64,000 nt of DNA from Heligmosomoides polygyrus polygyrus (taxonomy: Eukaryota > Nematoda > Chromadorea > Rhabditida > Heligmosomidae), in the NCBI GenBank assembly GCA_947396885.1, contig OX377206.1:5904658-5968657 (forward strand), given 5' to 3'. The notes below the pieces were generated by a model that was not told the DNA's origin, did not search any database, and saw only the letters and a list, made by a program, of their open reading frames with translations. A program made the position numbers and the translations under genes. Position 1 is the first letter of the stretch; each line of letters begins with the position of its first letter. Positions 1 to 64,000 of the stretch are shown in pieces.

Positions 1-302
1 CGGAATCAATCATAGTTTGGACCTCTGTCACCACCTACGAAAGAAAGTCGCCGTTGAAAAAATGGACTGCAAAATCTACTTGGGAGATGTCCTGGAAGAT
101 GTCATGAAAGATGTCCTTCTGATCTTCTAGAGCAGTACGATCTTCAAGGACAAGCTGTTCATCTCCCAGCGGGATTCGACACCTGCTCATAAATCAAAGA
201 TCGTGCAGGAGTGGTGTCGTGACAACGTTCCCGATTTCATCAGCCCAGAAGAATGGTCTCCGTATAGCCTCCCTATGGGCTTCTCTATTTGGTCCTATTA
301 GG
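1..302 (+). pseudogene. Tc1/mariner-superfamily transposase fragment
   Basis: Relic of the catalytic middle of a DDxD transposase. Reading plus with broken frames, the stretch around 158-300 gives a recognisable block: a QRDSTPAHKSKIVQEW-like segment (the second catalytic Asp followed by PAH), then a FISPEEWSPYSLP segment corresponding to the usual EEWPPSSPDLNP motif, and FSIWSY. Upstream the frame KKVAVEKMDCKIYLGDVL runs into stop codons. The N-terminal DNA-binding part lies outside the window or is lost. It is distinct from the mariner at 53963 (different motif spelling). Family membership is fairly sure; activity is excluded. Confidence 0.6.
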
Positions 303-544
303 AGACCGAGGCCTGCTCTAAAAAGGTCATTTAGTCCACTCGCTGAAAGTAAGCTTCCTGAAGGCGTGGGAAGAAATGGCACGTGCGTGCCACGGCCGGA
401 TGCCTTTCCGCGTCGTCTGAAGGGCTGTGACCGCGCCACGAGAGTTATTCTGATCATGTTCTTGTGTACGTAAATATGCTGCTAAAGGTATTCTAAGGTA
501 TGCCGTTTTTATAACGGCGAATATTGGCAACGTAATTTTGGGAC

Positions 545-837
545 GGGCGCGTGTAGCGCAGTCGGAGGAGGCGTGACTGTCGCGTGCACCCGATACCAGG
601 TCCCTGGTTCGGATTTCCCGCCCAGGCCAACCAAGCCTTCCATCCCTCCGGGGTCGGTGAATTGGTACCAGACTTGTCTGGGAAGGATATAGCGCTGACT
701 TGTTCATCGGCTGGCCACCGCAAGTCATTGTATGGCCAAATACGCATTCATGTCGCCTCCACGACATCCCGTAGAAGTAGAATGCGCTGGCGCATCCCAG
801 AAGGGATTGAGTAACGAAGTCCTTTATCCTTTATCCT
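545..837 (+). mobile_element. tRNA-derived SINE (SINE-1), complete copy
   Basis: The head carries pol III promoter boxes: an A box at 554-566 (TAGCGCAGTCGG) and a B box at 606-616 (GGTTCGGATTT). The body is about 220 bp and the tail is TCCTTTATCCTTTATCC. A 12-bp target duplication TAATTTTGGGAC flanks the copy (533-544 and 838-849). Many further copies lie in this window. Confidence 0.85.
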
Positions 838-1238
838 TAATTTTGGGACACCCGATTTTTACCACATAGTAAGAAGACTGGTTCTACGCATCACAACCTG
901 ATCATATTTGTTCCGCGTTCAAACAGAGACCAGCTATAATGGTAAAACCTAATGAATTCGTAGATTACCCCAATTAATGAGTCCGTCATTATTACTAGGC
1001 GTATTCTGCCAGAGGCGCGCCGGCGCGCCCCAATAACGGGAAGCCATTCAATTCAGAGATTGGAAGCGAATGACGCTCTTTAGTGGCCATTTGTTCAGAT
1101 GACAGCCTCGAAGCGATCGCAGACTCCAGTACTGGCACTGCATACAACATGGAACTTATCGCGGTTTCCACGCGATCATGTAAACATAAAGACATGAGAA
1201 CGCGCGCCAAAAACTCCGACAAAAAACATCAGCTGATA

Positions 1239-1541
1239 TAATAAAGGATAATAAAGGATAAAGGACGGCGTTACTCAACCCCTTCTAGGATGCGCCAGCG
1301 CATTCTACTTCTACGGGATGTCGTGGAGGCGACATGAATGCGTATTTGGCCATACAATGACTTGCGGTGGCCAGCCGATGAACAAGTCAGCGCTTTATCC
1401 TTCCCAGACAAGTCTGGCACCAAATCACCGACCCCGGAGGGATGGCAGGCTTGGTTGGCCTGGGCGGGAAATCCGAACCAAGAACCTGGTATCGGGTGCA
1501 CGCGACAGTCGCGCCTCCTCGGACTGCGCTACACGCGCCCC
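1239..1541 (-). mobile_element. SINE-1, complete copy, inverted
   Basis: Same family, reversed: the AAAGGATA-repeat tail is at the left and the A box at the right (near 1515-1530). It is flanked by the direct repeat AGCTGATA (1231-1238 and 1542-1549). Its antisense strand carries an open frame that recurs in other copies. Confidence 0.85.
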
Positions 1542-1963
1542 AGCTGATAGAATATCGGCTTAAATACCTAAGAATGCTCAGGGAGTGACTTCTTCTGCCT
1601 GTCCAGCGCCGCACCATGGGTCGCTCCCGCTCGCCGCTCTTAGGGGTCGTTTAAGGCCCATGCACACTTCTGCGACACCGCGGCGCGGCAAGAGGGGCGA
1701 CTGCCACTTCCGCGAAATACGGCGGTCGCGGCGCGGTAGCGTTTGAGCATCGTTATAGGCGGCGGAACCGACGTCCCAGTGCATGTCGCGCCGCCAGGAA
1801 TGATTTGAACCATTCCAGCATGCAGCACTCAGCGCGGTATCGCCGGCGATAGCCGCCGCGATAACCGCAAAAGTGTGCATGCCTCCCTCTGCGGCACGTG
1901 TCGCTCTTTCGCGCCGCGCCCGTCCTTCATCATGGCCGTGCCGCGCTGTCGCAGAAGTGTGCA

Positions 1964-2096
1964 TGGGCCTTTAGTGTGTGGGCGACGCGCGACGCGATGC
2001 CATGTGTAGTGGCCGAATTGATCAACCTCGTCGCTCGATCGATTTGGCCACTACAAATGCATCGCGTCGCGCGTCGCGCGCACCCTAAACGACTTC
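1964..2096. repeat. GC-rich palindrome, MITE-like
   Basis: A near-perfect inverted repeat: GGGCGACGCGCGACGCG on the left pairs with CGCGTCGCGCGTCGCGCGC on the right around a GATCGATC-type centre. It sits immediately left of a related MITE. No clear target duplication. Confidence 0.5.
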
Positions 2097-2099
2097 TTA

Positions 2100-2233
2100 G
2101 GGCCCGTTTATGCTTCGACGCCGAGCGACGCGATGCCACGTATTGTGGACACATTGATCGGGAGACGCGATCGATCAATTTGCCCATTATACGTGCCGTC
2201 GTGTCGATCGGCGTCGGAAGTATAAACGGGTCC
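2100..2233. mobile_element. PIF/Harbinger-like MITE, 134 bp
   Basis: Self-complementary element with ends GGGCCCGTTTATGCTTCGAC and GTCGGAAGTATAAACGGGTCC, flanked by TTA on both sides (2097-2099 and 2234-2236). The 3-bp TTA/TAA duplication is typical of PIF/Harbinger. Relatives are at 41809 and 49154. Confidence 0.65.
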
Positions 2234-2678
2234 TTAAGGCCCCAACCCACTTATGCGACAACGCCACTCGCCGCTATGGTTAAGGATATGGCAGGGACGC
2301 CGCCGGCGGCGAGCTCTGCGTCTCTGCCCTGTGGTTAAGGCTAATGCCGCGGGGTTGCCGCAGAAATGAATGGGAGCCTTAAGGCTCGCTTTCCGCTCGC
2401 TACTCCAAGCCCTCGCATTGCGTTTCTTAGCGCTTCTAGGGAGATTGCGTAGGTTTTCTAGCGCGTAGGTAAAAGTAGAAACTCATGGATCAGATTAGGT
2501 CTTTGCCGCCAGTTTACCGCCTCATTTGCATCACATTGCGCCTTCATCATAGTCAAATTGCGCCTTTGTCATTATAAGATTGATGTTTCATCAAATTGCG
2601 CCTCCATGTGCTGAATTAGGGCTCTCATGTTTTACTATGCATTCTTATTTATTTATATATTAACATTATCATTCGATA

Positions 2679-2700
2679 GGTTTAATTACCCAAGTTTGAG
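2679..2700 (+). ncRNA. SL1 spliced-leader sequence with altered splice donor
   Basis: An exact 22-nt match to the nematode SL1 leader, from GGTTTAATTACC to AAGTTTGAG. In an SL1 RNA gene the next bases are GTAAAC. Here they are GCCAATAAAC, as if four bases (CCAA) were inserted after the first G. The TAAAC that pairs with GTTTA in stem I is kept, but the GT donor is gone. It is therefore either an SL1 RNA pseudogene or the 5' end of a reverse-transcribed, trans-spliced mRNA. The following 38 codons are open but no family is recognisable. Confidence 0.6.
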
Positions 2701-3152
2701 GCCAATAAACTGGTTGGTGGCTACTCGAATGTACTGGTACAGACGAAACCGCGTGGCAGACTGAATCGTCGCAAAGTATTCCGCTGTTCTGTTATTTTAT
2801 GGTGCATCGGCTAGAGGATTGTAACAAGAACAGCTTTTTAAACTAATTCGACAATAGAAACGAGAAAAAGAGAGTAGAGTCGTAAGACCAATGGGTCCCA
2901 TTCAAAACATTTTTTCCGTATCTGGGAAATGTACCATAGCAACCTGCCCAACCCCGTTCCTTCTGGATTCTTTAAAGTATGCACCGATAACACGCGGAAG
3001 AGAAGAGCATGGCGCACACCATACTGACGTTTACTCTGTCACTTTCCCTTATTCCATTTCAAAGGATGTACTGAATCTAGAGCAGGTGGAGTTACAAAAT
3101 GACTAAAAAGGACAATACAATGCCAGGAAAGCAGGCTGTAGTATAGTGTCTT

Positions 3153-3400
3153 GCGTACGTTGTAGCGCAGTCGGAAGAGGCGTTGGCTGTAGCATGCACC
3201 CGATTCCAGTTTCATGGTTCGGCTTCTCCGACTAAGTCAACCAAGCGTAACATCCTTCCGAGCTCCGCAACTTGGTAATGTTAAAGCACTGACTTTTTCA
3301 TCGGAAACCACCGCAAGCCATTGTATAGACCAAGTACGCATTCAAATTGGCTCCATGATATCCCGATAAAATAGAATTCATGATGGACCCAAAACAGGGA
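3153..3400 (+). mobile_element. SINE-1, diverged copy
   Basis: A box TAGCGCAGTCGGAAG at about 3162 and B-box region CATGGTTCGGCTTCTCC near 3213. The 3' part is eroded and the TTTATCC tail is missing. Confidence 0.65.
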
Positions 3401-3467
3401 TCAACGCCGCTCGCTATCGTTCTTATTTACAAAATAAGATAATCTTCAATCAATAGCTGTTACAACG

Positions 3468-3582
3468 ATGTATTGTTGCGATCAAAACACCAGGCGGGAT
3501 TCGAATCAGCACCTCCAGTTGGCAGGGAAAGAATTCTCTACGCCATTACACCACCGGCGCTGTTTGATCAAAATCCACGCCT
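3468..3582 (-). mobile_element. tRNA-like SINE, second family (SINE-2)
   Basis: The reverse complement begins GCGCCGGTGGTGTAATGGCG (A-box-like) and carries GATTCGAATCCCGCC (B box), followed by a TTTTGATCGCAACA tail. Related copies are at 25382, 28683 (minus) and 38333 (plus). The arms do not close into a good cloverleaf, so this is not a tRNA gene. Confidence 0.6.
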
Positions 3583-3910
3583 CGCGAGACCCATCAGCAA
3601 TCAATAATATCAATAAAATCAAGAGTTTTAAATGCATTCTCACAGCGCTTATCGAAAAGGGCAAAACATGAAAAAAGTCGGCGTTTGTCAATAGCGGTTG
3701 GAACGCGCCACGCATCTTACTTCTATGAGATATCCTGAGCATATTTGCTCTATACAATCGATATCTACGAGAGAGTCGGCACCTACACCAAGTACAATAT
3801 ACCGCCATGCAATCAAAAACTCGCCATAAATAAAGTAATTGTAAGAGTCCTTGCATAATAAGCATGAGCACAGCTAAATAGTGCTTATAGTTTTTTTTGT
3901 AAATGAATGA

Positions 3911-4402
3911 AATTCGTAACAAAAGCAAAATTATTCAAAGGAATATTAGACCTAATTGGGATTATTAATGCACAATGCATCCCCTCCAAAGTTGTTCAGC
4001 CATTAACCGTTGTGACCTACTTTGCCTAATCAATTGTTATAGAGTGTTAGAACGTGTGCGCTGCCCTGTGGAGATGCATTAAATTAACTCTGTTTCAGTC
4101 CTAATTATCTATTTATCTATTTATATATTTACTTACTTACTTATTTGTTTATTTACTTATTTATTTAGACGTGCAAGTATAAATATATAAATAAATAAAT
4201 AGATAATTAGGTCTGAAAAAGAATTAATTTATTACATCTCCGTAGGGCAGCACACGCGTTCTAACACTCTCTATAACAATTGATTAGACAAAGTAGATCA
4301 CAATGGTTAGTGGCTAAGCAGCTTTGGAGGGGATGCATTGTGCATTAATGATCCCAATTAAGTCTAATATTCCTCTGAATAATTTTGCTTTTGTTACGAA
4401 TT
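3911..4402. repeat. Long foldback element, about 492 bp
   Basis: Two arms of roughly 245 bp are inverted copies. The left end AATTCGTAACAAAAGCAAAA matches the reverse complement of the right end TTTTGCTTTTGTTACGAATT, and the internal blocks (AATGCACAATGCATCCCCTCC, CCAATTGTTATAGAG) also pair. The centre near 4100-4190 is ATTT/AAAT-rich. No coding content; no clear target duplication. Confidence 0.8.
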
Positions 4403-4548
4403 TACGCAGGGAGAACAAAAACACAAAGAAATGCGGCGATTTAGATAATTTAATACAACAAGTAAGCCTGAAGACGATCTTCTAATTGAAATTACTATTA
4501 AATGATCCTGTGGTACTGGTTAATACTATGATACTATGGACGACAGTT

Positions 4549-4903
4549 TTATTTCAGCCAGCGACCAGCTCCCACCTAGAAAAAATTCTGACAAAAGATG
4601 GCGGTCATTATTGAGATCTGAATGTGTGATGAATAATGTTTACCTCTTTCGTGGTTTCACAGACTTTACGAGCGACGATCGGAATCACATCGTCGTCGTC
4701 GTCGTCGATAACGTTTTCTGCGTATTTGGCATTTTTTCCTAGAATTCATTGGTAAATTTGCCTGTTAGGTGGACATAAATCGAAAGGACCCAAGTAACAA
4801 GAAATTTAATGAAAAAATAACAAATCTAAACTGAAAATGCAGGTGCTGTATCGCAGCGCGACTCACCTTGCTTATATTTTGCCATATAATCGCCAACACG
4901 GAT
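4549..4903 (-). CDS. 3' end of an unrecognised gene (three terminal exons)
   Basis: Three short minus-strand exons fit in phase. Exon one is 4903-4867 (acceptor TTTTTCAG, donor GTGAGTC, 37 nt). Exon two is 4738-4644 (acceptor AATTCTAG, donor GTAAAC, 95 nt). The last is 4575-4549 (acceptor TTTTTTCTAG, ending in TAA). The frame reads RVGDYMAKYKQ, then NAKYAENV, a run of six Asp, VIPIVARKVCETTKE, and a C-terminus VGAGRWLK. An AATAAA overlaps the stop (CTGAAATAAAA), a credible polyadenylation signal. The family is not recognised; the acidic run is the only distinctive feature. The exon upstream of 4903 should end in phase 0 but could not be placed, so the protein is incomplete. Phase agreement across two introns is the main argument that this is real. 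Confidence 0.5.
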
Positions 4904-5750
4904 CTGAAAAACCAACGGCAGTAATCAGACGACAACAGAAGAGGACAGGGCATGACGATGACGCTCGAAAAGCAGCAACGAACAAATAGGACGAGAACGT
5001 GACGACGATATCATGAATGAGTGCGTGAAGGGAGCATGTGGCCGACTTGACGTCATCTCTAACGTGGCCGCCGTCGCGTCACGAATATCCCCCGTCCCGT
5101 CTTCTGAATGAGGCGCGACGCGAACACGCAACGCCGCCTGCACGGCCACCATCCGTCGATAAGCAGAAGCTGGCTGGCTGGCTCCAGTGACCGCCGAGAG
5201 TGTTCACGTGTCGACGAGACCCGCTAGAAGACCGCGAAGCTCGAATTCTTCGACGGCGACGGCGCCCTTGAGTGCCGTCGTCGTCGTCAATATGTATGCA
5301 ATGAAAACCTGTGCCTTGCACGCTTCGTTGAATTACGGCTTTTGAACGGGTAGGTTATTCCCTCGTTGAATGCGATGAAACCCCTATACGATGCTTGGAA
5401 TGCCTACAGGAGGTAATTTCCTACAAAGATTCAGAAATCGCATTGGTTCTTCGTCTCCGTTTCTGACTACGGAATGAGGAGTGGTGAAATCTTTAATCAC
5501 GGATTTGAGAAAAATGCTAAATAGAATAGAATGGTGCGTTATTTATACTACCAGACGTTCAACGGCCTAGCGGCCGCCAAACGTCTGATTGGGGGCTTCG
5601 CCCCCAAACCCTGAAACCCTGAAAAACTTCTTTACACAGACGCATACCATGCTGATTCGGTTTGCTCATGTCCGAAACCTTCTGTGATTGTGATACAGCT
5701 GTTTCATATAACTGCTCTCTTGAAATGAAGTCCCCAATATAGTCATCACT
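4904..5750. other. No gene assigned; GC-rich stretch
   Basis: Upstream of the exons at 4549-4903 the minus strand has several overlapping open frames (4925-5321) rich in Arg and Ser, with a CGTCGTCGTC run. Base composition explains them. It could contain the promoter or 5' exons of that gene, but no splice-supported exon was found. A small hairpin lies at 5590-5608 (GGGGGCTTCGCCCCC). Confidence 0.3.
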
Positions 5751-5869
5751 GTTAGAAGATGGAAAGAATCACACAGATGTCATCCATTGAGAAGATAACC
5801 TCTCTCCTATGTTTTAGAAAAATGTTTTCCTCAAAACTGTCAATAATAAGAGATACTAAACGGATAAGC

Positions 5870-6000
5870 GAACGCGCCTGCCTCTGTACGTCGGTGACAC
5901 GTCTTGCAATCCCAAGCGGCCTTTGACCGACATCGGAGACACGTCTTCTGAACGCGGAAGCCCGTTGCCCCACAACACTGACACATCTTTTGAATCCGGA
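5870..6000 (-). repeat. 42-bp minisatellite, reverse-oriented block
   Basis: Three degenerate units of the same minisatellite as at 6362-6760, on the opposite strand (TCGGTGACACGTCTT, then ATCGGAGACACGTCTTCTGA). Confidence 0.6.
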
Positions 6001-6360
6001 CGCAACCCCCCCCCCTCCCCACCCCACCTTACTGGTTCTCTCGAACAGGTCATCCTTTAGTGGTCCCCTCTTGCCCGCTTCAGCTGCTGGACCCCTTCTT
6101 TTTGATTGCCCTTATAGGTAACCATCCTTAATTAACTCCTCCTTTCTTGTTCCCTTATTGGTAACCGTCTACTGAACACCATTATTGGTTTCCCCATTCC
6201 CTTGGTCCCGTCTACTGACCCCATTTTAGAGATCCCGTATTACTGGTTCCCCGTCTCCGTGTCACCTCCAGCCCCCCTCCCCCTTCCAGGTCACTTTCAC
6301 GAATTTCAAGAATTTCACTTTTCAAGATATTCCCCCCCCCCAAACTTGTCCTCCCACGCT
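6001..6360. repeat. CT-rich low-complexity spacer
   Basis: Pyrimidine-rich sequence built of variants of CCCCTTACTGGTTCCCC, with poly-C runs at 6008-6017 and 6331-6340. No coding signal. Similar CT-rich DNA flanks the minisatellite at 17340-17620. Confidence 0.5.
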
Positions 6361-6361
6361 C

Positions 6362-6760
6362 ACGGCGTGACATCGGTGACATGCCGGAACCCGGACATCG
6401 TTTAATCGACATCGTTGACTCGTCTTCTAAAGCCGGACGTCTTTTGAAGGACATCGCTGACATGTCTTCTGTACCTGCCCCCCCCCTTCCCCCTTTGAGC
6501 GACTTCGGCGACAGCTCTTCCGAACCCGTTCGCCTGTTGCACGACGTCGGTGGCACCTCTTATGAACCCGGACGGCTGTTGAACGACGTCGGTGACACCT
6601 TTTCTGAATTCGGACGCCTGTAGAACGACGTCGGTGACATGTCTTCTGATGGTGAGTACGAAAGCCCTTTGCGCGACATCGGTGACACGCCTTCTGACCC
6701 TCTCGACCTGACATGGGTGACACATGGTCTGAACCCGGACGCCTGTTACTCGACGTCTAG
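6362..6760 (+). repeat. 42-bp minisatellite array
   Basis: About nine degenerate units beginning GACGTCGGTGACAC and containing TCTTCTGAACCCGGACGCC. Unit length is mostly 42 bp, a multiple of three, so reading frames stay open and encode repeated Asp-Val-Gly-Asp-Thr-Ser-type peptides. Dispersed single units occur near 17640, 17930, 19880-20110, 42600 and 63190. Confidence 0.8.
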
Positions 6761-6774
6761 GATAGGAAAGGCCA

Positions 6775-6830
6775 GACGGATAGGCAGACGGACGGACAGA
6801 CGGACGGACGGACAGACGGACGGACAACCG
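6775..6830 (+). repeat. (GGAC)n microsatellite
   Basis: Tandem AGACGGACGGAC units ending in CTTTTATATATAGTAGGA. The GACGGACAAACTCTTTTATAT end recurs at 18451-18470. Confidence 0.85.
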
Positions 6831-6879
6831 CTTACTCTTTTATATATAGTAGGATAATAAGAATACACGACCAATTATA

Positions 6880-7250
6880 CCGTGTTGGACACTTTTCGAA
6901 TCAAATTGATCACTCTTCTAAGGTAGACTTTTGAAATCAAAGCGAACTCTTCCAAATCGAAATGAGCTTATTCTACTTTGAACTAGAGACTTTCTAAAAA
7001 TATTACAATAAGTTTTTGCTCAAGGAAAATTTTCAGAATACCTTTTTTGACGTTTTAATTCACTGTCCAATAAGTGAAAACATTGTTTGAAATTTCACGA
7101 AAAATTTTTTTTTGAGGAAAATAACGATTTAAAGCCTGTTTGTCTTTAAGAGTAGGAAGGCGATCATTTTTTGGTAGCAAAAGGATGACTGTGCCATGCC
7201 CTCGTCCAGAACGTCGCGATTTTTATTCGATTGAAAGTAGAATTTCTGGA
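6880..7250 (+). mobile_element. Partial copy of the 1-kb TIR element (family of 52286 and 55332)
   Basis: Shares blocks with 52330-52640: ACTAGAGACTTTCTAAAAAT, GACGTTTTAATTCACT and ACGTCGCGATTTTTATTCGA. The right half is missing. Confidence 0.55.
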
Positions 7251-8071
7251 CAGCGTTGATGGTGGATAATCGAGACAGGGAAAACGTTTAAAAAAATTCC
7301 GGATTGAACGAGCTCATTTAGCGATATACTGCACATTCGTTCAGCATGACTTTGAAATAAAGGCTATGGCTTTAATTCAAAGTCATGCTGATTCAAAGTC
7401 TTTAATTTGAGTCGAAAATCAGTCAGTTGATATTGAACCACAGCTAAAAACAGCTGTAGGATCTTGATAACCTGGGAAAATCTCACTATAGCACAGACGC
7501 GTATAAAAAATTCCCAGCAGCATTACAATCTTCAACAATTTCCGAATTTTCCAAGCAATCATGAGTCGACGCGTTTTAAATACCAACTACAGGTGTACGC
7601 ATAACAAAAATACAGCAGTTTCATTTACATCGTTGCTCAGATGCTTAGATCAAAGAGAATATCTATCAGCGTCGGGGTCAAGGCAATGATCAATCTTCTA
7701 CGCCATATACGGTAGTGGACGAACAACCTGATATTACATCTATAACATTATTATTCTTTTGAGCAAGTGAAACAAATTTGTTCCATCTTGTTATAATTCA
7801 AAATCTTGGAAGTACTTGGAAGTTATTCTGAAGGATTTTTCACGTTAGAAATGATTAGAAAGATAGAACCTAGAACAGAAAACATTTATTGTGCCAAAAG
7901 TGAGAAAAAATCGGTTGGCACAAAAAATACAACAAAAGTTGGCTGTTTGAAGAATAGCAAAAGCGAAGAACAACTATTGTGCTATAAGTGATTCAAAATC
8001 AGTCGATCACAAAAGATTATAGAAAAAGATGGCTTTTTAAAGAAAAATGCGTTTTTTTTTCGAAGATGTTG
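7251..8071. other. No gene seen
   Basis: AT-rich unique sequence. A short direct and inverted duplication of TCAAAGTCATGCTGA lies near 7340-7400. The small open frame at 7806-7991 is Lys-rich and lacks splice or homology support. Confidence 0.3.
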
Positions 8072-8860
8072 TTATACAACTTGTTCTTGTTGCTTCTTCA
8101 AGTCTTCAACGATTATAGTCAGCTCTCGGGTCCTCAAAACCATCTGAAATATTAACAAATTAAGCATTTATCTGGGTTGTAGCTCCGCTGTCGCCTACGT
8201 CAACCACCTTTCTAGCCTTAGCTTTGCATGATTTTCATAGGTTTCGATCCTTTCGGTGTTCAGTTTCACTTGGAAATGGTAACCTTGGCCTTCATCTCGA
8301 CATATCCCCTTGTCAGGGTATGAACATGAGGGATAAGGTAAAAGATAACCATTTTACTAAATGAATGCAGTGAAATGCATCAGCCGCTATTGGTGCCACA
8401 TGCTTTTAAAAAACGACATAAGGGGTGTGGCCTCCTGACAAGGGGACTGCAAACTCTGAAATTAAGAGTCAATATTGGCCAATAAAAATTGGAAACTCCA
8501 AGAGAAGCTGCAGCCGGTTGCAGAAACTGGAAGACAGAAACAGGTAGGGCCGAAATCTCCAGAAAAATTTATAGTGAGAGACGGAATCAATCATGAGCTG
8601 ACAATAGAAGCGGCTCTTTTTCGTTTCCGTTCCTGATCTCGGCTCTTAAAATTTGAATGTGAAATACGTAAAGGGATTTAGAACTGCTAAAGACCATAGT
8701 GTAGAATTCTGATCCACTGTTTCAACGGATAGCGATCTATAGTCATCAGGAACCTAATAAGGTCCTCTAGGCTCTAATATAAGATCTCCGTAGAAGGCCA
8801 TATCATCGCTTTCGTTATAAAGCTCTATTTCCTTGACAAGCTAAATACAAAGCAGCAATG
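8072..8860 (-). pseudogene. Possible remnants of an unrecognised minus-strand gene
   Basis: Coding-like fragments on the minus strand. 8143-8072 follows a good acceptor (AATATTTCAG) and is open to a stop. 8300-8190 reads GQGYHFQVKLNTERIETYE and continues to LERW. Near 8840-8770 a frame reads EIELYNESDDMAFYGDLILE before a stop. A MITE (8306-8445) interrupts the middle, directly abutting the second fragment. No set of introns joins all fragments in one phase, so either the gene is decayed or the frames are chance. Confidence 0.25.
8306..8445. mobile_element. 140-bp MITE
   Basis: Terminal inverted repeats CCCCTTGTCAGG and CCTGACAAGGGG at both ends. Internal AT-rich sequence without coding content. 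No unambiguous target duplication. Confidence 0.6.
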
Positions 8861-9059
8861 TTATCCAAAATAAATCTTGGTACATGTCGCGAACGTGGGC
8901 AGCATTCAGAGGTGGGAACGCGCTCCCAACCAGGCCGCATCGAATGGGCGTTCCATTAAGAGAAGAAGTATGCGTTTGGCAACCCGATTGGCTGGGGTGT
9001 GTTCGGCTGGTGCTCTGCCTGCCTGCATTGGATGACGCTCTCCCCTCCCCCCCCCCCCC

Positions 9060-9366
9060 CTCCTCAATGCTTCCCGTCTTGGCGACATGTACCGGAATGT
9101 TTTGGGGCGTCGCGGGATACTGAGATCGCGTCATGTACTTGTCCAGAGTATCGCAAAGCTGATTTACTCGCCAGTGCAAAAGCAAATTATACAAGGACAA
9201 GTGCGCCTAACGGCGTGCCTCGCACTTGCGCGCTTCGCGCGACTGTGTAGAAGCACTGACCTATGGAAAGTAGTTTTTGTAAAACATAAAATTCGCTAGC
9301 ATCTTGGACTTGGTGCGTACTTTATCGGCATCAAGCCCTTCACCACTTCGGTACATTCATCATAGG
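9060..9366. repeat. Dispersed repeat fragments left of the LTR element
   Basis: The block GGGATACTGAGATCGCGTCATG at 9114 recurs as a tandem pair at 18810-18980. The block CCTAACGGCGTGCCTCGCACTTG (9208) recurs at 62786. A poly-C tract lies at 9049-9061. Confidence 0.5.
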
Positions 9367-9867
9367 TGTCATGAACATTGAGTTCATGATGTCAGACTTT
9401 GAACTCAATCGCTCAACTCCGCCCACTTGTGAGCGGATAAGAGCGGATCGCTCTGGCGATCGGGGTTCTGCGGCTTCTTCTTCGGCTTCTTCCCTGACCG
9501 CTCCCTCGGGCTCGCTCCTCCCGTTCGTCCGTCATCGTCGGTCGAGTCCAGCCACACGTTCCGTCAGGGATACAGCAGAGCGAGCAGCTCGAGTATAGCT
9601 GCCGGTCGGCGGACTCGCCGAGACTCAAGGGACTATGTCCTAATGTCAAGACTCAACCCAAGCTTCAGTAAGGTCCAGATTCAGAACTCAAGTAGAAACT
9701 TCAAGAAAATTAGCTAGGTTAGGATGTTCGGAGACTTGGTTGTAGTTGTAGCTTAATTGGTCAAATCACTGGTTGTAGATTAGTCGTAAATAAATATGTA
9801 TGAAACTAAAGTCTATTTAAATGAACTACCAAACTTTTACATTTGGGAAGTGATGCAGCCCAAAACA
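9367..9867 (+). repeat. 5' LTR of the BEL/Pao element
   Basis: Begins TGTCATGAAC and ends CCCAAAACA, followed directly by the primer binding site. An AATAAA lies at 9789-9794. About 97.8% identical to the 3' LTR by eye. Confidence 0.93.
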
Positions 9868-9881
9868 TGGTGCATCGGCCG
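9868..9881 (+). other. Primer binding site for tRNA-Gly(GCC)
   Basis: TGGTGCATCGGCCG directly after the LTR is complementary to the 3' terminal 14 nt, including CCA, of the tRNA-Gly whose full copy lies at 14027-14097. Confidence 0.9.
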
Positions 9882-11155
9882 AATTCCAATTCAGCGTGAA
9901 CACGATGATCTCAACTCTCAACGAAGAAAATAAAAATTATAAAAATGACGGCGCATTTCGCTCTTATTTCAAATGTAGCAGTTTTTCAGTATAAATCTCA
10001 ATAAGGAATATAATAAATCCAACTCTCAAATTTTAGCAAAACCTAACTCGGTTCGGAGTACCTGACTTTTCCGATTTCAAAACCACTATCGAAAGAGTAA
10101 AACAATTTCGAGATCATTTTTGATCCTCGCTGGTTGTGCAAGAAAAAGTCCTCAGAAGCTACGAAAAGCGTGTATAAAGCGCTTCTGACGGCGCTAACTC
10201 TTATTCTCAAAGAGACAGGTGCAAGCGAACGGCTGACGTTCCTGCGAAAGGTGACCTGGTGCGCTTTTTAGGGCCCAAATCGCGTACCGACAGGGAAGCC
10301 CTCGCTTGGGATGCCAGCATTCTGATAGTCAGATTTGCACTCTTTTTTATCCTTCGTTTTGTGCTTCGTGTTGGAATTTTACCGCGGTAAGTACACAGGA
10401 CGACGAGAAGGAAACTCAGAAGAAATCCCGGTGGCAGTCCGATAGTCTGGCCAAAAAATGAGGTACCTCTTTTACTTTAGCCGGCATTAGCGATAATGCA
10501 ATTTTCAGCTCGCCTTTTTATTTTTGCGCGAATATGGTGAGAAGGTAACACATGGAAAAAAACCCGGTGGACGACCGATAGTCGGGCCTAAACGTTTAAC
10601 AGAAGATTTCCGTTTTAGGAATCTGAGGACTTGAGGTAAGCTTAAATTTACCGTTTGTCTAGCAAACCAGCAGGAATCGCATCGCTCACCTTCTGCTACT
10701 CTTCTAAGTACTCTTTTGTGCAAATTTCTTTCTTTCTAGAGAACATTGAGCTCAAGAAGTAATGAAAATCATTTCTTGAACGTCTGGTGATCTCAAAACA
10801 GCATTCTTGAAAACACTACTTCTCAAGATAACCAAGGAAAACATTTTCCTCGATCTCGAAGCGGAATTCTTGAGAGATGAGTTTCTCAAAACAATAGAGA
10901 TAAAGTCATCTCGCAATTTCAAAACACCACCCGTGGGAGCAGAGTTTCTCACAGCATTACAGATCAGAGTCTTCTGAGCTATCGCATTCTCACAACAATA
11001 TTCGTTCTCAACACATTATCAAAACATTTTATGATCAACAGATGCTGATAACAACTATATATACGATGCGCTACAGAGAGCCAGTCGTTCTGGCACTTAC
11101 GCCTCATCGGCCTTCGATCAGTGCTGCGCTCTTGTAGTCGACATAGCCCATCGCC
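9882..11155 (+). other. Long untranslated leader of the retroelement
   Basis: About 1.27 kb between the primer binding site and the first gag ATG with no sustained frame. An imperfect direct repeat is present (CCGGTGGCAGTCCGATAGTC near 10430 and CCGGTGGACGACCGATAGTC near 10563). From 10740 to 11030 it is rich in CTTGAGAA/TTCTCAA motifs that could fold locally. Confidence 0.5.
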
Positions 11156-13272
11156 ATGTCGCAGAAACCTTTCATCCTGAAAAACGTCAAACAAAAGTTC
11201 ACTCGCAACCTCAATGCTCTACTCAATCTGCTCCAAGAAGCTGAAGAATTCAGGGAACCTTGGAACTTCCCTACTCAAGTTCAAGAAATGGACGTCTTTC
11301 TAGTTTCAAAGAAACGAATCATTATAAATCTAATCTCAAAACTGCAACAACAGAAGAAATCAGCGACTACTACGCCACGTGTAATCAAGTCATCCACGAC
11401 CTTATCCAAGAAGAAAAAGCAGGCATAGAAGATCAGTTTGACACGTTTGACACCTATTGGTCAGAGAAAAAGGGAGATGATCTACTCAATCAATCCGATG
11501 ACGTGGAACGAAAACTGGAAAAGAGACTAATAGAACTTGAGTGCCAAGAGGCAAGTCTCAAGCACGAACTTACGCGGGACAGAAGCGAATCAGATCCAAG
11601 TCAACATCCATCGATAAACCCTCAAGCACCTGCTTCAACCAATTCATGTATAATGGAGAGACGTCTAATGGGTAATGAGCTCAAGATACCAGATTTCTAT
11701 GGCAACCCGTCAGAGTTTGCCTCATTTTGGGAACTATTCGAGGAATTAGTTCACAAGCAACCTTACCCAAACATCGAGAAGTTGTCCATATTAATCAACT
11801 GCTGTAAGGGAGATGCAGCAAGGACACTTCAGATGATTCCAAGAACTGGAGAATCTTACGACAGGGCAGTTACTCAACTCAAAAACCAATGTCTTGGTCC
11901 AAGGCGAATCACAATGCAAATGATACGCCAACTTAAAACTATGAAACAGTGTCAAGACGATCATCGGTCTCTAAGAAACAATCTTAGTGATGTTCAAGCA
12001 ATTATAGCCACCTTAGAGAAACAAGGCGAAGCCGTCAACACTACTAATATGAGAAGCATGGTCCTAGACACGTTCTCAAAAAGCATGCAAGATGAAATGG
12101 CCAAAAGGGAATTCGATGCAGGCACCGTATGGACAATGGCAGACTTGCTGGATAACTTGTCCGTTGCAGTGAAACGCAAAGAACATGTTGATAGTCTCAG
12201 AGAAAGCCATCAAGATGAACACTCAATCTTTCACTCGAGCACAACAGTAGTACCCACACCACATTGCACAGGATGTGGTAGCCAACACAAATTCCAATAT
12301 TGCGACAAGTATCAAACCATCGTTCAGAAGATTGGACGTCTACGCGAACTTAATGCTTGTTGGAAATGTTTCAGTTGTAGACACCATACAGCATTTTGCC
12401 GCAAACAAAACTGCCCATATTGCGGTGGTCTCCACAATCTAATTATCTGCCGAAAACGTTCAAGGATTCCGAACGAAAGAGGCTTCAACCGCTTCCGGCA
12501 ACGAGAAGGTAGTCCCTTTCAAAGACGACGAGGTTATACCTCAAGCTATTCAAAACGTAATAGCCATTTTCCAGGACCCATATTCAGAAGTAGAAGTTAC
12601 TCTCCAAATAGCAGAAGTTATTCTTCAAATTATCCAACCCGCAGAAATAGGAATTCTAACTACAGTAGAAGGAACGAGCAATCACCGCAACGAACTCCAA
12701 TAGTGTCGCCTACGAGAACTTCACCAAACAGAAGCACAATTAAACGCTCTCCTTCCCCTCGACGAGCTCCCGAACAGCAACACCGTGTTCGGTTCCGCCA
12801 ATCGCCAACTCTTCAAAGGAGATCCTTTGAGAATGTTACGGTCAACTTACAGATTCAAAACGATGGTGTATTAGCAAACATTAATAACAAAATCACAAGT
12901 GGTCCTTCAAACAACGAATACGTACGCCTTATGGTAGTGCCAACTGAAATACAGTCTCCAAAAACCAAGAAAAAGGAGACAGTGTTCGCACTTTTGGACT
13001 CCGCTTCAGATCAGTCCTTCGTATCTACATCGCTCGTCAAAAGAATGAACCTCTCAATTCAAAACGAATCCATAATTGTGGTAAACACGTTCGGCGGAAA
13101 GGCTGAGAAGAAGAGGGTAAAGAGAATTGTTACACCTCTTTACAACAAGGAAGGTGACCGTATTATGTTTGAACTCCTAACCTACGAAAAATCACATTTC
13201 CACTCCGACTGGGATACATTACTCCAGAAGACGAAGCCTACTTACATCAAAACCTTTCCAATGAGGAAATAA
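11156..13272 (+). pseudogene. gag-protease of the BEL/Pao element (frameshifted)
   Basis: The gag starts at ATG 11156 in one frame. Sequence sense passes to the frame of 11260-13272 near 11340-11360 (net -1). The long frame has a coiled N-terminal region, a Gag domain of the DUF1759 type (about residues 130-310, with IPDFYGNPSEFASFWELFE), a row of Cys/His knuckles (CTGCGSQHKFQYC, CWKCFSCRHHTAFC, CPYCGGLHNLIIC), a Ser/Arg-rich basic linker (about residues 405-530) and an aspartic protease motif LLDSASDQSFV near residue 606. Near 13190-13200 the sense leaves this frame again (net -1) and continues in the pol frame, so the stop at 13270 is not the natural end. The two same-direction shifts could be decay or programmed frameshifting. 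The protein would package RNA and mature the polyprotein. Confidence 0.85.
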
Positions 13273-14023
13273 AATGGATTTCACAAGCAGCAAACGGAAC
13301 TGTGATACCAGAAATCCTAATCGAAATGGACTATTACAACGCAGTGATGAGGCTGCACGAACCTGTTATTCAACTTCCATCCGGATTCCTCATTACGTCG
13401 ACATTCTTCGGTCCAGTGATATCCGGAGTGCCCCATGATAGTGAAAAGCAATTTGAAGAAGACAATTTCTACAAACGTCTAGTACACACCTTCTGTATAT
13501 CCGGCTCATGTAACAATCATTTCGACATTCCAGATCTTTGGAAATTATCAACTACCGGAATTGAAGATTCAAACAATGATGCAGAAATTAATAGCCAGAC
13601 TGTGGCACAGTTTTACCCAACCGTTCAATTCCAAAATAATAAGATATTTGTACAATTCCCTTGGAAACCTAATAAATACCAACTAGCTAATAACTAAAAC
13701 CTCGCTTTAAGTAGACTACATCAACTCTCAAAGATGAAGGAGCGCAGTCCTCAATGTTGGACTGAATACTGCTCCATAATAGAAGAACAATTGTTGAAGA
13801 ACTTTATCGAGGACGCCCCTCGCTTTCAACAAATCAGCGGCGACAATAATGCGCCATGTTATTATATTCCACACCAGGCAGTAATAAAATCGAGTAGCTC
13901 AACCACTAAGACTCGAATAGTCTTTGATGCTTCTTCCAAAATGAAAGGAGAACTAAGCCTGAATGATGTGATATATCAGGGTCCACTTATACTGCCAAAC
14001 TTATGTGGAGTTGTGGAGAAACA
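13200..14023 (+). pseudogene. pol fragment: protease/RT linker and RT start, truncated
   Basis: The frame starting near 13200 reads PLRLGYITPEDEAYLHQNLS, then the typical Pao spacer (LWKLSTTGIED, VQFPWKPNKY). It has an in-frame TAA at 13695-13697 and continues as LALSRLHQLSKMKERSP. Then come EEQLLKNFIEDAPR, YYIPHQAVIKSSSSTTKTRI and the VFDASSKMKGELSLND motif that opens the Pao reverse transcriptase. It ends at GPLILPNLCGVVE, where foreign sequence (the tRNA copy) begins. The palm with YxDD, RNase H and integrase are all missing. Confidence 0.85.
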
Positions 14024-14026
14024 TGG

Positions 14027-14097
14027 TGCATCGGCCGGGAATCGAACCCGGGCCGCCCGCGTGGCAGGCGAGCATTCTACCACTGAACCACCGATGC
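14027..14097 (-). tRNA. tRNA-Gly(GCC): tRNA-Gly(GCC) sequence, retro-copied into the element
   Basis: Read on the minus strand this is a perfect 71-nt tRNA-Gly: acceptor GCATCGG/CCGATGC, D arm TTCAGTGGTAGAA, anticodon loop CTGCCAC (anticodon GCC), T arm GGGTTCGATTCCC. It is followed by CCA (TGG at 14024-14026 on plus). Nuclear tRNA genes do not encode CCA, and the same tRNA primes this element, so it is most likely a cDNA of the primer tRNA trapped at a deletion junction rather than an ordinary gene. Its A and B boxes are intact, so transcription cannot be excluded. Confidence 0.88.
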
Positions 14098-14809
14098 AAT
14101 TCATTTGGATCCAAAAACCATTCAAATGGCACAAAAGATAACAGATTTCAACTGCTACATTCTACCAATGAATTTGGCAGGTTGTTATAACTGTATCAAA
14201 GGCGCTGTGGCATCAATACGATGCACAGCAGATGTCCAACAGGCGACCGCGCAAGTCGAATGCGGACTACGACAATTCGTGCTCACATGCACACGAGAAG
14301 GTACTCAAGATGAAATCAAGCTGTTTTTCAATAGAGCACGCGTAAAAGAACAATGTCGAGCGCAATGTGGTACACAGACCACAGTATTCGAACTAGAAGG
14401 GACACTCCACTACGTCAACGGCATTAAACCGCTGTGGAAATTCTCAAAGCTGTGGGACAACAGAACCCAAGAAGAAAGTGTGTTCGATGGAGACTGGGAT
14501 TTTCCAGACATTGCACATTTTCTTGAAATATGTAAAAGATTCTACTTGTATACCATAATTGTTCTCATGACACTCTCAAGCGCAATCCTTATCAGCGCAG
14601 TCTATCTCTGCGCAGGCAAAACAAAACGATCATCTCAAGCTTCGATAGCCTCCAACCTTATAGTTGGCTTCCTACCAGCAGCGCCAATGCTGCTTCCAGC
14701 TTTCTTATTGAGACAATTTATCAAACTCATCAAATCTTTTGTACGTATACCACTCCGCGTAATGCTCTGCCTCCTCAAACTTTTACTCAAGAACAGTTGC
14801 CTAAATTAA
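14098..14809 (+). pseudogene. env-like glycoprotein remnant (C-terminal part)
   Basis: Open frame of 234 codons from 14105. The first part is Cys-rich with regularly spaced cysteines (CYNCIKGAV, VECGLRQFVL, CRAQCGTQ), a pattern like the C-terminal domain of phlebovirus-type Gc (class II fusion) glycoproteins found as env in some nematode BEL/Pao elements. One strong membrane segment lies at about residues 146-170, with a second hydrophobic stretch at about 184-205 and a short basic tail. The N-terminal two thirds of an env protein is missing, removed by the deletion that also took RT, RNase H and integrase. The Gc assignment is by spacing only. Not functional. Confidence 0.6.
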
Positions 14810-15033
14810 CAAAAGAGTTATCCACGCGTGCTGCCATCAGAAAGTTCTAAAATTTTTAATGTCACAATCTCCTTAGCTGTCATTCTCTCTCACGACAGAC
14901 CCAATCTTCAATTCATCACTTATTTTCTACAATCGACTCAATTCATTGTTTTTTCCAAATCATCAATTGTTCCTCGTCGAATGCCACGCCTTATCGCCGT
15001 ATTCAATAATTTCAAACAATTATTTTAGAAGAC

Positions 15034-15877
15034 ATGTCCGACGAGTCTCCGCGCAGTTCCAGCCAAAAGGCTGAAGGAGAGAACGCCAAGTCGGAAGAAT
15101 CTTCTGCTGACGTTCGCCCGTCAGCAATTGCAGCACTGGTGAAGATGAATGCGAAAATGGAACAAGTCAAATCCAAGGTAGAGGAAATACCGGCACTCAA
15201 GAAATCAATAGAAGACATTCAAGTAAGTAAACTAACATATAATCAAAAAATAGAAAATAAGAAAAAAAGAATTTAGTACGCGCCAACAATCTAAAATTTT
15301 TTAAGCACGAAAAACCACAACAAGGCGAATCATCTAAAACCTCTAGCAAGTCACCACACAAAAAAAGAAAAACGGAGGTGAATATAAAATCGAAGTAATA
15401 TCAAATAGTATGAACAAATAACAAAACCCTCAATATATTCTTTAGGAGCTGCTCGACGCAATAGACGAACGAATGGCTCACATGAACGATCAAATCGAGC
15501 AAACATTGGACGGCATGGAACAAATCTACAACAAGCAGGGAGACATCATCCGTCAACTCGAGGAAGCAAACCAACTCAACCGTCAACGCCGCTCTCCATC
15601 ACCAGGTCCAAGTAATAGACGTGTGTTTGACTCCCGCGCTTGTGCCTTTTGCGATGGCGACCATTACGCGTGTGACTGCACTGTCTACACTCGTCTTATG
15701 GAGCGTAAAAAACGCATCATCGCAAGAAATCGCTGCGAGAGATGCCTTTTGCTCGCAAATCACCTCACCACTTCTTGCAAGAGAGAAACTATTTGCTTCT
15801 ACTGTAAAACTGCCGGTCGCGAAGAAGAAATGAAAAAACACAATAGCGCGTTTTGTACTCACAAATTCAAAATGTAA
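15034..15877 (+). CDS. Spliced accessory ORF of the retroelement, coiled coil plus Cys/His knuckles
   Basis: Two exons in phase: 15034-15222 (63 codons) and 15446-15877, joined across a 223-bp intron with donor GTAAGTAA and acceptor ATTCTTTAG; 206 residues in all. The ATG lies six bases after a strong acceptor (TATTTTAG, 15028), as expected for an SL trans-spliced or internally spliced transcript. Residues 1-120 are charged with heptad-like spacing (KMNAKMEQVKSKVEE; then HMNDQIEQTLDGMEQIYNK). The C-terminal 90 residues hold three Cys-rich units (CAFCDGDHYACDC, CERCLLLANHLTTSC, CFYCKTAGREEE...HNSAFC), similar in style to the gag knuckles. It is probably an RNA-binding, gag-like accessory protein. 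It lacks internal stops, unlike gag and pol of the same copy. Confidence 0.7.
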
Positions 15878-16662
15878 TTTTTCTCCATTCAATTCTTAGG
15901 ACTCCAAGATCAAATTTTCTCTAATGTTCATTCATACTATCGCGGTCGATTGTGGTGTCGTTTGAGATGTTTTTTTTAACTCACGGTAGATTGTCTCAAT
16001 TATGCCTTATTCAAAGTGCAATAAATTGAGTGGGAAGTCAAGTGTGATACACAATAACAATAATACACAAAATAAATTACTCTAACCTGTAAACAGTAAA
16101 CGAAAATAAAAATAGCATAAAATAGTCTACGTCAAATAAATATAAAACATAAATGGACAGCAACAAAAAAATAATGTTAAAAATTAAATAATAAATATAG
16201 ACATCAATAAATAAATAAATAAAAAGGGAATAAACATTAAATTAAATTTTATCTATTCTCAAAAAAAAGCTCAAAATACTTCAAACGACTTCGACATGGA
16301 CGAGTGCGTCATCAACGTGCGCGTACCTCGGTAGTGAACGTAATGGAACGAATGGTGGTTAACTGTGGACGATGCACGCCTATTGGACGGACCTCCAACG
16401 TCATTTAAGTAGATGTGTTAATATTGTGGATTGTATAGCATTTATTGTCTATGCGAAGTGGTGTATGGATTCTTATAGAATTGTAATTAGTGAATCATTT
16501 ATACTGCTAATACTTATTAAGAATCTAAGTTTGTCGGTAACCTCACCAATATTCAAGCTCAAATCTCAATGCACCAATTTTGTCTTCAAAAAATTTTCTG
16601 CTCGGCGGGGAGGATGCACACGACAAAATTATCGTGCATCCCACTTTTTCGTGGCTCGGGAG
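15878..16662 (+). other. Non-coding 3' region of the retroelement
   Basis: A-rich sequence (16000-16260) followed by unique DNA up to the 3' LTR. A small hairpin GGATGCACACGACAAAATTATCGTGCATCC lies at 16612-16641. No clear polypurine tract; the bases before the LTR are GTGGCTCGGGAG. Confidence 0.5.
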
Positions 16663-17163
16663 TGTCATGAACTTTGAGTTCATGATGTCAGACTTTGAAC
16701 TCAATCGCTCAACTCCGCCCACTTATGAGCGGATAAGAGCGGATCGCTCTGGCGATCGGGGTTCTGCGGCTTCTTTTTCGGCTTCTTCCCTGACCGCTCC
16801 CTCGGGCTCGCTCCTCCCGTTCGTCCGTCATTGTCGGTCGAGTCCAGCCACACGTTCCGTCAGGGATACAGCAGAGCGGGCAGCTCGAGTCTAGCTGCCG
16901 GTCGGCGGACTCGCCGAGACTCAAGGGACTATGTCCTAATGTCAAGACTCAACCCAAGCTTCAATAAGGTCCAGATTCAAAAATCAAGTAGAAACTTCAA
17001 GACAATTAGCTAGGTTAGGATGTTCGGAGACTTGGTTGTAGTTGTAGCTTAATTGGTCAAATCACTGGTTGTAGATTAGTCGTAAATAAATATGTATGAA
17101 ACTAAAGTCTATTTAAATGAACCACCAAACTTTTACATTTGGGAAGTGATGCAGCCCAAAACA
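16663..17163 (+). repeat. 3' LTR of the BEL/Pao element
   Basis: Begins TGTCATGAAC and ends CCCAAAACA. Directly followed by the ATAGG target duplication. Confidence 0.93.
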
Positions 17164-17168
17164 ATAGG

Positions 17169-18480
17169 CATTCCTTCCTCTCCGGCCAGTAATGTCATTG
17201 GTTTGTGCTGCTCAGTACTTCTGTCCCTCAGGTTGTTCCTCCACAATCGTTCTCATGCTCAACAGCTACCGTTTCAAGTTGTCGTTCAAGACATGTCTTC
17301 CAAAGCCGTTCAAGACATGTCTTCCAAAGCCTGGTTTCCCTCTCTCGTTTCTTCTTACTGGATCTAATTGCCGGTCCGCCTTTACTGGTCTTCTCTCCCG
17401 TTCTTTAGTCCCCTACCTTCCTGGTCCCAACTACTGGACCACTTCTTTGTTTCCACTTTCCACTTTCCACTATTGACACCTACCGGTCTCTTCTTGCTGG
17501 TTTCCCCGTCCTGGCCTCTCCTCCAGGTTCTTTCTTTCCTTCCTGGTCGCTCTTCTGGTCCATCCTTGAGGTTCCCCTTACTGCCCTTCTCCGCCTCCCC
17601 TTAGTGGTCCTCCCATGCTTACGGCAGACGTCGGTGACACGATTCAGAATCAGTACGCTTGTTGCACGACGTAGGGACCCGCCTTCTGGATCAAGAAGCT
17701 CAGAAGCGCGCGCAGTCGCCGCTGTGTCGAGCATGAAGAGGCTATGAATATGGCAGATTCCTTGTTCTCCGTATGAATTCCCTTACGGCTCCTTCTTGTT
17801 CGTTCCTCGTCCTGGTCCCACCTCCAGGTCCCTTCTTCCAGGTAGATTCCTCCTCCCCCCTCGGGATCCTCCCTACTACTCTACCCCAATTAAGTAGGCC
17901 TCCCACGCTCACGACACGACGACGGCGAACGAACGTCCATTGTGTGACATCGGTGTCGCATCCTCTAAATCAGGTCTCTCTTAATGGTAATGGATCCCCT
18001 TGCTGATCCTGCTTACTGTCCCCCCCCTCCCCTGATTGGTAACTCACTAATGATATCTACATATTGCCTAAACCCTTCCTGGTGCCACCTCCTGGCCTGC
18101 TTCACTGCTCTCCCCATCGACCATCCCGATGCTCCTATTGGTCGCTGGCTCCTGATCGCTGTCGGTTCTCCACCCCCAAAGTCCCCCTTCTACCCCTACC
18201 CCTTTAGTAGTCCTCTCATGCTAATGGCACGAAGTCGGCTTCTGAATCTGGACGCTCAACAACGCGCGTATGTAGGTGCTGTTGTGTTAAGCAGTAAAGA
18301 GCTGCGTTTTCCCTGCTGCAGCAACATCCCACGTTCAATAGAAAATTTTGCCCGCGCTGTAGATGATGAGGAGCACCTTATTCAGGTTAGATCACTCGAC
18401 CGCTCTCGCTGTGGATGATGCGGCGTACTTCACTTGGGTTAGATCACTCGACGGACAAACTCTTTTATATAAAGGTGGTG
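17169..18480. repeat. CT-rich spacer with dispersed minisatellite units
   Basis: Pyrimidine-rich DNA with variants of CCTACTGGTCCC and CTCCAGGTCC. A 21-bp unit is duplicated at about 17289-17330 (GTTCAAGACATGTCTTCCAA). Single units of the 42-bp minisatellite lie near 17620-17700 and 17900-17970. Open frames here reflect composition. Confidence 0.5.
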
Positions 18481-18488
18481 ATATTCTG

Positions 18489-18705
18489 GGGGCGTTTAGC
18501 GTAGTCGGAGGAGGTGCTGGCTGCCGCGTGCACTCGATACCAGGTCCCTGGTTCGGATTTCCCACCCAGGCCAAACAAGCCATTCATCCTTCCGGGGTTG
18601 GTAAATTGTTACCCGACTTGTCTGGGAAGGATAAAGCGCTGACTTGTTCATCGACTGACCACCGAAATTCATTCTATGGCCAAATAAGCATTGCATCACC
18701 TCCAT
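18489..18705 (+). mobile_element. SINE-1, 3'-truncated
   Basis: A box TAGCGTAGTCGGAGG at 18499 and B box CTGGTTCGGATTTCCC near 18547. The copy stops at GCATCACCTCCATGA, where the AT microsatellite begins. Confidence 0.8.
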
Positions 18706-18707
18706 GA

Positions 18708-18790
18708 TTATATTATGTTATATTATATTATTGTTATATTATATTATATTATATATTATGTGATTATTATATTACATTATTATATTATAC
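18708..18790. repeat. (TATTA)n AT microsatellite
   Basis: Pure A/T variants of TTATATTATATTA directly after the truncated SINE. Confidence 0.9.
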
Positions 18791-18799
18791 AAAGATAGC

Positions 18800-19010
18800 A
18801 GAAGCTTAATGCGGAGCACTGAGACCGCGCCATGCACTTGCACATCGTACCGCAATGTTTAATTGTTTGACAGTGTATAAGCAAATTATACCGGAACAGG
18901 AGAGGCTTGTTGCGGGATACTGAGATCGCGCTATGCACTTGCACAGCGCACCGCATGCTTAGTTGTTCGGCAATGAAAAGCAAATCATATGAAGCTTCGC
19001 AATTCAAGGA
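18800..19010 (-). repeat. Tandem pair of a dispersed repeat
   Basis: Two adjacent copies of a block of about 100 bp (GAGCACTGAGACCGCGCCATG and GGATACTGAGATCGCGCTATG, each followed by CACTTGCACA and CAAATTATAC-like ends). A third copy is at 9114. Confidence 0.6.
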
Positions 19011-19463
19011 TGCATAATTTTACAGCGTCATTTTTGGAACTAACTTTTGTTGCAACAGAATTTTAGCAACAATTTTATTCATCTAGAAATAATTGCAAGA
19101 CATTGAGCCAAGCTAGTGATCTCGGGTGAGTGAACATGAACCGCTATTTTTTTTCTTCAAGAAATAGGTCTCTGAAACGAAAAACTCCAAAAATTTAGTT
19201 ACAGTGCAGGGTTAAGAAATAGTGAAGGCTGGATTATTATTATAATAGGATAATATAATGGATGAATTATTACAAAGTATAGAGCTCACTGCTTCGACCC
19301 AAGCTATTTCATCTAAATACAAAAACCCTATAACGCGGTCTGTATTTTGTTACCATGACAGTTCTCAATTTCTCACGGAGATTACACAAGCATTTTTCGC
19401 AATCTAAGGTGGTAAATCCAGTCAGCACCGTGTGATGGAATACCAACGGTTCAAGCACTAAAC

Positions 19464-19469
19464 TTTATT
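19464..19469 (-). promoter_or_regulatory. Polyadenylation signal candidate of the TMPPE-type gene
   Basis: AATAAA on the minus strand about 125 nt past the stop codon at 19593. A second AATAAA lies further down at 19075-19080. Confidence 0.5.
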
Positions 19470-19592
19470 AAGAAACAAACAGACTCACAGTTTAATGGCA
19501 ACGAACATTCAAGGAAGAGGTCCAACAACGTTTTTTTGACACGAATCAATTGCTCAGCTTTCAACAAGCAACACAACAGAAAAATCTACATA

Positions 19593-22500
19593 TCACACCG
19601 TCCACGACGGTTTCAGGATCATGTCGATGATTTCGCATGAGCCGAACATCTTTATCGGTGGCCCGAAGAAGTTCACGCCTGCCGACACGTACACGTACAC
19701 ACCAGTGGCTGCATGGTAGTAGAGACCTCTGAAATGAAACGACGAAATTCGTGTAGTATGTTGCGCACTCAGACGTTTTTCGAATATTCGAGTGGGTCAT
19801 TCGAGCGTAACTATAGCGTAGTAGCAGTTGTTGGAATCAGAAGTTATTATCATACTGTGCAACCACAGTGTAGATCAAAGGGGTACACTGAATTCAGACG
19901 CTCATGTCACGACGGTTGTCACGCTACTAAACCCCAACACATGTGACATGACGCCTGTGACAGGTCTTCTGAACTCAGACACTCACATGGCACGACGCGT
20001 CCAACACTAGTGAACCCCTACACATGTGACACGACGTTTGTGAGGTCTTCTGAATCCAGACGCTCGTGTCACGACGCCTGCAACACTACTGAAACCCAGC
20101 ACATGCGACACTTGAAGCATTCGTCAGAAAGTGTATGATAAAGAGACGGTTTAGAAGATAAAAGGATGAAGTTCGGTGCTAATCAGTCCTTTTGTTGGAT
20201 GCGCCACGCATTCCACTTCTACGACCTGTTGTGAAGGCAATTTGAATACGCATTCGGCCGATACAATGACTGGCAGTGGGCGTCAAAATAACAAAACAGT
20301 GTTTTATCCTTGCCAGGCAAGTCTGATACCAATTTATCGAGCCCCAAAACACTTTGGTTAGCCTGAGTAGAAAGTCCAAACCAAGAAAAAAAACTGAACT
20401 GCATCTAGTGCGCCGCTCGCCTCCGCTATGTAGGCCACACTAACGGCTAGTACGAAAAAATGCTGGTAAAGTTTCTAAAAGTCAAAAAAAAACGAACAGT
20501 TTCCTAACACAACAAAATTGGGAGCTACGTCGGTAAGTAGGGCGTGTGTAGCGCATTCGGAGGAGGTACCATCTGTCGCGTGAACCCGATACCAAGTTCC
20601 TGGTTCGGATTCCCCGCGCAACCCAACGAAGCCTTTCATCCCTCCGGGGTCGGTGAATTGGAACCAGATTTGTCTGGGAAGGATAAAGCGCTGTTTTGTT
20701 CATCGGCTGGCCACCGCAAATCATTGTATGGCCAAATACCCATTCAAATCGTCTCCAAGAGAACACCCGTAGAAGTAGAGTAGAGTAGCGTGGCGCACAC
20801 CAAAATGAATTGAGAACGCCGTCCTTTATCCTTTATCCATTAAGTCGTCAAGTGGTTGACTTATCCAAATGTGGAAAAAGACAACGCTACTGTGCTTTTA
20901 GTTTTCTACTCTTAGACTTTAACTACTACTAAAGAAAACTAAGAACACGTTCGTTGTGTTTTGGAGCTACGTTGAGAATAAAGTAAGGACAAGAAGTCAG
21001 AACAGCTAAGAAGATTGGAAAAGTGTTCGCCGTTAGCCCTGGTTTATAGTTGCGTCGCTACGCGGTAATAATCGCGGTAATCGCTGATTAGATATCGATT
21101 GGGTGGCGCAAAAATCGATATCTACGGCGATCGTGGTGCCACGCCGCGTGGCGACGCAAGTTTAAACTAGGGCTTAGTGTTTAGAAGGGTGCAACGCATC
21201 GAGGTGACACAAATTTGGCCAAAAATACAGTAATTGTCTCTTTAAACCAGCCGCTCACAATTCTATGAACTTTCTTCAGGTGAACAAACATATTTCAATG
21301 ACTGCTCTCAAAACGCTAATGCTGCTGAATAATAAAACTCACCTAGCGAAAGCGTTTACGATATAAATGATCGGCACGAACAGGTACATTTGTCCGCCAT
21401 GCGTGTGTCCTAAAGAAAAACATGTACGTCAGAAAAAGAACGAATAAAGTCACCAACAGACCAGCAATGTCTTACCTGACAGTATAAGGTCGAGCTTTGT
21501 GCTCACTGTCTGATCGTTTAGCATCATCTTTGCAGCGTTGGGTTGATGAGCAAGCATAATGACCGTATCATTAGAGTCACAACCAGCCACCGCCTTCTCC
21601 GGATGCATTGCATGACCAGGAAAACTGAAAAAGAACGGTTGATAGCCAAACAGAGAGTGAAGGTGCACCGTAACAAAGGAGGCTGCTCGTTCTGTGAATA
21701 GAATACGTCTCTCCGTTGCCTTGCGATGCGGTTGCGGCGCGTGTCCCATGGCGATAGAGCGCATTTTCGAGAATTTGGCCTTCACGAAATGGACGCCAGT
21801 TAATCCGAATAACCGCTTCTAATGTCAAAAATTTAGTTTCTTTTTCATACTCATCCCGAACGGCTGCATGAACTACTTCCGCCAGGAACATTGCCTTGAG
21901 TCTACTTTTCCGCTAAAAGCCAAGACCAATCACTTACCAAGCAGACGATAATGTTTTTGAACATTGTTTTTGAACAGAATGAAATGATGCAATACACTTT
22001 GTGATAAATATTGTCACGTAATTAATAATAAACATTTTTGAGAACTAGTTATTGATACGGTCACCAGAGAGATAGAGAGAAGGGTTCAAAATATATACAA
22101 ATCAAGCCGCATCGAATAGAAATACAACCCCGAAAAAGCAATACGGAACGCAAATGAACACTTCTAAATCCAGTCATTTTCGATGACTCTTAAAAATTTC
22201 ACCTATTCTGGGTAGCAGTCGTTAAAGTGGCCCATATTGGGTAGGAGGGCGAAGCATTGCACCAATCAGATCGCACTGAATAGATACGCCATCCGAAGAC
22301 GACGCGTACGATCGGTGCTCTGATTGGCTGATTTGAATTTGATCGGTGCTCTGATTGGTTGATTGACTGTGATATGCTCACCGCGCCATGTAGGCCACAT
22401 TAACGACTAGTATAGACTTTTGTTCTCGACGATATTAGTCTCCATGCCTGATGGCTCTTGAACGGTCCGAAAACGTAACCAAATTCAGAAACTCACTGGG

Positions 22501-25500
22501 CTTTCGCGGCATACAGATCGTCAGCACCAGCAACACAGATCGGATCTCCATAACTTGTTATGAATCGTTTTTGAGAATTATGTAGGACAGTAATATTACA
22601 GTCGTTAAGATACGAAAACCATTCTTCCACATTCCCGTGCATGTACTCGTGATTACCTTAATGAAAAATAATTAATTTTGATGAACAAAAACCATATTGA
22701 ATTAAAAGAAATCATACCATGTCCTAAGACACTTTGAGAAAAGCAGGTTTCTATAGCTACTAGACGGATTTCTTACCTGTTGCGAAGAAAACTCCGTACT
22801 TGGCCTTCAGTGAGCAGAGAGGCCTAGCTGCATTGGAAAAGTCTCTAACAAACCCATCAGCTAAATCGCCAGCGATTGCAATGATATCTGAAAAAGCGCT
22901 GGATAAAATTAATCCAAAAAGAAATCAATAATATACACTTATTTCCAGAATATTATTTATCAAGCACAAACCGAAACATAACAACGTTTCTAGGTTTCAA
23001 ACGACTAGACCCCTAGTTGGAACTGCAGGTGATTGGCGCGGTAATTGGAACTAATTCAATTGACTGCGGCGAATTACATAGCTGAAAGTGTTTCCTAAGT
23101 TGCGTCAAAGGAAACAAAACAAGGAAATGTCAGTCGAACGTCGAAAATTGAGTTGTGATCTAGCAAACGCTGGAACGCAACGCGTACGCCCACGCCTCAC
23201 ATGACGTAGATCATTCGGCAGGCTTAAACCACACCACTTTACGACGCGGATAAAAACTAAGAAGCAGGTCAAACACTTTGGGGCAGCCTATTGACCGTAG
23301 AATTCGAGAAACACAAAAAAAAAAGAATTTAGAAGCGAATATAGCTTCGAAAGAAAACATGAAAGAAACGGCGAAGAGGAAAAGGTACAAATAAGTAACC
23401 CAGCCTTCGTTTCAGTCGACAAGGAGGAATATAAAAAGTAGGCTTTCATCAATCATCGGGACACGCCACGCATTTTAAGCCTATAGAATGACGCGGAGAA
23501 AATTTAAATGCAGATTTGACAACGACATACGGTAGCCGGTCAGCTACTCCATAAATTGTGCACTTCACCAGCACAGTTTGGTACTAAATCACACACCCCG
23601 GGGGATGAAAGCCCTGATTAATCTGGCCTTACCCGAACATTGAATCGATTCGGAGCGCACGCAATAGCCGACGCCTCTTCCGACTGCGCTACCAGGCTAC
23701 AACTAACCTTACATGTTGGAAGAGCTACTGTTACTTCAAATACCACGAAAAAGCCAGAAAATGAAGATGAAGACGGTTGGTAAACGAAGGAGAAATAAAG
23801 GATAAAGGACGGCGTTAACCAGTCCCTTTTGGGATACGCCACGCATTCTATTCCTACGTGATGTCGTAGAGACAATTTGAAAGCGTATTTGGACTACACA
23901 ACGGCTTATGGTGGTCAGTCGACGGACATGTCGGTGTTTTATCTTTCGAGCACAAGTGTGGTTCTAACTTACCGACCGCGAAGGGATGGAAGGTTCGGTT
24001 GGCCTAGGCGGGAATCCGAAGCAAGAACCCGGAATTCGGTGCACGCGACAGCCAGCGTCTCCCCACACTGCACTATCACATGCCAAAGGGAAGAATAGGA
24101 GGGAGAAACAGGGGAAGAAGAATGAAAAGGCTAAGGGAAGGGAGTAGGCCCGTCCACTTATGATCCTCCAGACTGATGAAGCTTTTGAGAAGCGCTAGCA
24201 GAACATTTTTTATGTGGAATAGGAACTCATTTTGCAAAGAACAAAATCACAACCACCCTCAATCTCATGTGATTTATAGCTACCTCAAAGGAAGGTGTAT
24301 CCAATTGCTAATATCCTCACCTGGATTAAGATCATTTGTGAGGCGAGCGATCGTCTCCATTCGCTTCTGCCCAACTGTCGGACCAATATGGATATCGGTC
24401 AGAAGAGCAACACGCACTTCACCATGATGCAGCTTCTGAATAGCAACAGATTTTGCTCACTTTGGATTAAACAAATGACATATTAGGGCAGGTTCGAAAT
24501 CGAAGTCGATTAAGCGTGAACGTGTATGGCGCAGTCGGCAGGAGGGGCCAGTTACTACAGACAAATGCAATCCCAGTTCGGGAGCACCCTTCATGGTAGG
24601 CGGTGGAGTTTGTACCCAACACCGTGTAACTTGAATATAGTCGGAAGCCCAGTGGTTGTTTCGTGGCGTGACAGTGCTCAAACTAGTTGATGGGAGGAGC
24701 AGTGAGAAATGGGAGATAGAAGTAATAGCCGCAATTGTGGTGGCCCCTCCAACTAGGATTGCACCTCCCACTATGCCAGTATCGGTTGAAGAACAAAGAA
24801 CAATCAAGTCGCCCATCCCCTCGGGACCTGTGAATTAAAAAAGACCTTTCGAAAGACTAGAGCACATACTTTTCAGTGAAATGGCTGAGACTTTGTTAAG
24901 ATACACAAAGTTCCTCTAAGCGGTCGAATGCGTGGCGTATCCCTCAAAAATATTGATTTATACCGACATCTAACCTTCATTTACGCTTGAGAGAAAACCG
25001 TCAACAGCTTCCTAGATGATGATATTGTCCAGGACCAGAAAGGGACAAATCATGATGTTGTAAAATAGTAAAATATCGTAACATATCGAAAATATAAGAA
25101 GACTCTTCAATGTTAATGATCGCATCTAGTATACGCCGCATATTCAGCATCACCCCACTGCTGAAGATAAATGATGTAAATTTGACATAGTACAACACAT
25201 ATTTGAGCCACAACTTGGGAATGAACATCGGCAGACGGAGCTAATCTCGTGATCAACAGGAATTCGTTCCAGGTTTCGTTCGGTTCAAAGAAAAATAACT
25301 TCTACCGTATCATCGAATAGAGTGCTTGAACACATTTGCTTAAGCCTGGAACGGCTGATATAGAGACTATGTTGTTACAGGATGTTTTGTTACGATCAAA
25401 ACTCTTGCGCCGGGCGGGATTCGAACCCACACCTGCTTTCCGGGCAGCGATGCTATGCCTTACACTACTGGCGTTATTTGACCGCACGTAACACACATAT

Positions 25501-28500
25501 AGAGTGGATCGGTAAGAGAGTGGTAAAACGCCGACTTCTCCATCGTATGCAAGTACGGACGGACTCGTAAATAAAGGATATAAGGATAAAGGAGGCGTTA
25601 TTCAATCCCTTTTGGGATGCGCCACACATTCTACTTCTACGGGATGTCGTGGAGGAGAGTTGAATGCGTATTTGGCCATACAATGACTTGCGGTGGTCTG
25701 CCGATGTACACGTCAGTGCTTTATCCTTCCCAGACAAGTCTGGTACCAATTCACCGACTCCGGAGGGATGGAAGGATTGGTTGGCCTGGGCGGGATATCC
25801 GAACCAGGAACCTGGTATCGAGTGCAGGCGACAGCTGGCGCCTCCACCGGCTGCGCTTTACGCGCCCAACTCGTAAGTACGGACTCAAAGTCACTATATG
25901 ACTACATCCAGAAGTGGAACGCACAACTTGTATCCAAACAAACCGCATCCGATTAACGCCAATCCGTTTTCCCGATCCCTGAAGATCTCTCGTAGAAGCA
26001 CTCAATGTAGATTTGCACTTCACCCCGACACTTCAACGCTCCGGTAAACTTCCAGATAGCTTGCCGCATGGCTGATTAGCACGTGCTCGTGCTTGTGGGG
26101 CACCTTATCACAGTCACACCAAGCTTAAGTGCTTAGCACGTATCTTCAGTTACACTGACACGTCGGGAATTTGGCCGCCACGCTTTCGGTCCGACTTTTC
26201 GGTTCGTTACTCTGCTACCTTAGACAAACTGAAGTAGCGTGAAAGCAGAAACTATCGCTACACGTCACATACCTTGATCAACGATAGACACCTCCATAAC
26301 CGCTTCACCTTCGACTCCGTCAAGGATGAAGCGGTTATAGAGGTGTCGGTGTTCAAGAAGTATATAAGAAGATCAACGCCTGGCTTCAGGCACAGATGTT
26401 GGATAACAATGCTCTTCCTGCACGGATATATATTAGGTTGGTCAGAAGTCGAGTCGATTTTGTGAAGGTTCAGCGCATAGGGAGAGGACATTTCCTTCAA
26501 CACTGTCAACTGCTGGAGGAGACACAGACTTCGAAGCCAAGCCTCGGTCGGGACGCCCTCACAGGAAGGAGATTCCGTCGTTCTCAACGAGGATCCGGAG
26601 GTTGGCACCAGCAATCTTGCGACGACACTCGGATGCACCGAGGGACGAGCGTTCTACCCCCTCATCCCCCTGGCCCGCCCACTCCAACCCCTGGGCTTGC
26701 TCGAGAGTGCAGTGGCTGCCTTACGAGATAGTGGAGACGCAGGCATTTGACACGCCTCTGTTTAAAGGGCGGGGGGTAGAACGCCACTCCGCCGGATGCA
26801 CCCAATCGACAGTCTTCAGTCGCCTCCAAGCCCTTGGCGAGCGAAAACTGCTGACCCGATGGGTCCTTTATGCTTCCACTGATACCAAGAGGTTTACATG
26901 GGTATTCATTTGTCAGGTTCCCCCTATCTGCATATACCGAATGGAGGTTTTCGAAGACCTGATTACTGGAGATGAGAGTTCTCTGCCACTATAACAGGAA
27001 TTCTGTCGCGAGGAAAAGACCCAACACATAGAAACGGATGGAAAAATGCGCAAAAAGTGCCTCAGAATTGCGTACACGTCAAAGCCCCTCAAACCTCAAA
27101 AAGTCAACTGAAATACAAGTATGCCACAACGCTGGAGGACCGAACCCTACAGCTTCCTCGCACGAAGCGACGCCACTTCCACTGCACCACGACCTGCTTA
27201 CCAGCGGTGCCATCGCGGGCGCACAAGACATCGATCGAACGTGGCAACGTAGACGCCGACACGCGATCTCTAAGCTAGGAGGGTGCAGACAGCCGGTATA
27301 CGGTAACCATTCGGGTGTGCATTCGTCAGAATCATTTTACATGAGTGGGATACGTACGCAACTCCCATACGTCACCCACTACACATTGTGGAGTTCAACT
27401 TTCCCTTTCACAGGACGTAGTGAAGCGATATTGAGTGGCCATCGAAATGCCTCGCAATGTTGACACAAGGCAGAGCGCGGTTCCCCCGAATCCAGCCTTC
27501 GCTCTTCCGCTGGACTGCATGAGTCCACGCGACGTGTCATGCGGTGCTCTTCCGTCGCATTAGACGACGGACGCATAACTAAGTGGAACGCATTCAGCGG
27601 AAATTTGCTCGGAATCGTATATGAGATTCCGGACCCACCAGACCCCTAGTAAGCGGAACGGGCCTCCATAAATAACCTGAACAGGAACCGCCCATCTCTA
27701 TATGGGTGTAGCGGCCTACAAAGGCTCCAGGACCTAACTTCAACGCGACGTCGCGCGCTAGTCGCGTGCGACGTCGGGTCGCTGAAACGCGGACGTGCTC
27801 TCGGTGACGCATGGTTAGCCGCGGAGCACGAAATGTTCCCTGTGTTTAAGCTCCCAGACCACATTTCTAGCAAGGAACTTACGAACCCACAGAATGTGGT
27901 AGGCAACAGTCTGCAGTAGGACAATTGATCCGAGAATGGGTGATAGCGACCTTTTTCCGAAGTATAACCATAATCACGGGTGAAAATTGACCGAAGAAGT
28001 TGTAGTTGGTAAATGCTGACGCTAGAAACCATCCACATGACCAAGATTCCTGTATAGTCTGTCGCTGATCGTGCTATTGAAACCACATTCATATACCATC
28101 TCCAAGAAACGTTGTAATAAGGCAAAGGCGTGCCGCATGTCCCTGTAGGAAGCGTTTCTAGCCGTCGGAAGCATCGGACCGCGGCAACTCGTCCAATTTC
28201 GTCGCGCACCGTGCGCGACGCCAGGGGTTCGCGCGGCGTTGGAGTTATGTCTGTCCTGCCTACAAAACACCTAGGTTGATGGATGAGTTTGAAGAAGGAA
28301 GCACTTCAGCCACACCTTTCAACTGTAGGATAACCACTGGGGCCGGATTCATTGTTAAACCCGCGAGTATGCGGGATATGGTGCCTAAAGATAAGGGTGG
28401 AAATGAATGCTTCACCGTGGGTACCTCTACCACTTATACCGCGCATAACCACGGGTTTAATCATTGATGAATCCGGCCCCAGGTATTGCTTCAGTTTCTA

Positions 28501-31500
28501 CCGTCTACCACAAAACCCAGTGTAAAGGCATTTACGAATTCAGGCTCTGGTCGACTTTGGTATTCTTTGTAGTGCTTAGCTCACCAGTCTAGGTCATCTG
28601 TCTGAGCTAATAACCCCTACAGTGTTCAACGTTTTACATGTTTATCGTTACAGAGGCCATAAGATATTAGAGTGATGTTTAGTTGTGAATAAAACTCTTG
28701 CGCGATGTGAAACTCGAACCAGCACCGTCTACTTTCCGGGCAAGATGCTAAGCCTTACACCACTGCTCTGCTTGACCGCACGTGACATTCTGTACAGCGG
28801 TCCATTTTGGCATTCTTTGGAAAGTTTGGGCCACCAGCAGTGTCTGAGTTATTGATACCATCTATGTTTTGTTTCACCTTCGATAGATGGTATTTTGGGT
28901 GACCTTTGCCAGGTATAACCAAGAAGAGGTCTAATACTTGCAAAAATAGACTTCACTCAGCACTTTCAATTCTAACGATATGAAGAAGACTGAGACATGG
29001 GACATCAACTCAATTGATAGAATTTAGGATAATTTGGAAAAAATGTATAAACAAGGTTGGTAAAAAAGAGGTGTACAACTCTAGTCTCAGATAAATCACA
29101 TTCTCAATGTCAAATACTTCGCACAACCAATTTCAGAACTGGGACTGCTCCTGTCATAGTTCCTCCCTTACTACGAAATCTACGGAATGGAAAAGGATAG
29201 GGGACAACGCTTCTCATCAATCAATCCCTAATCTATCCTAATCGGAGGGGGGGGGGCTTTGGAGCAACTGTGCTTCTACCTTGTCACATCACTCCCTCGT
29301 CTGAATTTTCCTGAAAGGCTATAGTTGTGCTCTAACAAAAATTTTGAATAACCGAATATACTCGAATAGCGACGATTTTCGAGCATTCGAATTTGAATAC
29401 ATTCGAAAATTGCGTTTTTTCGAGCATTCGAATTCGAATCCATTCGGAAATCGCGTTTTTTCGAGCATTCGAATTCGAATACATTCGAAAATCGCGTTTT
29501 TTCGAGCATTCGATTCGAATACATTCGAAATTCGCTTTTCGAGCACTCGAGTTCGAATACATTCGAAAATCGCGTTTTTTTCGAACGTTCGAATACGAAT
29601 ATTCGAATTCGAATGCTCAAATATTCATTCGGGCACAACTACACGAGAGGCTCCTTACCACTGGCCAATGGCCAAAAACTGGAGCTCTGAATAAACTCAG
29701 AAAATGAGATAGTGAGGCAAAACAACCGGTGCTCCTCCCGATTAGGATCGATCCATCAAACCATTTGATTCATTTGATGCCTCGCCACGCATGCTACCTT
29801 TACGGGAGATCCAGGAGCTCTTCCATACGTATTCCATTATTCTCAAAGAAACCTGATAACAGTCCAGCAATTCTCGAGCATGGAACACACGCTTCGCCCG
29901 AACAGAACCAAACCAAAATATCGATTTGTAGTACCAGGTTAGGCATCCTACCGACTGCACCACACACGCCCTTGCGAATGCCAATAACAATAACAACAAA
30001 AAGTAACAATAATTAACGGATAATTTCTAGAACACTCACCCTTAAAGGAACCGACACCCGTGTGAAAATCGGATCAGAGAACGCGGTGTAAAGCCCGCCA
30101 AGAATGAGTACGAAGGCGCACAATAATGATAGAAATGTGTACGCATTACGGTTATTAACTATGTACCTAAAAGGAAATCATTAAGCTGAACAGCAACATC
30201 TGAAGGCTATACGGTAGTCGTACCTGTTTAATGATTCGAAAACACCGTATTTTAAAGAAACCGTACTAATAATATGAATAGATTCAGCAATGAGCAGAAG
30301 TATGACCACTTGTAGATAAGTAGCCAATCCAACAAGACTGATCTGGGCGAGAATATGAGGCTCGGATCCTGAAAGGAAGTCGTGATAGATAGTACCATCT
30401 AGAAGCATTTTTAACTCAAAAACATTCATATCATCGACCATTCAAACCGACTGCTGTTTACCCACTCTCGTACGCGAGTCACTACACATATACAGTTGCT
30501 GAAACCGAACGCAAATGTCTTCCGCAATTTTGCACACATTTGGACCGACCCTTCGAATTAGGAAAGCCCCATTATAGGCGGAGTCCTATTTGCCTTTGGA
30601 TCACCGTCCTCCTAGGACTCGACGTACATTGCAAAAATAAGGCACAATTCTAGTTTGAGGGGACGCCTAAGTAAGACTACGCGGTGGTGATGCGATTTAG
30701 CGTAATTTTGCACACATTTGGACCGACCCTTCGAATCAGGAAGGCTTGATCATAGCCCCCTTCCTCTTTGGATCACCATCCTCCCACTCCTCGACGATGA
30801 TTGCAAAAAGAATAAGGGACAATTATAGCTAAAGGGGACGCCTAAGTGAGACCACGCGGTGAGCATGCAAGTTAGCGCAATTCTGCACACATTCGGGCCG
30901 ACCCTTCGAATTAGGAAAGCGCGCTCATAGGCGCAATCTTATTCGTCAGTGCATCGCCGTCCTCCTAGTCTTCGACGATGATTGTATAAATAAAAATAAG
31001 CCACAGTTCTAGTTTAACCGTGGGACTTTCGAACTGACTCAGGGTAGAGCATGGTGGAGCAAAACACCATGTGGCCCCATCAAATTGGGACAGGACCAAA
31101 AAGAAGCGATGGAAGGAAATGTTGCCATTCTGAACATACAGATCGTTACATTGTACGCGATCCATGCACTTTTACAGGAGCAAGCACCTCCTCCCTCAAG
31201 CTATGATAGCGCCCATTCATATAAGCCTTTTAGGGTTCCGAACGTGTTTCACAATATAAAGCATAGAACGAAAGAAAAGGTAGAAGTCTGAAGAAGGCAG
31301 GCAAGGTTTTAAAACGAATTGAAGCATAGTTCCATAGTGAAGATATAAAAAATGCCCGTTTCCGAGTCCCCTCAATCACGTTCTGGCGCAATCCTAGTTG
31401 GGGGGAGGAGGGAAACCAACCGCAGGCCAGGGCAATTACCTCGGGCTCATATAGATGACGGCCCTTTACTTGATATCGCTTGAGCTTTTGAAGCAGCCAC

Positions 31501-33277
31501 TGGACTCATCATCTTGTTTAAGAAAGGAATTATGGGATCTATTCTAATCGGGGGGGGGGGGGTGCACTCTACCCTGACTCTTTGCCAACGACGACAAGGC
31601 GCAGTACGGGTATTGAGGGAGCACCCTCATGATGATGAGTTGTTCTAGCTTTTTTTCGTACTAGACCTCACTATTCCAGCAAAATCCTTTTCCTAGCCGG
31701 GAGACAGAGAATCCACACTGTTTACGTTTGTTTCGCTTCTCTAGCGATGCCCCCCCCCCTCCGATTAGGATAGATCCGAGATGTGAAATCTCGCAAAACA
31801 CCACTCGGTCACCACAAACTAGGATTTCGCCCTGTTAAAGTTAATTAGTAATTAATTGAAAATGTTGAAAAATTAAAGTAAAGCATGATTAAAGTGATTC
31901 CAGCTGAACACGTAATGTGTAGTTGACTGACCACACCTCGGATCTGAACCAAAGGTAAAGTGGCGAACTTGACGCGGTAAACCACGAAAAATTAAAGACG
32001 AAAGCACTCACCCAGAAGGAAGTAGTAGAATAACAGCGAGAACTGGGACAGGATGAGTAGGATGAGAAGCGAAGCTCGGGCCACATCCTGGAAGCAGATC
32101 GTGCGCCAACGTAGTCGAGCAGGTGTGACTCGATCCGGATCCAAATGGCTGTAAATTCTGTATCTAGAAGAAAAGATTCAGTTGAATTTGAATAAATCCT
32201 GAAAGTCGTGCAGTGCGATGGATGATCAGTACAGGATGAACCGGAAGTGGAGATCAAATCGACTACAGGCCACCCAAAACGGGCCGATCGATAAAACGCA
32301 GCGACCCACCGATCCCATCGTCCCAAACACTCTCCTTCCCATTGCTCTACAATTCTACTGTTTTCCCTTTCTTTCTAGCTCGAGCTTCGCTCTGAACGAA
32401 ATTCACCGTCGTGTGCACGTTCCGCTACCCACGGACTTTCCCGCTCATTTTTCACTGCAGTTTCTGCAGTTTTTTTTTCTGGGTAGATTTTCAAGGACGA
32501 CCCCTTAAGTAGAAAACTACAATCGTAGATGAATTATGTCTAGGACGTGCACACGATCAAAGGCCGGCCGTCTCAGTGAACACGTGAGAATGTTCCTAAA
32601 ACCTGAAAGGCGCACGTCAATTCAGAAGCGTCACACACACACGCATACCTTGCACGCCAGCCTCCGAGGCCTTTTGCTAAGGACACAGCTCTTCTCAGTT
32701 TCTACTAGATTCAGGATGTTTGCTGTTTCATTGTACTTCAATACTTTATAGACCAGGTTGTTCCTTGTCAACGCCATGCGCATCCGCTTGCGCCGTAGAT
32801 CACTACACTAGAGTTGCAAATACGCGCTCAACTGATGTGGCGTAGTGTTCCGCTCCTGTACAAAACTGTCGTCAAGATTCCGAACGCTGAACAATAGATG
32901 TGCATACCGAAGAAGACTGTTCCAAAGTTTTGTCTATGACTCATCATCCTGACTGTTACTGCCATCCTTTAGAAATCAGTTCCAACTGCTTCCAAGACGT
33001 CTCACTACCATTCCTACATCTAATAGCCCTCGTCAAAGTAATTCAATTAGTGCAGAACAGATGTCACTTACTTCAACGCGGCCGTGACTCGTCTCCAGAT
33101 GAACATCGATCCGAGCACCATCAAGAATTCCACATTGATCAGGTCATGAATCCGTTTCAAACGGTAATAACTGACTCCTTCGAGTGTGAATAGCAGAAAT
33201 ACGACGACACATTGTGTGACGGCGAATAGACCGATGAATAGGTAGTGTCCCGTTGATAACCTCATTGATGAGATCAT
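19593..33277 (-). CDS. TMPPE: TMPPE-type transmembrane metallophosphoesterase
   Basis: Complete ten-exon gene; every junction keeps phase. Exons (minus): 33277-33072, 32163-32012, 30398-30224, 30166-30040, 24435-24321, 22887-22777, 22656-22497, 21624-21476, 21409-21343, 19728-19593 (TGA); 465 residues, close to the human family member. Residues 1-220 hold about five membrane segments (LFIGLFAVTQCVVVFLL; LLILLILSQFSLLFYYF; YLQVVILLLIAES; LLCAFVLILGGLY). The C-terminal calcineurin-like phosphoesterase has the full metal-binding set: LTDIHIGPT (Asp234, His236), AGDLADG (Asp266), GNHEY (Asn297, His298), LAHQPN (His375), SGHTHGG (His400, His402). Expected to be a membrane-anchored di-metal hydrolase; the substrate is not known from sequence. 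Introns range from 57 bp to 5.6 kb and carry SINEs, MITEs and a 177-bp tandem repeat. The start follows CATCCAG, which could act as a trans-splice acceptor. An alternative first exon at 33732-33670 also fits in phase. Confidence 0.9.
19870..20115 (+). repeat. Minisatellite-like repeat in the last TMPPE intron
   Basis: Three diverged units of about 75-85 bp with GTCTTCTGAAC(T/C)CAGAC(A/G)CTC and CACATGTGACA(C/T)GACG, related to the 42-bp minisatellite at 6362. Confidence 0.65.
20190..20445 (-). mobile_element. SINE-1, diverged, inverted
   Basis: Reads as the reversed family (GATGCGCCACGCATTCCACTT at left). The tRNA-like head at right is decayed to CCGCTATGTAGGCCACACTA, which recurs at 22383-22412. 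Confidence 0.6.
20544..20838 (+). mobile_element. SINE-1
   Basis: Head GGGCGTGTGTAGCGCATTCGGAGG, B box CTGGTTCGGATTCCCC near 20600 and tail TCCTTTATCCTTTATCC at 20821-20837. Confidence 0.85.
21036..21173. mobile_element. PIF/Harbinger-like MITE, 138 bp
   Basis: Ends GCCCTGGTTTATAGTTGCGT and ACGCAAGTTTAAACTAGGGC are inverted copies; internal TAGATATCGATT/AATCGATATCTA also pair. TTA target duplication at 21033-21035 and 21174-21176. Confidence 0.65.
22305..22366 (+). repeat. 31-bp direct duplication
   Basis: GATCGGTGCTCTGATTGG followed by CTGATTTGAATTT occurs twice in tandem with one or two changes, inside the TMPPE intron. Confidence 0.6.
23455..23700 (-). mobile_element. SINE-1, strongly diverged, inverted
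   Basis: Recognisable by GACACGCCACGCATTTTAAG at left and CTCTTCCGACTGCGCTACCA (A-box complement) at right. Confidence 0.55.
23795..24082 (-). mobile_element. SINE-1, inverted
   Basis: Tail AAAGGATAAAGGACGGCG at left; body CCACGCATTCTATTCCTACG. The head is partly eroded (CTCCCCACACTGCACTATCAC). Confidence 0.7.
24520..24605 (+). mobile_element. tRNA-like SINE head fragment
   Basis: GTGTATGGCGCAGTCGGCAGG resembles the SINE-1 A box; the sequence after it does not follow the family. Confidence 0.35.
25382..25492 (-). mobile_element. SINE-2 copy
   Basis: Reverse complement carries an A-box-like GTAGTGTAAGGCATAGC, the B box GGGTTCGAATCCCGCC and the tail GTTTTGATCGTAACAAAACA. Confidence 0.6.
25571..25868 (-). 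mobile_element. SINE-1, complete, inverted
   Basis: Tail at left (ATAAAGGATATAAGGATAAAG), A-box complement at right. 8-bp target duplication ACTCGTAA (25563-25570 and 25869-25876). Confidence 0.85.
26285..26352. repeat. Hairpin-forming inverted repeat
   Basis: ACACCTCCATAACCGCTTCA pairs with TGAAGCGGTTATAGAGGTGT around a loop of about 24 nt. It lies about 130-200 bp upstream of the mariner relic. Confidence 0.65.
26480..27010 (+). pseudogene. Mariner transposase relic, interrupted by a MITE
   Basis: Degenerate frames match mariner blocks: LNEDPEVGTSNLATTLGC (helix-turn-helix region) before the insertion, then STVFSRLQALGERKLLTRWV and EVFEDLITGDES (first catalytic Asp region) after it. A 153-bp element at 26640-26792 splits the helix-turn-helix. 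A stop follows ITGDES and the second half is unrecognisable. Confidence 0.6.
26640..26792. mobile_element. MITE inserted in the mariner relic
   Basis: Ends carry inverted GCGTTCTACCCCC / GGGGGGTAGAACGC. It is flanked by a direct repeat CGGATGCACC (26630-26639 and 26793-26802), a 9-10 bp duplication of Mutator type. Removing it restores continuity of the mariner motif. Confidence 0.7.
27720..27850 (-). repeat. GC-rich dispersed repeat
   Basis: The reverse complement matches 61715-61845 (GTGCTCCGCGGCTAACCATGCG, then GACGCGTTGGAGTTATG-like). A related fragment of about 90 bp lies at 28180-28255, matching 61200-61290. Confidence 0.55.
28337..28482. mobile_element. Palindromic MITE with GGGGCCGGATT ends
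   Basis: CTGGGGCCGGATTCAT at left and ATGAATCCGGCCCCAG at right; AAACCCGCGAGTATGCGGG pairs with the ACCCGTGG side. A second copy is at 46394. Confidence 0.7.
28683..28797 (-). mobile_element. SINE-2 copy
   Basis: Reverse complement has GTGGTGTAAGGCTTAGCAT and the weak B box GGTTCGAGTTTCACATC. Confidence 0.5.
29229..29754. mobile_element. Inverted-repeat pair enclosing a TTCGAA element
   Basis: Left end AATCTATCCTAATCGGAGGGG and right end CTCCCGATTAGGATCGATCC are inverted, as in the 243-bp element at 31535. The interior includes the MITE at 29320, so one seems to have inserted into the other. Confidence 0.5.
29320..29643. mobile_element. TTCGAA-rich hAT-like MITE
   Basis: Ends TATAGTTGTGCTC and GGGCACAACTACA are inverted. 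Five or six tandem units of about 41 bp (GAGCATTCGAATTCGAATAC...AATCGCGTTTTTTC) fill the interior. Flanks TGAAAGGC and CGAGAGGC agree at 6 of 8 positions, suggesting an old 8-bp duplication. Confidence 0.7.
29780..29975 (-). mobile_element. SINE-1 relic
   Basis: GCCTCGCCACGCATGCTACC at left and CATCCTACCGACTGCACCAC at right match the reversed family; the middle is eroded. Confidence 0.45.
30524..31050. repeat. 177-bp tandem repeat, three copies
   Basis: Units start near 30526, 30704 and 30879 with AATTTTGCACACATTTGGACCGACCC and share CACCGTCCTCCTAGGA and ACGCCTAAGTGAGACCACGCGG. The array lies between exons 2 and 3 of the TMPPE gene. Confidence 0.85.
31535..31777. mobile_element. 243-bp MITE with poly-G/poly-C subterminal tracts
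   Basis: GGATCTATTCTAATCGGGGG at left and TCCGATTAGGATAGATCC at right are inverted. Long G and C homopolymers sit just inside the ends. Confidence 0.65.
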
Positions 33278-33991
33278 CTGGATGAGAGTTGAACGTCTCA
33301 GGAGCTGTATGTGCTCACTGATTCACGAATGGTCATACTGGAAGGCGGTCTGAAGAAACGCTGCAAAATGCTCGTTTTTCATCATCAGCCCGGCTCGAAG
33401 ACAATACCGCCGCCAGCCGTTCTGTGCAGGACCGCGGCGGGTGCGATGTGCCGTTTGTTGTCGTCAGTCGTCCGATGGCAGCGATGACAGGCTCGAACGG
33501 GGAGCTTTGATGAATTCTGATCAGGGGAAGTGATGAGATGCCATACGCTACGTGCAACACGAACATTTGCATGCCGGCCTTCCGTGAAGGCCACTTTTAC
33601 AATGCCATAACGCGAAAGTGCAGCCGTTCGACTGCCCTTGCGAGTGCGAGACTCTGGCTTCCTGAATACCTGCCCGACTGAGACGTTCCGGACAGAGTGA
33701 CGTGTTTCCCTATCCCTCTCTATCGAGGACATTTAGCAACTGCTCGTGCTCGGTCGGCTCGTGCTCGTGTGCTGCTTGCTGCTCTTCCTCGGCGAGGGCA
33801 GCGTTGACATCGCAGCCGCCGCTGCTCAACTGCCTCGTGCTCACTACGCAGTAACTAGTTCCCCTTGTGCTCTCTGCTCAGCCAGCCACTTTCAGCTACG
33901 TACACGTCCTATTAGCTTCATTATCGTCACTGACCTCTTCCCTTGTAAATTCAAGAGATTCTGACGCTCTATCAAGTGCTTCAGATCGACC
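33278..33991. promoter_or_regulatory. Head-to-head intergenic region (TMPPE / gsy-1)
   Basis: 714 bp separate the start codons of the divergently transcribed genes. The right half is CT-rich (GCTCGTGCTCGTGTGCTGCTTGCTGCT at 33755-33782). An acceptor AAGTGCTTCAG ends at 33984, seven bases before the gsy-1 ATG, as expected for trans-splicing. The minus strand holds a 115-codon open frame (33732-33385) of uncertain meaning. No TATA box is obvious. Confidence 0.55.
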
Positions 33992-36900
33992 ATGTCCGGT
34001 TCAACGTCGCCGGCACGAATCGGCCGCAAGCTCTCTAGCACGAAGATCGCCAAGCAATTAGCAGTAAGTACTCGCTGAACATAAGCTTTTCAAACGCGGA
34101 AGAAATCTCTGAACTAAGCGATTTCAAGGGCCTGAGTCTTCGATCCGACGACATCATGGATCAAGGTGAAACGGCACGACATGAGGGTCGGTTCGTGTTC
34201 GAGTGCAGCTGGGAGGTGGCAAACAAAGGTATTTGCTTTTCAGTATTACATCAAAGCATTTACATAGCCCGCAGTGCTTCTATATGATTCTCACCACTTG
34301 GAGGTCGTTTGAGGTTTACACACCTGCTGTTAGCTGACAGCTTTTTGGACTGTGGAGCTGTTGAGGACACCACGTCGGTCCCCTTTGACGCGCTGTGGCG
34401 AAATTAATGTGCGATCAAACTCGTTCGAAAGAGGCTAGCCTCCGACTTCGACTGCCGCGCCGCGACTGCGACGGAATGCAGATTAGTGCCACTGGAGCGC
34501 GCTTTCTCCTCCAGTCCTTGCGTTGATGTTTGATTCGGAAGGCTTCCGTTTGAAATTTGTGAGATAGTGCAAGAAGCGATTCGAGTCGAACTCAAACCCT
34601 TAGAAAAACCAATTGTTTCTATAGCAAGACGAAGAGAGCGGAGGTTCAGTCCACCGCCCGCTGACTGGTGGCTGGCATTTCACCGTAGATTTGACGTCTT
34701 CAATTAGGAGATGAGAGCGTAATATAATGGGTGCTTGGAATTCTTTTGATTTTTACACACCTGCTGTTAGCTGACAGCTTTTTGAACTGCGGAGCTATCG
34801 AGGACACCATGTCGGTCCCTTTTGACGCGCTGTGGCGAAATTAATGTGCGATCAAACTCGTTTGAAAGAGGCTATCTTCCGACTTCGACTGCCGCGCTAC
34901 GACTGCTACGCGCTGCAGATTAGTGCCGCTGGAGCGCGCTTTCTCCTCCCAGTCCCTGCGCTGATACTGCCCTACGTCTGTAGGGTAGCGCAAGAAGCGA
35001 TCCGGGTCGAACTCAAACTCTCAGGAAAAACAATTGTTTCTACAGCTAAACGAAGAGACCGGAGGTTCAGTCCACTGCTCGCTGAGTGGTGGCTGCCATG
35101 TCGCCCTAGATTTGACGTTGTCTTCAACTAGGGGATGAGAGTGGAATATAATGGGTGCTTGAAAGTCATTTGAGGTTTACACACCTGCTGTTAGCTGACA
35201 GCTTTTTGAACTGCGGAGCTATCGAGGACACCGCGCCGGTCCCTTTTGACGCGCTGTATCGAAGTTAATGTGCGATCAAACTCGTTCGAAAGAGGCTAGC
35301 CTCCGACTTCGACTGCCGCGCCGCGCCTGCGACGCGCTGCAGATTTGTGCCGCTCGAGCGCGTTTTCTCACCCAGTCACTGCGCTGATACTGTCCTACGT
35401 CTGTAGGGTAGCGCAAGAAGCGATCCGGGTCGAACTCAAACTCTCAGGAAAAACAATTGTTTCTACAGCTAAACGAAGAGACCGGAGGTTCAGTCCACTG
35501 CTCGCTGAGTGGTGGCTGCCATGTCGCCCTAGATTTGACGTTGTCTTCAACTAGGGGATGAGAGTGGAATATAATGGGTGCTTGAAAGTCATTTGAGGTT
35601 TACACACCTGCTGTTAGCTGACAGCTTTTTGAACTGCGGAGCTATCGAGGACACCGCGCCGGTCCCTTTTGACGCGCTGTATCGAAGTTAATGTGCGATC
35701 AAACTCGTTCGAAAGAGGCTAGCCTCCGACTTCGACTGCCGCGCCGCGCCTGCGACGCGCTGCAGATTTGTGCCGCTCGAGCGCGTTTTCTCACCCAGTC
35801 ACTGCGCTGATACTGTCCTACGTCTGTAGGGTAGCGCAAGAAGCGATCCGGGTCGAACTCAAACTCTCAGGAAAAACAATTGTTTCTACAGCTAAACGAA
35901 GAGACCGGAGGTTCAGTCCACTGCTCGCTGAGTGGTGGCTGCTATGTCGCCCTAGATTTGACGTTGTCTTCAACTAGGGGATGAGAGTGGAATATAATGG
36001 GTGCTTGAAAGTCATTTGAGGTTTACACACCTGCTGTTAGCTGACAGCTTTTTGAACTGCGGAGCTATCGAGGACACCGCGCCGGTCCCTTTTGACGCGC
36101 TGTATCGAAGTTAATGTGCGATCAAACTCGTTCGAAAGAGGCTACCCTCCGACTTCGACTGCCGCGCCGCGACTGCGACGCGCTGCAGATTTGTGCCGCT
36201 CGAGCGCGTTTTCTCACCCAGTCACTGCGCTGATACTGTCCTACGTCTGTAGGGTAGCGCAAGAAGCGATCCGGGTCGAACTCAAACCCTCGAGAGAAGC
36301 AATAGTTTCTATAATAGGACTAGTAGACAAGCGGTCCAACCCACAACGCCACTGAATGGGCCCAGTCGCTAGCACTTTGCCGTAGATTTGACGTTGCCTT
36401 TGGGAGATGGGGCGGGGAAGATGTGGCGGAATGTAAATCGTTTGAGGTCTACACATCTGCTCCTAGCTGGCAGCTTTTTTGGCTGTGGAGCTGTCCAAGA
36501 CACAGCGTCGGTTTGTTTTGATGCGCTGTGGTGGGGTTAGTGTGTGATCAACCCTGGCCTGGAAGGGGATGTTCACTACCATTGGCCGCCACGCCGTGAC
36601 CGCGACGCACTGCAGATTAGTGGCGGTGGAGCGCGCTTTCTCCTCCACTCCATGCGCTGATACTGTTTTATTCGGATGACTTCCGTTTGACGTCTGTGAG
36701 ATGTGAGATTGTGCATGGAGCGACCCGAGACGAACTCAAAAAATCAGGAAAGACAGCTGTTTCTATAGCAGGGCGAGATTAGAGAGATTCAATACACCAC
36801 CCTTGAATAGGCACAGTAGTTAGCACTTCGCTATAGGCTTAAGGTTGTTTTAGTTTGAAGTGGGTATGGGAAGGGGCAGCAAGGAAGTCTGATGCATTTC

Positions 36901-39900
36901 TAGAAACTAGTGCACATTTTCGTACCTTTCCTCCCAAAATATGGATCCACCGTATTAAGAGTGACGTAATCCAACTGACTATGTATGAACAGAGAAGACT
37001 TGCCCAGAGGCACAGGACAGTAGTAGGTATAAGCGCGCTCTAATGGTGATGGGTTGTAGTGCAAAGCGGTTGCGGCGCGGCAGTCAAGAGTGTGGGATAG
37101 TGTACATCTCTGGACTATAGCGAGGTTCCGTAACATCGCTGAAACTTTTCTCAGATCTGTGGAGCGAATTTCGTGCCGAGACACTGCGGCACGAAATTCG
37201 TTTTTTAGGAACGGCATTTCAGGATATGTCGCGTATAGCTTACCAGGATGCTATCTCAACGGTAGGTCGGAACGGCCCAAGTCTTGTATATGGGCAGAAT
37301 CGCTTCTCCCTGAAGAGTAACAAAATGCAGGTATCTTGACCCCAATACAACTCTGCGAAGAGTTAGGGGCGACGGAAGTCGGGTGTTGGCGGCATGTTGA
37401 TTCACGTGCTCCGCAGCTGACGGGTGCGCGCAGGATGAGGGCTGGTATTATGGTTCACCGCGGTGCACAGGTGGCGTAGTAGGGAGGAACCCGGACTCGT
37501 GAGCTAGTGGTCGGGAGTTCGGATCCCGGAGACTGCGCTTCTTTTGCACTTTTGCAAAATCGATGTTTATCATATAGGTGATCCAGTTAGGGGCATTATA
37601 GACATACGTTATATTATAGAGCAAACCTGGACATATGTTCTTCAGCCAGACCTTGTTCCTCGGCGGATGCGCTGCCGCGGTCTTTCATAGAACGTAGAAC
37701 ACTTCCCTTATCGCCATGTACTTTTTGTCACTGCCCTCCGTAATGTAGGATGAAGACTGGGTCGAAGAACGGGCTGGAGCATAGAACAGTTTAGCACCCC
37801 TCATTATTTAGCTGTTAGATTCCTTTTAGGATACATTTCAAGGGCCGTCTTATGGACGGCTATCAATGTTTGTATTTTTCAGTGGGAGGTATCTACACAG
37901 TACTACGCACAAAAGCGCCAATCTCCACGGAAGAGTTGGGCGATCAGTACTGCATGCTTGGACCGTACAATGAGGATCGTGTCAAACTTGAGGTAGCGGT
38001 CTAGTTATTTTAATTCTCTAGTTTTACTTGTAACCCCAGACTTTTTTCACGAGTTTTCATATTCTTCTTCTGTTTTTAGCAAGTTTAAGGGGAAAAGTTT
38101 TCATTTTTTTTTTGGCGAAGATGAGCTTATTTGTTGGGAGCTTTAGTGAAAGAAATGAGCGGTAAAGAAACTGTATCCCCTGCATAACTTGTCGCCCTTT
38201 TGATCACCGAGTTGCTCAACAGAGTCCCAACCAAGTCTCCAGTTGTTCCTGACGCGTGCCAGAGTGCTCCAATGGATCCTCCTCGCTCGAAAGACACGAA
38301 GGGATTGTATATAGTATCGTTCGTTCACACGGCGCCGGTGGTGTAATGGCAGAGAACATTCCTGCCCGGTTGGCGGGTGGTGTGCGTTCGAGTCCTACCT
38401 GGCGCTAGTTTTGATCGCAGAAACACATTGTCATAACTGCGTCGAGCTGTGGGTGTCCATCTGTTCTTTTGACATACAGCGGAATCTCGTCAGTGACGGT
38501 TCTCGTCCAGCGGCTGTCTCTGAAGCGCGTTACACGGCCGGCCCACCTAATTTTCGATGGCTTGACTCCAATCGACAAAGCTCAGAACTCGGACAAAAAG
38601 AGTCGCGGTCTCTGAAAACTTCTACTGCGTCTTGTAGCTAGGGCTGCTAGCAGCACCAGTGTTGGCTAAGTTCATTTCATTTCAGTTGGGCGGCCGTAAC
38701 GCAGTGGGTAAAGTCATCGGCTCAATTACACCCGAGATCACTTCATGGTTCGATCACCTAGGTCTACTAAACTTTATATCCTTCAGGAGTCGGGATATCG
38801 GTAAGGATAAGGATAAAGGACGGCGTTATTCAATTCCCTTTGGGATGCGCCACGAATTCTTTTTCTACGGGAAGTCGTGGAGGCGAGTTGAATGCGTATT
38901 TCGCCATACAATGAATGACTTCTGGTGGCCAGCAGATGAAAAATTCAGCGCTTTATCCTTTCCAGACAAGTCTGGTACCAATTCACCGACCCCGGAGGGA
39001 TGGAAGGCTTGGTTGGCCTGGGCGGGAAATCCGAACCAGGAACCTGTTATCGGGTGCAGGCGCCTCCTCCGACTGCGCTTCACGCTCCCTCAGGATATCG
39101 GTACCGATCTTAACTGGGGCGTTGGCAAAATTACGCATCCAGGTTGCCTCCACAAGGCGAAGGCCTATAGTAGAAGGCGTGACTATGCCAGTCGTCCGAT
39201 GTGAACTGTCGCTAGACGTAGCATCTGTGGACCGTCGTTGTCGTTGCGGTCCGCGCAGCGTTCAGCGCAGTAAGGGCTTTTAGAACAGGGAGTATAAGCG
39301 AAAAGGCTGTCTGGATCTTCATACCAATTGCGCCTTGAGAATTGTGAAGTAATGAATTGAGTACGCCCAGTCGGCCACGGTTTCTAGCCCTGTATCGTCG
39401 CACGAAGATGCTCTTATCTAGACCGCGTGCACTTCTGCAACATGCTAGTGGTGACGTTTGCGTGTCCTTTGCATATCGCACGTATTCCCACGGAAAAATG
39501 ATTCGGGCCTGATAGTCGGTCGTAAAAACCCGTTACGAAATGAAGGCTCGGGAAGAAATACAGAAGCATTCCTTTATTCTGTTCAGGTAGAGATACTGGA
39601 ACCGGACAATGCTGCAATGAAGTATGCACTGGATCATGCAAGAGAAACTGGTTTCAAGGTTGGTTGAGTCTTCAAGTTTCTTGAAGCGTTTTTTTTTTGT
39701 TGCTCGTTACGTATAGCTTCTGTGAGACCAGGCGTGACTAATCTCAGTGCATGTGAAGCAAACGTCGTCTCATTCCTGGTGGTTTTGTTGAATTCAGTCT
39801 TTCGAAGAAGGAATGATGTTGGAAAACATGGTTAGCTCTAGGTATATAGTACCCAGTATGTTAGCGGTGGAGGAGTAGATGTATTTTGTTCACTGCAATA

Positions 39901-42900
39901 ATCGGTCTTGCTCATCCTTCTGATTTCACCAGGGAAGGGTCTCAGGCGTAGGTCTGAACGGGGGAAATGGATAGAACTACGAGAATCTTCACCCTTCATA
40001 TAGTAGAAAAACATGTTTCGTTTTTGCTGAGTTCTTGAACCAAAAGAGCTATGGGCCCTCGAAAGTGAGTTACGGTATCGTACCATCAGCGCGTGCCCAA
40101 GTGCATGCGTGCGGTGCGCGCGCTGCTATATGGGACGCGGCGAAAGGTACTCCTCCACGTGAGTCGGTGGCTCAGCAGGGGGCGACGCTGCTTCACAGGT
40201 GCTAGGCCAGATGTTTGACTCCCGTGCTATGCACTATTTTTGCATTTTTCATGACCGCGGCTTCCTTTACCTATTTGCTTCCTACATATCTCCTACACCC
40301 TAAATTCTCTAATAAGTGTCAGATTCGTGATCATTACCTCAGATAGCCCCTATAGACAAAGTTTAGGCGATGACGGTAACCATGGACTTACCATTATTAG
40401 TCACCCCTACGTCCTGTAACTTACCGTACTCTAGCGTAATACGAAAAACTGATGTCAGATTTGTGATCAGCACCCCAAATAACCCCCTCCTGTGGGAGAA
40501 GTTTGGGCGAAATCGATGATTATGACCTCGACAGCCCTAGTCACTCGTATCTGCTGTAACCTACCGTAATCGGCCGAGATTTCAAAAACAGTTGACAGAT
40601 TCGTGATCAGCACCCCAAATTAACCCTTCAGGGCGAGGTATGGGCGAAAAGTTTTTTGCTTGAGGAATGTGCGAAAAATAAAATAAAAGAATAAAATAGA
40701 ATAAAATGAGAATAGAATAAAGAAAAAATAAAAAAAATAATAATAAAATAATAATTAATAAAATAAAATAGAATAAAGCCCGCTGCTTAAAACGTAAAGT
40801 AAGGAAAAATAGATTGTACTTATTGGAAGCTGAGATACAACTTTGAGTGAACATGAAAAGAAAGAATAAAGGTTGGAGCATAGAAGGTCGTAGCAATTTT
40901 ACGGCAATCTTTGTGTTCTGATTGATCACCTCAGATCACACAATCCCTTTTTGCTAGTGTTATTTCTAGTGCCTTTGGAGTTCATGGTATGTTTGAGGGA
41001 TCATGTTTTCTTCTATTTTTTGTCTATTATAGATCAAGATCTTCTGCTTTTGAAGGGCCTCTTGTGGAGCTGTCAAAATGGCTGAAAATTCGAAATTTTG
41101 TGCCGTGCTGCTGTTCAATATCACTGTGCTGGGACCATACTGGGCTAATTAGCAAATATTCATTTTCCTTGATTTTATCTGATTCTCCACATTTGCTCAA
41201 CAGCGTCCACAGATTCCATTCAAAACAGTTCTCTTGGCGTTTGTTCGTCGGAGAAAGCGCGTGTCTGCAATTGCTCACATGCTATTACCTGACGCTTATG
41301 AGTGGATTCTGTAAGCATAGATAACGTTCGAAGGAAGGAAGGAAGGCGCATTATGAAGAGGTGGAGCCGTTGAGTTTAGTGCGTGATTTTCAGCTTTTCT
41401 ACATAGTACACTCTTTATTTCGGTCCCATGGTAGCACCTCGATATAAACCTATACCGGATGCGTTACGTTAGGTATCTCCCATCACTGTAGTACGTGCCA
41501 CGCCCCCGGTCAGCCTACCGTAATCGAGCGCGTCGCTGGCCGCCTGGCCTGAGCCATACCAATGAAGCTGTGGAAGCCTAAGGAACTTGATATGTTGCTT
41601 CTTTCATCATTTCGTCTTTGTAATCTCAGAGGCGGTATGTGGTCGGACCCAAAACGTACACAAAAGAAATGAGAAAATGCGAATTCTGCTCAAGTCGTCT
41701 CATTTTCTAGCGAAATCTCGTCCAAGGCGGGCGTGTTGCACCCGCTCAGCTTACGGTAATCGGGCGCATCGCTCTGCGTTCTACAGTGATGGGAGACACC
41801 TAACGTAAGGCCTCGTTTATACTTCGACGCCAAGCGACGCGACGCCACGTATTCTGGCGACATTGATCGGGCGACGCGATCGATCAATTTGGCCACAATG
41901 CGTGGAGTCGCGTCGCTCGGCGTCGGAAGTATAAACGGGGCCTAACCTACCCCAGTTGTCTGGCGCTTCTGATGGTCATGAGTGTCCTCAGGATCTGTCC
42001 TAGTAGGTATATCCTAGTTTTCCTGCCGTATTTTACCTAAATATTCCGTTCTCTGTATTTCATCGAAGTGTTCAATGACTACTAACTGATCTGACCGCTT
42101 CTGGGGAAATTCAAAGGACGTGGTGGTGTGGGGTAAAGGCGCAATATAGAGCTTGAGTTTGGCCCCACCCGACCAGGATTCACCCCAGTCCTTTTTGCCG
42201 GACATACGACTATAGTAATAAAAGCCTTGCGTACAACACCACAGCGATTGTGGGTCATTCTTTAGAAAGAGCAGGCCCTGGAAAGCAAGGGAGTTCGGCG
42301 TAGTACGATTTCTGTTATTTTTGTGACAGAAAGTGTTGTAAAAATGAGCATTTCCTTGGCCTGAAAGCGGAGTGGAGAAGTTTTTTTAGGCTCACTGGAG
42401 GTTGAAGTACTTCACTACTACTGTTATAAGATAAACTAGTGCCTTTTCTACGAAAAATCGGTTAAAATTTGTGAAATAAAATAAAAGCGATGATGTTTAG
42501 CTTTGCACGGCTTTGAACGAGATATAGCAAGACCTGTCCACTCCTTCTCTAGAAATAAATACTGTGACTCTGGAGCACGTGATATTTTGGACGCACGTTG
42601 CATGACTTCTTGAGTGCGTCTTCTAAGTCCAGACCCTCGTTGCACGTCTTTTGAAGCACATCTTCTGAATTCGGACGCGCGTTGTGCGACTTCTGGAGCC
42701 TACTGGAGGTGGAGCTGCTTTCGAACTTGCAGCAAATGCTTTCAGGTTGTGTATGGTCGCTGGCTGATAGATGGATATCCAAAGGTCGTGCTGTTCGACA
42801 TTGGCTCTGCGGCCTGGAAGCTGGACCAGTGGAAGCAAGAGGTTACTCTTCGTTCCTCCATCGCAAAGTCTGGATTGGTTTATCATTTTTCACATTAAGA

Positions 42901-45900
42901 TGTGGTCAGTGACGAAGGTTGGAATACCGTGGCATGATCGCGAGTCGAACGACTGCATCATTCTCGGTTTCATGGTGGCGATATTCCTCCAGAAGGTATG
43001 TGGAATTTTAGGGAGGAACGTTCAGTTTTGGGCACATTCAGGGAAAATGTCTCACCAGGAGATTATATCAACGGTAGGTCAGAACGGCCCAAGTGTTGTA
43101 TATGGGCAGAATGGCCTCTCTCTGGGAAACAGCAAAATGCAAATGTCTCGGCACCTCCCTAACTCTGTGCAGAGTTAGGGACGACGGAAGCTGGGCCGTT
43201 GGCGGCGTCAGGCGCCTTTTATACTCACGCCGCCGCGCGGGGTGACGTGATGATGGACGTAGATATCGATTTTTCGCGCCGGAAACAGCGATGACGAGCG
43301 AGTGGCGGTGGCGCAGTGGGTAGAGGGCGCGCAGAGTTGTATTGGGGTCGAGATATTTGCATTCTATTGTTTCTCAGAGAGGAGCGATTCTGCCCATCTA
43401 CAGCACTTGGGCCGTTCCGACCTACCGTTGAGATATTCTCCCGGTGAGCGCTGCGGCAACCATGATCCATTCATCTGGGAATCACGAATGCGGTTCATCT
43501 TACAAGGGAATGTCTCAACGGTACACAAGAACGGCAAGAAGTGCCGACTGCCAAGGAGAGGATCTCCGTTTTGTTTTCGCCGAATACTTGACGCAACCGA
43601 GTAGGAGGCACCAAAACTTTGTAGTCGTGAAAGGTCCGCAGGCCCGAGCTTACCAAGGAGGCTTAAAGAGCCGGCGGCTGGCCTCGGTGGCGCAGGGGTA
43701 GGCATGTTGCTTCATATGATGGCCCGAGGGTTCAATTTCCGATCTGTGCATCGTTTTTGCACATTTACCCTAGTATCAAATTTCCATGGAGAAACGTTAA
43801 TTATACGTTTTTATTGATTTTGCTGCGGTATGGTGTTTGGAGATTCTCTCTAAGGTATTCGTTCTTGCGGTTTCGGTGTACCGTTGGTACATTTCCTTTG
43901 TTAGCATGCGCGAGTTATGCATTATGGGGCAAACGAACCACTTTGTGTGAAGAAAAATTTTCAAATTTTATACTCTTCACTTTCACTTTACTTTATTACG
44001 GAGAGCCTTCCCTTGCCGTGCTTGCCGTGCTCGCCGTGCTCGCTTCATTGAGGTGTCTGCCCGGAAAGTACCCAGTTTTCTTTGTTGTGTCTGTCATTCT
44101 GAGATCCGCTACTTACTAGATAGTCAATTTAGTGAAGTTTTAGTTTGCTGAGGCTACAGCTGCGTCGAAACCGCTGATCGTAGGACATTTTCATGAATGG
44201 CAAGCAGCGGCTGGTCTCATCATGAGTAGGTAAGTGCTGCGTCTAATCGCGTCAGTCCTTTTTTAGGCCCGAGATTAGTTGATTTTAAGAATACAATTCC
44301 ATCCGTTGTGAGCGTAAAGGCTTAAGTGATTTCTTAGTGGGTATTCAGTGAGGAAAACTGCAGCGAGGGGTCTATCACTTTACGTCTGTCGGCAAGTTAC
44401 TAAACGTTGTTGGATGCGTAATAGCGCAGTCAGAGGAGGCGCCGGCTGTCGCGTGCATCCGATTCCTGGTTCTTGGTTTGAATTTTCCGACCAGGCCAAC
44501 TAATTCTTTCATCCCTCTAGAAGCAGTGCATTGGTACCAGCCTTATGTGTAAAGAACACTGGCTTGTCCAACGGTTGGCCACCTCAAGCTATTGTAGGGG
44601 TTAGACATATATTCAAATTGACTCCACGGCATCCCATATAAGTGGAGTGCGTGGCTCATCCCAAAAGAAATTGGTCAACGCCATGTTTTGTCCTGTCTGT
44701 CCTTTAGTGCATATTGTTGAGTGTCTTGTGGGTAGATAGCTGTGATCCGAACTTCTGTATCAGGCGGAAATTGAACCTTCATCCTCTGATTATCGGTTTA
44801 GGATCTTCACTTCACTCATCATCTTCATTTTACTAAGTATGCAGTACGATGCCAGCCAACTTCACCAGTATCCGTGGTCATTAACGCCTTTACGCTTTCC
44901 TTTGTCGTCATGCAGGTTTGGGATGCGCCACGCATTCTGCTTCTACCGGATGTGGATGTGGCGGAGCAATCTACGTACGTATTTGCCTTGAAAAATAACT
45001 TGCGGTGGTCGGACGATGGAGAAGCCAGTGTTTCATTCTTCGCAAACAAGTCTAGTTCCTGTTCATCGTCGCCAGAATAATGGAAGGCCTGGCTGCCTTG
45101 GACGGGAGTCGAACCAAGATTGTTGATTACTGGTCCACGTGGTTCCATCTGCGCTATTACGCTCCCATTTTGCAGACGAAGTGGTAAACTGATACCGCTT
45201 TGCATGCTTCAAATTTGCCTCTAAAAGGTGATTAAATTAAATTGTTGTTTTCCAGATTATGGAAGGTGGACATATCGTTGGTGTTCACAACTCATGCCAC
45301 TCTCCTAGGACGTCATCTATGCGCTGGCGGTGTCGACCTCTACAACAATCTTCCCAAAGTAGGTTTCTTTAAAGTATCAGTATTTCTGAGTTGTTTTAGC
45401 ATTTTTACCGTCTTTGTGCTCGGCAGCTCAATCGGTTCGTAGTCGCAGCGCTGCATTTTCCGTGACAGCTTCTAACAAGGGAAAGGTCTGAAGCGTATGT
45501 CTGAACGGGGGGAGAGAGTCCTATAGGGGGAATCCTCACCCCTCAATTAGTATGAAAATGTGTTTATTTTTTGCCAAGTCGTTAAACCCAAGGACTAGGG
45601 GTCACAATGGATACGACGCAGCACGCGTTTGTGGGTCTTGTACGCCCGCGATGCCTCTGGAGCCAGTGGCTCGGAGCGCAGGTGGATAGAGGTTTGACTC
45701 ACGTGGGGAGGTCGAGGGTTTGGTTCCTCTGCGCTGCTGCGTTTTTGCATTTCAACTGATTGGTTGAAATTTGGGGGATTCTGACGTGTATACCATTTTC
45801 AGACGTTTTGTGCGCATTTTTCCAGCTGTACGCTCATACGCTTCAGACTCTTCCCTTCTAAGGGCTTCTTCCTAGTACGCGACGAGAGCGACTGAGTCAC

Positions 45901-46251
45901 CCTTGTAATAGTATAGAAATCGATTAGTGCCAAGTGATCGCGCGCCAAAAATCGATATGTATGCCTTTCCGTGCGACAAGTGCCTGACTATGAACAGTCC
46001 TATAGAGACGCGCAGATTGGATGAGGAGCTATGAGTCTGTCATGTGATATCTTCGGCTGTGTCTCAGAGGGCGTGTTCATCATCCAAAATAATGACGTTG
46101 ATGTTGTTCTACTCGAGGTCTATCAATTTCATCTACCGGTGAACGTCTTTCAGATTGACGTTGATCGAGAGGCTGGTGAACGACAGATCTATCATCGTTA
46201 CTGCATTGAAAGAGCCGCCGTACATCTTGCTCATGTCTTCACTACCGTAAG
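33992..46251 (+). CDS. gsy-1: Glycogen synthase, first nine exons (3' half not in window)
   Basis: Catalyses transfer of glucose from UDP-glucose to growing glycogen in the cytosol (glycosyltransferase family 3). Exons, all in phase: 33992-34063, 34129-34228, 37883-37992, 39587-39658, 42746-42841, 42900-42995, 44144-44229, 45256-45358, 46154-46251; about 277 residues of the usual 670-740. The N-terminal tail IGRKLSSTK is Ser-rich like the phosphorylated tail of animal enzymes. Then come [22 protein letters not shown] (UDP-glucose loop, residues 48-70), [49 protein letters not shown] (196-202), [16 protein letters not shown] (221-236) and [11 protein letters not shown]. Missing are the C-terminal Rossmann domain, the E-x7-E catalytic pair and the glucose-6-phosphate Arg cluster. 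The last donor (AAG/GTCAGT, phase 2) has no partner in the next 17.7 kb. Confidence 0.92.
34313..36855 (+). repeat. Six-unit tandem array, about 423-bp period, in gsy-1 intron 2
   Basis: Units begin with TTTACACACCTGCTGTTAGCTGACAGC near 34315, 34752, 35176, 35599 and 36022, with a diverged sixth near 36447. Spacings are 437, 424, 423, 423 and about 425. The units at 35176 and 35599 are almost identical; the outer ones are diverged. Several units keep the same 69-codon open frame. Confidence 0.9.
37200..37400 (+). repeat. Dispersed module GGTCGGAACGGCCCAAGT
   Basis: The block around 37259-37400 (AACGGTAGGTCGGAACGGCC, ATGGGCAGAATCGCTTCTCC, GAGTTAGGGGCGACGGAAG) recurs at 43065-43200 (plus) and reversed at 43360-43450. 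It precedes a tRNA-like unit. Confidence 0.6.
37468..37555 (+). mobile_element. tRNA-like unit (SINE-3)
   Basis: CAGGTGGCGTAGTAGGGAGG (A-box-like) and GGGAGTTCGGATCCCGG (B box) followed by CTTTTGCACTTTTGCA. Confidence 0.55.
38333..38430 (+). mobile_element. SINE-2 copy
   Basis: GGCGCCGGTGGTGTAATGGC at the head, GCGTTCGAGTCCTACCTGG as B box, and the tail TTTTGATCGCAGAAACACA. The acceptor halves mispair, so a functional tRNA is unlikely. Confidence 0.6.
38804..39092 (-). mobile_element. SINE-1, complete, inverted
   Basis: Tail AGGATAAGGATAAAGG at left. 11-bp target duplication GGATATCGGTA (38793-38803 and 39093-39103). Confidence 0.85.
39925..40066 (+). repeat. Dispersed module R1 (composite repeat)
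   Basis: Block CAGGGAAGGGTCTCAGGCGT to GTTTCGTTTTTGCTGAGTTC. Copies at 45476-45600 and 60116-60252 (plus) and 61905-62043 (minus), each with a tRNA-like unit downstream. Confidence 0.75.
40160..40255 (+). mobile_element. tRNA-like unit (SINE-3)
   Basis: GAGTCGGTGGCTCAGCAGGG and ATGTTTGACTCCCGTGCT (B-box region) followed by ACTATTTTTGCATTTTTC. Confidence 0.6.
40318..40640 (+). repeat. 139-bp tandem units
   Basis: Two and a half units starting GTCAGATTCGTGATCA / GTCAGATTTGTGATCAGCACC near 40318, 40455 and 40594. Related units occur at 60380-60580 (plus) and 60800-61020 (minus). Confidence 0.75.
40675..40790. repeat. (AATAAA)n low-complexity DNA
   Basis: Variants of AATAAAATAG over about 115 bp. 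Confidence 0.9.
40800..41800. other. No gene seen (gsy-1 intron 4)
   Basis: Unique sequence with a GAAGGAAGGAAGG run at 41329-41345. The block CGTTAGGTATCTCCCATCACTGTAG (about 41468) reappears inverted at 41783-41810 (CTACAGTGATGGGAGACACC), an inverted repeat around 300 bp of spacer, ending at the MITE. Confidence 0.4.
41809..41942. mobile_element. PIF/Harbinger-like MITE, 134 bp
   Basis: Ends GGCCTCGTTTATACTTCGAC and GTCGGAAGTATAAACGGGGCC; TAA duplication at 41806-41808 and 41943-41945. Confidence 0.7.
43010..43200 (+). repeat. Second copy of the GGTCGGAACGGCCCAAGT module
   Basis: Starts in the region after the donor of gsy-1 exon 6. Includes CAACGGTAGGTCAGAACGGC and GAGTTAGGGACGACGGAAGC. 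A reversed fragment (43360-43450) follows a tRNA-like GGCGGTGGCGCAGTGGGTAG. Confidence 0.6.
43680..43765 (+). mobile_element. tRNA-like unit (SINE-3)
   Basis: CCTCGGTGGCGCAGGGGTAG and GAGGGTTCAATTTCCGAT, with TTTTTGCAC downstream. Confidence 0.55.
44409..44705 (+). mobile_element. SINE-1, diverged
   Basis: GCGTAATAGCGCAGTCAGAGG head, CTTGGTTTGAATTTTCC B box, tail region TGTCCTGTCTGTCCTTT. Confidence 0.75.
44922..45185 (-). mobile_element. SINE-1, diverged, inverted
   Basis: GGATGCGCCACGCATTCTGC at left; head decayed to CATCTGCGCTATTACGCTCCC at right. It ends about 70 bp before gsy-1 exon 8. Confidence 0.65.
45476..45600 (+). repeat. Module R1, diverged copy
   Basis: AAGGTCTGAAGCGTATGTCTGAACGG and TTTTTGCCAAGTCGTTAAACCCA match the module at 39925. 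Confidence 0.6.
45668..45760 (+). mobile_element. tRNA-like unit (SINE-3)
   Basis: AGTGGCTCGGAGCGCAGGTGG and GAGGGTTTGGTTCCTCTGC, with GTTTTTGCATTTC after it. Confidence 0.5.
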
Positions 46252-46393
46252 GTCAGTTAATTGGGCTTAGTTTCATTTTTGAGCTCCCATGCTTATTCCA
46301 AAATATTGTGCGCATCATTGTGTTGCACTTCGGACTAGTAAACATCGCCGCTAGGGGGTGTGGTTCTCACAAACACCTCGGGGGCGGCCAATT

Positions 46394-46620
46394 CTGGGGC
46401 CGGATTTATCAACGAGTAACCCGCGGGTGTAGGAGGTAGAGATACCCACGATGAAGCCTGCGTCTCTGACTCTTACCTTATCTCTACCTGACCCTTAGAG
46501 ATACCCACGATGAAGCCTGCGTCTCTGACTCTTACCTTATCTCTACCTGACCCTTATCTTATCTCTACCCCTTATACCCCGCATACCCACGGGTTTAACT
46601 GTCGATGAATCCGGCCCCTG
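46394..46620. mobile_element. Palindromic MITE (GGGGCCGGATT family) with internal duplication
   Basis: Ends CTGGGGCCGGATTTAT and ATGAATCCGGCCCCTGG. Two 59-bp units (from GATACCCACGATGAAGCCTG at 46441 and 46500) lie inside, making it longer than the copy at 28337. Confidence 0.75.
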
Positions 46621-47730
46621 GAGTCTCTTCATTTACCTGCATAAAGCCACTCTCCTGCGATTGGACGAGGTGCGTGTTGACCCACTAGTGGCGATGAGCA
46701 TTACGCGCGGAAAGTACCTTTTTTCTGCTGCGCTCGAAAAAAATTTACTATGCTTTTACAGTGTGCTGTTCTTTCAAAATGTTTTCTATTTTTTGGATAG
46801 TTTTGCTATTTTATTTTCTGTTTTTTTGTGATTTGTTTTCTATATTGCCTTACTTTATTTTCGATTTCTGACCAACGGTACAGGATTTAATTCTATTGGC
46901 CGCCATTGGTGCTGCTGTCCATTGCCTACTGTCATTTCCATTGCTTACGGTCTTACCCATTGAATGGCTAGGGTTTTGGGCCGTGAACTTCTCTTTTGAA
47001 TCGTGTCTGATTCTGTTCTTGTTCATCGTGCCTTTATTGCGAACCAATTAATCGAAATTTTGAAGAGCAGTGAGCTTATGAGCAAAAAAAAAAAAGAATT
47101 CTGTTCTCAAATACTCTCTAACGTTTCATTGCTTCTTGAATAGCGTTTTTTTTTCTAGGGGGCTGTTAACCCTATTAGTTACTGCTTGTGTATTTTTTGT
47201 TTGTCGATGTAGATGATGAGCGAGCGCGTAGACGTGTGTACCAGTCGTGTGTCAAAATTGCCCATTATGGCCTACTCGCTTTGTGTTCATAAGGAGTGCC
47301 GACTTTTCCTTACACCACTTCTTATGAATTTACTGTTTAGTTGTACCTCAACGGTCGAATAAGAATCTTCTTATTGGAAATGATACCCGAAAAAGTGATT
47401 ATTCGTGGTCAACTCAGTAAAGAACTCGATTGCTAACTTTTTTTTTTGTTAAGATCCCTTAGCACATTTGACTACGGCTCTCGCCCGCAACTTCATTAAG
47501 AAGCATAACAAAGCCGGTGAAGTTTTGAAGATTCAGCCGAAAATACACCGCAAAAGGTGTTGTTCAGTTGTCGTGCTTGTTGTCTCTTCTTCACGCTTCA
47601 CTTGTCGTACTTTCTTCCTGTTGATTGGTCTCACGTCTTCGATTCGTATGCCTAATGACGCTCTCGTAGAGTTGAGTGTTTAGTTGGAGGTTCTTTGTCT
47701 TCCTCGCTACTTCCTCGATCGGCTCGTATA
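46621..47730. other. No gene seen (gsy-1 last intron)
   Basis: T-rich unique sequence. A 71-codon frame at 47468-47683 has a basic start (KKHNKAGEVLK) but no acceptor in matching phase with gsy-1 and no recognised family. Confidence 0.35.
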
Positions 47731-48019
47731 AAGGATAAAGGACGGCGTTACTCAATCCCTCTTGGGATGCGCCACGCATTCTACTTCTACGGAATGTCGT
47801 GAAGGCGATTTTGAATGCGTATTTGGCCATACAATGACTTGCGGCGGCCAGCCGATGAACAAGTCAGTGCTTTATCCTTCCCAGACTAGTCCGGTACCAA
47901 TTCACCGACCCCGGAGGGATGGAAGGCTTGGTTGATCTGGGCGGGAAATCCGAACCAGGAACCTGGTATCGGGTGCAGACGACAGTCGGCGCCTCCTCCG
48001 ACTGCGCTACACGCGCCCC
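47731..48019 (-). mobile_element. SINE-1, complete, inverted
   Basis: 10-bp target duplication GGCTCGTATA (47721-47730 and 48020-48029). Sequence close to the copies at 1239 and 25571. Confidence 0.88.
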
Positions 48020-48077
48020 GGCTCGTATACATCTACTCATTTCCAGAAGTGAAGCTTTAGCCGTATTGACTTTCTGA

Positions 48078-48225
48078 GTATAGGTCTGTTCATAGTCGCG
48101 CGACGGGTGCAGCAGGAGCGACTTGTGGCGTGGGCAAAGAATGCATATCGATTTTTACCCGGGCGATGGTTCGACGTTAATCGATTCGTATGGATTGCAC
48201 CAGCGACTGAGTCGCTTGACATTGG
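48078..48225. repeat. MITE-like block with ATATCGATTTTT core
   Basis: CTGTTCATAGTCGCGCGAC at left and CAGCGACTGAGTCGCTTG at right, with ATATCGATTTTT and GTTAATCGATTC inside. Related blocks at 45885-46010 and 49793-49905 share the CTGTTC(A/G)TAGTC end. Confidence 0.45.
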
Positions 48226-48482
48226 ATCCGACAAACCTATTCGGATAATTCGAATCCATCATTTTTCTTCAAAGCCAGTTTAAAGGACCACTAGAATAAT
48301 GGCATTTTTGAAAAGCCTCAAATCTTTGGATGATTCAGATTAGAATAGCTCAAGCAGGAAGGGTTTTCAGGTGATGCGAATGATTTATTTATCTTTGGAT
48401 CTCACATCGGATACGACATCAGATTTCTGGTAAAAATATAATTTATCTGCGCTATCTGAAAATCCGATCTGATGAAAATCAC

Positions 48483-48907
48483 TATAGTTGTGCTTAAAGA
48501 GAAATTTTATCGAACGAATGAATGAATTTGATATCAAAAATGTTCGAGCTTATATAACGTTGACGAATATGTCCGCTCATCTATTTTTGCGAATGATCGA
48601 AAATCGAATAAGCCCTATTTTCTGTTTCTTTGAATATTCTAATGGTGTTGTTGTTCAGTAATTTGTTCAAATCAGTTTCTGCGCTTAAAGATTGAAAGTT
48701 CATTCGATATTCGAAAAAAATCATTCGATTTTCGAATAAAGTTGAAATATTCGATTTGCGATTAATGTTCGAATATGGCTTCCTTTCTACGTATGTTCGA
48801 ATTCGAACGAATATTCGAAAGTCTAGAAGTATCGAATATTCGACTATTCGAATAATTATTTGAATGAGATAAAATTATTCGAGTATATTTGTTCGAGCAC
48901 AACTATA
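48483..48907. mobile_element. TTCGAA-rich hAT-like MITE, 425 bp
   Basis: Inverted ends TATAGTTGTGCT and AGCACAACTATA. Perfect 8-bp target duplication AAAATCAC (48475-48482 and 48908-48915). Interior dense in TTCGAA/ATTCGAAT. Confidence 0.85.
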
Positions 48908-49153
48908 AAAATCACCCCTATCTGAATCACCCTAGGATCCTGGCTTTTCAAAAATTTCATTGTTCGCATAGTTCTTTTAATCAGGGTTTGAAAAAAATTA
49001 CCGATCCGAATTATCCGCATTAGCTTCGGATCCAAGGTCTAGTAGACATCATAGAAGTCGTTTCGCTAACGGAAGGATGACCTTCGTAGAGCTCATCTAT
49101 AAGTACAACGTTTCACATGGCTAGTTCGAAATGAGTAGCATTCGGACCGTTAG

Positions 49154-49280
49154 GCCCCACTTCGACGCCAAGAGATGCGACGCCACGTATGGTGGCCATA
49201 TTGATTGAGCGACGCAATCGATCAATGTGGCTACTTTACATACCGTCGCGTCGCTCTGTGTCAGAAGTATAAACGGGGCC
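49154..49280. mobile_element. PIF/Harbinger-like MITE, 127 bp
   Basis: GGCCCCACTTCGACG at left and AAGTATAAACGGGGCC at right; TTA at 49151-49153 and 49281-49283. Confidence 0.7.
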
Positions 49281-49929
49281 TTAGGCCAATGTTGGGTGTA
49301 GGGGCACTGCAGGTCCTCTCTCATTGTTCTCGTATCCACTCGGTCCAACTTTGAGCCTGTTCATAGTCCGGGAAGAGAGTGATAGGTGGGAGGGGAAGTA
49401 AGTGGAATGCGTGGCCTATCTCAGAAAAGGATTGATTAATGGGCTTTCTCGCCGTCGAAGGCTCAAAGTCTACGATATGCTTTCTACCTTTTCGAATGCT
49501 ATACTTTTTGTAGAAGCTCAAAGTTAGTGTCCGAAGTTAGTATCTAAAATGTATTCTTTATTGGACGCGGAGAATATTAATCAGAATCTACATGACATGG
49601 AAGCGGTGTCGTTTTTGTGGAACGCTGGACTGTAATGCATGAATTGCAATAGCGCATGAATTAGGTTATGAATTGAAGAATAGGTCGCGTCGCCAGTCGC
49701 CTTGTCTTCTGTTTCTGTTTGTGGCTATAACGCTGATATCCGCTGCATTAGTTCTCCTGTGTGACCGGTTTTATCTCCTCAGTATAAGGGCCTGTTCGTA
49801 GTCCGCGGCGAGAGCAATTGATCGCCCATGAAAAACATGCAAATCGATTAAAATCAAGTGATCGTCCAAAAATTTAATGGGCAATTGTTAACGGTCCTGA
49901 CTTTAGGAATCTACTTCCCGAAGTCCCTG

Positions 49930-50375
49930 TGTTGTGTATACAGTTGTGATTTTGAGAAACTTTATCGGACGAATGAGTGGACGAATTGATTCGACATTGA
50001 AAAATTTCTAGCGAACGAAAAAAAAAGAACGAATTTATTCGCTCATCAATTTTTTAAAAGCCTCGAAAATCGAATAAGCCCCATTTTTTCGTTTATTCGA
50101 ATAGTCGAATAGTCGAAGAATTTCTTCGAATCAAGTTCTATACGTAATGATTTGAAGTTTATTCGATATTCGAATGAAGCTATTCGCTTTTCAAACAAAA
50201 TTGAAATATTCGATTTTCGAACAGTATCCCTTTCGATGTTCGGATTCGAACGAATATTAGGCTTTCTGAAACCGTCGATTTTCGAATCCGAACGAATGTT
50301 TGAAGATTTAGAAATGTCAGAAATATCGAATATTCGACTATTGGAACATATTAGTTTGAGGGAAACTACAGTTCT
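49930..50375. mobile_element. TTCGAA-rich MITE, eroded ends
   Basis: Begins TACAGTTGTGATTTTGAG, continues CTTTATCGGACGAATGAG like the copy at 48483, and ends GGGAAACTACAGTTC. Target duplication not clear. Confidence 0.55.
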
Positions 50376-50495
50376 TCCTCTACACAATACACTCAGCAGT
50401 CGCGCTTGTCGCTACTGTCCCCAGACTCTCGCAATGGTAAACTGCAATTGCAAAAATAGTTCGAAAAGTTCGAAGAAAATGACCGGCAGATATTA

Positions 50496-51407
50496 GGGGG
50501 GGGGGGGCCAAAAATAATGAGACACCCCATGCCGTGTCCATATATCTCGTGGCTGGAGTCTGGATTCGTACTTGTTGTATTTGTATGTTTGTATGCTACT
50601 TACTGAAGCCCATCTGAGAAGTTACCACTTCCGCCCTTTCCAGAAGCATGCCAAAAACCCCAGCCTGTCTCATGCCAAAACCCCAGTCTGACGAGTCGAC
50701 CTGTGTCGCGCAAATCTCCCCCAATTCCCAACCCTGAGCAGCCTGGGCTCAATATTCACGCAGGATGAGAAGTACGTCTTCTTCCTTAACCCTGTCAAGC
50801 AGCCAGTCTGGGTGAGGCCTGCTGACCCGTTACCGACCTTCGTTCGGCGAAATGTTCACGGCGAGAAGCACCTTCAGAGCTTTTGGGTCTGCGCACATGG
50901 ACCGCTATACATCAAGCTGTTTCCCAAGAGCACCGCGATGAACTCCAAGGCCATGGTGAACGAAATAGAGGAGATGGGCCGGCGACTCGCTCTTATTCAT
51001 TCGCAGCGCTTCAAGAAGGTCCTCCTCTTCGACAACGCCGCACCCCATTAACAAGTGACTAAGTGACCACGGATAAGCTTGGCCAGCTGGGCTACGTTCA
51101 CATGCCTCACCCACCGTATTCGCTGGACATCTCTCCATGCAACCACCACTACTACTTGAGCCTACAGGACTTCCTAGTCGGAAGGGACACAAGAACCCAA
51201 GCAGTCGTTGACAACCATATCGAGCAGTTGATCAACACCAGGCTCAAGCAGTTCTGGAAGGATGGGATCGGGAAGTTGTCTGAGCGATGGCACCAAGGTC
51301 CTTGCCCTTAATGGCAAATACACTCCTCAGCATCGTTGATGTAATTGAGTTATAAAGAGATAAAGATTTTTTCATTTTGTCTCATTACTTTTGCCCCCCC
51401 CCCCCCC
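50496..51407 (+). mobile_element. Degenerate mariner-like element with poly-G ends
   Basis: Inverted ends (poly-G then GCCAAAAATAATGAGACA at left; TGTCTCATTACTTTTGC then poly-C at right) with TA at 50494-50495 and 51408-51409. Carries the broken transposase described separately. Confidence 0.7.
50735..51311 (+). pseudogene. Mariner-type transposase, broken
   Basis: Frames give EKYVFFLNPVKQPVWV, a block before LLFDNAAPH (second catalytic Asp), a stop, then HPPYSLDISPCNHHYY (the SPDLxPxD region, third catalytic position changed from Asp to Asn) and KFWKDGIGKLSERW-like. One stop plus a frame change after 51051 separate the halves. The N-terminal DNA-binding region is absent; element length (about 912 bp) is short for mariner. 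Confidence 0.65.
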
Positions 51408-52285
51408 TAATAAATGGCGTTGCTCCGGAGAGCTCACGAAATTTCTGTGGAAGGAGTTTGAACCGTATTGTTCAATAGGCTTAAACCCATCCTTAATTTT
51501 CGCATAATGAGGTCAGTTGGTGAAATTCCATTCATCCACCGGTTAAATTTTACAGTTGGACTACAAGGGGTACCGAAAAAATGTGTTCATTGTTGGAAAA
51601 GTTATAACTTTGCTGCAAGTAAAGGTACTGAAGAAGTTAAAAGTTAATATGGAAGCGCAAGAAAATAGAAATTAGTCGACATAAGTGGTAGGGATCGCGC
51701 CACGGCTCGAATGAAGTCTTGAATTTTACACTCGATTGATTGCGTTTCATATGAATGCTTATTATAATTTCTCCGTAGTGTGACCATATCGATTGATTTG
51801 TGCTTTTTGTGAAGTTTAAAACTTAAAACGCACAGAAGCTTGCAGCAAAATGCAGGTTATTCTAAAAAGAGCAGATTTTGTTTGAACGCTCTATCACTTC
51901 TGCAAGTGAAGCTTATATGAAAGCACAAAATAATAAAAATGTTGCGACGTGCAAATGATCAAGAGTGCGCCATGCAGCCGCATGAAATCTTTCATTTCAG
52001 ACTTGATTGATTGTTGAGTTGCCCCATGCATGATTCATTTTTGCGGCTAGCTGATCAAGCCGTTGTTTCGCTACTTCAATTCTGTTGGGAAAAAGAGACA
52101 CACCCAAACAGCACCACATCAACAAGTACTAACTGGCGCCTCCCTTTTTCATTTGGAACTCGAACAGAACTCGATGTTTCTTTTTAATCTATTTATTTAT
52201 TGGAACAACTATACGAAGACAAGCATTTTTGAGACACCGTTTATAGTTGCCCGGCGCGAAGGTCTCTGTTTCCTTCAATGGTTTT
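51408..52285. other. No gene seen
   Basis: AT-rich sequence. Two weakly similar stretches (51600-51760 and 51880-52015) share AAGTCTTGAATTTTACACTCGATTGATTG-type text, suggesting an old duplication. Confidence 0.35.
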
Positions 52286-53182
52286 TATACCATTTTCACG
52301 TCGAATCGCTTTTTTAAGCTAACCTAAGAATTTTCAAATCAAAGAGAACGTTTCCAAATCGGCATGAACTTTTTCTACATTAAACTAGAGACTCTCCAAA
52401 AATGTTAGAATAATTTTTTGTTTAAGCAAAATTTTAGTATAATTTTCTTTGACGTTTTAATTTACTTCCACATAAGAGAACACGTAGTTTTAAATTTTAT
52501 AAAAATTTTATTTTTCGAGAAAGAACAATGAATTGAAACTTGTTTTGAAGCCATTTGCGGCCATTTTATATTGCCAAAAAGTTATTGCGCCTTGCCCTCG
52601 TCTAAGACATCGCGATTTTTATTCGATTGATAGCAAATTTTCTGTATGCATGTAGATTCACACCTGCAAGCGGTGCAACACAAACAATTGTAAAAAACAG
52701 ACATATCCTAACTCTCTCGCTACATGTAAGCGGTATTTACACTATCAATCAAATAAACGTTGCGTTTTATTTTTCCGAGTGCATGTCGCGATCCAGTCTT
52801 ATATGCAGTATATGATTGCTGCCCCGCTGCTTCTTAACATAAAATTTAATTTATTATTTTTCCTTAAAAAATGAAATTCTACGAAAATATTTTACTTGTT
52901 CCGGCAGCTGAAGTAAAAAAAAAATCAAAAAAGAAGTTATTTTATGTTTCCCTTGAACAAAAAATTATTCCTACCATCTTGGAGAGTCTGTAGTTTAACC
53001 TGCAAGGAACTCGTTTTGATTTGGAAAACGTTCAATTTGATTTCAAAGTTCATACGCCAGCTTAGAAGAGTGTCCAATTTGGCGTGAAAAGTGTCCGATT
53101 TGATTTGAAAAGTGACCAATTTGGTTTGAAAAGTGTTCAATTTGATTTGAAAAGCGTCTGATTCGACGTGAGAATGGTATAT
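52286..53182 (+). mobile_element. Non-autonomous TIR element, about 0.9 kb (copy 1)
   Basis: Ends ATACCATTTTCACGTCGAATCG and ATTCGACGTGAGAATGGTAT. Subterminal tandem 20-21 bp units (GTGTCCAATTTGATTTGAAAA variants) occupy 53040-53160. No transposase. Confidence 0.7.
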
Positions 53183-53209
53183 ATTGTTGTAGTAGCATTG
53201 TTTGATCGA

Positions 53210-53465
53210 CGTATGATAGCGCAGTTAGTGAAGGCGCCGACTGTCGCGCGCACCACGATTCAAGGTTCTTGGTTCGAGTCCCGTCTACGGTAACCAGGCC
53301 TTACATTCCTTCGTGCTCGAAGAATTGCTACCAGAGTTGCCTGGGAAGGACTAGCCCATAAGTCATTGAGTATTCGAATTCATATTGCCTCGACTGTATT
53401 CCGTAGAGGCAGAATGCATGGCGCATCCTACGAAGGGGCTGATAGACGGCGTCCTTTAGCCTTTT
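53210..53465 (+). mobile_element. SINE-1, diverged
   Basis: GTATGATAGCGCAGTTAGTG head and CTTGGTTCGAGTCCCG B box near 53270 (here a canonical box). 3' end GGCGTCCTTTAGCCTTT. Confidence 0.75.
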
Positions 53466-53962
53466 GTAGTGGCGTTGTTAGGTGCTCTAAAAGGATTTTT
53501 CTACTACCTTCGTATTCCTATGCTCTTCCACCATCCTCCCTTTTTCTTTGGGCGAATTACTGCAAGAAGTTATGTCATAGATTGAGAGCGAATGTGAGCT
53601 GCAGTTTGACTACGTTGTCCTTCGCCGTTATGTTCAACTTCTGGCTCTTCATGGCATTCGTGAATGCTTTTTTCATTGTGTTCTCATTTTGTAGATGTTA
53701 TGTTTCATAGGCGAGAAGAAGATGCGATGACAAGATTTTCTTAAAGAAAAGAAATGCAGTTGTGCGCTTTTGCTGGAGAACCTTACGTCATTTACGGCAA
53801 AAAATGTTGAAAATTTTGTATGCAGAGAGCTAAGAGAATGCACATTTCTGATGAGATTTCGATCCGCTTGAGCACATGAACTTTCTGTGCTTCATCTCAA
53901 TTTTCAGCTGCTGCATTTGAATTTGTTATGGGTCATTAAGCTAAGCTTTCGTCTCCGAGCTA

Positions 53963-55208
53963 CCAGGCTGTCCAATAATTCTTGTCCGAAAATTTCACCA
54001 TTTTTAATTTTTTTCAACATTATTGAAAAACAAGTCTAATCAACAATATAATCACCACAGTTATCCACAACAGTGGCCCATCGATTGGGCAGGTCGCCGA
54101 TGCCCTTCGCCTCTGGGGGCTGCGACTCGAAGAAGTCCGCGATGTCGGATTGGAGGTTGTCGTAGTTGGTGAATTTTCTTCCGGCCAAATGGTGCTTCAG
54201 CGGGCGGAACAAGTGGTGGTCGGAGGAGGCGAGGTCCGGGGAATACGGCGGATGGGCAACCGTCTCCCAGCCGAACGTCGCCAACTTCTGCTGGGTCTCC
54301 TTCGCCACGTGGGGGCGCGCGTTGTCGTGCAGCAGGTGGACCGAGGCCCGTCGGGGACGCTTTTCTCGGATGGCGGCGGCTAGTTTCTGGAGCTGATCGG
54401 TGTAGATGGAGGCGGTGACCGTCCTGCCTTGCGGGAGTAGCTCGAAGTACAGCATGCCCTTGGCGTCCCACCAGCAGCAGAGCATGATCTTCAGCGGGTG
54501 CAGGTCGGCTTTCGGCGTCGTCGGCGGCTCTTCTCCGCGCGGGATCCAGACGGCACGGCGGACGACGTTGTCGTAGAGGACCCAGCTCTCATCCCCAGTG
54601 ACCAGGTCCTCGAGAAACTCCTTGCGATGCGGACGAAGGAGGAGGGACTGGCAGACGGCCACGCGGCTCTGCTTGTTGGCGTCCGTCAGACGGTAGGGGA
54701 TCAAACGGGCCAGAACTTTGTGGTAGCCGAGTAAGTTGAGTTGATTGTGGATGGTGGACTTGCTGCAGCCGAGCGTCGTTGCCAGTTCACGAGTGGTGGC
54801 TTCCGGCTGCTCCTTGATACAGCGACGGACTTCGTCGTCCACCGTAGAAGGCATCCCGCTGTGCTCCCTGTCCTCGAGGCTCGTGTCGCCGCTCTCGAAA
54901 CGATTGAACCAGCGCCTGACTGTGCGTTGGGACACTGCATCCTCCTTGCACGCTCTGCAGATGTTGGCGACCGCGGTGCCCGTGTCGTTGCCCAGCAGCC
55001 ACCCATAGTACACGAACGTACGAATTCGACCTTAGTCCATTTTAGCTTGTACTGGTAGCTAGACGCGGCGACTGCGCCTTATATATCCCTAGTGTGGAAC
55101 TCTGGAGAACCTTCTAGAAGGCTTTTACACTTGCCTGATATTATAACACTTCTAAAGAAAATGATAGAATTTTGAAAATTTTCGGACAGGAATTATCGGA
55201 CAGCCTGG
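53963..55208 (-). mobile_element. mariner element, full length (1,246 bp)
   Basis: Inverted repeats of about 33 bp with two mismatches: CCAGGCTGTCCAATAATTCT at left and, reversed, CCAGGCTGTCCGATAATTCC at right, both continuing to GTCCGAAAATTT. TA target duplication at 53961-53962 and 55209-55210. GC-rich coding strand unlike the AT-rich flanks, fitting a fairly recent arrival. Confidence 0.9.
54036..55040 (-). CDS. mariner transposase (one early nonsense codon)
   Basis: DD34D cut-and-paste transposase. From ATG 55040 the frame reads Met-Asp-stop (TAA, 55034-55032), then is open to the natural end at 54036, about 330 codons, near the family's usual 340-350. It has paired helix-turn-helix regions (RTVRRWFNRFESGD at about residues 38-51; TTRELATTLGCSKSTI), the linker motif FLEDLVTGDESWVLYDN with the first Asp, LLHDNARPH with the second, and YSPDLASSDHHLF with the third. 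Exactly 34 residues separate the second and third Asp. All three catalytic residues are present. Only the third codon prevents a full product; a downstream start would lose a few residues. Alternative explanation: sequencing error at one base. Confidence 0.85.
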
Positions 55209-55331
55209 TAGTTTAATTCCACGCTTTTACTAGGTGTCAAACCCCCTAGCTCCAGCTAAACATCTTCGCTATATCCATTGGAGTTGTGGAGATTCTTACG
55301 CTAATGCGTGCTAAATGTCGATAGAAATAAT

Positions 55332-56342
55332 TTACACCATTTTCACGTCGAATCGAACTCTTTTCAAATCAAACTGGACGCTTTTCAAACCTAATTGGAC
55401 ACTTTTCACGTCAAATTGGACACTCTTATAAGCTGGCCTATGAACTTTGAAATCAAACTAAACGTCTTCCAAATCGGGACGAACTTCTTGCAGGTTAACC
55501 TACAGGCTCATCAGGATGTCAAATTAGCTGCCAAATTTTTCCTCGAAAAATAAAATTTTTATAAAATTTCAAACTATGTGTTCTCTTATTGGGAAGTAAA
55601 TTAAGGCTTCAAAGAAAGTTGGACTATTTTTTCGTTCAAGGTAAACACAAAATAACTTTTTTATTGATTTTTTTACTTTAGCTGCCAAATATGTGGAATA
55701 ATTTTATAAATTTTTTGAGGAAAAATAATAAATTAAGTTTTGTGTTAAGGAGCAGCAAGACAGCAGTCATGTCCTGCATCAAAAGACTGGATCGCGCCAT
55801 GCACTCAGAAAGTTCAACGCAACGTTTATTTAATAGTGTAGTTATTGCTTATATGCAGCGAGAAAGTTATAATATGTGTGTTTATTACAATTATTTGTGT
55901 TGCACCGCTTGCAGGTGTGAAACTGCGTGCAAACAGAAATTTTGCTATCAATCGATCAAAAATCGCGAAGTTTCGGACGGGTGCATCGCGCAATCTCTCC
56001 TTTGGCAATGTAAAATGGCCGACTTCCTGCTTTTCAAAACAAGCTTTAATTCGTTGTTTTTCTTCGAAAAATTAAATTTTTATAAAATTTCAAACTATGT
56101 GTTCTCTTATTGGGAAGTAAATTAAAACTTCAAAGAAAGTTAAACTAAAATTTTTCTTTAACAAAAAATTATTCTAACATTTTTGGAGAGTCTCTAGTTT
56201 AATGTAGAAGATGCACATTTTGATTTGGAACAGTTCCCTTCGATTTGAAAAATCATAGGTTAGCTTAGAAGAGTGCCCAATTTGACGTGAAAAGTGTCCA
56301 ATTTGATTCTAAAAATGTCCAATTCGATTTCGAAAATGGTAT
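55332..56342 (-). mobile_element. Non-autonomous TIR element, about 1.0 kb (copy 2, inverted)
   Basis: ACACCATTTTCACGTCGAATCG at left and ATTCGATTTCGAAAATGGTAT at right. 20-21 bp subterminal units at 55360-55440 and 56270-56335. The core (CAACGCAACGTTTATTTAAT, CACCGCTTGCAGGTGTGAAA) matches copy 1 in reverse orientation. A 144-codon frame here (55691-56125) is not shared and is taken as chance. Confidence 0.7.
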
Positions 56343-56694
56343 AAATCGAGGAAAGGGAAAGCAACTGGAGAAAAGAGGAAGTAGAGATTTGATTGGCTCC
56401 GTTCATTCCGTCTAAAGGGACTTATTATAGATCGGAGCGAAAGATTCCGCCGTTTTCGGCTATGTACTTATTTCAGTTGAATGTATTATTTTAAATATTT
56501 TGGTTAACGTAAGAATTATTAATTTTTGCATGTCACTTCCGAAGAAAGCGGCCTGCAAAATTTTTATATTTGTGAACATTTAGGTAGACAGAGCTTGTGA
56601 TCAACCCAAATATATTTTTACATCCTGAGCGCGGTAAGATTTCTCTTCTGAAAGCTTTCCAATTTTAGTTTTTTTATGTGAAAGTGGTCTTAAC
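56343..56694. other. No gene seen
   Basis: Unique AT-rich DNA between the TIR element and the SINE. Confidence 0.3.
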
Positions 56695-56706
56695 AGCACA
56701 CTATAA

Positions 56707-57015
56707 AGGATAAAGGACGGCGTTACTTAATCCCTTTTTGGGATGCGCCACGCATTCTACTTCTACATTCAAATTGACTCTACGGGAAGTCGTGGAGTCG
56801 ATTTGAATGCGTATTTGGCCATACAATGACCTGCGGTGGCCAGCCGATGAACAAGTCAGCGCTTTAACCTTCCCAGACAAGTCTTGCACCAAATAACCGA
56901 CCCCGGAGGGATGGAAGGCATGGTTGGCCTGGGCAGGAAATCCGAACCAGGAACCTGGTATCGGGTGCACGCGACAGTCGCGCCTCCTCCGACTGCGCTA
57001 CACGCGCCTAACAGC
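56707..57015 (-). mobile_element. SINE-1, complete, inverted, with internal duplication
   Basis: 12-bp target duplication AGCACACTATAA (56695-56706 and 57016-57027). About 20 bp longer than other copies because the TTCAAATTGACTCTACGGGA block near 56767 is duplicated in inverted order (GTCGATTTGAATG). Confidence 0.85.
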
Positions 57016-57734
57016 AGCACACTATAATGACGTGAAATACAACATTGATTCGGACAATTCAGATCCGTCGTTTATTTTCTTCAAACCGCTGATAATTGGG
57101 TCCTGCGAACAACGGCATTTTTGGAAGGCCTTGTCTCTAGGATGACACAAATTCGGTTTGAGAAGAACTTTCGAATTGAGGAGAATTTTTTTTTTTGAAA
57201 AGCCCTGACCATAGAGTGTTTCAGGATGGCGAATTCACCAGACCGAAGTTTTTAATGGTTCAAATTCATGGGTGGTGCATTTCAAAATTGAATAGATTAA
57301 CGCCACGTTTTATCTTCTACCTTTTATAATTTAAGTAAAAAAGAGCTTTGAGGCGAGTTGCTGTGTTTTGAATAAATCGTCAAAATCTTACGTTAGTTTT
57401 CCCTTCAATCCAATATTTTTCTCGGCCGGCAGCCAGCCAGAATTCATTGAATAGATCAGGTACATGTCTTGAAGATGTATCAGATGTGCAGATGTAGAAT
57501 GCGCGGCGCGCCCTAAAAATTGAATCGATTAGCACGAATTTTCATATTTCTCATCCAATACATAGAAGTCTTTGATTTTTGTGAGCTATGAAAAAAATGG
57601 AAGATGGGTCTTAACACCAATCATAGTTTTGCTTTCAAAATCGTAAGGACTCTTTATTTATGAGCATGGCAGGTTTTTAACTGTCTTCTGAAACAGGATT
57701 TATGGTTTTAATGACGTTGCAGCTTACTAGGGGA

Positions 57735-58290
57735 GGGTTTCAACGTCCCATGGAATTTCAAGTTGAGACCAGGATCGTTAGAAAGAGCTCGGAATGCTGA
57801 TTATGAATATGGGTGTCAAAATTGCAAAATGAAATTTCTGAGCGAGTTATGGCCTGCCGAAATCGGGTGGCCTCACCACAGGCTAGCAGTGCTACACAGC
57901 TGGCGCGAGAATGGTGAGTCATCGGGGCTCCGTAGGAAGGGACCGCCAGTTACGGCGGTGGCGGTGGCGCAAAGGTAGCGCTCACGTTCGTCGGGTGGGA
58001 CGGCACTGGTTCGGTCCCCATTGCTGCTTGTTTTCTTGCAAATCATAATTTATCTTCAAAATGACCTTTTGTTCTGAATTATGGCACCTGTCTGATTAAA
58101 TAGCCGGGAAAACTACCGGTGTGTCGCACAGCCAGCCTGTGGTAAGGCCCTCGATTTCGGCAGGCCATAACTCGCTCAGGAGTTTCATTTTGCAATTTTG
58201 ACACACATATTCGTAATCAGCATTCCGAGGTCTTTCTAATGATTCTGGTCTCAACTTGAAGATCCATGGACGGTCGAAACCCTTCCCTTG
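57735..58290. repeat. Large inverted repeat with a tRNA-like unit in the loop
   Basis: Arms 57738-57905 and 58115-58288 are reverse complements with scattered mismatches (GGCCTGCCGAAATCGGGTGG against CCCTCGATTTCGGCAGGCC; AGTTGAGACCAGGATCGTTAG against CTAATGATTCTGGTCTCAACT). The outer ends GGGTTTCAACGTCC and GGACGGTCGAAACCC also pair. The spacer contains a SINE-3 unit. Confidence 0.75.
57953..58040 (+). mobile_element. tRNA-like unit (SINE-3) inside the inverted repeat
   Basis: GGCGGTGGCGCAAAGGTAGCG and GCACTGGTTCGGTCCCCATTG (B box), followed by TTTTCTTGCAAATC. Confidence 0.55.
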
Positions 58291-58956
58291 TAAGAAGTGG
58301 GAAGCTTGTTCCACGAAGATGTAGTTTTGGTTTAGCTAGTGATTTCCTTTTCAGGTTTACCTATTGTTTTCCTCTTCTACTATTCTAGTCGAAGGTTATT
58401 GTTTTTAGGCATAAGAAAACTATGCACGAGAATGCATAACGTTCCCGTTTCCAACAATATTGCCGTCATGACCCTTCAGGCGTCCAAAAGAGGCTGTTTC
58501 TAAGGGCCTTGATCGCGCTTGGGTGTATGATGGAGTTTAACTCCCTTCTCCAGCCAAAAAACACTTGAAGGAGTTGGATGCAGTGTGAATCCCCACTCTT
58601 TCTGCAAGCGAAGCTTCCTTTCATCTTGGTTTGAAGGCGTTCAACCGCACGCTAGAGCTGACGTTGGCTCAGGCATGAACTTTAGTTCTCCTCGAGCAGC
58701 TCTAAGTGAATTACGGGATTAAATTGGGCAGGCTATCCCTCGGCTTTTCGCGGTCGTTACTGCGTTCGCCTACTACTACTCTTGCATTGTTGAGCACCAC
58801 GCCTATGGAGTCGGCAATGAATTCGTTGTTTTTCACGTTGCACACGTCCAGCGTATTCTGCGATCGTTGATCAATCCTTTGGAGAATTCTTTATTTTCAT
58901 TTTTATAAGAATTATTTTCGTCGTTTCTTCGTCCTATTCGTAATTTTACCAGCGCT

Positions 58957-59057
58957 AAGCTGGAGTGCTAGAGTGTCGGTGGTTCAGAATATGTCCTTTG
59001 GTAGACACATACACCAGTTGTTCGACACCGTTTACCTCAAACTTGGGTAATTAAACC
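58957..59057 (-). ncRNA. Candidate SL1 RNA gene
   Basis: Minus strand 59057-59036 is an exact 22-nt SL1 leader, directly followed by GTAAAC (59035-59030), the authentic SL RNA splice donor that also pairs with GTTTA of the leader in stem I. Downstream GTGTCG...CGACAC can form a second stem and CCAGCTTAGCGCTGG a third hairpin (near 58948-58934). A canonical Sm site (AATTTTTGG) is not seen; ATATTCTGAAC stands where one would expect it. The downstream part does not resemble the SL1 RNA usually linked to 5S rRNA, and no 5S gene is adjacent. It is either a divergent SL1 RNA gene or a recent pseudogene. Confidence 0.55.
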
Positions 59058-59430
59058 AAAACTTTAATGTACAATACATTAGGGCATCCTAAAAGCATCT
59101 TACAAAAGAATGAGGAATAGAAAAAATGGAGCATGAGAAGAGCGCCATGTGAATTTTCCCATATGACTCTTTTATAGGGAGTTTTTTGTTTGCATGGCTG
59201 CACAATCTGATAAAGCTCTAAGCGAAAATTCCTCACAATACCCCACGAAATCGTCCTATGATCGCGAGAAAGTCGCGATAAGCACATCGCTGCAACTCTG
59301 ACTACTATCATTGGCTCAGCACTGCTCGGAAGGCATAATTTTGCTGCCGACAAAGCTCTTGATGAATTTTGAGGCGCATATGAAAATGAGAGATCTCCAC
59401 ATGGGTGTATGCTAGGAATTACGCCATGCA

Positions 59431-59898
59431 CTATAGTAGTGCTCGAAGGAATATATTCGAGTAGTTATTCGAATGATTTATTCGAATAATTGTTCGAATG
59501 ATTTATCCGAATTATTATTTGAATAGTCGAATATTTAATATCTCCTGATTTTCGAACATTCGTTCAAATTTGAACATCGATGGTTTTAAAGAGGTGAATA
59601 TTGGTTCGAATCCGAACATTGAAAGGGAGCCATATTCGAATATCATTCGAAAATCGAATATTCTATTCTATTCGTGAATCGAATGGTCTTATTCGAATAT
59701 CGAATAAGCTTCCCATTTTTAAGCACAGAAACTAATTCGTGCAAATTGCTCGACTATTTGAATAATCGAATAAGCAAAAAGTTGAGCTTATTCGATTTTC
59801 GATCATTCGCAAATAAATTCATACGTTCATTTGCTCGAAAGTTCGACATCGAATTTATTCGTTCATTCATTCATTCATCCGTTCAATAAAATTTATGT
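59431..59898. mobile_element. TTCGAA-rich hAT-like MITE, 468 bp
   Basis: Begins CTATAGTAGTGCTCGAAGG and ends GTTCAATAAAATTTATGT; interior dense in TTCGAA. Flanked by GCCATGCA (59423-59430 and 59899-59906), an 8-bp duplication. Confidence 0.75.
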
Positions 59899-60115
59899 GC
59901 CATGCATCTGTCCAAATACTTGATTAATCATCCGCGACCTAAATGTACGCTGCAGTTTTACTTGTTTTTTTTTTTCAAAAAATAAATGTTTTATAAAATT
60001 TACATTCATTAAGGCAGCTGAATTGAAAAAATTCTGTAGCTGTAGGTTGACCTCTGAGAAGCTCGTTTCGATTTGGAAGATGTTCGCTTTGCTTTCAAAG
60101 TTCTTAGGCTAACTT

Positions 60116-60590
60116 ACCAGGGAAGGGTCTCAGGCGTAGGTCTGAACAGGGGAAATGGATTGTACTACGGGAATCTCCACTCTACATATAGTAGAAAAAC
60201 ATGTTTCGTTTTTGCTGAGTCCTTGAACCAAAAGAGCTTCGAACCCTCAAAGATGGGAACGTGCTAGACCAGATGTTCGACTCCCGTGCTGGGCACTATT
60301 TTTGCATTTTTTCATAATCGCTGTCTCCTTTACCAGTTTGCTTCCTACACACCTACACATTTGTTTCGCTATAAATTGTCAAAAGGGTCAGATTCATGAT
60401 CAACACCCCTGATTCGTGATTAACATTCCATGACCTCGACAGCCCTAGTTACCCGTACCTGCTGTAACCTGTCGTAATCGGCATAAATTTCAAAAACAGA
60501 TGTCAGATTTGTAATCAGCACCCCAAATAACTCCCCTCGGAGAGGTTTGGGCCAAAAAATTCAACCTCTCCTCGACCTTTGGAGTCGTGA
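60116..60590 (+). repeat. Composite repeat: module R1, half tRNA-like unit, 139-bp satellite
   Basis: Module R1 at 60116-60252, a B-box half (GATGTTCGACTCCCGTGCT) near 60270, then satellite units (GTCAGATTTGTAATCAGCACC). Same order as 39925-40640. Confidence 0.7.
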
Positions 60591-60799
60591 ATGGTGGTTT
60601 AAATGAGCTCACTTCCTACACATCTCCTACACATTTATTTCACTCTAAATTGTCAAGTAAGGGTTTACTATGAGGTGTTCTTCACTCACTTTTCCCATTT
60701 TCTGAATTATAGAACGTTTTGTAATCGTAGAATTGCTTTTAGCTACCACTTGGCGTTAGAACGTTTTGTGTTTTTCAGCGAATGTTAAACAGTGACCTC

Positions 60800-62043
60800 A
60801 CAGCAGGTACGGGTTACAGCAGTTACGAATGACTAGGGCTGTCGAGGTCATAATCACCTATTTTCTCCAAACTTCTCCTAGGGGGATATCTGGGGTATTG
60901 ATCACGAATCTGACATTCGCTTTTGAAATTTCGGCTGATTGCGGTAGCTTATAGCAGGTACGGATGACTAGGGCTGTCGAGATCATAGGGTGTTGATCAT
61001 GAATCTGGCCCTTTTGACAATTTAGAGTGAAATAAATGTGTAGGGGATGTGTAGGAAGCAAATTGGTGAAGGAGGCAGCGGTTATGAAAAAATGCAAAAA
61101 TGGTGCGTAGCACGGGAGTCGAACACCTGGCCTAGCATCTTTGAAGCAGCCCCGCACCCTACTGCGCCACCGACTCACTAGCCGCTGAGCCTTTCGCCCG
61201 GGGGCAGACATAACTCCAACGCCGCGCGAACCCCCTAGCGTCGCGCGCGGTGTGCGACGAAATTGGACGAGTTGTCGTGGTCCTATTATCTTCCGATAGG
61301 GATGGCTAGTGATGTAATACACGTAATCACTGGACGAACGCACTGGCTGAAGGAACTGGGAGGGACCTGATGCAATACATTAATACATTCGAACTTCCGA
61401 GTTTGGTGTGCTTCTTTTTTCGAGCCCGTTAGAGCTAAGAAGCATAGCAAGCATAGGTTTCTCAATCATTTATTGAGTCAAAAGTGATGCAAATTCAGTT
61501 TGTCACAAAAAGAGGGGGTCACCATGTAAGGCAGTCCTACGCGGCGTTGGTGCTGTACGAAACTGAATTTTTTTGGCAGCGCTGGTGTGTTCTATGAACT
61601 GAGGTAGGCCATTTCTGATGTAATTTCACATACACATGTCTTCCTACCAAAGCGTATACACATTATCGTCATTATTTATTGATCGTGGGTCGTGGGACTC
61701 GATAGTTGACAAAATTCCGTGCTCCGCGGCTAACCATGCGCCACCGAGCGCACGTTCGCGTTTTAGCGCCGCGGCATCGCATGCGGCTTGCGCGCGACGC
61801 CGCGTTGGAGTTATGTCCTGGAGCCCTTTTCGCTGCCTCTCATACAATATCGCGCGCGCACACATGCACGTGGAGACGTGCCGACGGTGCGCTACTGTAC
61901 CTCCGCCTTCGAGGGCCCGTAGCTCTTTTGGTTAAGGGACTCAGCAAAAACGAAACATGTTTTTCTACTATATGAAGGGTAGAGATTCTCGCAGTACTAC
62001 CCATTTCCCACGTTCAGACCTACGCCTGGGACCCTTCCCTGCT
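60800..62043 (-). repeat. Composite repeat, inverted copy
   Basis: Satellite units (60800-61020), SINE-3 unit (61090-61186) and module R1 (61905-62043) in reversed order relative to 60116-60590. The stretch 61200-61850 carries unrelated GC-rich dispersed repeats (copies at 27720 and 28180). Confidence 0.65.
61090..61186 (-). mobile_element. tRNA-like unit (SINE-3)
   Basis: Reverse complement has GTGAGTCGGTGGCGCAGTAGGG and GGTGTTCGACTCCCGTGC, both good pol III boxes, followed by ATTTTTGCATTTTTTC. Confidence 0.65.
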
Positions 62044-62138
62044 TAGAAGAGTGTCCATTTTGACGTGAAAATGGTGTAGATCACGAGTGTGCAAGCTGCA
62101 TTTCTCCCTTCCACAGAAGCACTTTTCAGCACTGCTCG

Positions 62139-62601
62139 ATGCGAACATCAGAAGGTAAGGCAACAGTAAAATTACACAGGGCCTTCTGTACCGCACTATG
62201 TGGTACTTTACCTTGTTCGAAGCGGATAAGCCGCGTGATTTTACGTGTTGATAGGCCACATCTAGCGGCGAATAACGTGTGTACTGCAGAATACGGCGGC
62301 GCAGTGCATCACAGAAGGCCTCATCTAGCGAAGAATAACGGGTGTCCTTGCAACAAAGGCTGACTTCCGTCAAACCTAACATAGCGCTTGCAAGGGCACA
62401 TGCGTAGTCATTAGTACAGTACCATATCTTCCACACTGTGTACTTCAGATAAGGTGCTGATTATTGAGGCGTATATGCCCTTGAATGAAAAGTACGACCC
62501 CGAACACGTTAGTGACACACTTCTGCAGATGCGCGTGAGGTCACAGATTTTGCACGCGAAAATATCCCGCGAAGTTGCAACAATCGAAAATCGGAAATGG
62601 T
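62139..62601 (+). CDS. 5' end of an unrecognised gene (first two exons)
   Basis: A strong acceptor CACTTTTCAG ends at 62129, ten bases before ATG 62139, the usual trans-splice layout of nematode genes. Exon one is 62139-62154 (16 nt, donor GTAAGG). Exon two is 62449-62601 (acceptor TACTTCAG, donor GTAAGTAAC). Phases agree (one base carried). The frame reads MRTSEDKVLIIEAYMPLNE, YDPEHVSDTLLQMRVRSQIL and HAKISREVATIENRKW, charged and probably helical. No family recognised. A following exon was not found before the window end. It cannot be part of gsy-1: joined to exon 9 of gsy-1 it would give an immediate stop. Confidence 0.55.
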
Positions 62602-63900
62602 GTAAGTAACCGTGTGTCTCTTCCACACCTGGCACGTTTACTGTAGCAGAAACAGGCATAGGTGATCTTCAACGGCAGCAATGTACATATTATTGTTCAC
62701 GCCTACGTATCCGTTTTCAAAAATTTTGAAGTTCTAGTTTCAGTTTGAGTTTCTACGATTTTGTATTACAAGTGCTACGACACGCCTAACGGCGTGTCTC
62801 GCACTTGCCCGCTTCGCGGGGTTATAGGTTTGCGCTTTTTTCTCAGAAAATACTCTCACACAGAAAGAACATGTGATTTTCAAAACAATTTTGTTAACAG
62901 AACAACAAAAAGGCAATATTTACTGAAGCAGCTCGGTGAATACTGCGTTTGGTATCAACTTGAGTCCTGGTGTTAACCAAATTTTCAGATGGGGCTTCTG
63001 TCGAACTCGCGATTACGCCACGTACAGTTGACCGTTAGAAAATACTGGACTGGGGAGATATAAGCAGAGGCGTACCTGGCGCGGGTAAAGTTTTCCGTTC
63101 AACATGGAATAATGCTGAGTTCTGCATGCGGCCGGTCGTAGTACGACCACGATGTGACCTCTGCTTCCTTTCTTTTCGATCTTCTGACTCCAGACGGTTG
63201 TGGTGCGACGATGGGAACCCGTCTTCTGGATTCATGCCCTCAGAAACGCGCGCAGACGCCGTTGTGTCAAGCAGGAGGAGGCTGCGCTTCCTCTGCTGCA
63301 GCAGCATCTCATGTTGAACGGCAGACGTTGCCCGCGCGAGGTACGCGGAGGCGTCGCAAGGGGTTGCATGAGCGTGGTTCCACGAAGCGTATCTCGGCCA
63401 GGCTTCCAACCTGAGTGGGATACGCCTCAGGGCAGCGAGCTAACTCAACTATATAGTGGTAGAAGATTAGGATGGTACATAATTGTTGCTCACATTTGGG
63501 TTTCTTCGGAATTTCTTGAGGACGCTTTTGGAAATTCTTGGGATGTCTGCAATATTCATGTGAGTTAATTTTTCCTGAGAGCGTTACCCACAGAAAAGTT
63601 GTGGTATTTCAGAAAGTTCTTACATTTTTTTGGGCAGCCTGTAATTTCGTCGTGTACAGAAAGTCTTAAAATTTATCCTGCTGGTTTAGAAAAGATTTCC
63701 TATTGGGTAGTCGCCTTTTTATAGGTTTTCGCTATAGACGCTCATTCTAATGCACTGCTGACAAAAACCTAATGCTATAAGCCTTTCCATCAGCAGAACT
63801 TCCTCGAGCCGTCTTGCTATGCAGCAGCAATCATTTCTCCTTGCATCGCCATGCATTTTTGCTCCATATTGTGATTATTTTTTTACCGGGATTCAGCTTC
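62602..63900. other. Repeats and unassigned sequence at right edge
   Basis: Contains the CCTAACGGCGTG repeat (62786, as at 9208) and minisatellite-like text at 63120-63350 that matches 18290-18360 (CTGCTGCAGCAGCATCTCATG). A stretch at 63440-63560 is open up to a donor GTGAGTTAA but has no convincing acceptor. Confidence 0.35.
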
Positions 63901-64000
63901 ATGGGCGCGTGAAGCGCAGTCGGAGGAGGCGCGACTGTTGCACGCACCCGATACTAGGTTCCTGGTTCGGATTTCACGCCCAAGCCAGCCAAGCCTTCCA
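63901..64000 (+). mobile_element. SINE-1, cut by window end
   Basis: GGGCGCGTGAAGCGCAGTCGG head and CTGGTTCGGATTTCACG B box near 63960; the body continues beyond the window. Confidence 0.85.

Follow-up and report, generated by a model that had tools for sequence, protein, structure and literature searches.

In nematodes, BEL/Pao elements with a phlebovirus-like env are known (Cer and Tas elements), and the CCA end of a tRNA is added after transcription. Concerning the fate of the primer tRNA in reverse transcription, the relevant passages of a review describe that plus-strand copying ends after 18 nt when A58 is modified and proceeds to the 5' end on an unmodified tRNA; according to them, solely products stopped at A58, 55 or 54 are functional templates (PMC13191261). 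For HIV-1 with unmodified tRNA-Lys3, the same passages describe the product P1, a plus-strand strong-stop DNA over the whole primer tRNA, which was obtained in vitro and in m1A58-methyltransferase-mutant cells and is ranked as inactive (PMC13191261). A second point of comparison is Ty1, for which the passages on primer annealing in PMC5454406 describe extended primer-template pairing via the boxes 0, 1 and 2.1.

The locus described here resembles P1 in the copying past A58 to the 5' end of the tRNA, which spoils the second transfer guided by the primer binding site (PBS), as set out for P1 in the passages mentioned (PMC13191261). In contrast to P1, chromosomal copies were found at many loci, several of them joined to internal sites. 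Probably, the element's own primer tRNA was copied whole into DNA during aberrant reverse transcription, and the resulting end was joined to an internal site.

The window, i.e. the whole analysed stretch of 64,000 nucleotides from Heligmosomoides polygyrus polygyrus, contains an LTR element with the following parts:

9362..9366, no strand: left copy of the target duplication ATAGG, 5 bp, flanking the 5' LTR
9367..9867, plus strand: 5' LTR (TGTCATG...AAAACA), 501 bp; 11 differences between the two LTRs
9868..9881, plus strand: PBS TGGTGCATCGGCCG, 14 nt, complement of the tRNA-Gly 3' end including CCA
11245..13272, plus strand: gag and protease reading frame (PF03564 DUF1759, E 7e-16; Asp_protease_2 weak, below its cut-off)
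13698..14012, plus strand: final pol stretch collinear with relatives (N-terminal reverse transcriptase, RT), from alignment to relatives; fragment without Pfam match
14098..14809, plus strand: 3' part of env, resuming after the tRNA (PF19019 Phlebo_G2_C, E 8e-6, barely passing its Pfam cut-off; a 97% copy lacks the tRNA)
16663..17163, plus strand: 3' LTR, 501 bp, paired with the 5' LTR
17164..17168, no strand: right copy of the target duplication ATAGG, 5 bp, flanking the 3' LTR

Since gag comprises DUF1759 and the env remnant matches Phlebo_G2_C, the element is assigned to the BEL/Pao type with a phlebovirus-like env. The LTR pair, the short target duplication and the tRNA primer site expected for such an element are present, and the truncated RT fragment, itself without Pfam match, is continued in the aligned relatives by RT-like frames. 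The gag DUF1759, the tRNA-Gly PBS, the phlebovirus-like env piece, the LTRs and the 5-bp duplication are shared with BEL/Pao elements of the Cer/Tas type, whereas in the copy of the window most of pol and env is missing and its own primer tRNA is present. The preliminary description of this DNA had proposed that the inserted tRNA matches the PBS at 9868 and that the element is framed by a proper target duplication; both are borne out by the 14-nt match and by ATAGG on either side. With at most one mismatch, the PBS sequence occurred at two places in the whole window, the PBS and the inserted tRNA (shuffle mean 0.02). The element contains a second nucleocapsid-like frame, Cys/His-rich and without Pfam match, 3' of the env remnant (15446-15877). 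Elsewhere in the window, ARAGORN calls a tRNA-Thr with GGT anticodon (38331-38407), which to our knowledge is unusual in animals.

The tRNA-Gly(GCC) was located by ARAGORN at 14024-14097 on the minus strand, where it joins pol to env. The joint region comprises the following parts:

14013..14021, plus strand: 9-nt pol scrap GTGGAGAAA, in relatives located 42 nt further downstream
14022..14023, plus strand: CA fitting the U5 end; the preceding AAA is common to pol and U5
14024..14026, minus strand: CCA of the mature tRNA (TGG on the plus strand), from sequence reading and ARAGORN
14027..14097, minus strand: tRNA-Gly(GCC) body, full length, 71 nt (ARAGORN; perfect matches elsewhere in the genome)

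The antisense tRNA with CCA was thus described correctly before. It does not sit exactly where pol stops, as had been claimed, since pol ends at 14012 and is followed by the scrap and CA. The presence of the CCA, the identity with the tRNA that fits the PBS, and the orientation of the tRNA 3' end towards the sequence extended from it are the features of a primer-tRNA cDNA, and a mature primer-tRNA copy with CCA at the pol-env joint is confirmed.

At the left joint, the window reads GTT, GTGGAGAAA, CA, TGG, while the closest two pol relatives (L041, L042) read GTT, 42 nt, GTGGAGAAA or GAGGAGAAA, and then GC. The U5 end of the element reads CCAAAACA followed by TGG, which is fitted by the CA before the tRNA. 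The AAACA at 14019-14023 is indeed equal to the LTR end, as noted before. Since 14013-14021 correspond to pol from 42 nt downstream, the AAA also belongs to pol and only the CA points to U5; the microhomology between pol and U5 therefore comprises AAA and not AAACA. At the right joint, the window shows GATGC and then AATTCATTTGG, compared to CTAGC and then AATTCATTTGG in the 97% env copy (C52:72873861), and the GC at 14096-14097 is common to the tRNA end and env.

For comparison of the pol end, 20 loci (L040-L059) were fetched, one of which was the window itself. In all 18 relatives with a match at the site pol continues without tRNA, and one further relative (L043) gave no match. The 97% env copy, read at the env side only, also lacks the tRNA. 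A full-length relative carrying the tRNA at the same site, named beforehand as counter-evidence, was hence not found among these loci. In two relatives (C1:84.8 Mb, C27:48.5 Mb), 4746 nt separate the pol point from the env point; the distance is about 4.8 kb in four others (C60:34.4, C1:73.3, C52:86.9 and C13:59.7 Mb), whose env matches begin further inside env, at query base 44. One relative showed a distance of about 9.1 kb (C13:27.3 Mb), and the closest two (C39) only about 1.5 and 1.8 kb, which seem to result from losses of their own.

The genome search covered 656 Mb, including several contigs near 100 Mb. A 161-nt query across both joints yielded 47 matches, which is a lower bound since 40 of 193 candidates were scored. 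Among these 47 scored matches no second copy of the junction was observed; the window alone aligned across both joints, so that neither renewed packaging of the deleted form nor a mobile family of it, as had been considered, is supported. The complement of CCA was present in 36 of the 47 tRNA-Gly matches, in one of them mutated to TCG (L014). The other 11 were gene-like copies, of which seven form a tandem array on C27; all 11 lack the CCA and show other bases at this position, and most have a T-run after the body. tRNA-Gly genes encoding the CCA, a possibility raised before, were accordingly not encountered among these matches. The locus L038 (C27:6983817-6986907) is an array of tRNA-Gly genes in tandem with 169-bp spacing and without CCA.

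These data also bear on the insertion of a tRNA gene or a tRNA-derived SINE into the element. It would agree with the intact tRNA, whose internal promoter sequence is presumably kept judging from the perfect match. Against it, the CCA is present, while none of the 11 gene-like copies has one and most carry the T-run; moreover, SINE body, tail and target duplication are absent, the flanks being directly pol and env. This origin is extremely improbable, and it was rejected on account of the CCA and the missing tail and duplication. The tRNA pseudogenes of Yarrowia, considered as a parallel, are unrelated as far as the respective passages of PMC5014426 describe them.

A 31-nt probe reaching past A58 matched 134 places genome-wide with at most two mismatches, and its reversed version, used as a control, gave no match. 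Of the 134 places 100 were listed; 54 of these were exact and 94 showed an intact TGG; the remaining 34 may include gene-like copies, as the flank of L019 (AGT) passes at two mismatches. A control probe for tRNA-Lys gave no matches, although exact gene bodies would have passed at the three mismatches allowed; its sequence therefore does not fit this genome, and the result carries no weight as a control. The oriented set comprised 35 loci including the window, and L012 contains a 36th copy. The tRNA copy measured 74 nt in 23 of the 35 loci, 73 in four, 72 in three and 71 in five, with long copies over-represented because the loci were the best-scoring matches. The two bases before TGG were CA in 19 and TA in seven of the 35. 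The event in the window belongs to this genome-wide class of CCA-bearing tRNA-Gly copies, which together with the CCA supports the earlier proposal that the whole primer tRNA was copied. No report of such a genomic class was found among the open-licence papers of PubMed Central that were searched.

Besides the window, 34 loci were inspected; 17 have a left flank that could be tied to an LTR end by a shared flank, a repeat or a U5 hairpin, and the other 17 showed no such tie. Left flanks common up to TGG with unrelated right flanks were observed for L010/L020, L006/L023, L002/L072, L016/L069 and L060/L061, and the left flank of L008 is 75% like the end of L060/L061. L068 contains a 405-bp direct repeat, cut by the locus end; it is compatible with a pair of LTRs in which the tRNA occupies the place of the PBS. 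The left flanks of L007, L009, L022 and L064 show the U5 hairpin. Among the loci without such a tie, L066 and L067 are near-identical on both sides of the tRNA. In L014, the left flank matches the window LTR at its start and end, and the layout is LTR, tRNA, middle of the G2 domain.

The form in L014 leads to the main rival explanation, a two-step retroelement origin. Here, a deletion form of LTR, full tRNA and env would have arisen first; in a later cycle its RNA would have recombined with full-length RNA, by a minus-strand switch from U5 to pol five bases past the tRNA. L014, with its related LTR, shows that the LTR-tRNA-env form exists, and template switching between co-packaged RNAs is established in retroviruses. 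On the other hand, this path requires a switch no more than 5 nt away from the tRNA despite the long R-U5 available, and an LTR-tRNA-env copy with the env breakpoint of the window was not seen among the scored matches. In view of both sides, the two-step path is unlikely.

Of the ORFs flanking the tRNA, 20 were scanned for domains; that of L061 lies on its left side, the other 19 on its right side. A sense-strand retroelement domain was determined in nine of them:

L004 and L005, sense: RVT_1, below the Pfam cut-off
L009, sense: Phlebovirus_G1, below the Pfam cut-off
L013, sense: DUF5641
L014 and L068, sense: Phlebovirus_G2
L021, sense: DUF1759, with a leader between tRNA and frame
L060, sense: integrase domains
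L065, sense: protease, below the Pfam cut-off

With the exception of L021, the tRNA meets the retroelement frame directly in these loci (8 of 9). Antisense domains were found in L022 (env) and L069 (integrase), and L015 showed an antisense RVT_1 of non-LTR appearance; in eight of the 20 ORFs no acceptable retroelement domain was present. A DUF1993 match in L010 was taken as spurious. The joint of L060 has AT in common with its parent sequence.

In several loci, the sequence after the tRNA leads back to the LTR region. In L012, L071, L073 and L063 (tandem) it repeats the U5 stretch that follows a match resembling the tRNA end, as exemplified by L012 (CTGAACCACCGA). In L017 the tRNA is followed by a repeated GTGCACATTT and then a PBS, in L021 by A and a PBS, and in L003, L008, L022 and L061 by inverted flank or LTR sequence. 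Such re-entry and fold-back would be expected from a plus strand that ends in a full tRNA copy and re-anneals or folds back. Two further arrangements were observed. In L010 (941-1420), an LTR end and a 71-nt tRNA are followed by about 250 nt of other sequence; then comes a second copy of this 61-nt LTR end, with a 10-nt PBS. In L061 (about 4700-5560), the 3' part of the LTR and the tRNA lie inverted between the 5' part of the LTR and a gag-like frame, as if a tRNA-primed strong-stop piece had been joined backwards.

From the joints, the CCA and the genome-wide class we infer the following order of steps and the state of A58. The tRNA-Gly would start the minus-strand DNA at the PBS, and after 2-5 nt of U5 the nascent end would move to pol by means of the AAA microhomology. 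There, 9 nt of pol would be copied before a slip of 42 nt upstream, followed by copying through pol, gag, PBS, U5 and R. Later, the plus strand would traverse pol in return and continue over the entire tRNA, the normal halt at a methylated A58 being absent or passed. Since its 3' end would be incapable of the normal PBS transfer, it would have joined env via the 2-nt GC microhomology, giving the product 5' LTR-gag-pol-tRNA-env-3' LTR. At other loci, this failure would have had the simpler outcome of LTR, full tRNA and internal site; as pol and not U5 adjoins the tRNA in the window, one more template switch is needed here. Compared to the preliminary description, which assumed an early minus-strand switch from U5 into pol, the aberrant reverse transcription is retained, and the single jump is replaced by two, the second of 42 nt within pol. 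Altogether, the earlier interpretation is partly supported.

Several observations count against this explanation: an extra switch is required because the left flank in the window is pol and not an LTR end, the share of U5 is represented by two bases (CA), the joints are short (AAA, GC), and the 9-nt templated scrap fits DNA repair too. The eight scanned ORFs without an acceptable domain, the antisense RVT_1 of L015, the domain matches below the Pfam cut-offs, the 17 left flanks without a tie to an LTR and the 18 flanks without a strong match to the tRNA 5' end also speak against it. Break repair of a full-length copy after integration was considered as a rival; here, end joining would have introduced the 9 templated nucleotides and captured a piece of primer-tRNA cDNA. 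Polymerase-theta joining leaves templated inserts, which the scrap from 42 nt away resembles, and the microhomologies are short as well. However, a genome-wide class with TGG at LTR ends is not predicted by repair, and the CA beside TGG would be a matter of chance. A later DNA-repair origin is therefore less likely, and we regard it as quite improbable.

With aberrant reverse transcription as the preferred reading, the copies can be examined for traces of the A58 modification, a column that was chosen beforehand for its known role and tested late. A58 was unchanged in all 35 oriented copies, which showed 24 differences elsewhere. Among the 100 places listed of the 134, it was changed in four, all of them transversions. 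For one column out of 31, a share of four of 60 changes is not unusual (0.13), whereas a share of four of 26 transversions is (0.009). The four changed places argue against a plain absence of methylation, and some of the tRNA templates may have been methylated at A58 and misread.

The U5 end of the element also shows complementarity to the 5' end of the tRNA, and two features were determined:

9822..9830, plus strand: U5 box TGAACTACC, 8/9 match to the complement of tRNA-Gly nt 6-14
9842..9864, plus strand: U5 hairpin, stem TTTGGG/CCCAAA, loop with GATGC, predicted for the U5 end alone

The ungapped score of the box alone is not unusual (shuffle p 0.235). The duplex predicted between the 70-nt U5 end of the window and tRNA nt 1-22 was reached by none of 300 shuffles (1 of 200 in an earlier run), compared to 94 of 300 for the pol stretch left of the window tRNA. 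When the 70 nt before TGG were compared with tRNA nt 1-22, 17 of 35 flanks lay at three or fewer of 300 shuffles; for nt 10-30, 24-46 and 42-58 the corresponding numbers were 0, 3 and 0. The 35 flanks, taken from the window LTR and 34 loci, are not all independent, and simple shuffles were used. In the other 18 flanks a strong match to the tRNA 5' end is missing. With PBS and leader included, a different fold is predicted for the U5 end. Some related LTR ends contain a hairpin with GATGC loop, with compensated stems TTGGAC/GTCCAA and TTTGGG/CCCAAA. Exact matches of 11-14 nt to the tRNA-Gly complement occur before TGG in L017, L013, L012, L015, L071, L021 and L004, where the 5' arm is matched in some cases and the anticodon arm in others; these may be boxes or relics of tRNA copies.

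A short PBS with further RNA stretches complementary to the primer tRNA, as the passages in PMC5454406 describe for Ty1, is a feature in common. In Ty1, these passages place the boxes 3' of the PBS, matching the T and D hairpins (PMC5454406), whereas here the boxes are located in U5 and correspond to the tRNA 5' end, the pairing being predicted only. The U5 complementarity could reflect a box with a function, comparable to those of Ty1, or the remains of tRNA copies made earlier.

Full copying of the primer tRNA might be routine in this worm lineage and not an error, with a tRNA-Gly lacking an effective A58 stop and with U5 boxes that let the over-extended plus strand re-enter U5. This would amount to an alternative second strand transfer, by which primer tRNAs and fragments thereof are continually written into the elements and their LTRs. 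We consider this conceivable, if doubtful. Here, a genome keeps the full-length primer-tRNA product at many loci; in the respective passages of the review it is described from the test tube and from methylation-deficient cells (PMC13191261). Because of this, the stop, the rescue joints and a possible U5-tRNA pairing become accessible to sequence analysis. As a warning, an intact tRNA copy that carries CCA in an assembly may represent a retroelement scar and not a gene. Furthermore, the role of m1A58 as a guard of reverse transcription becomes testable in these animals.
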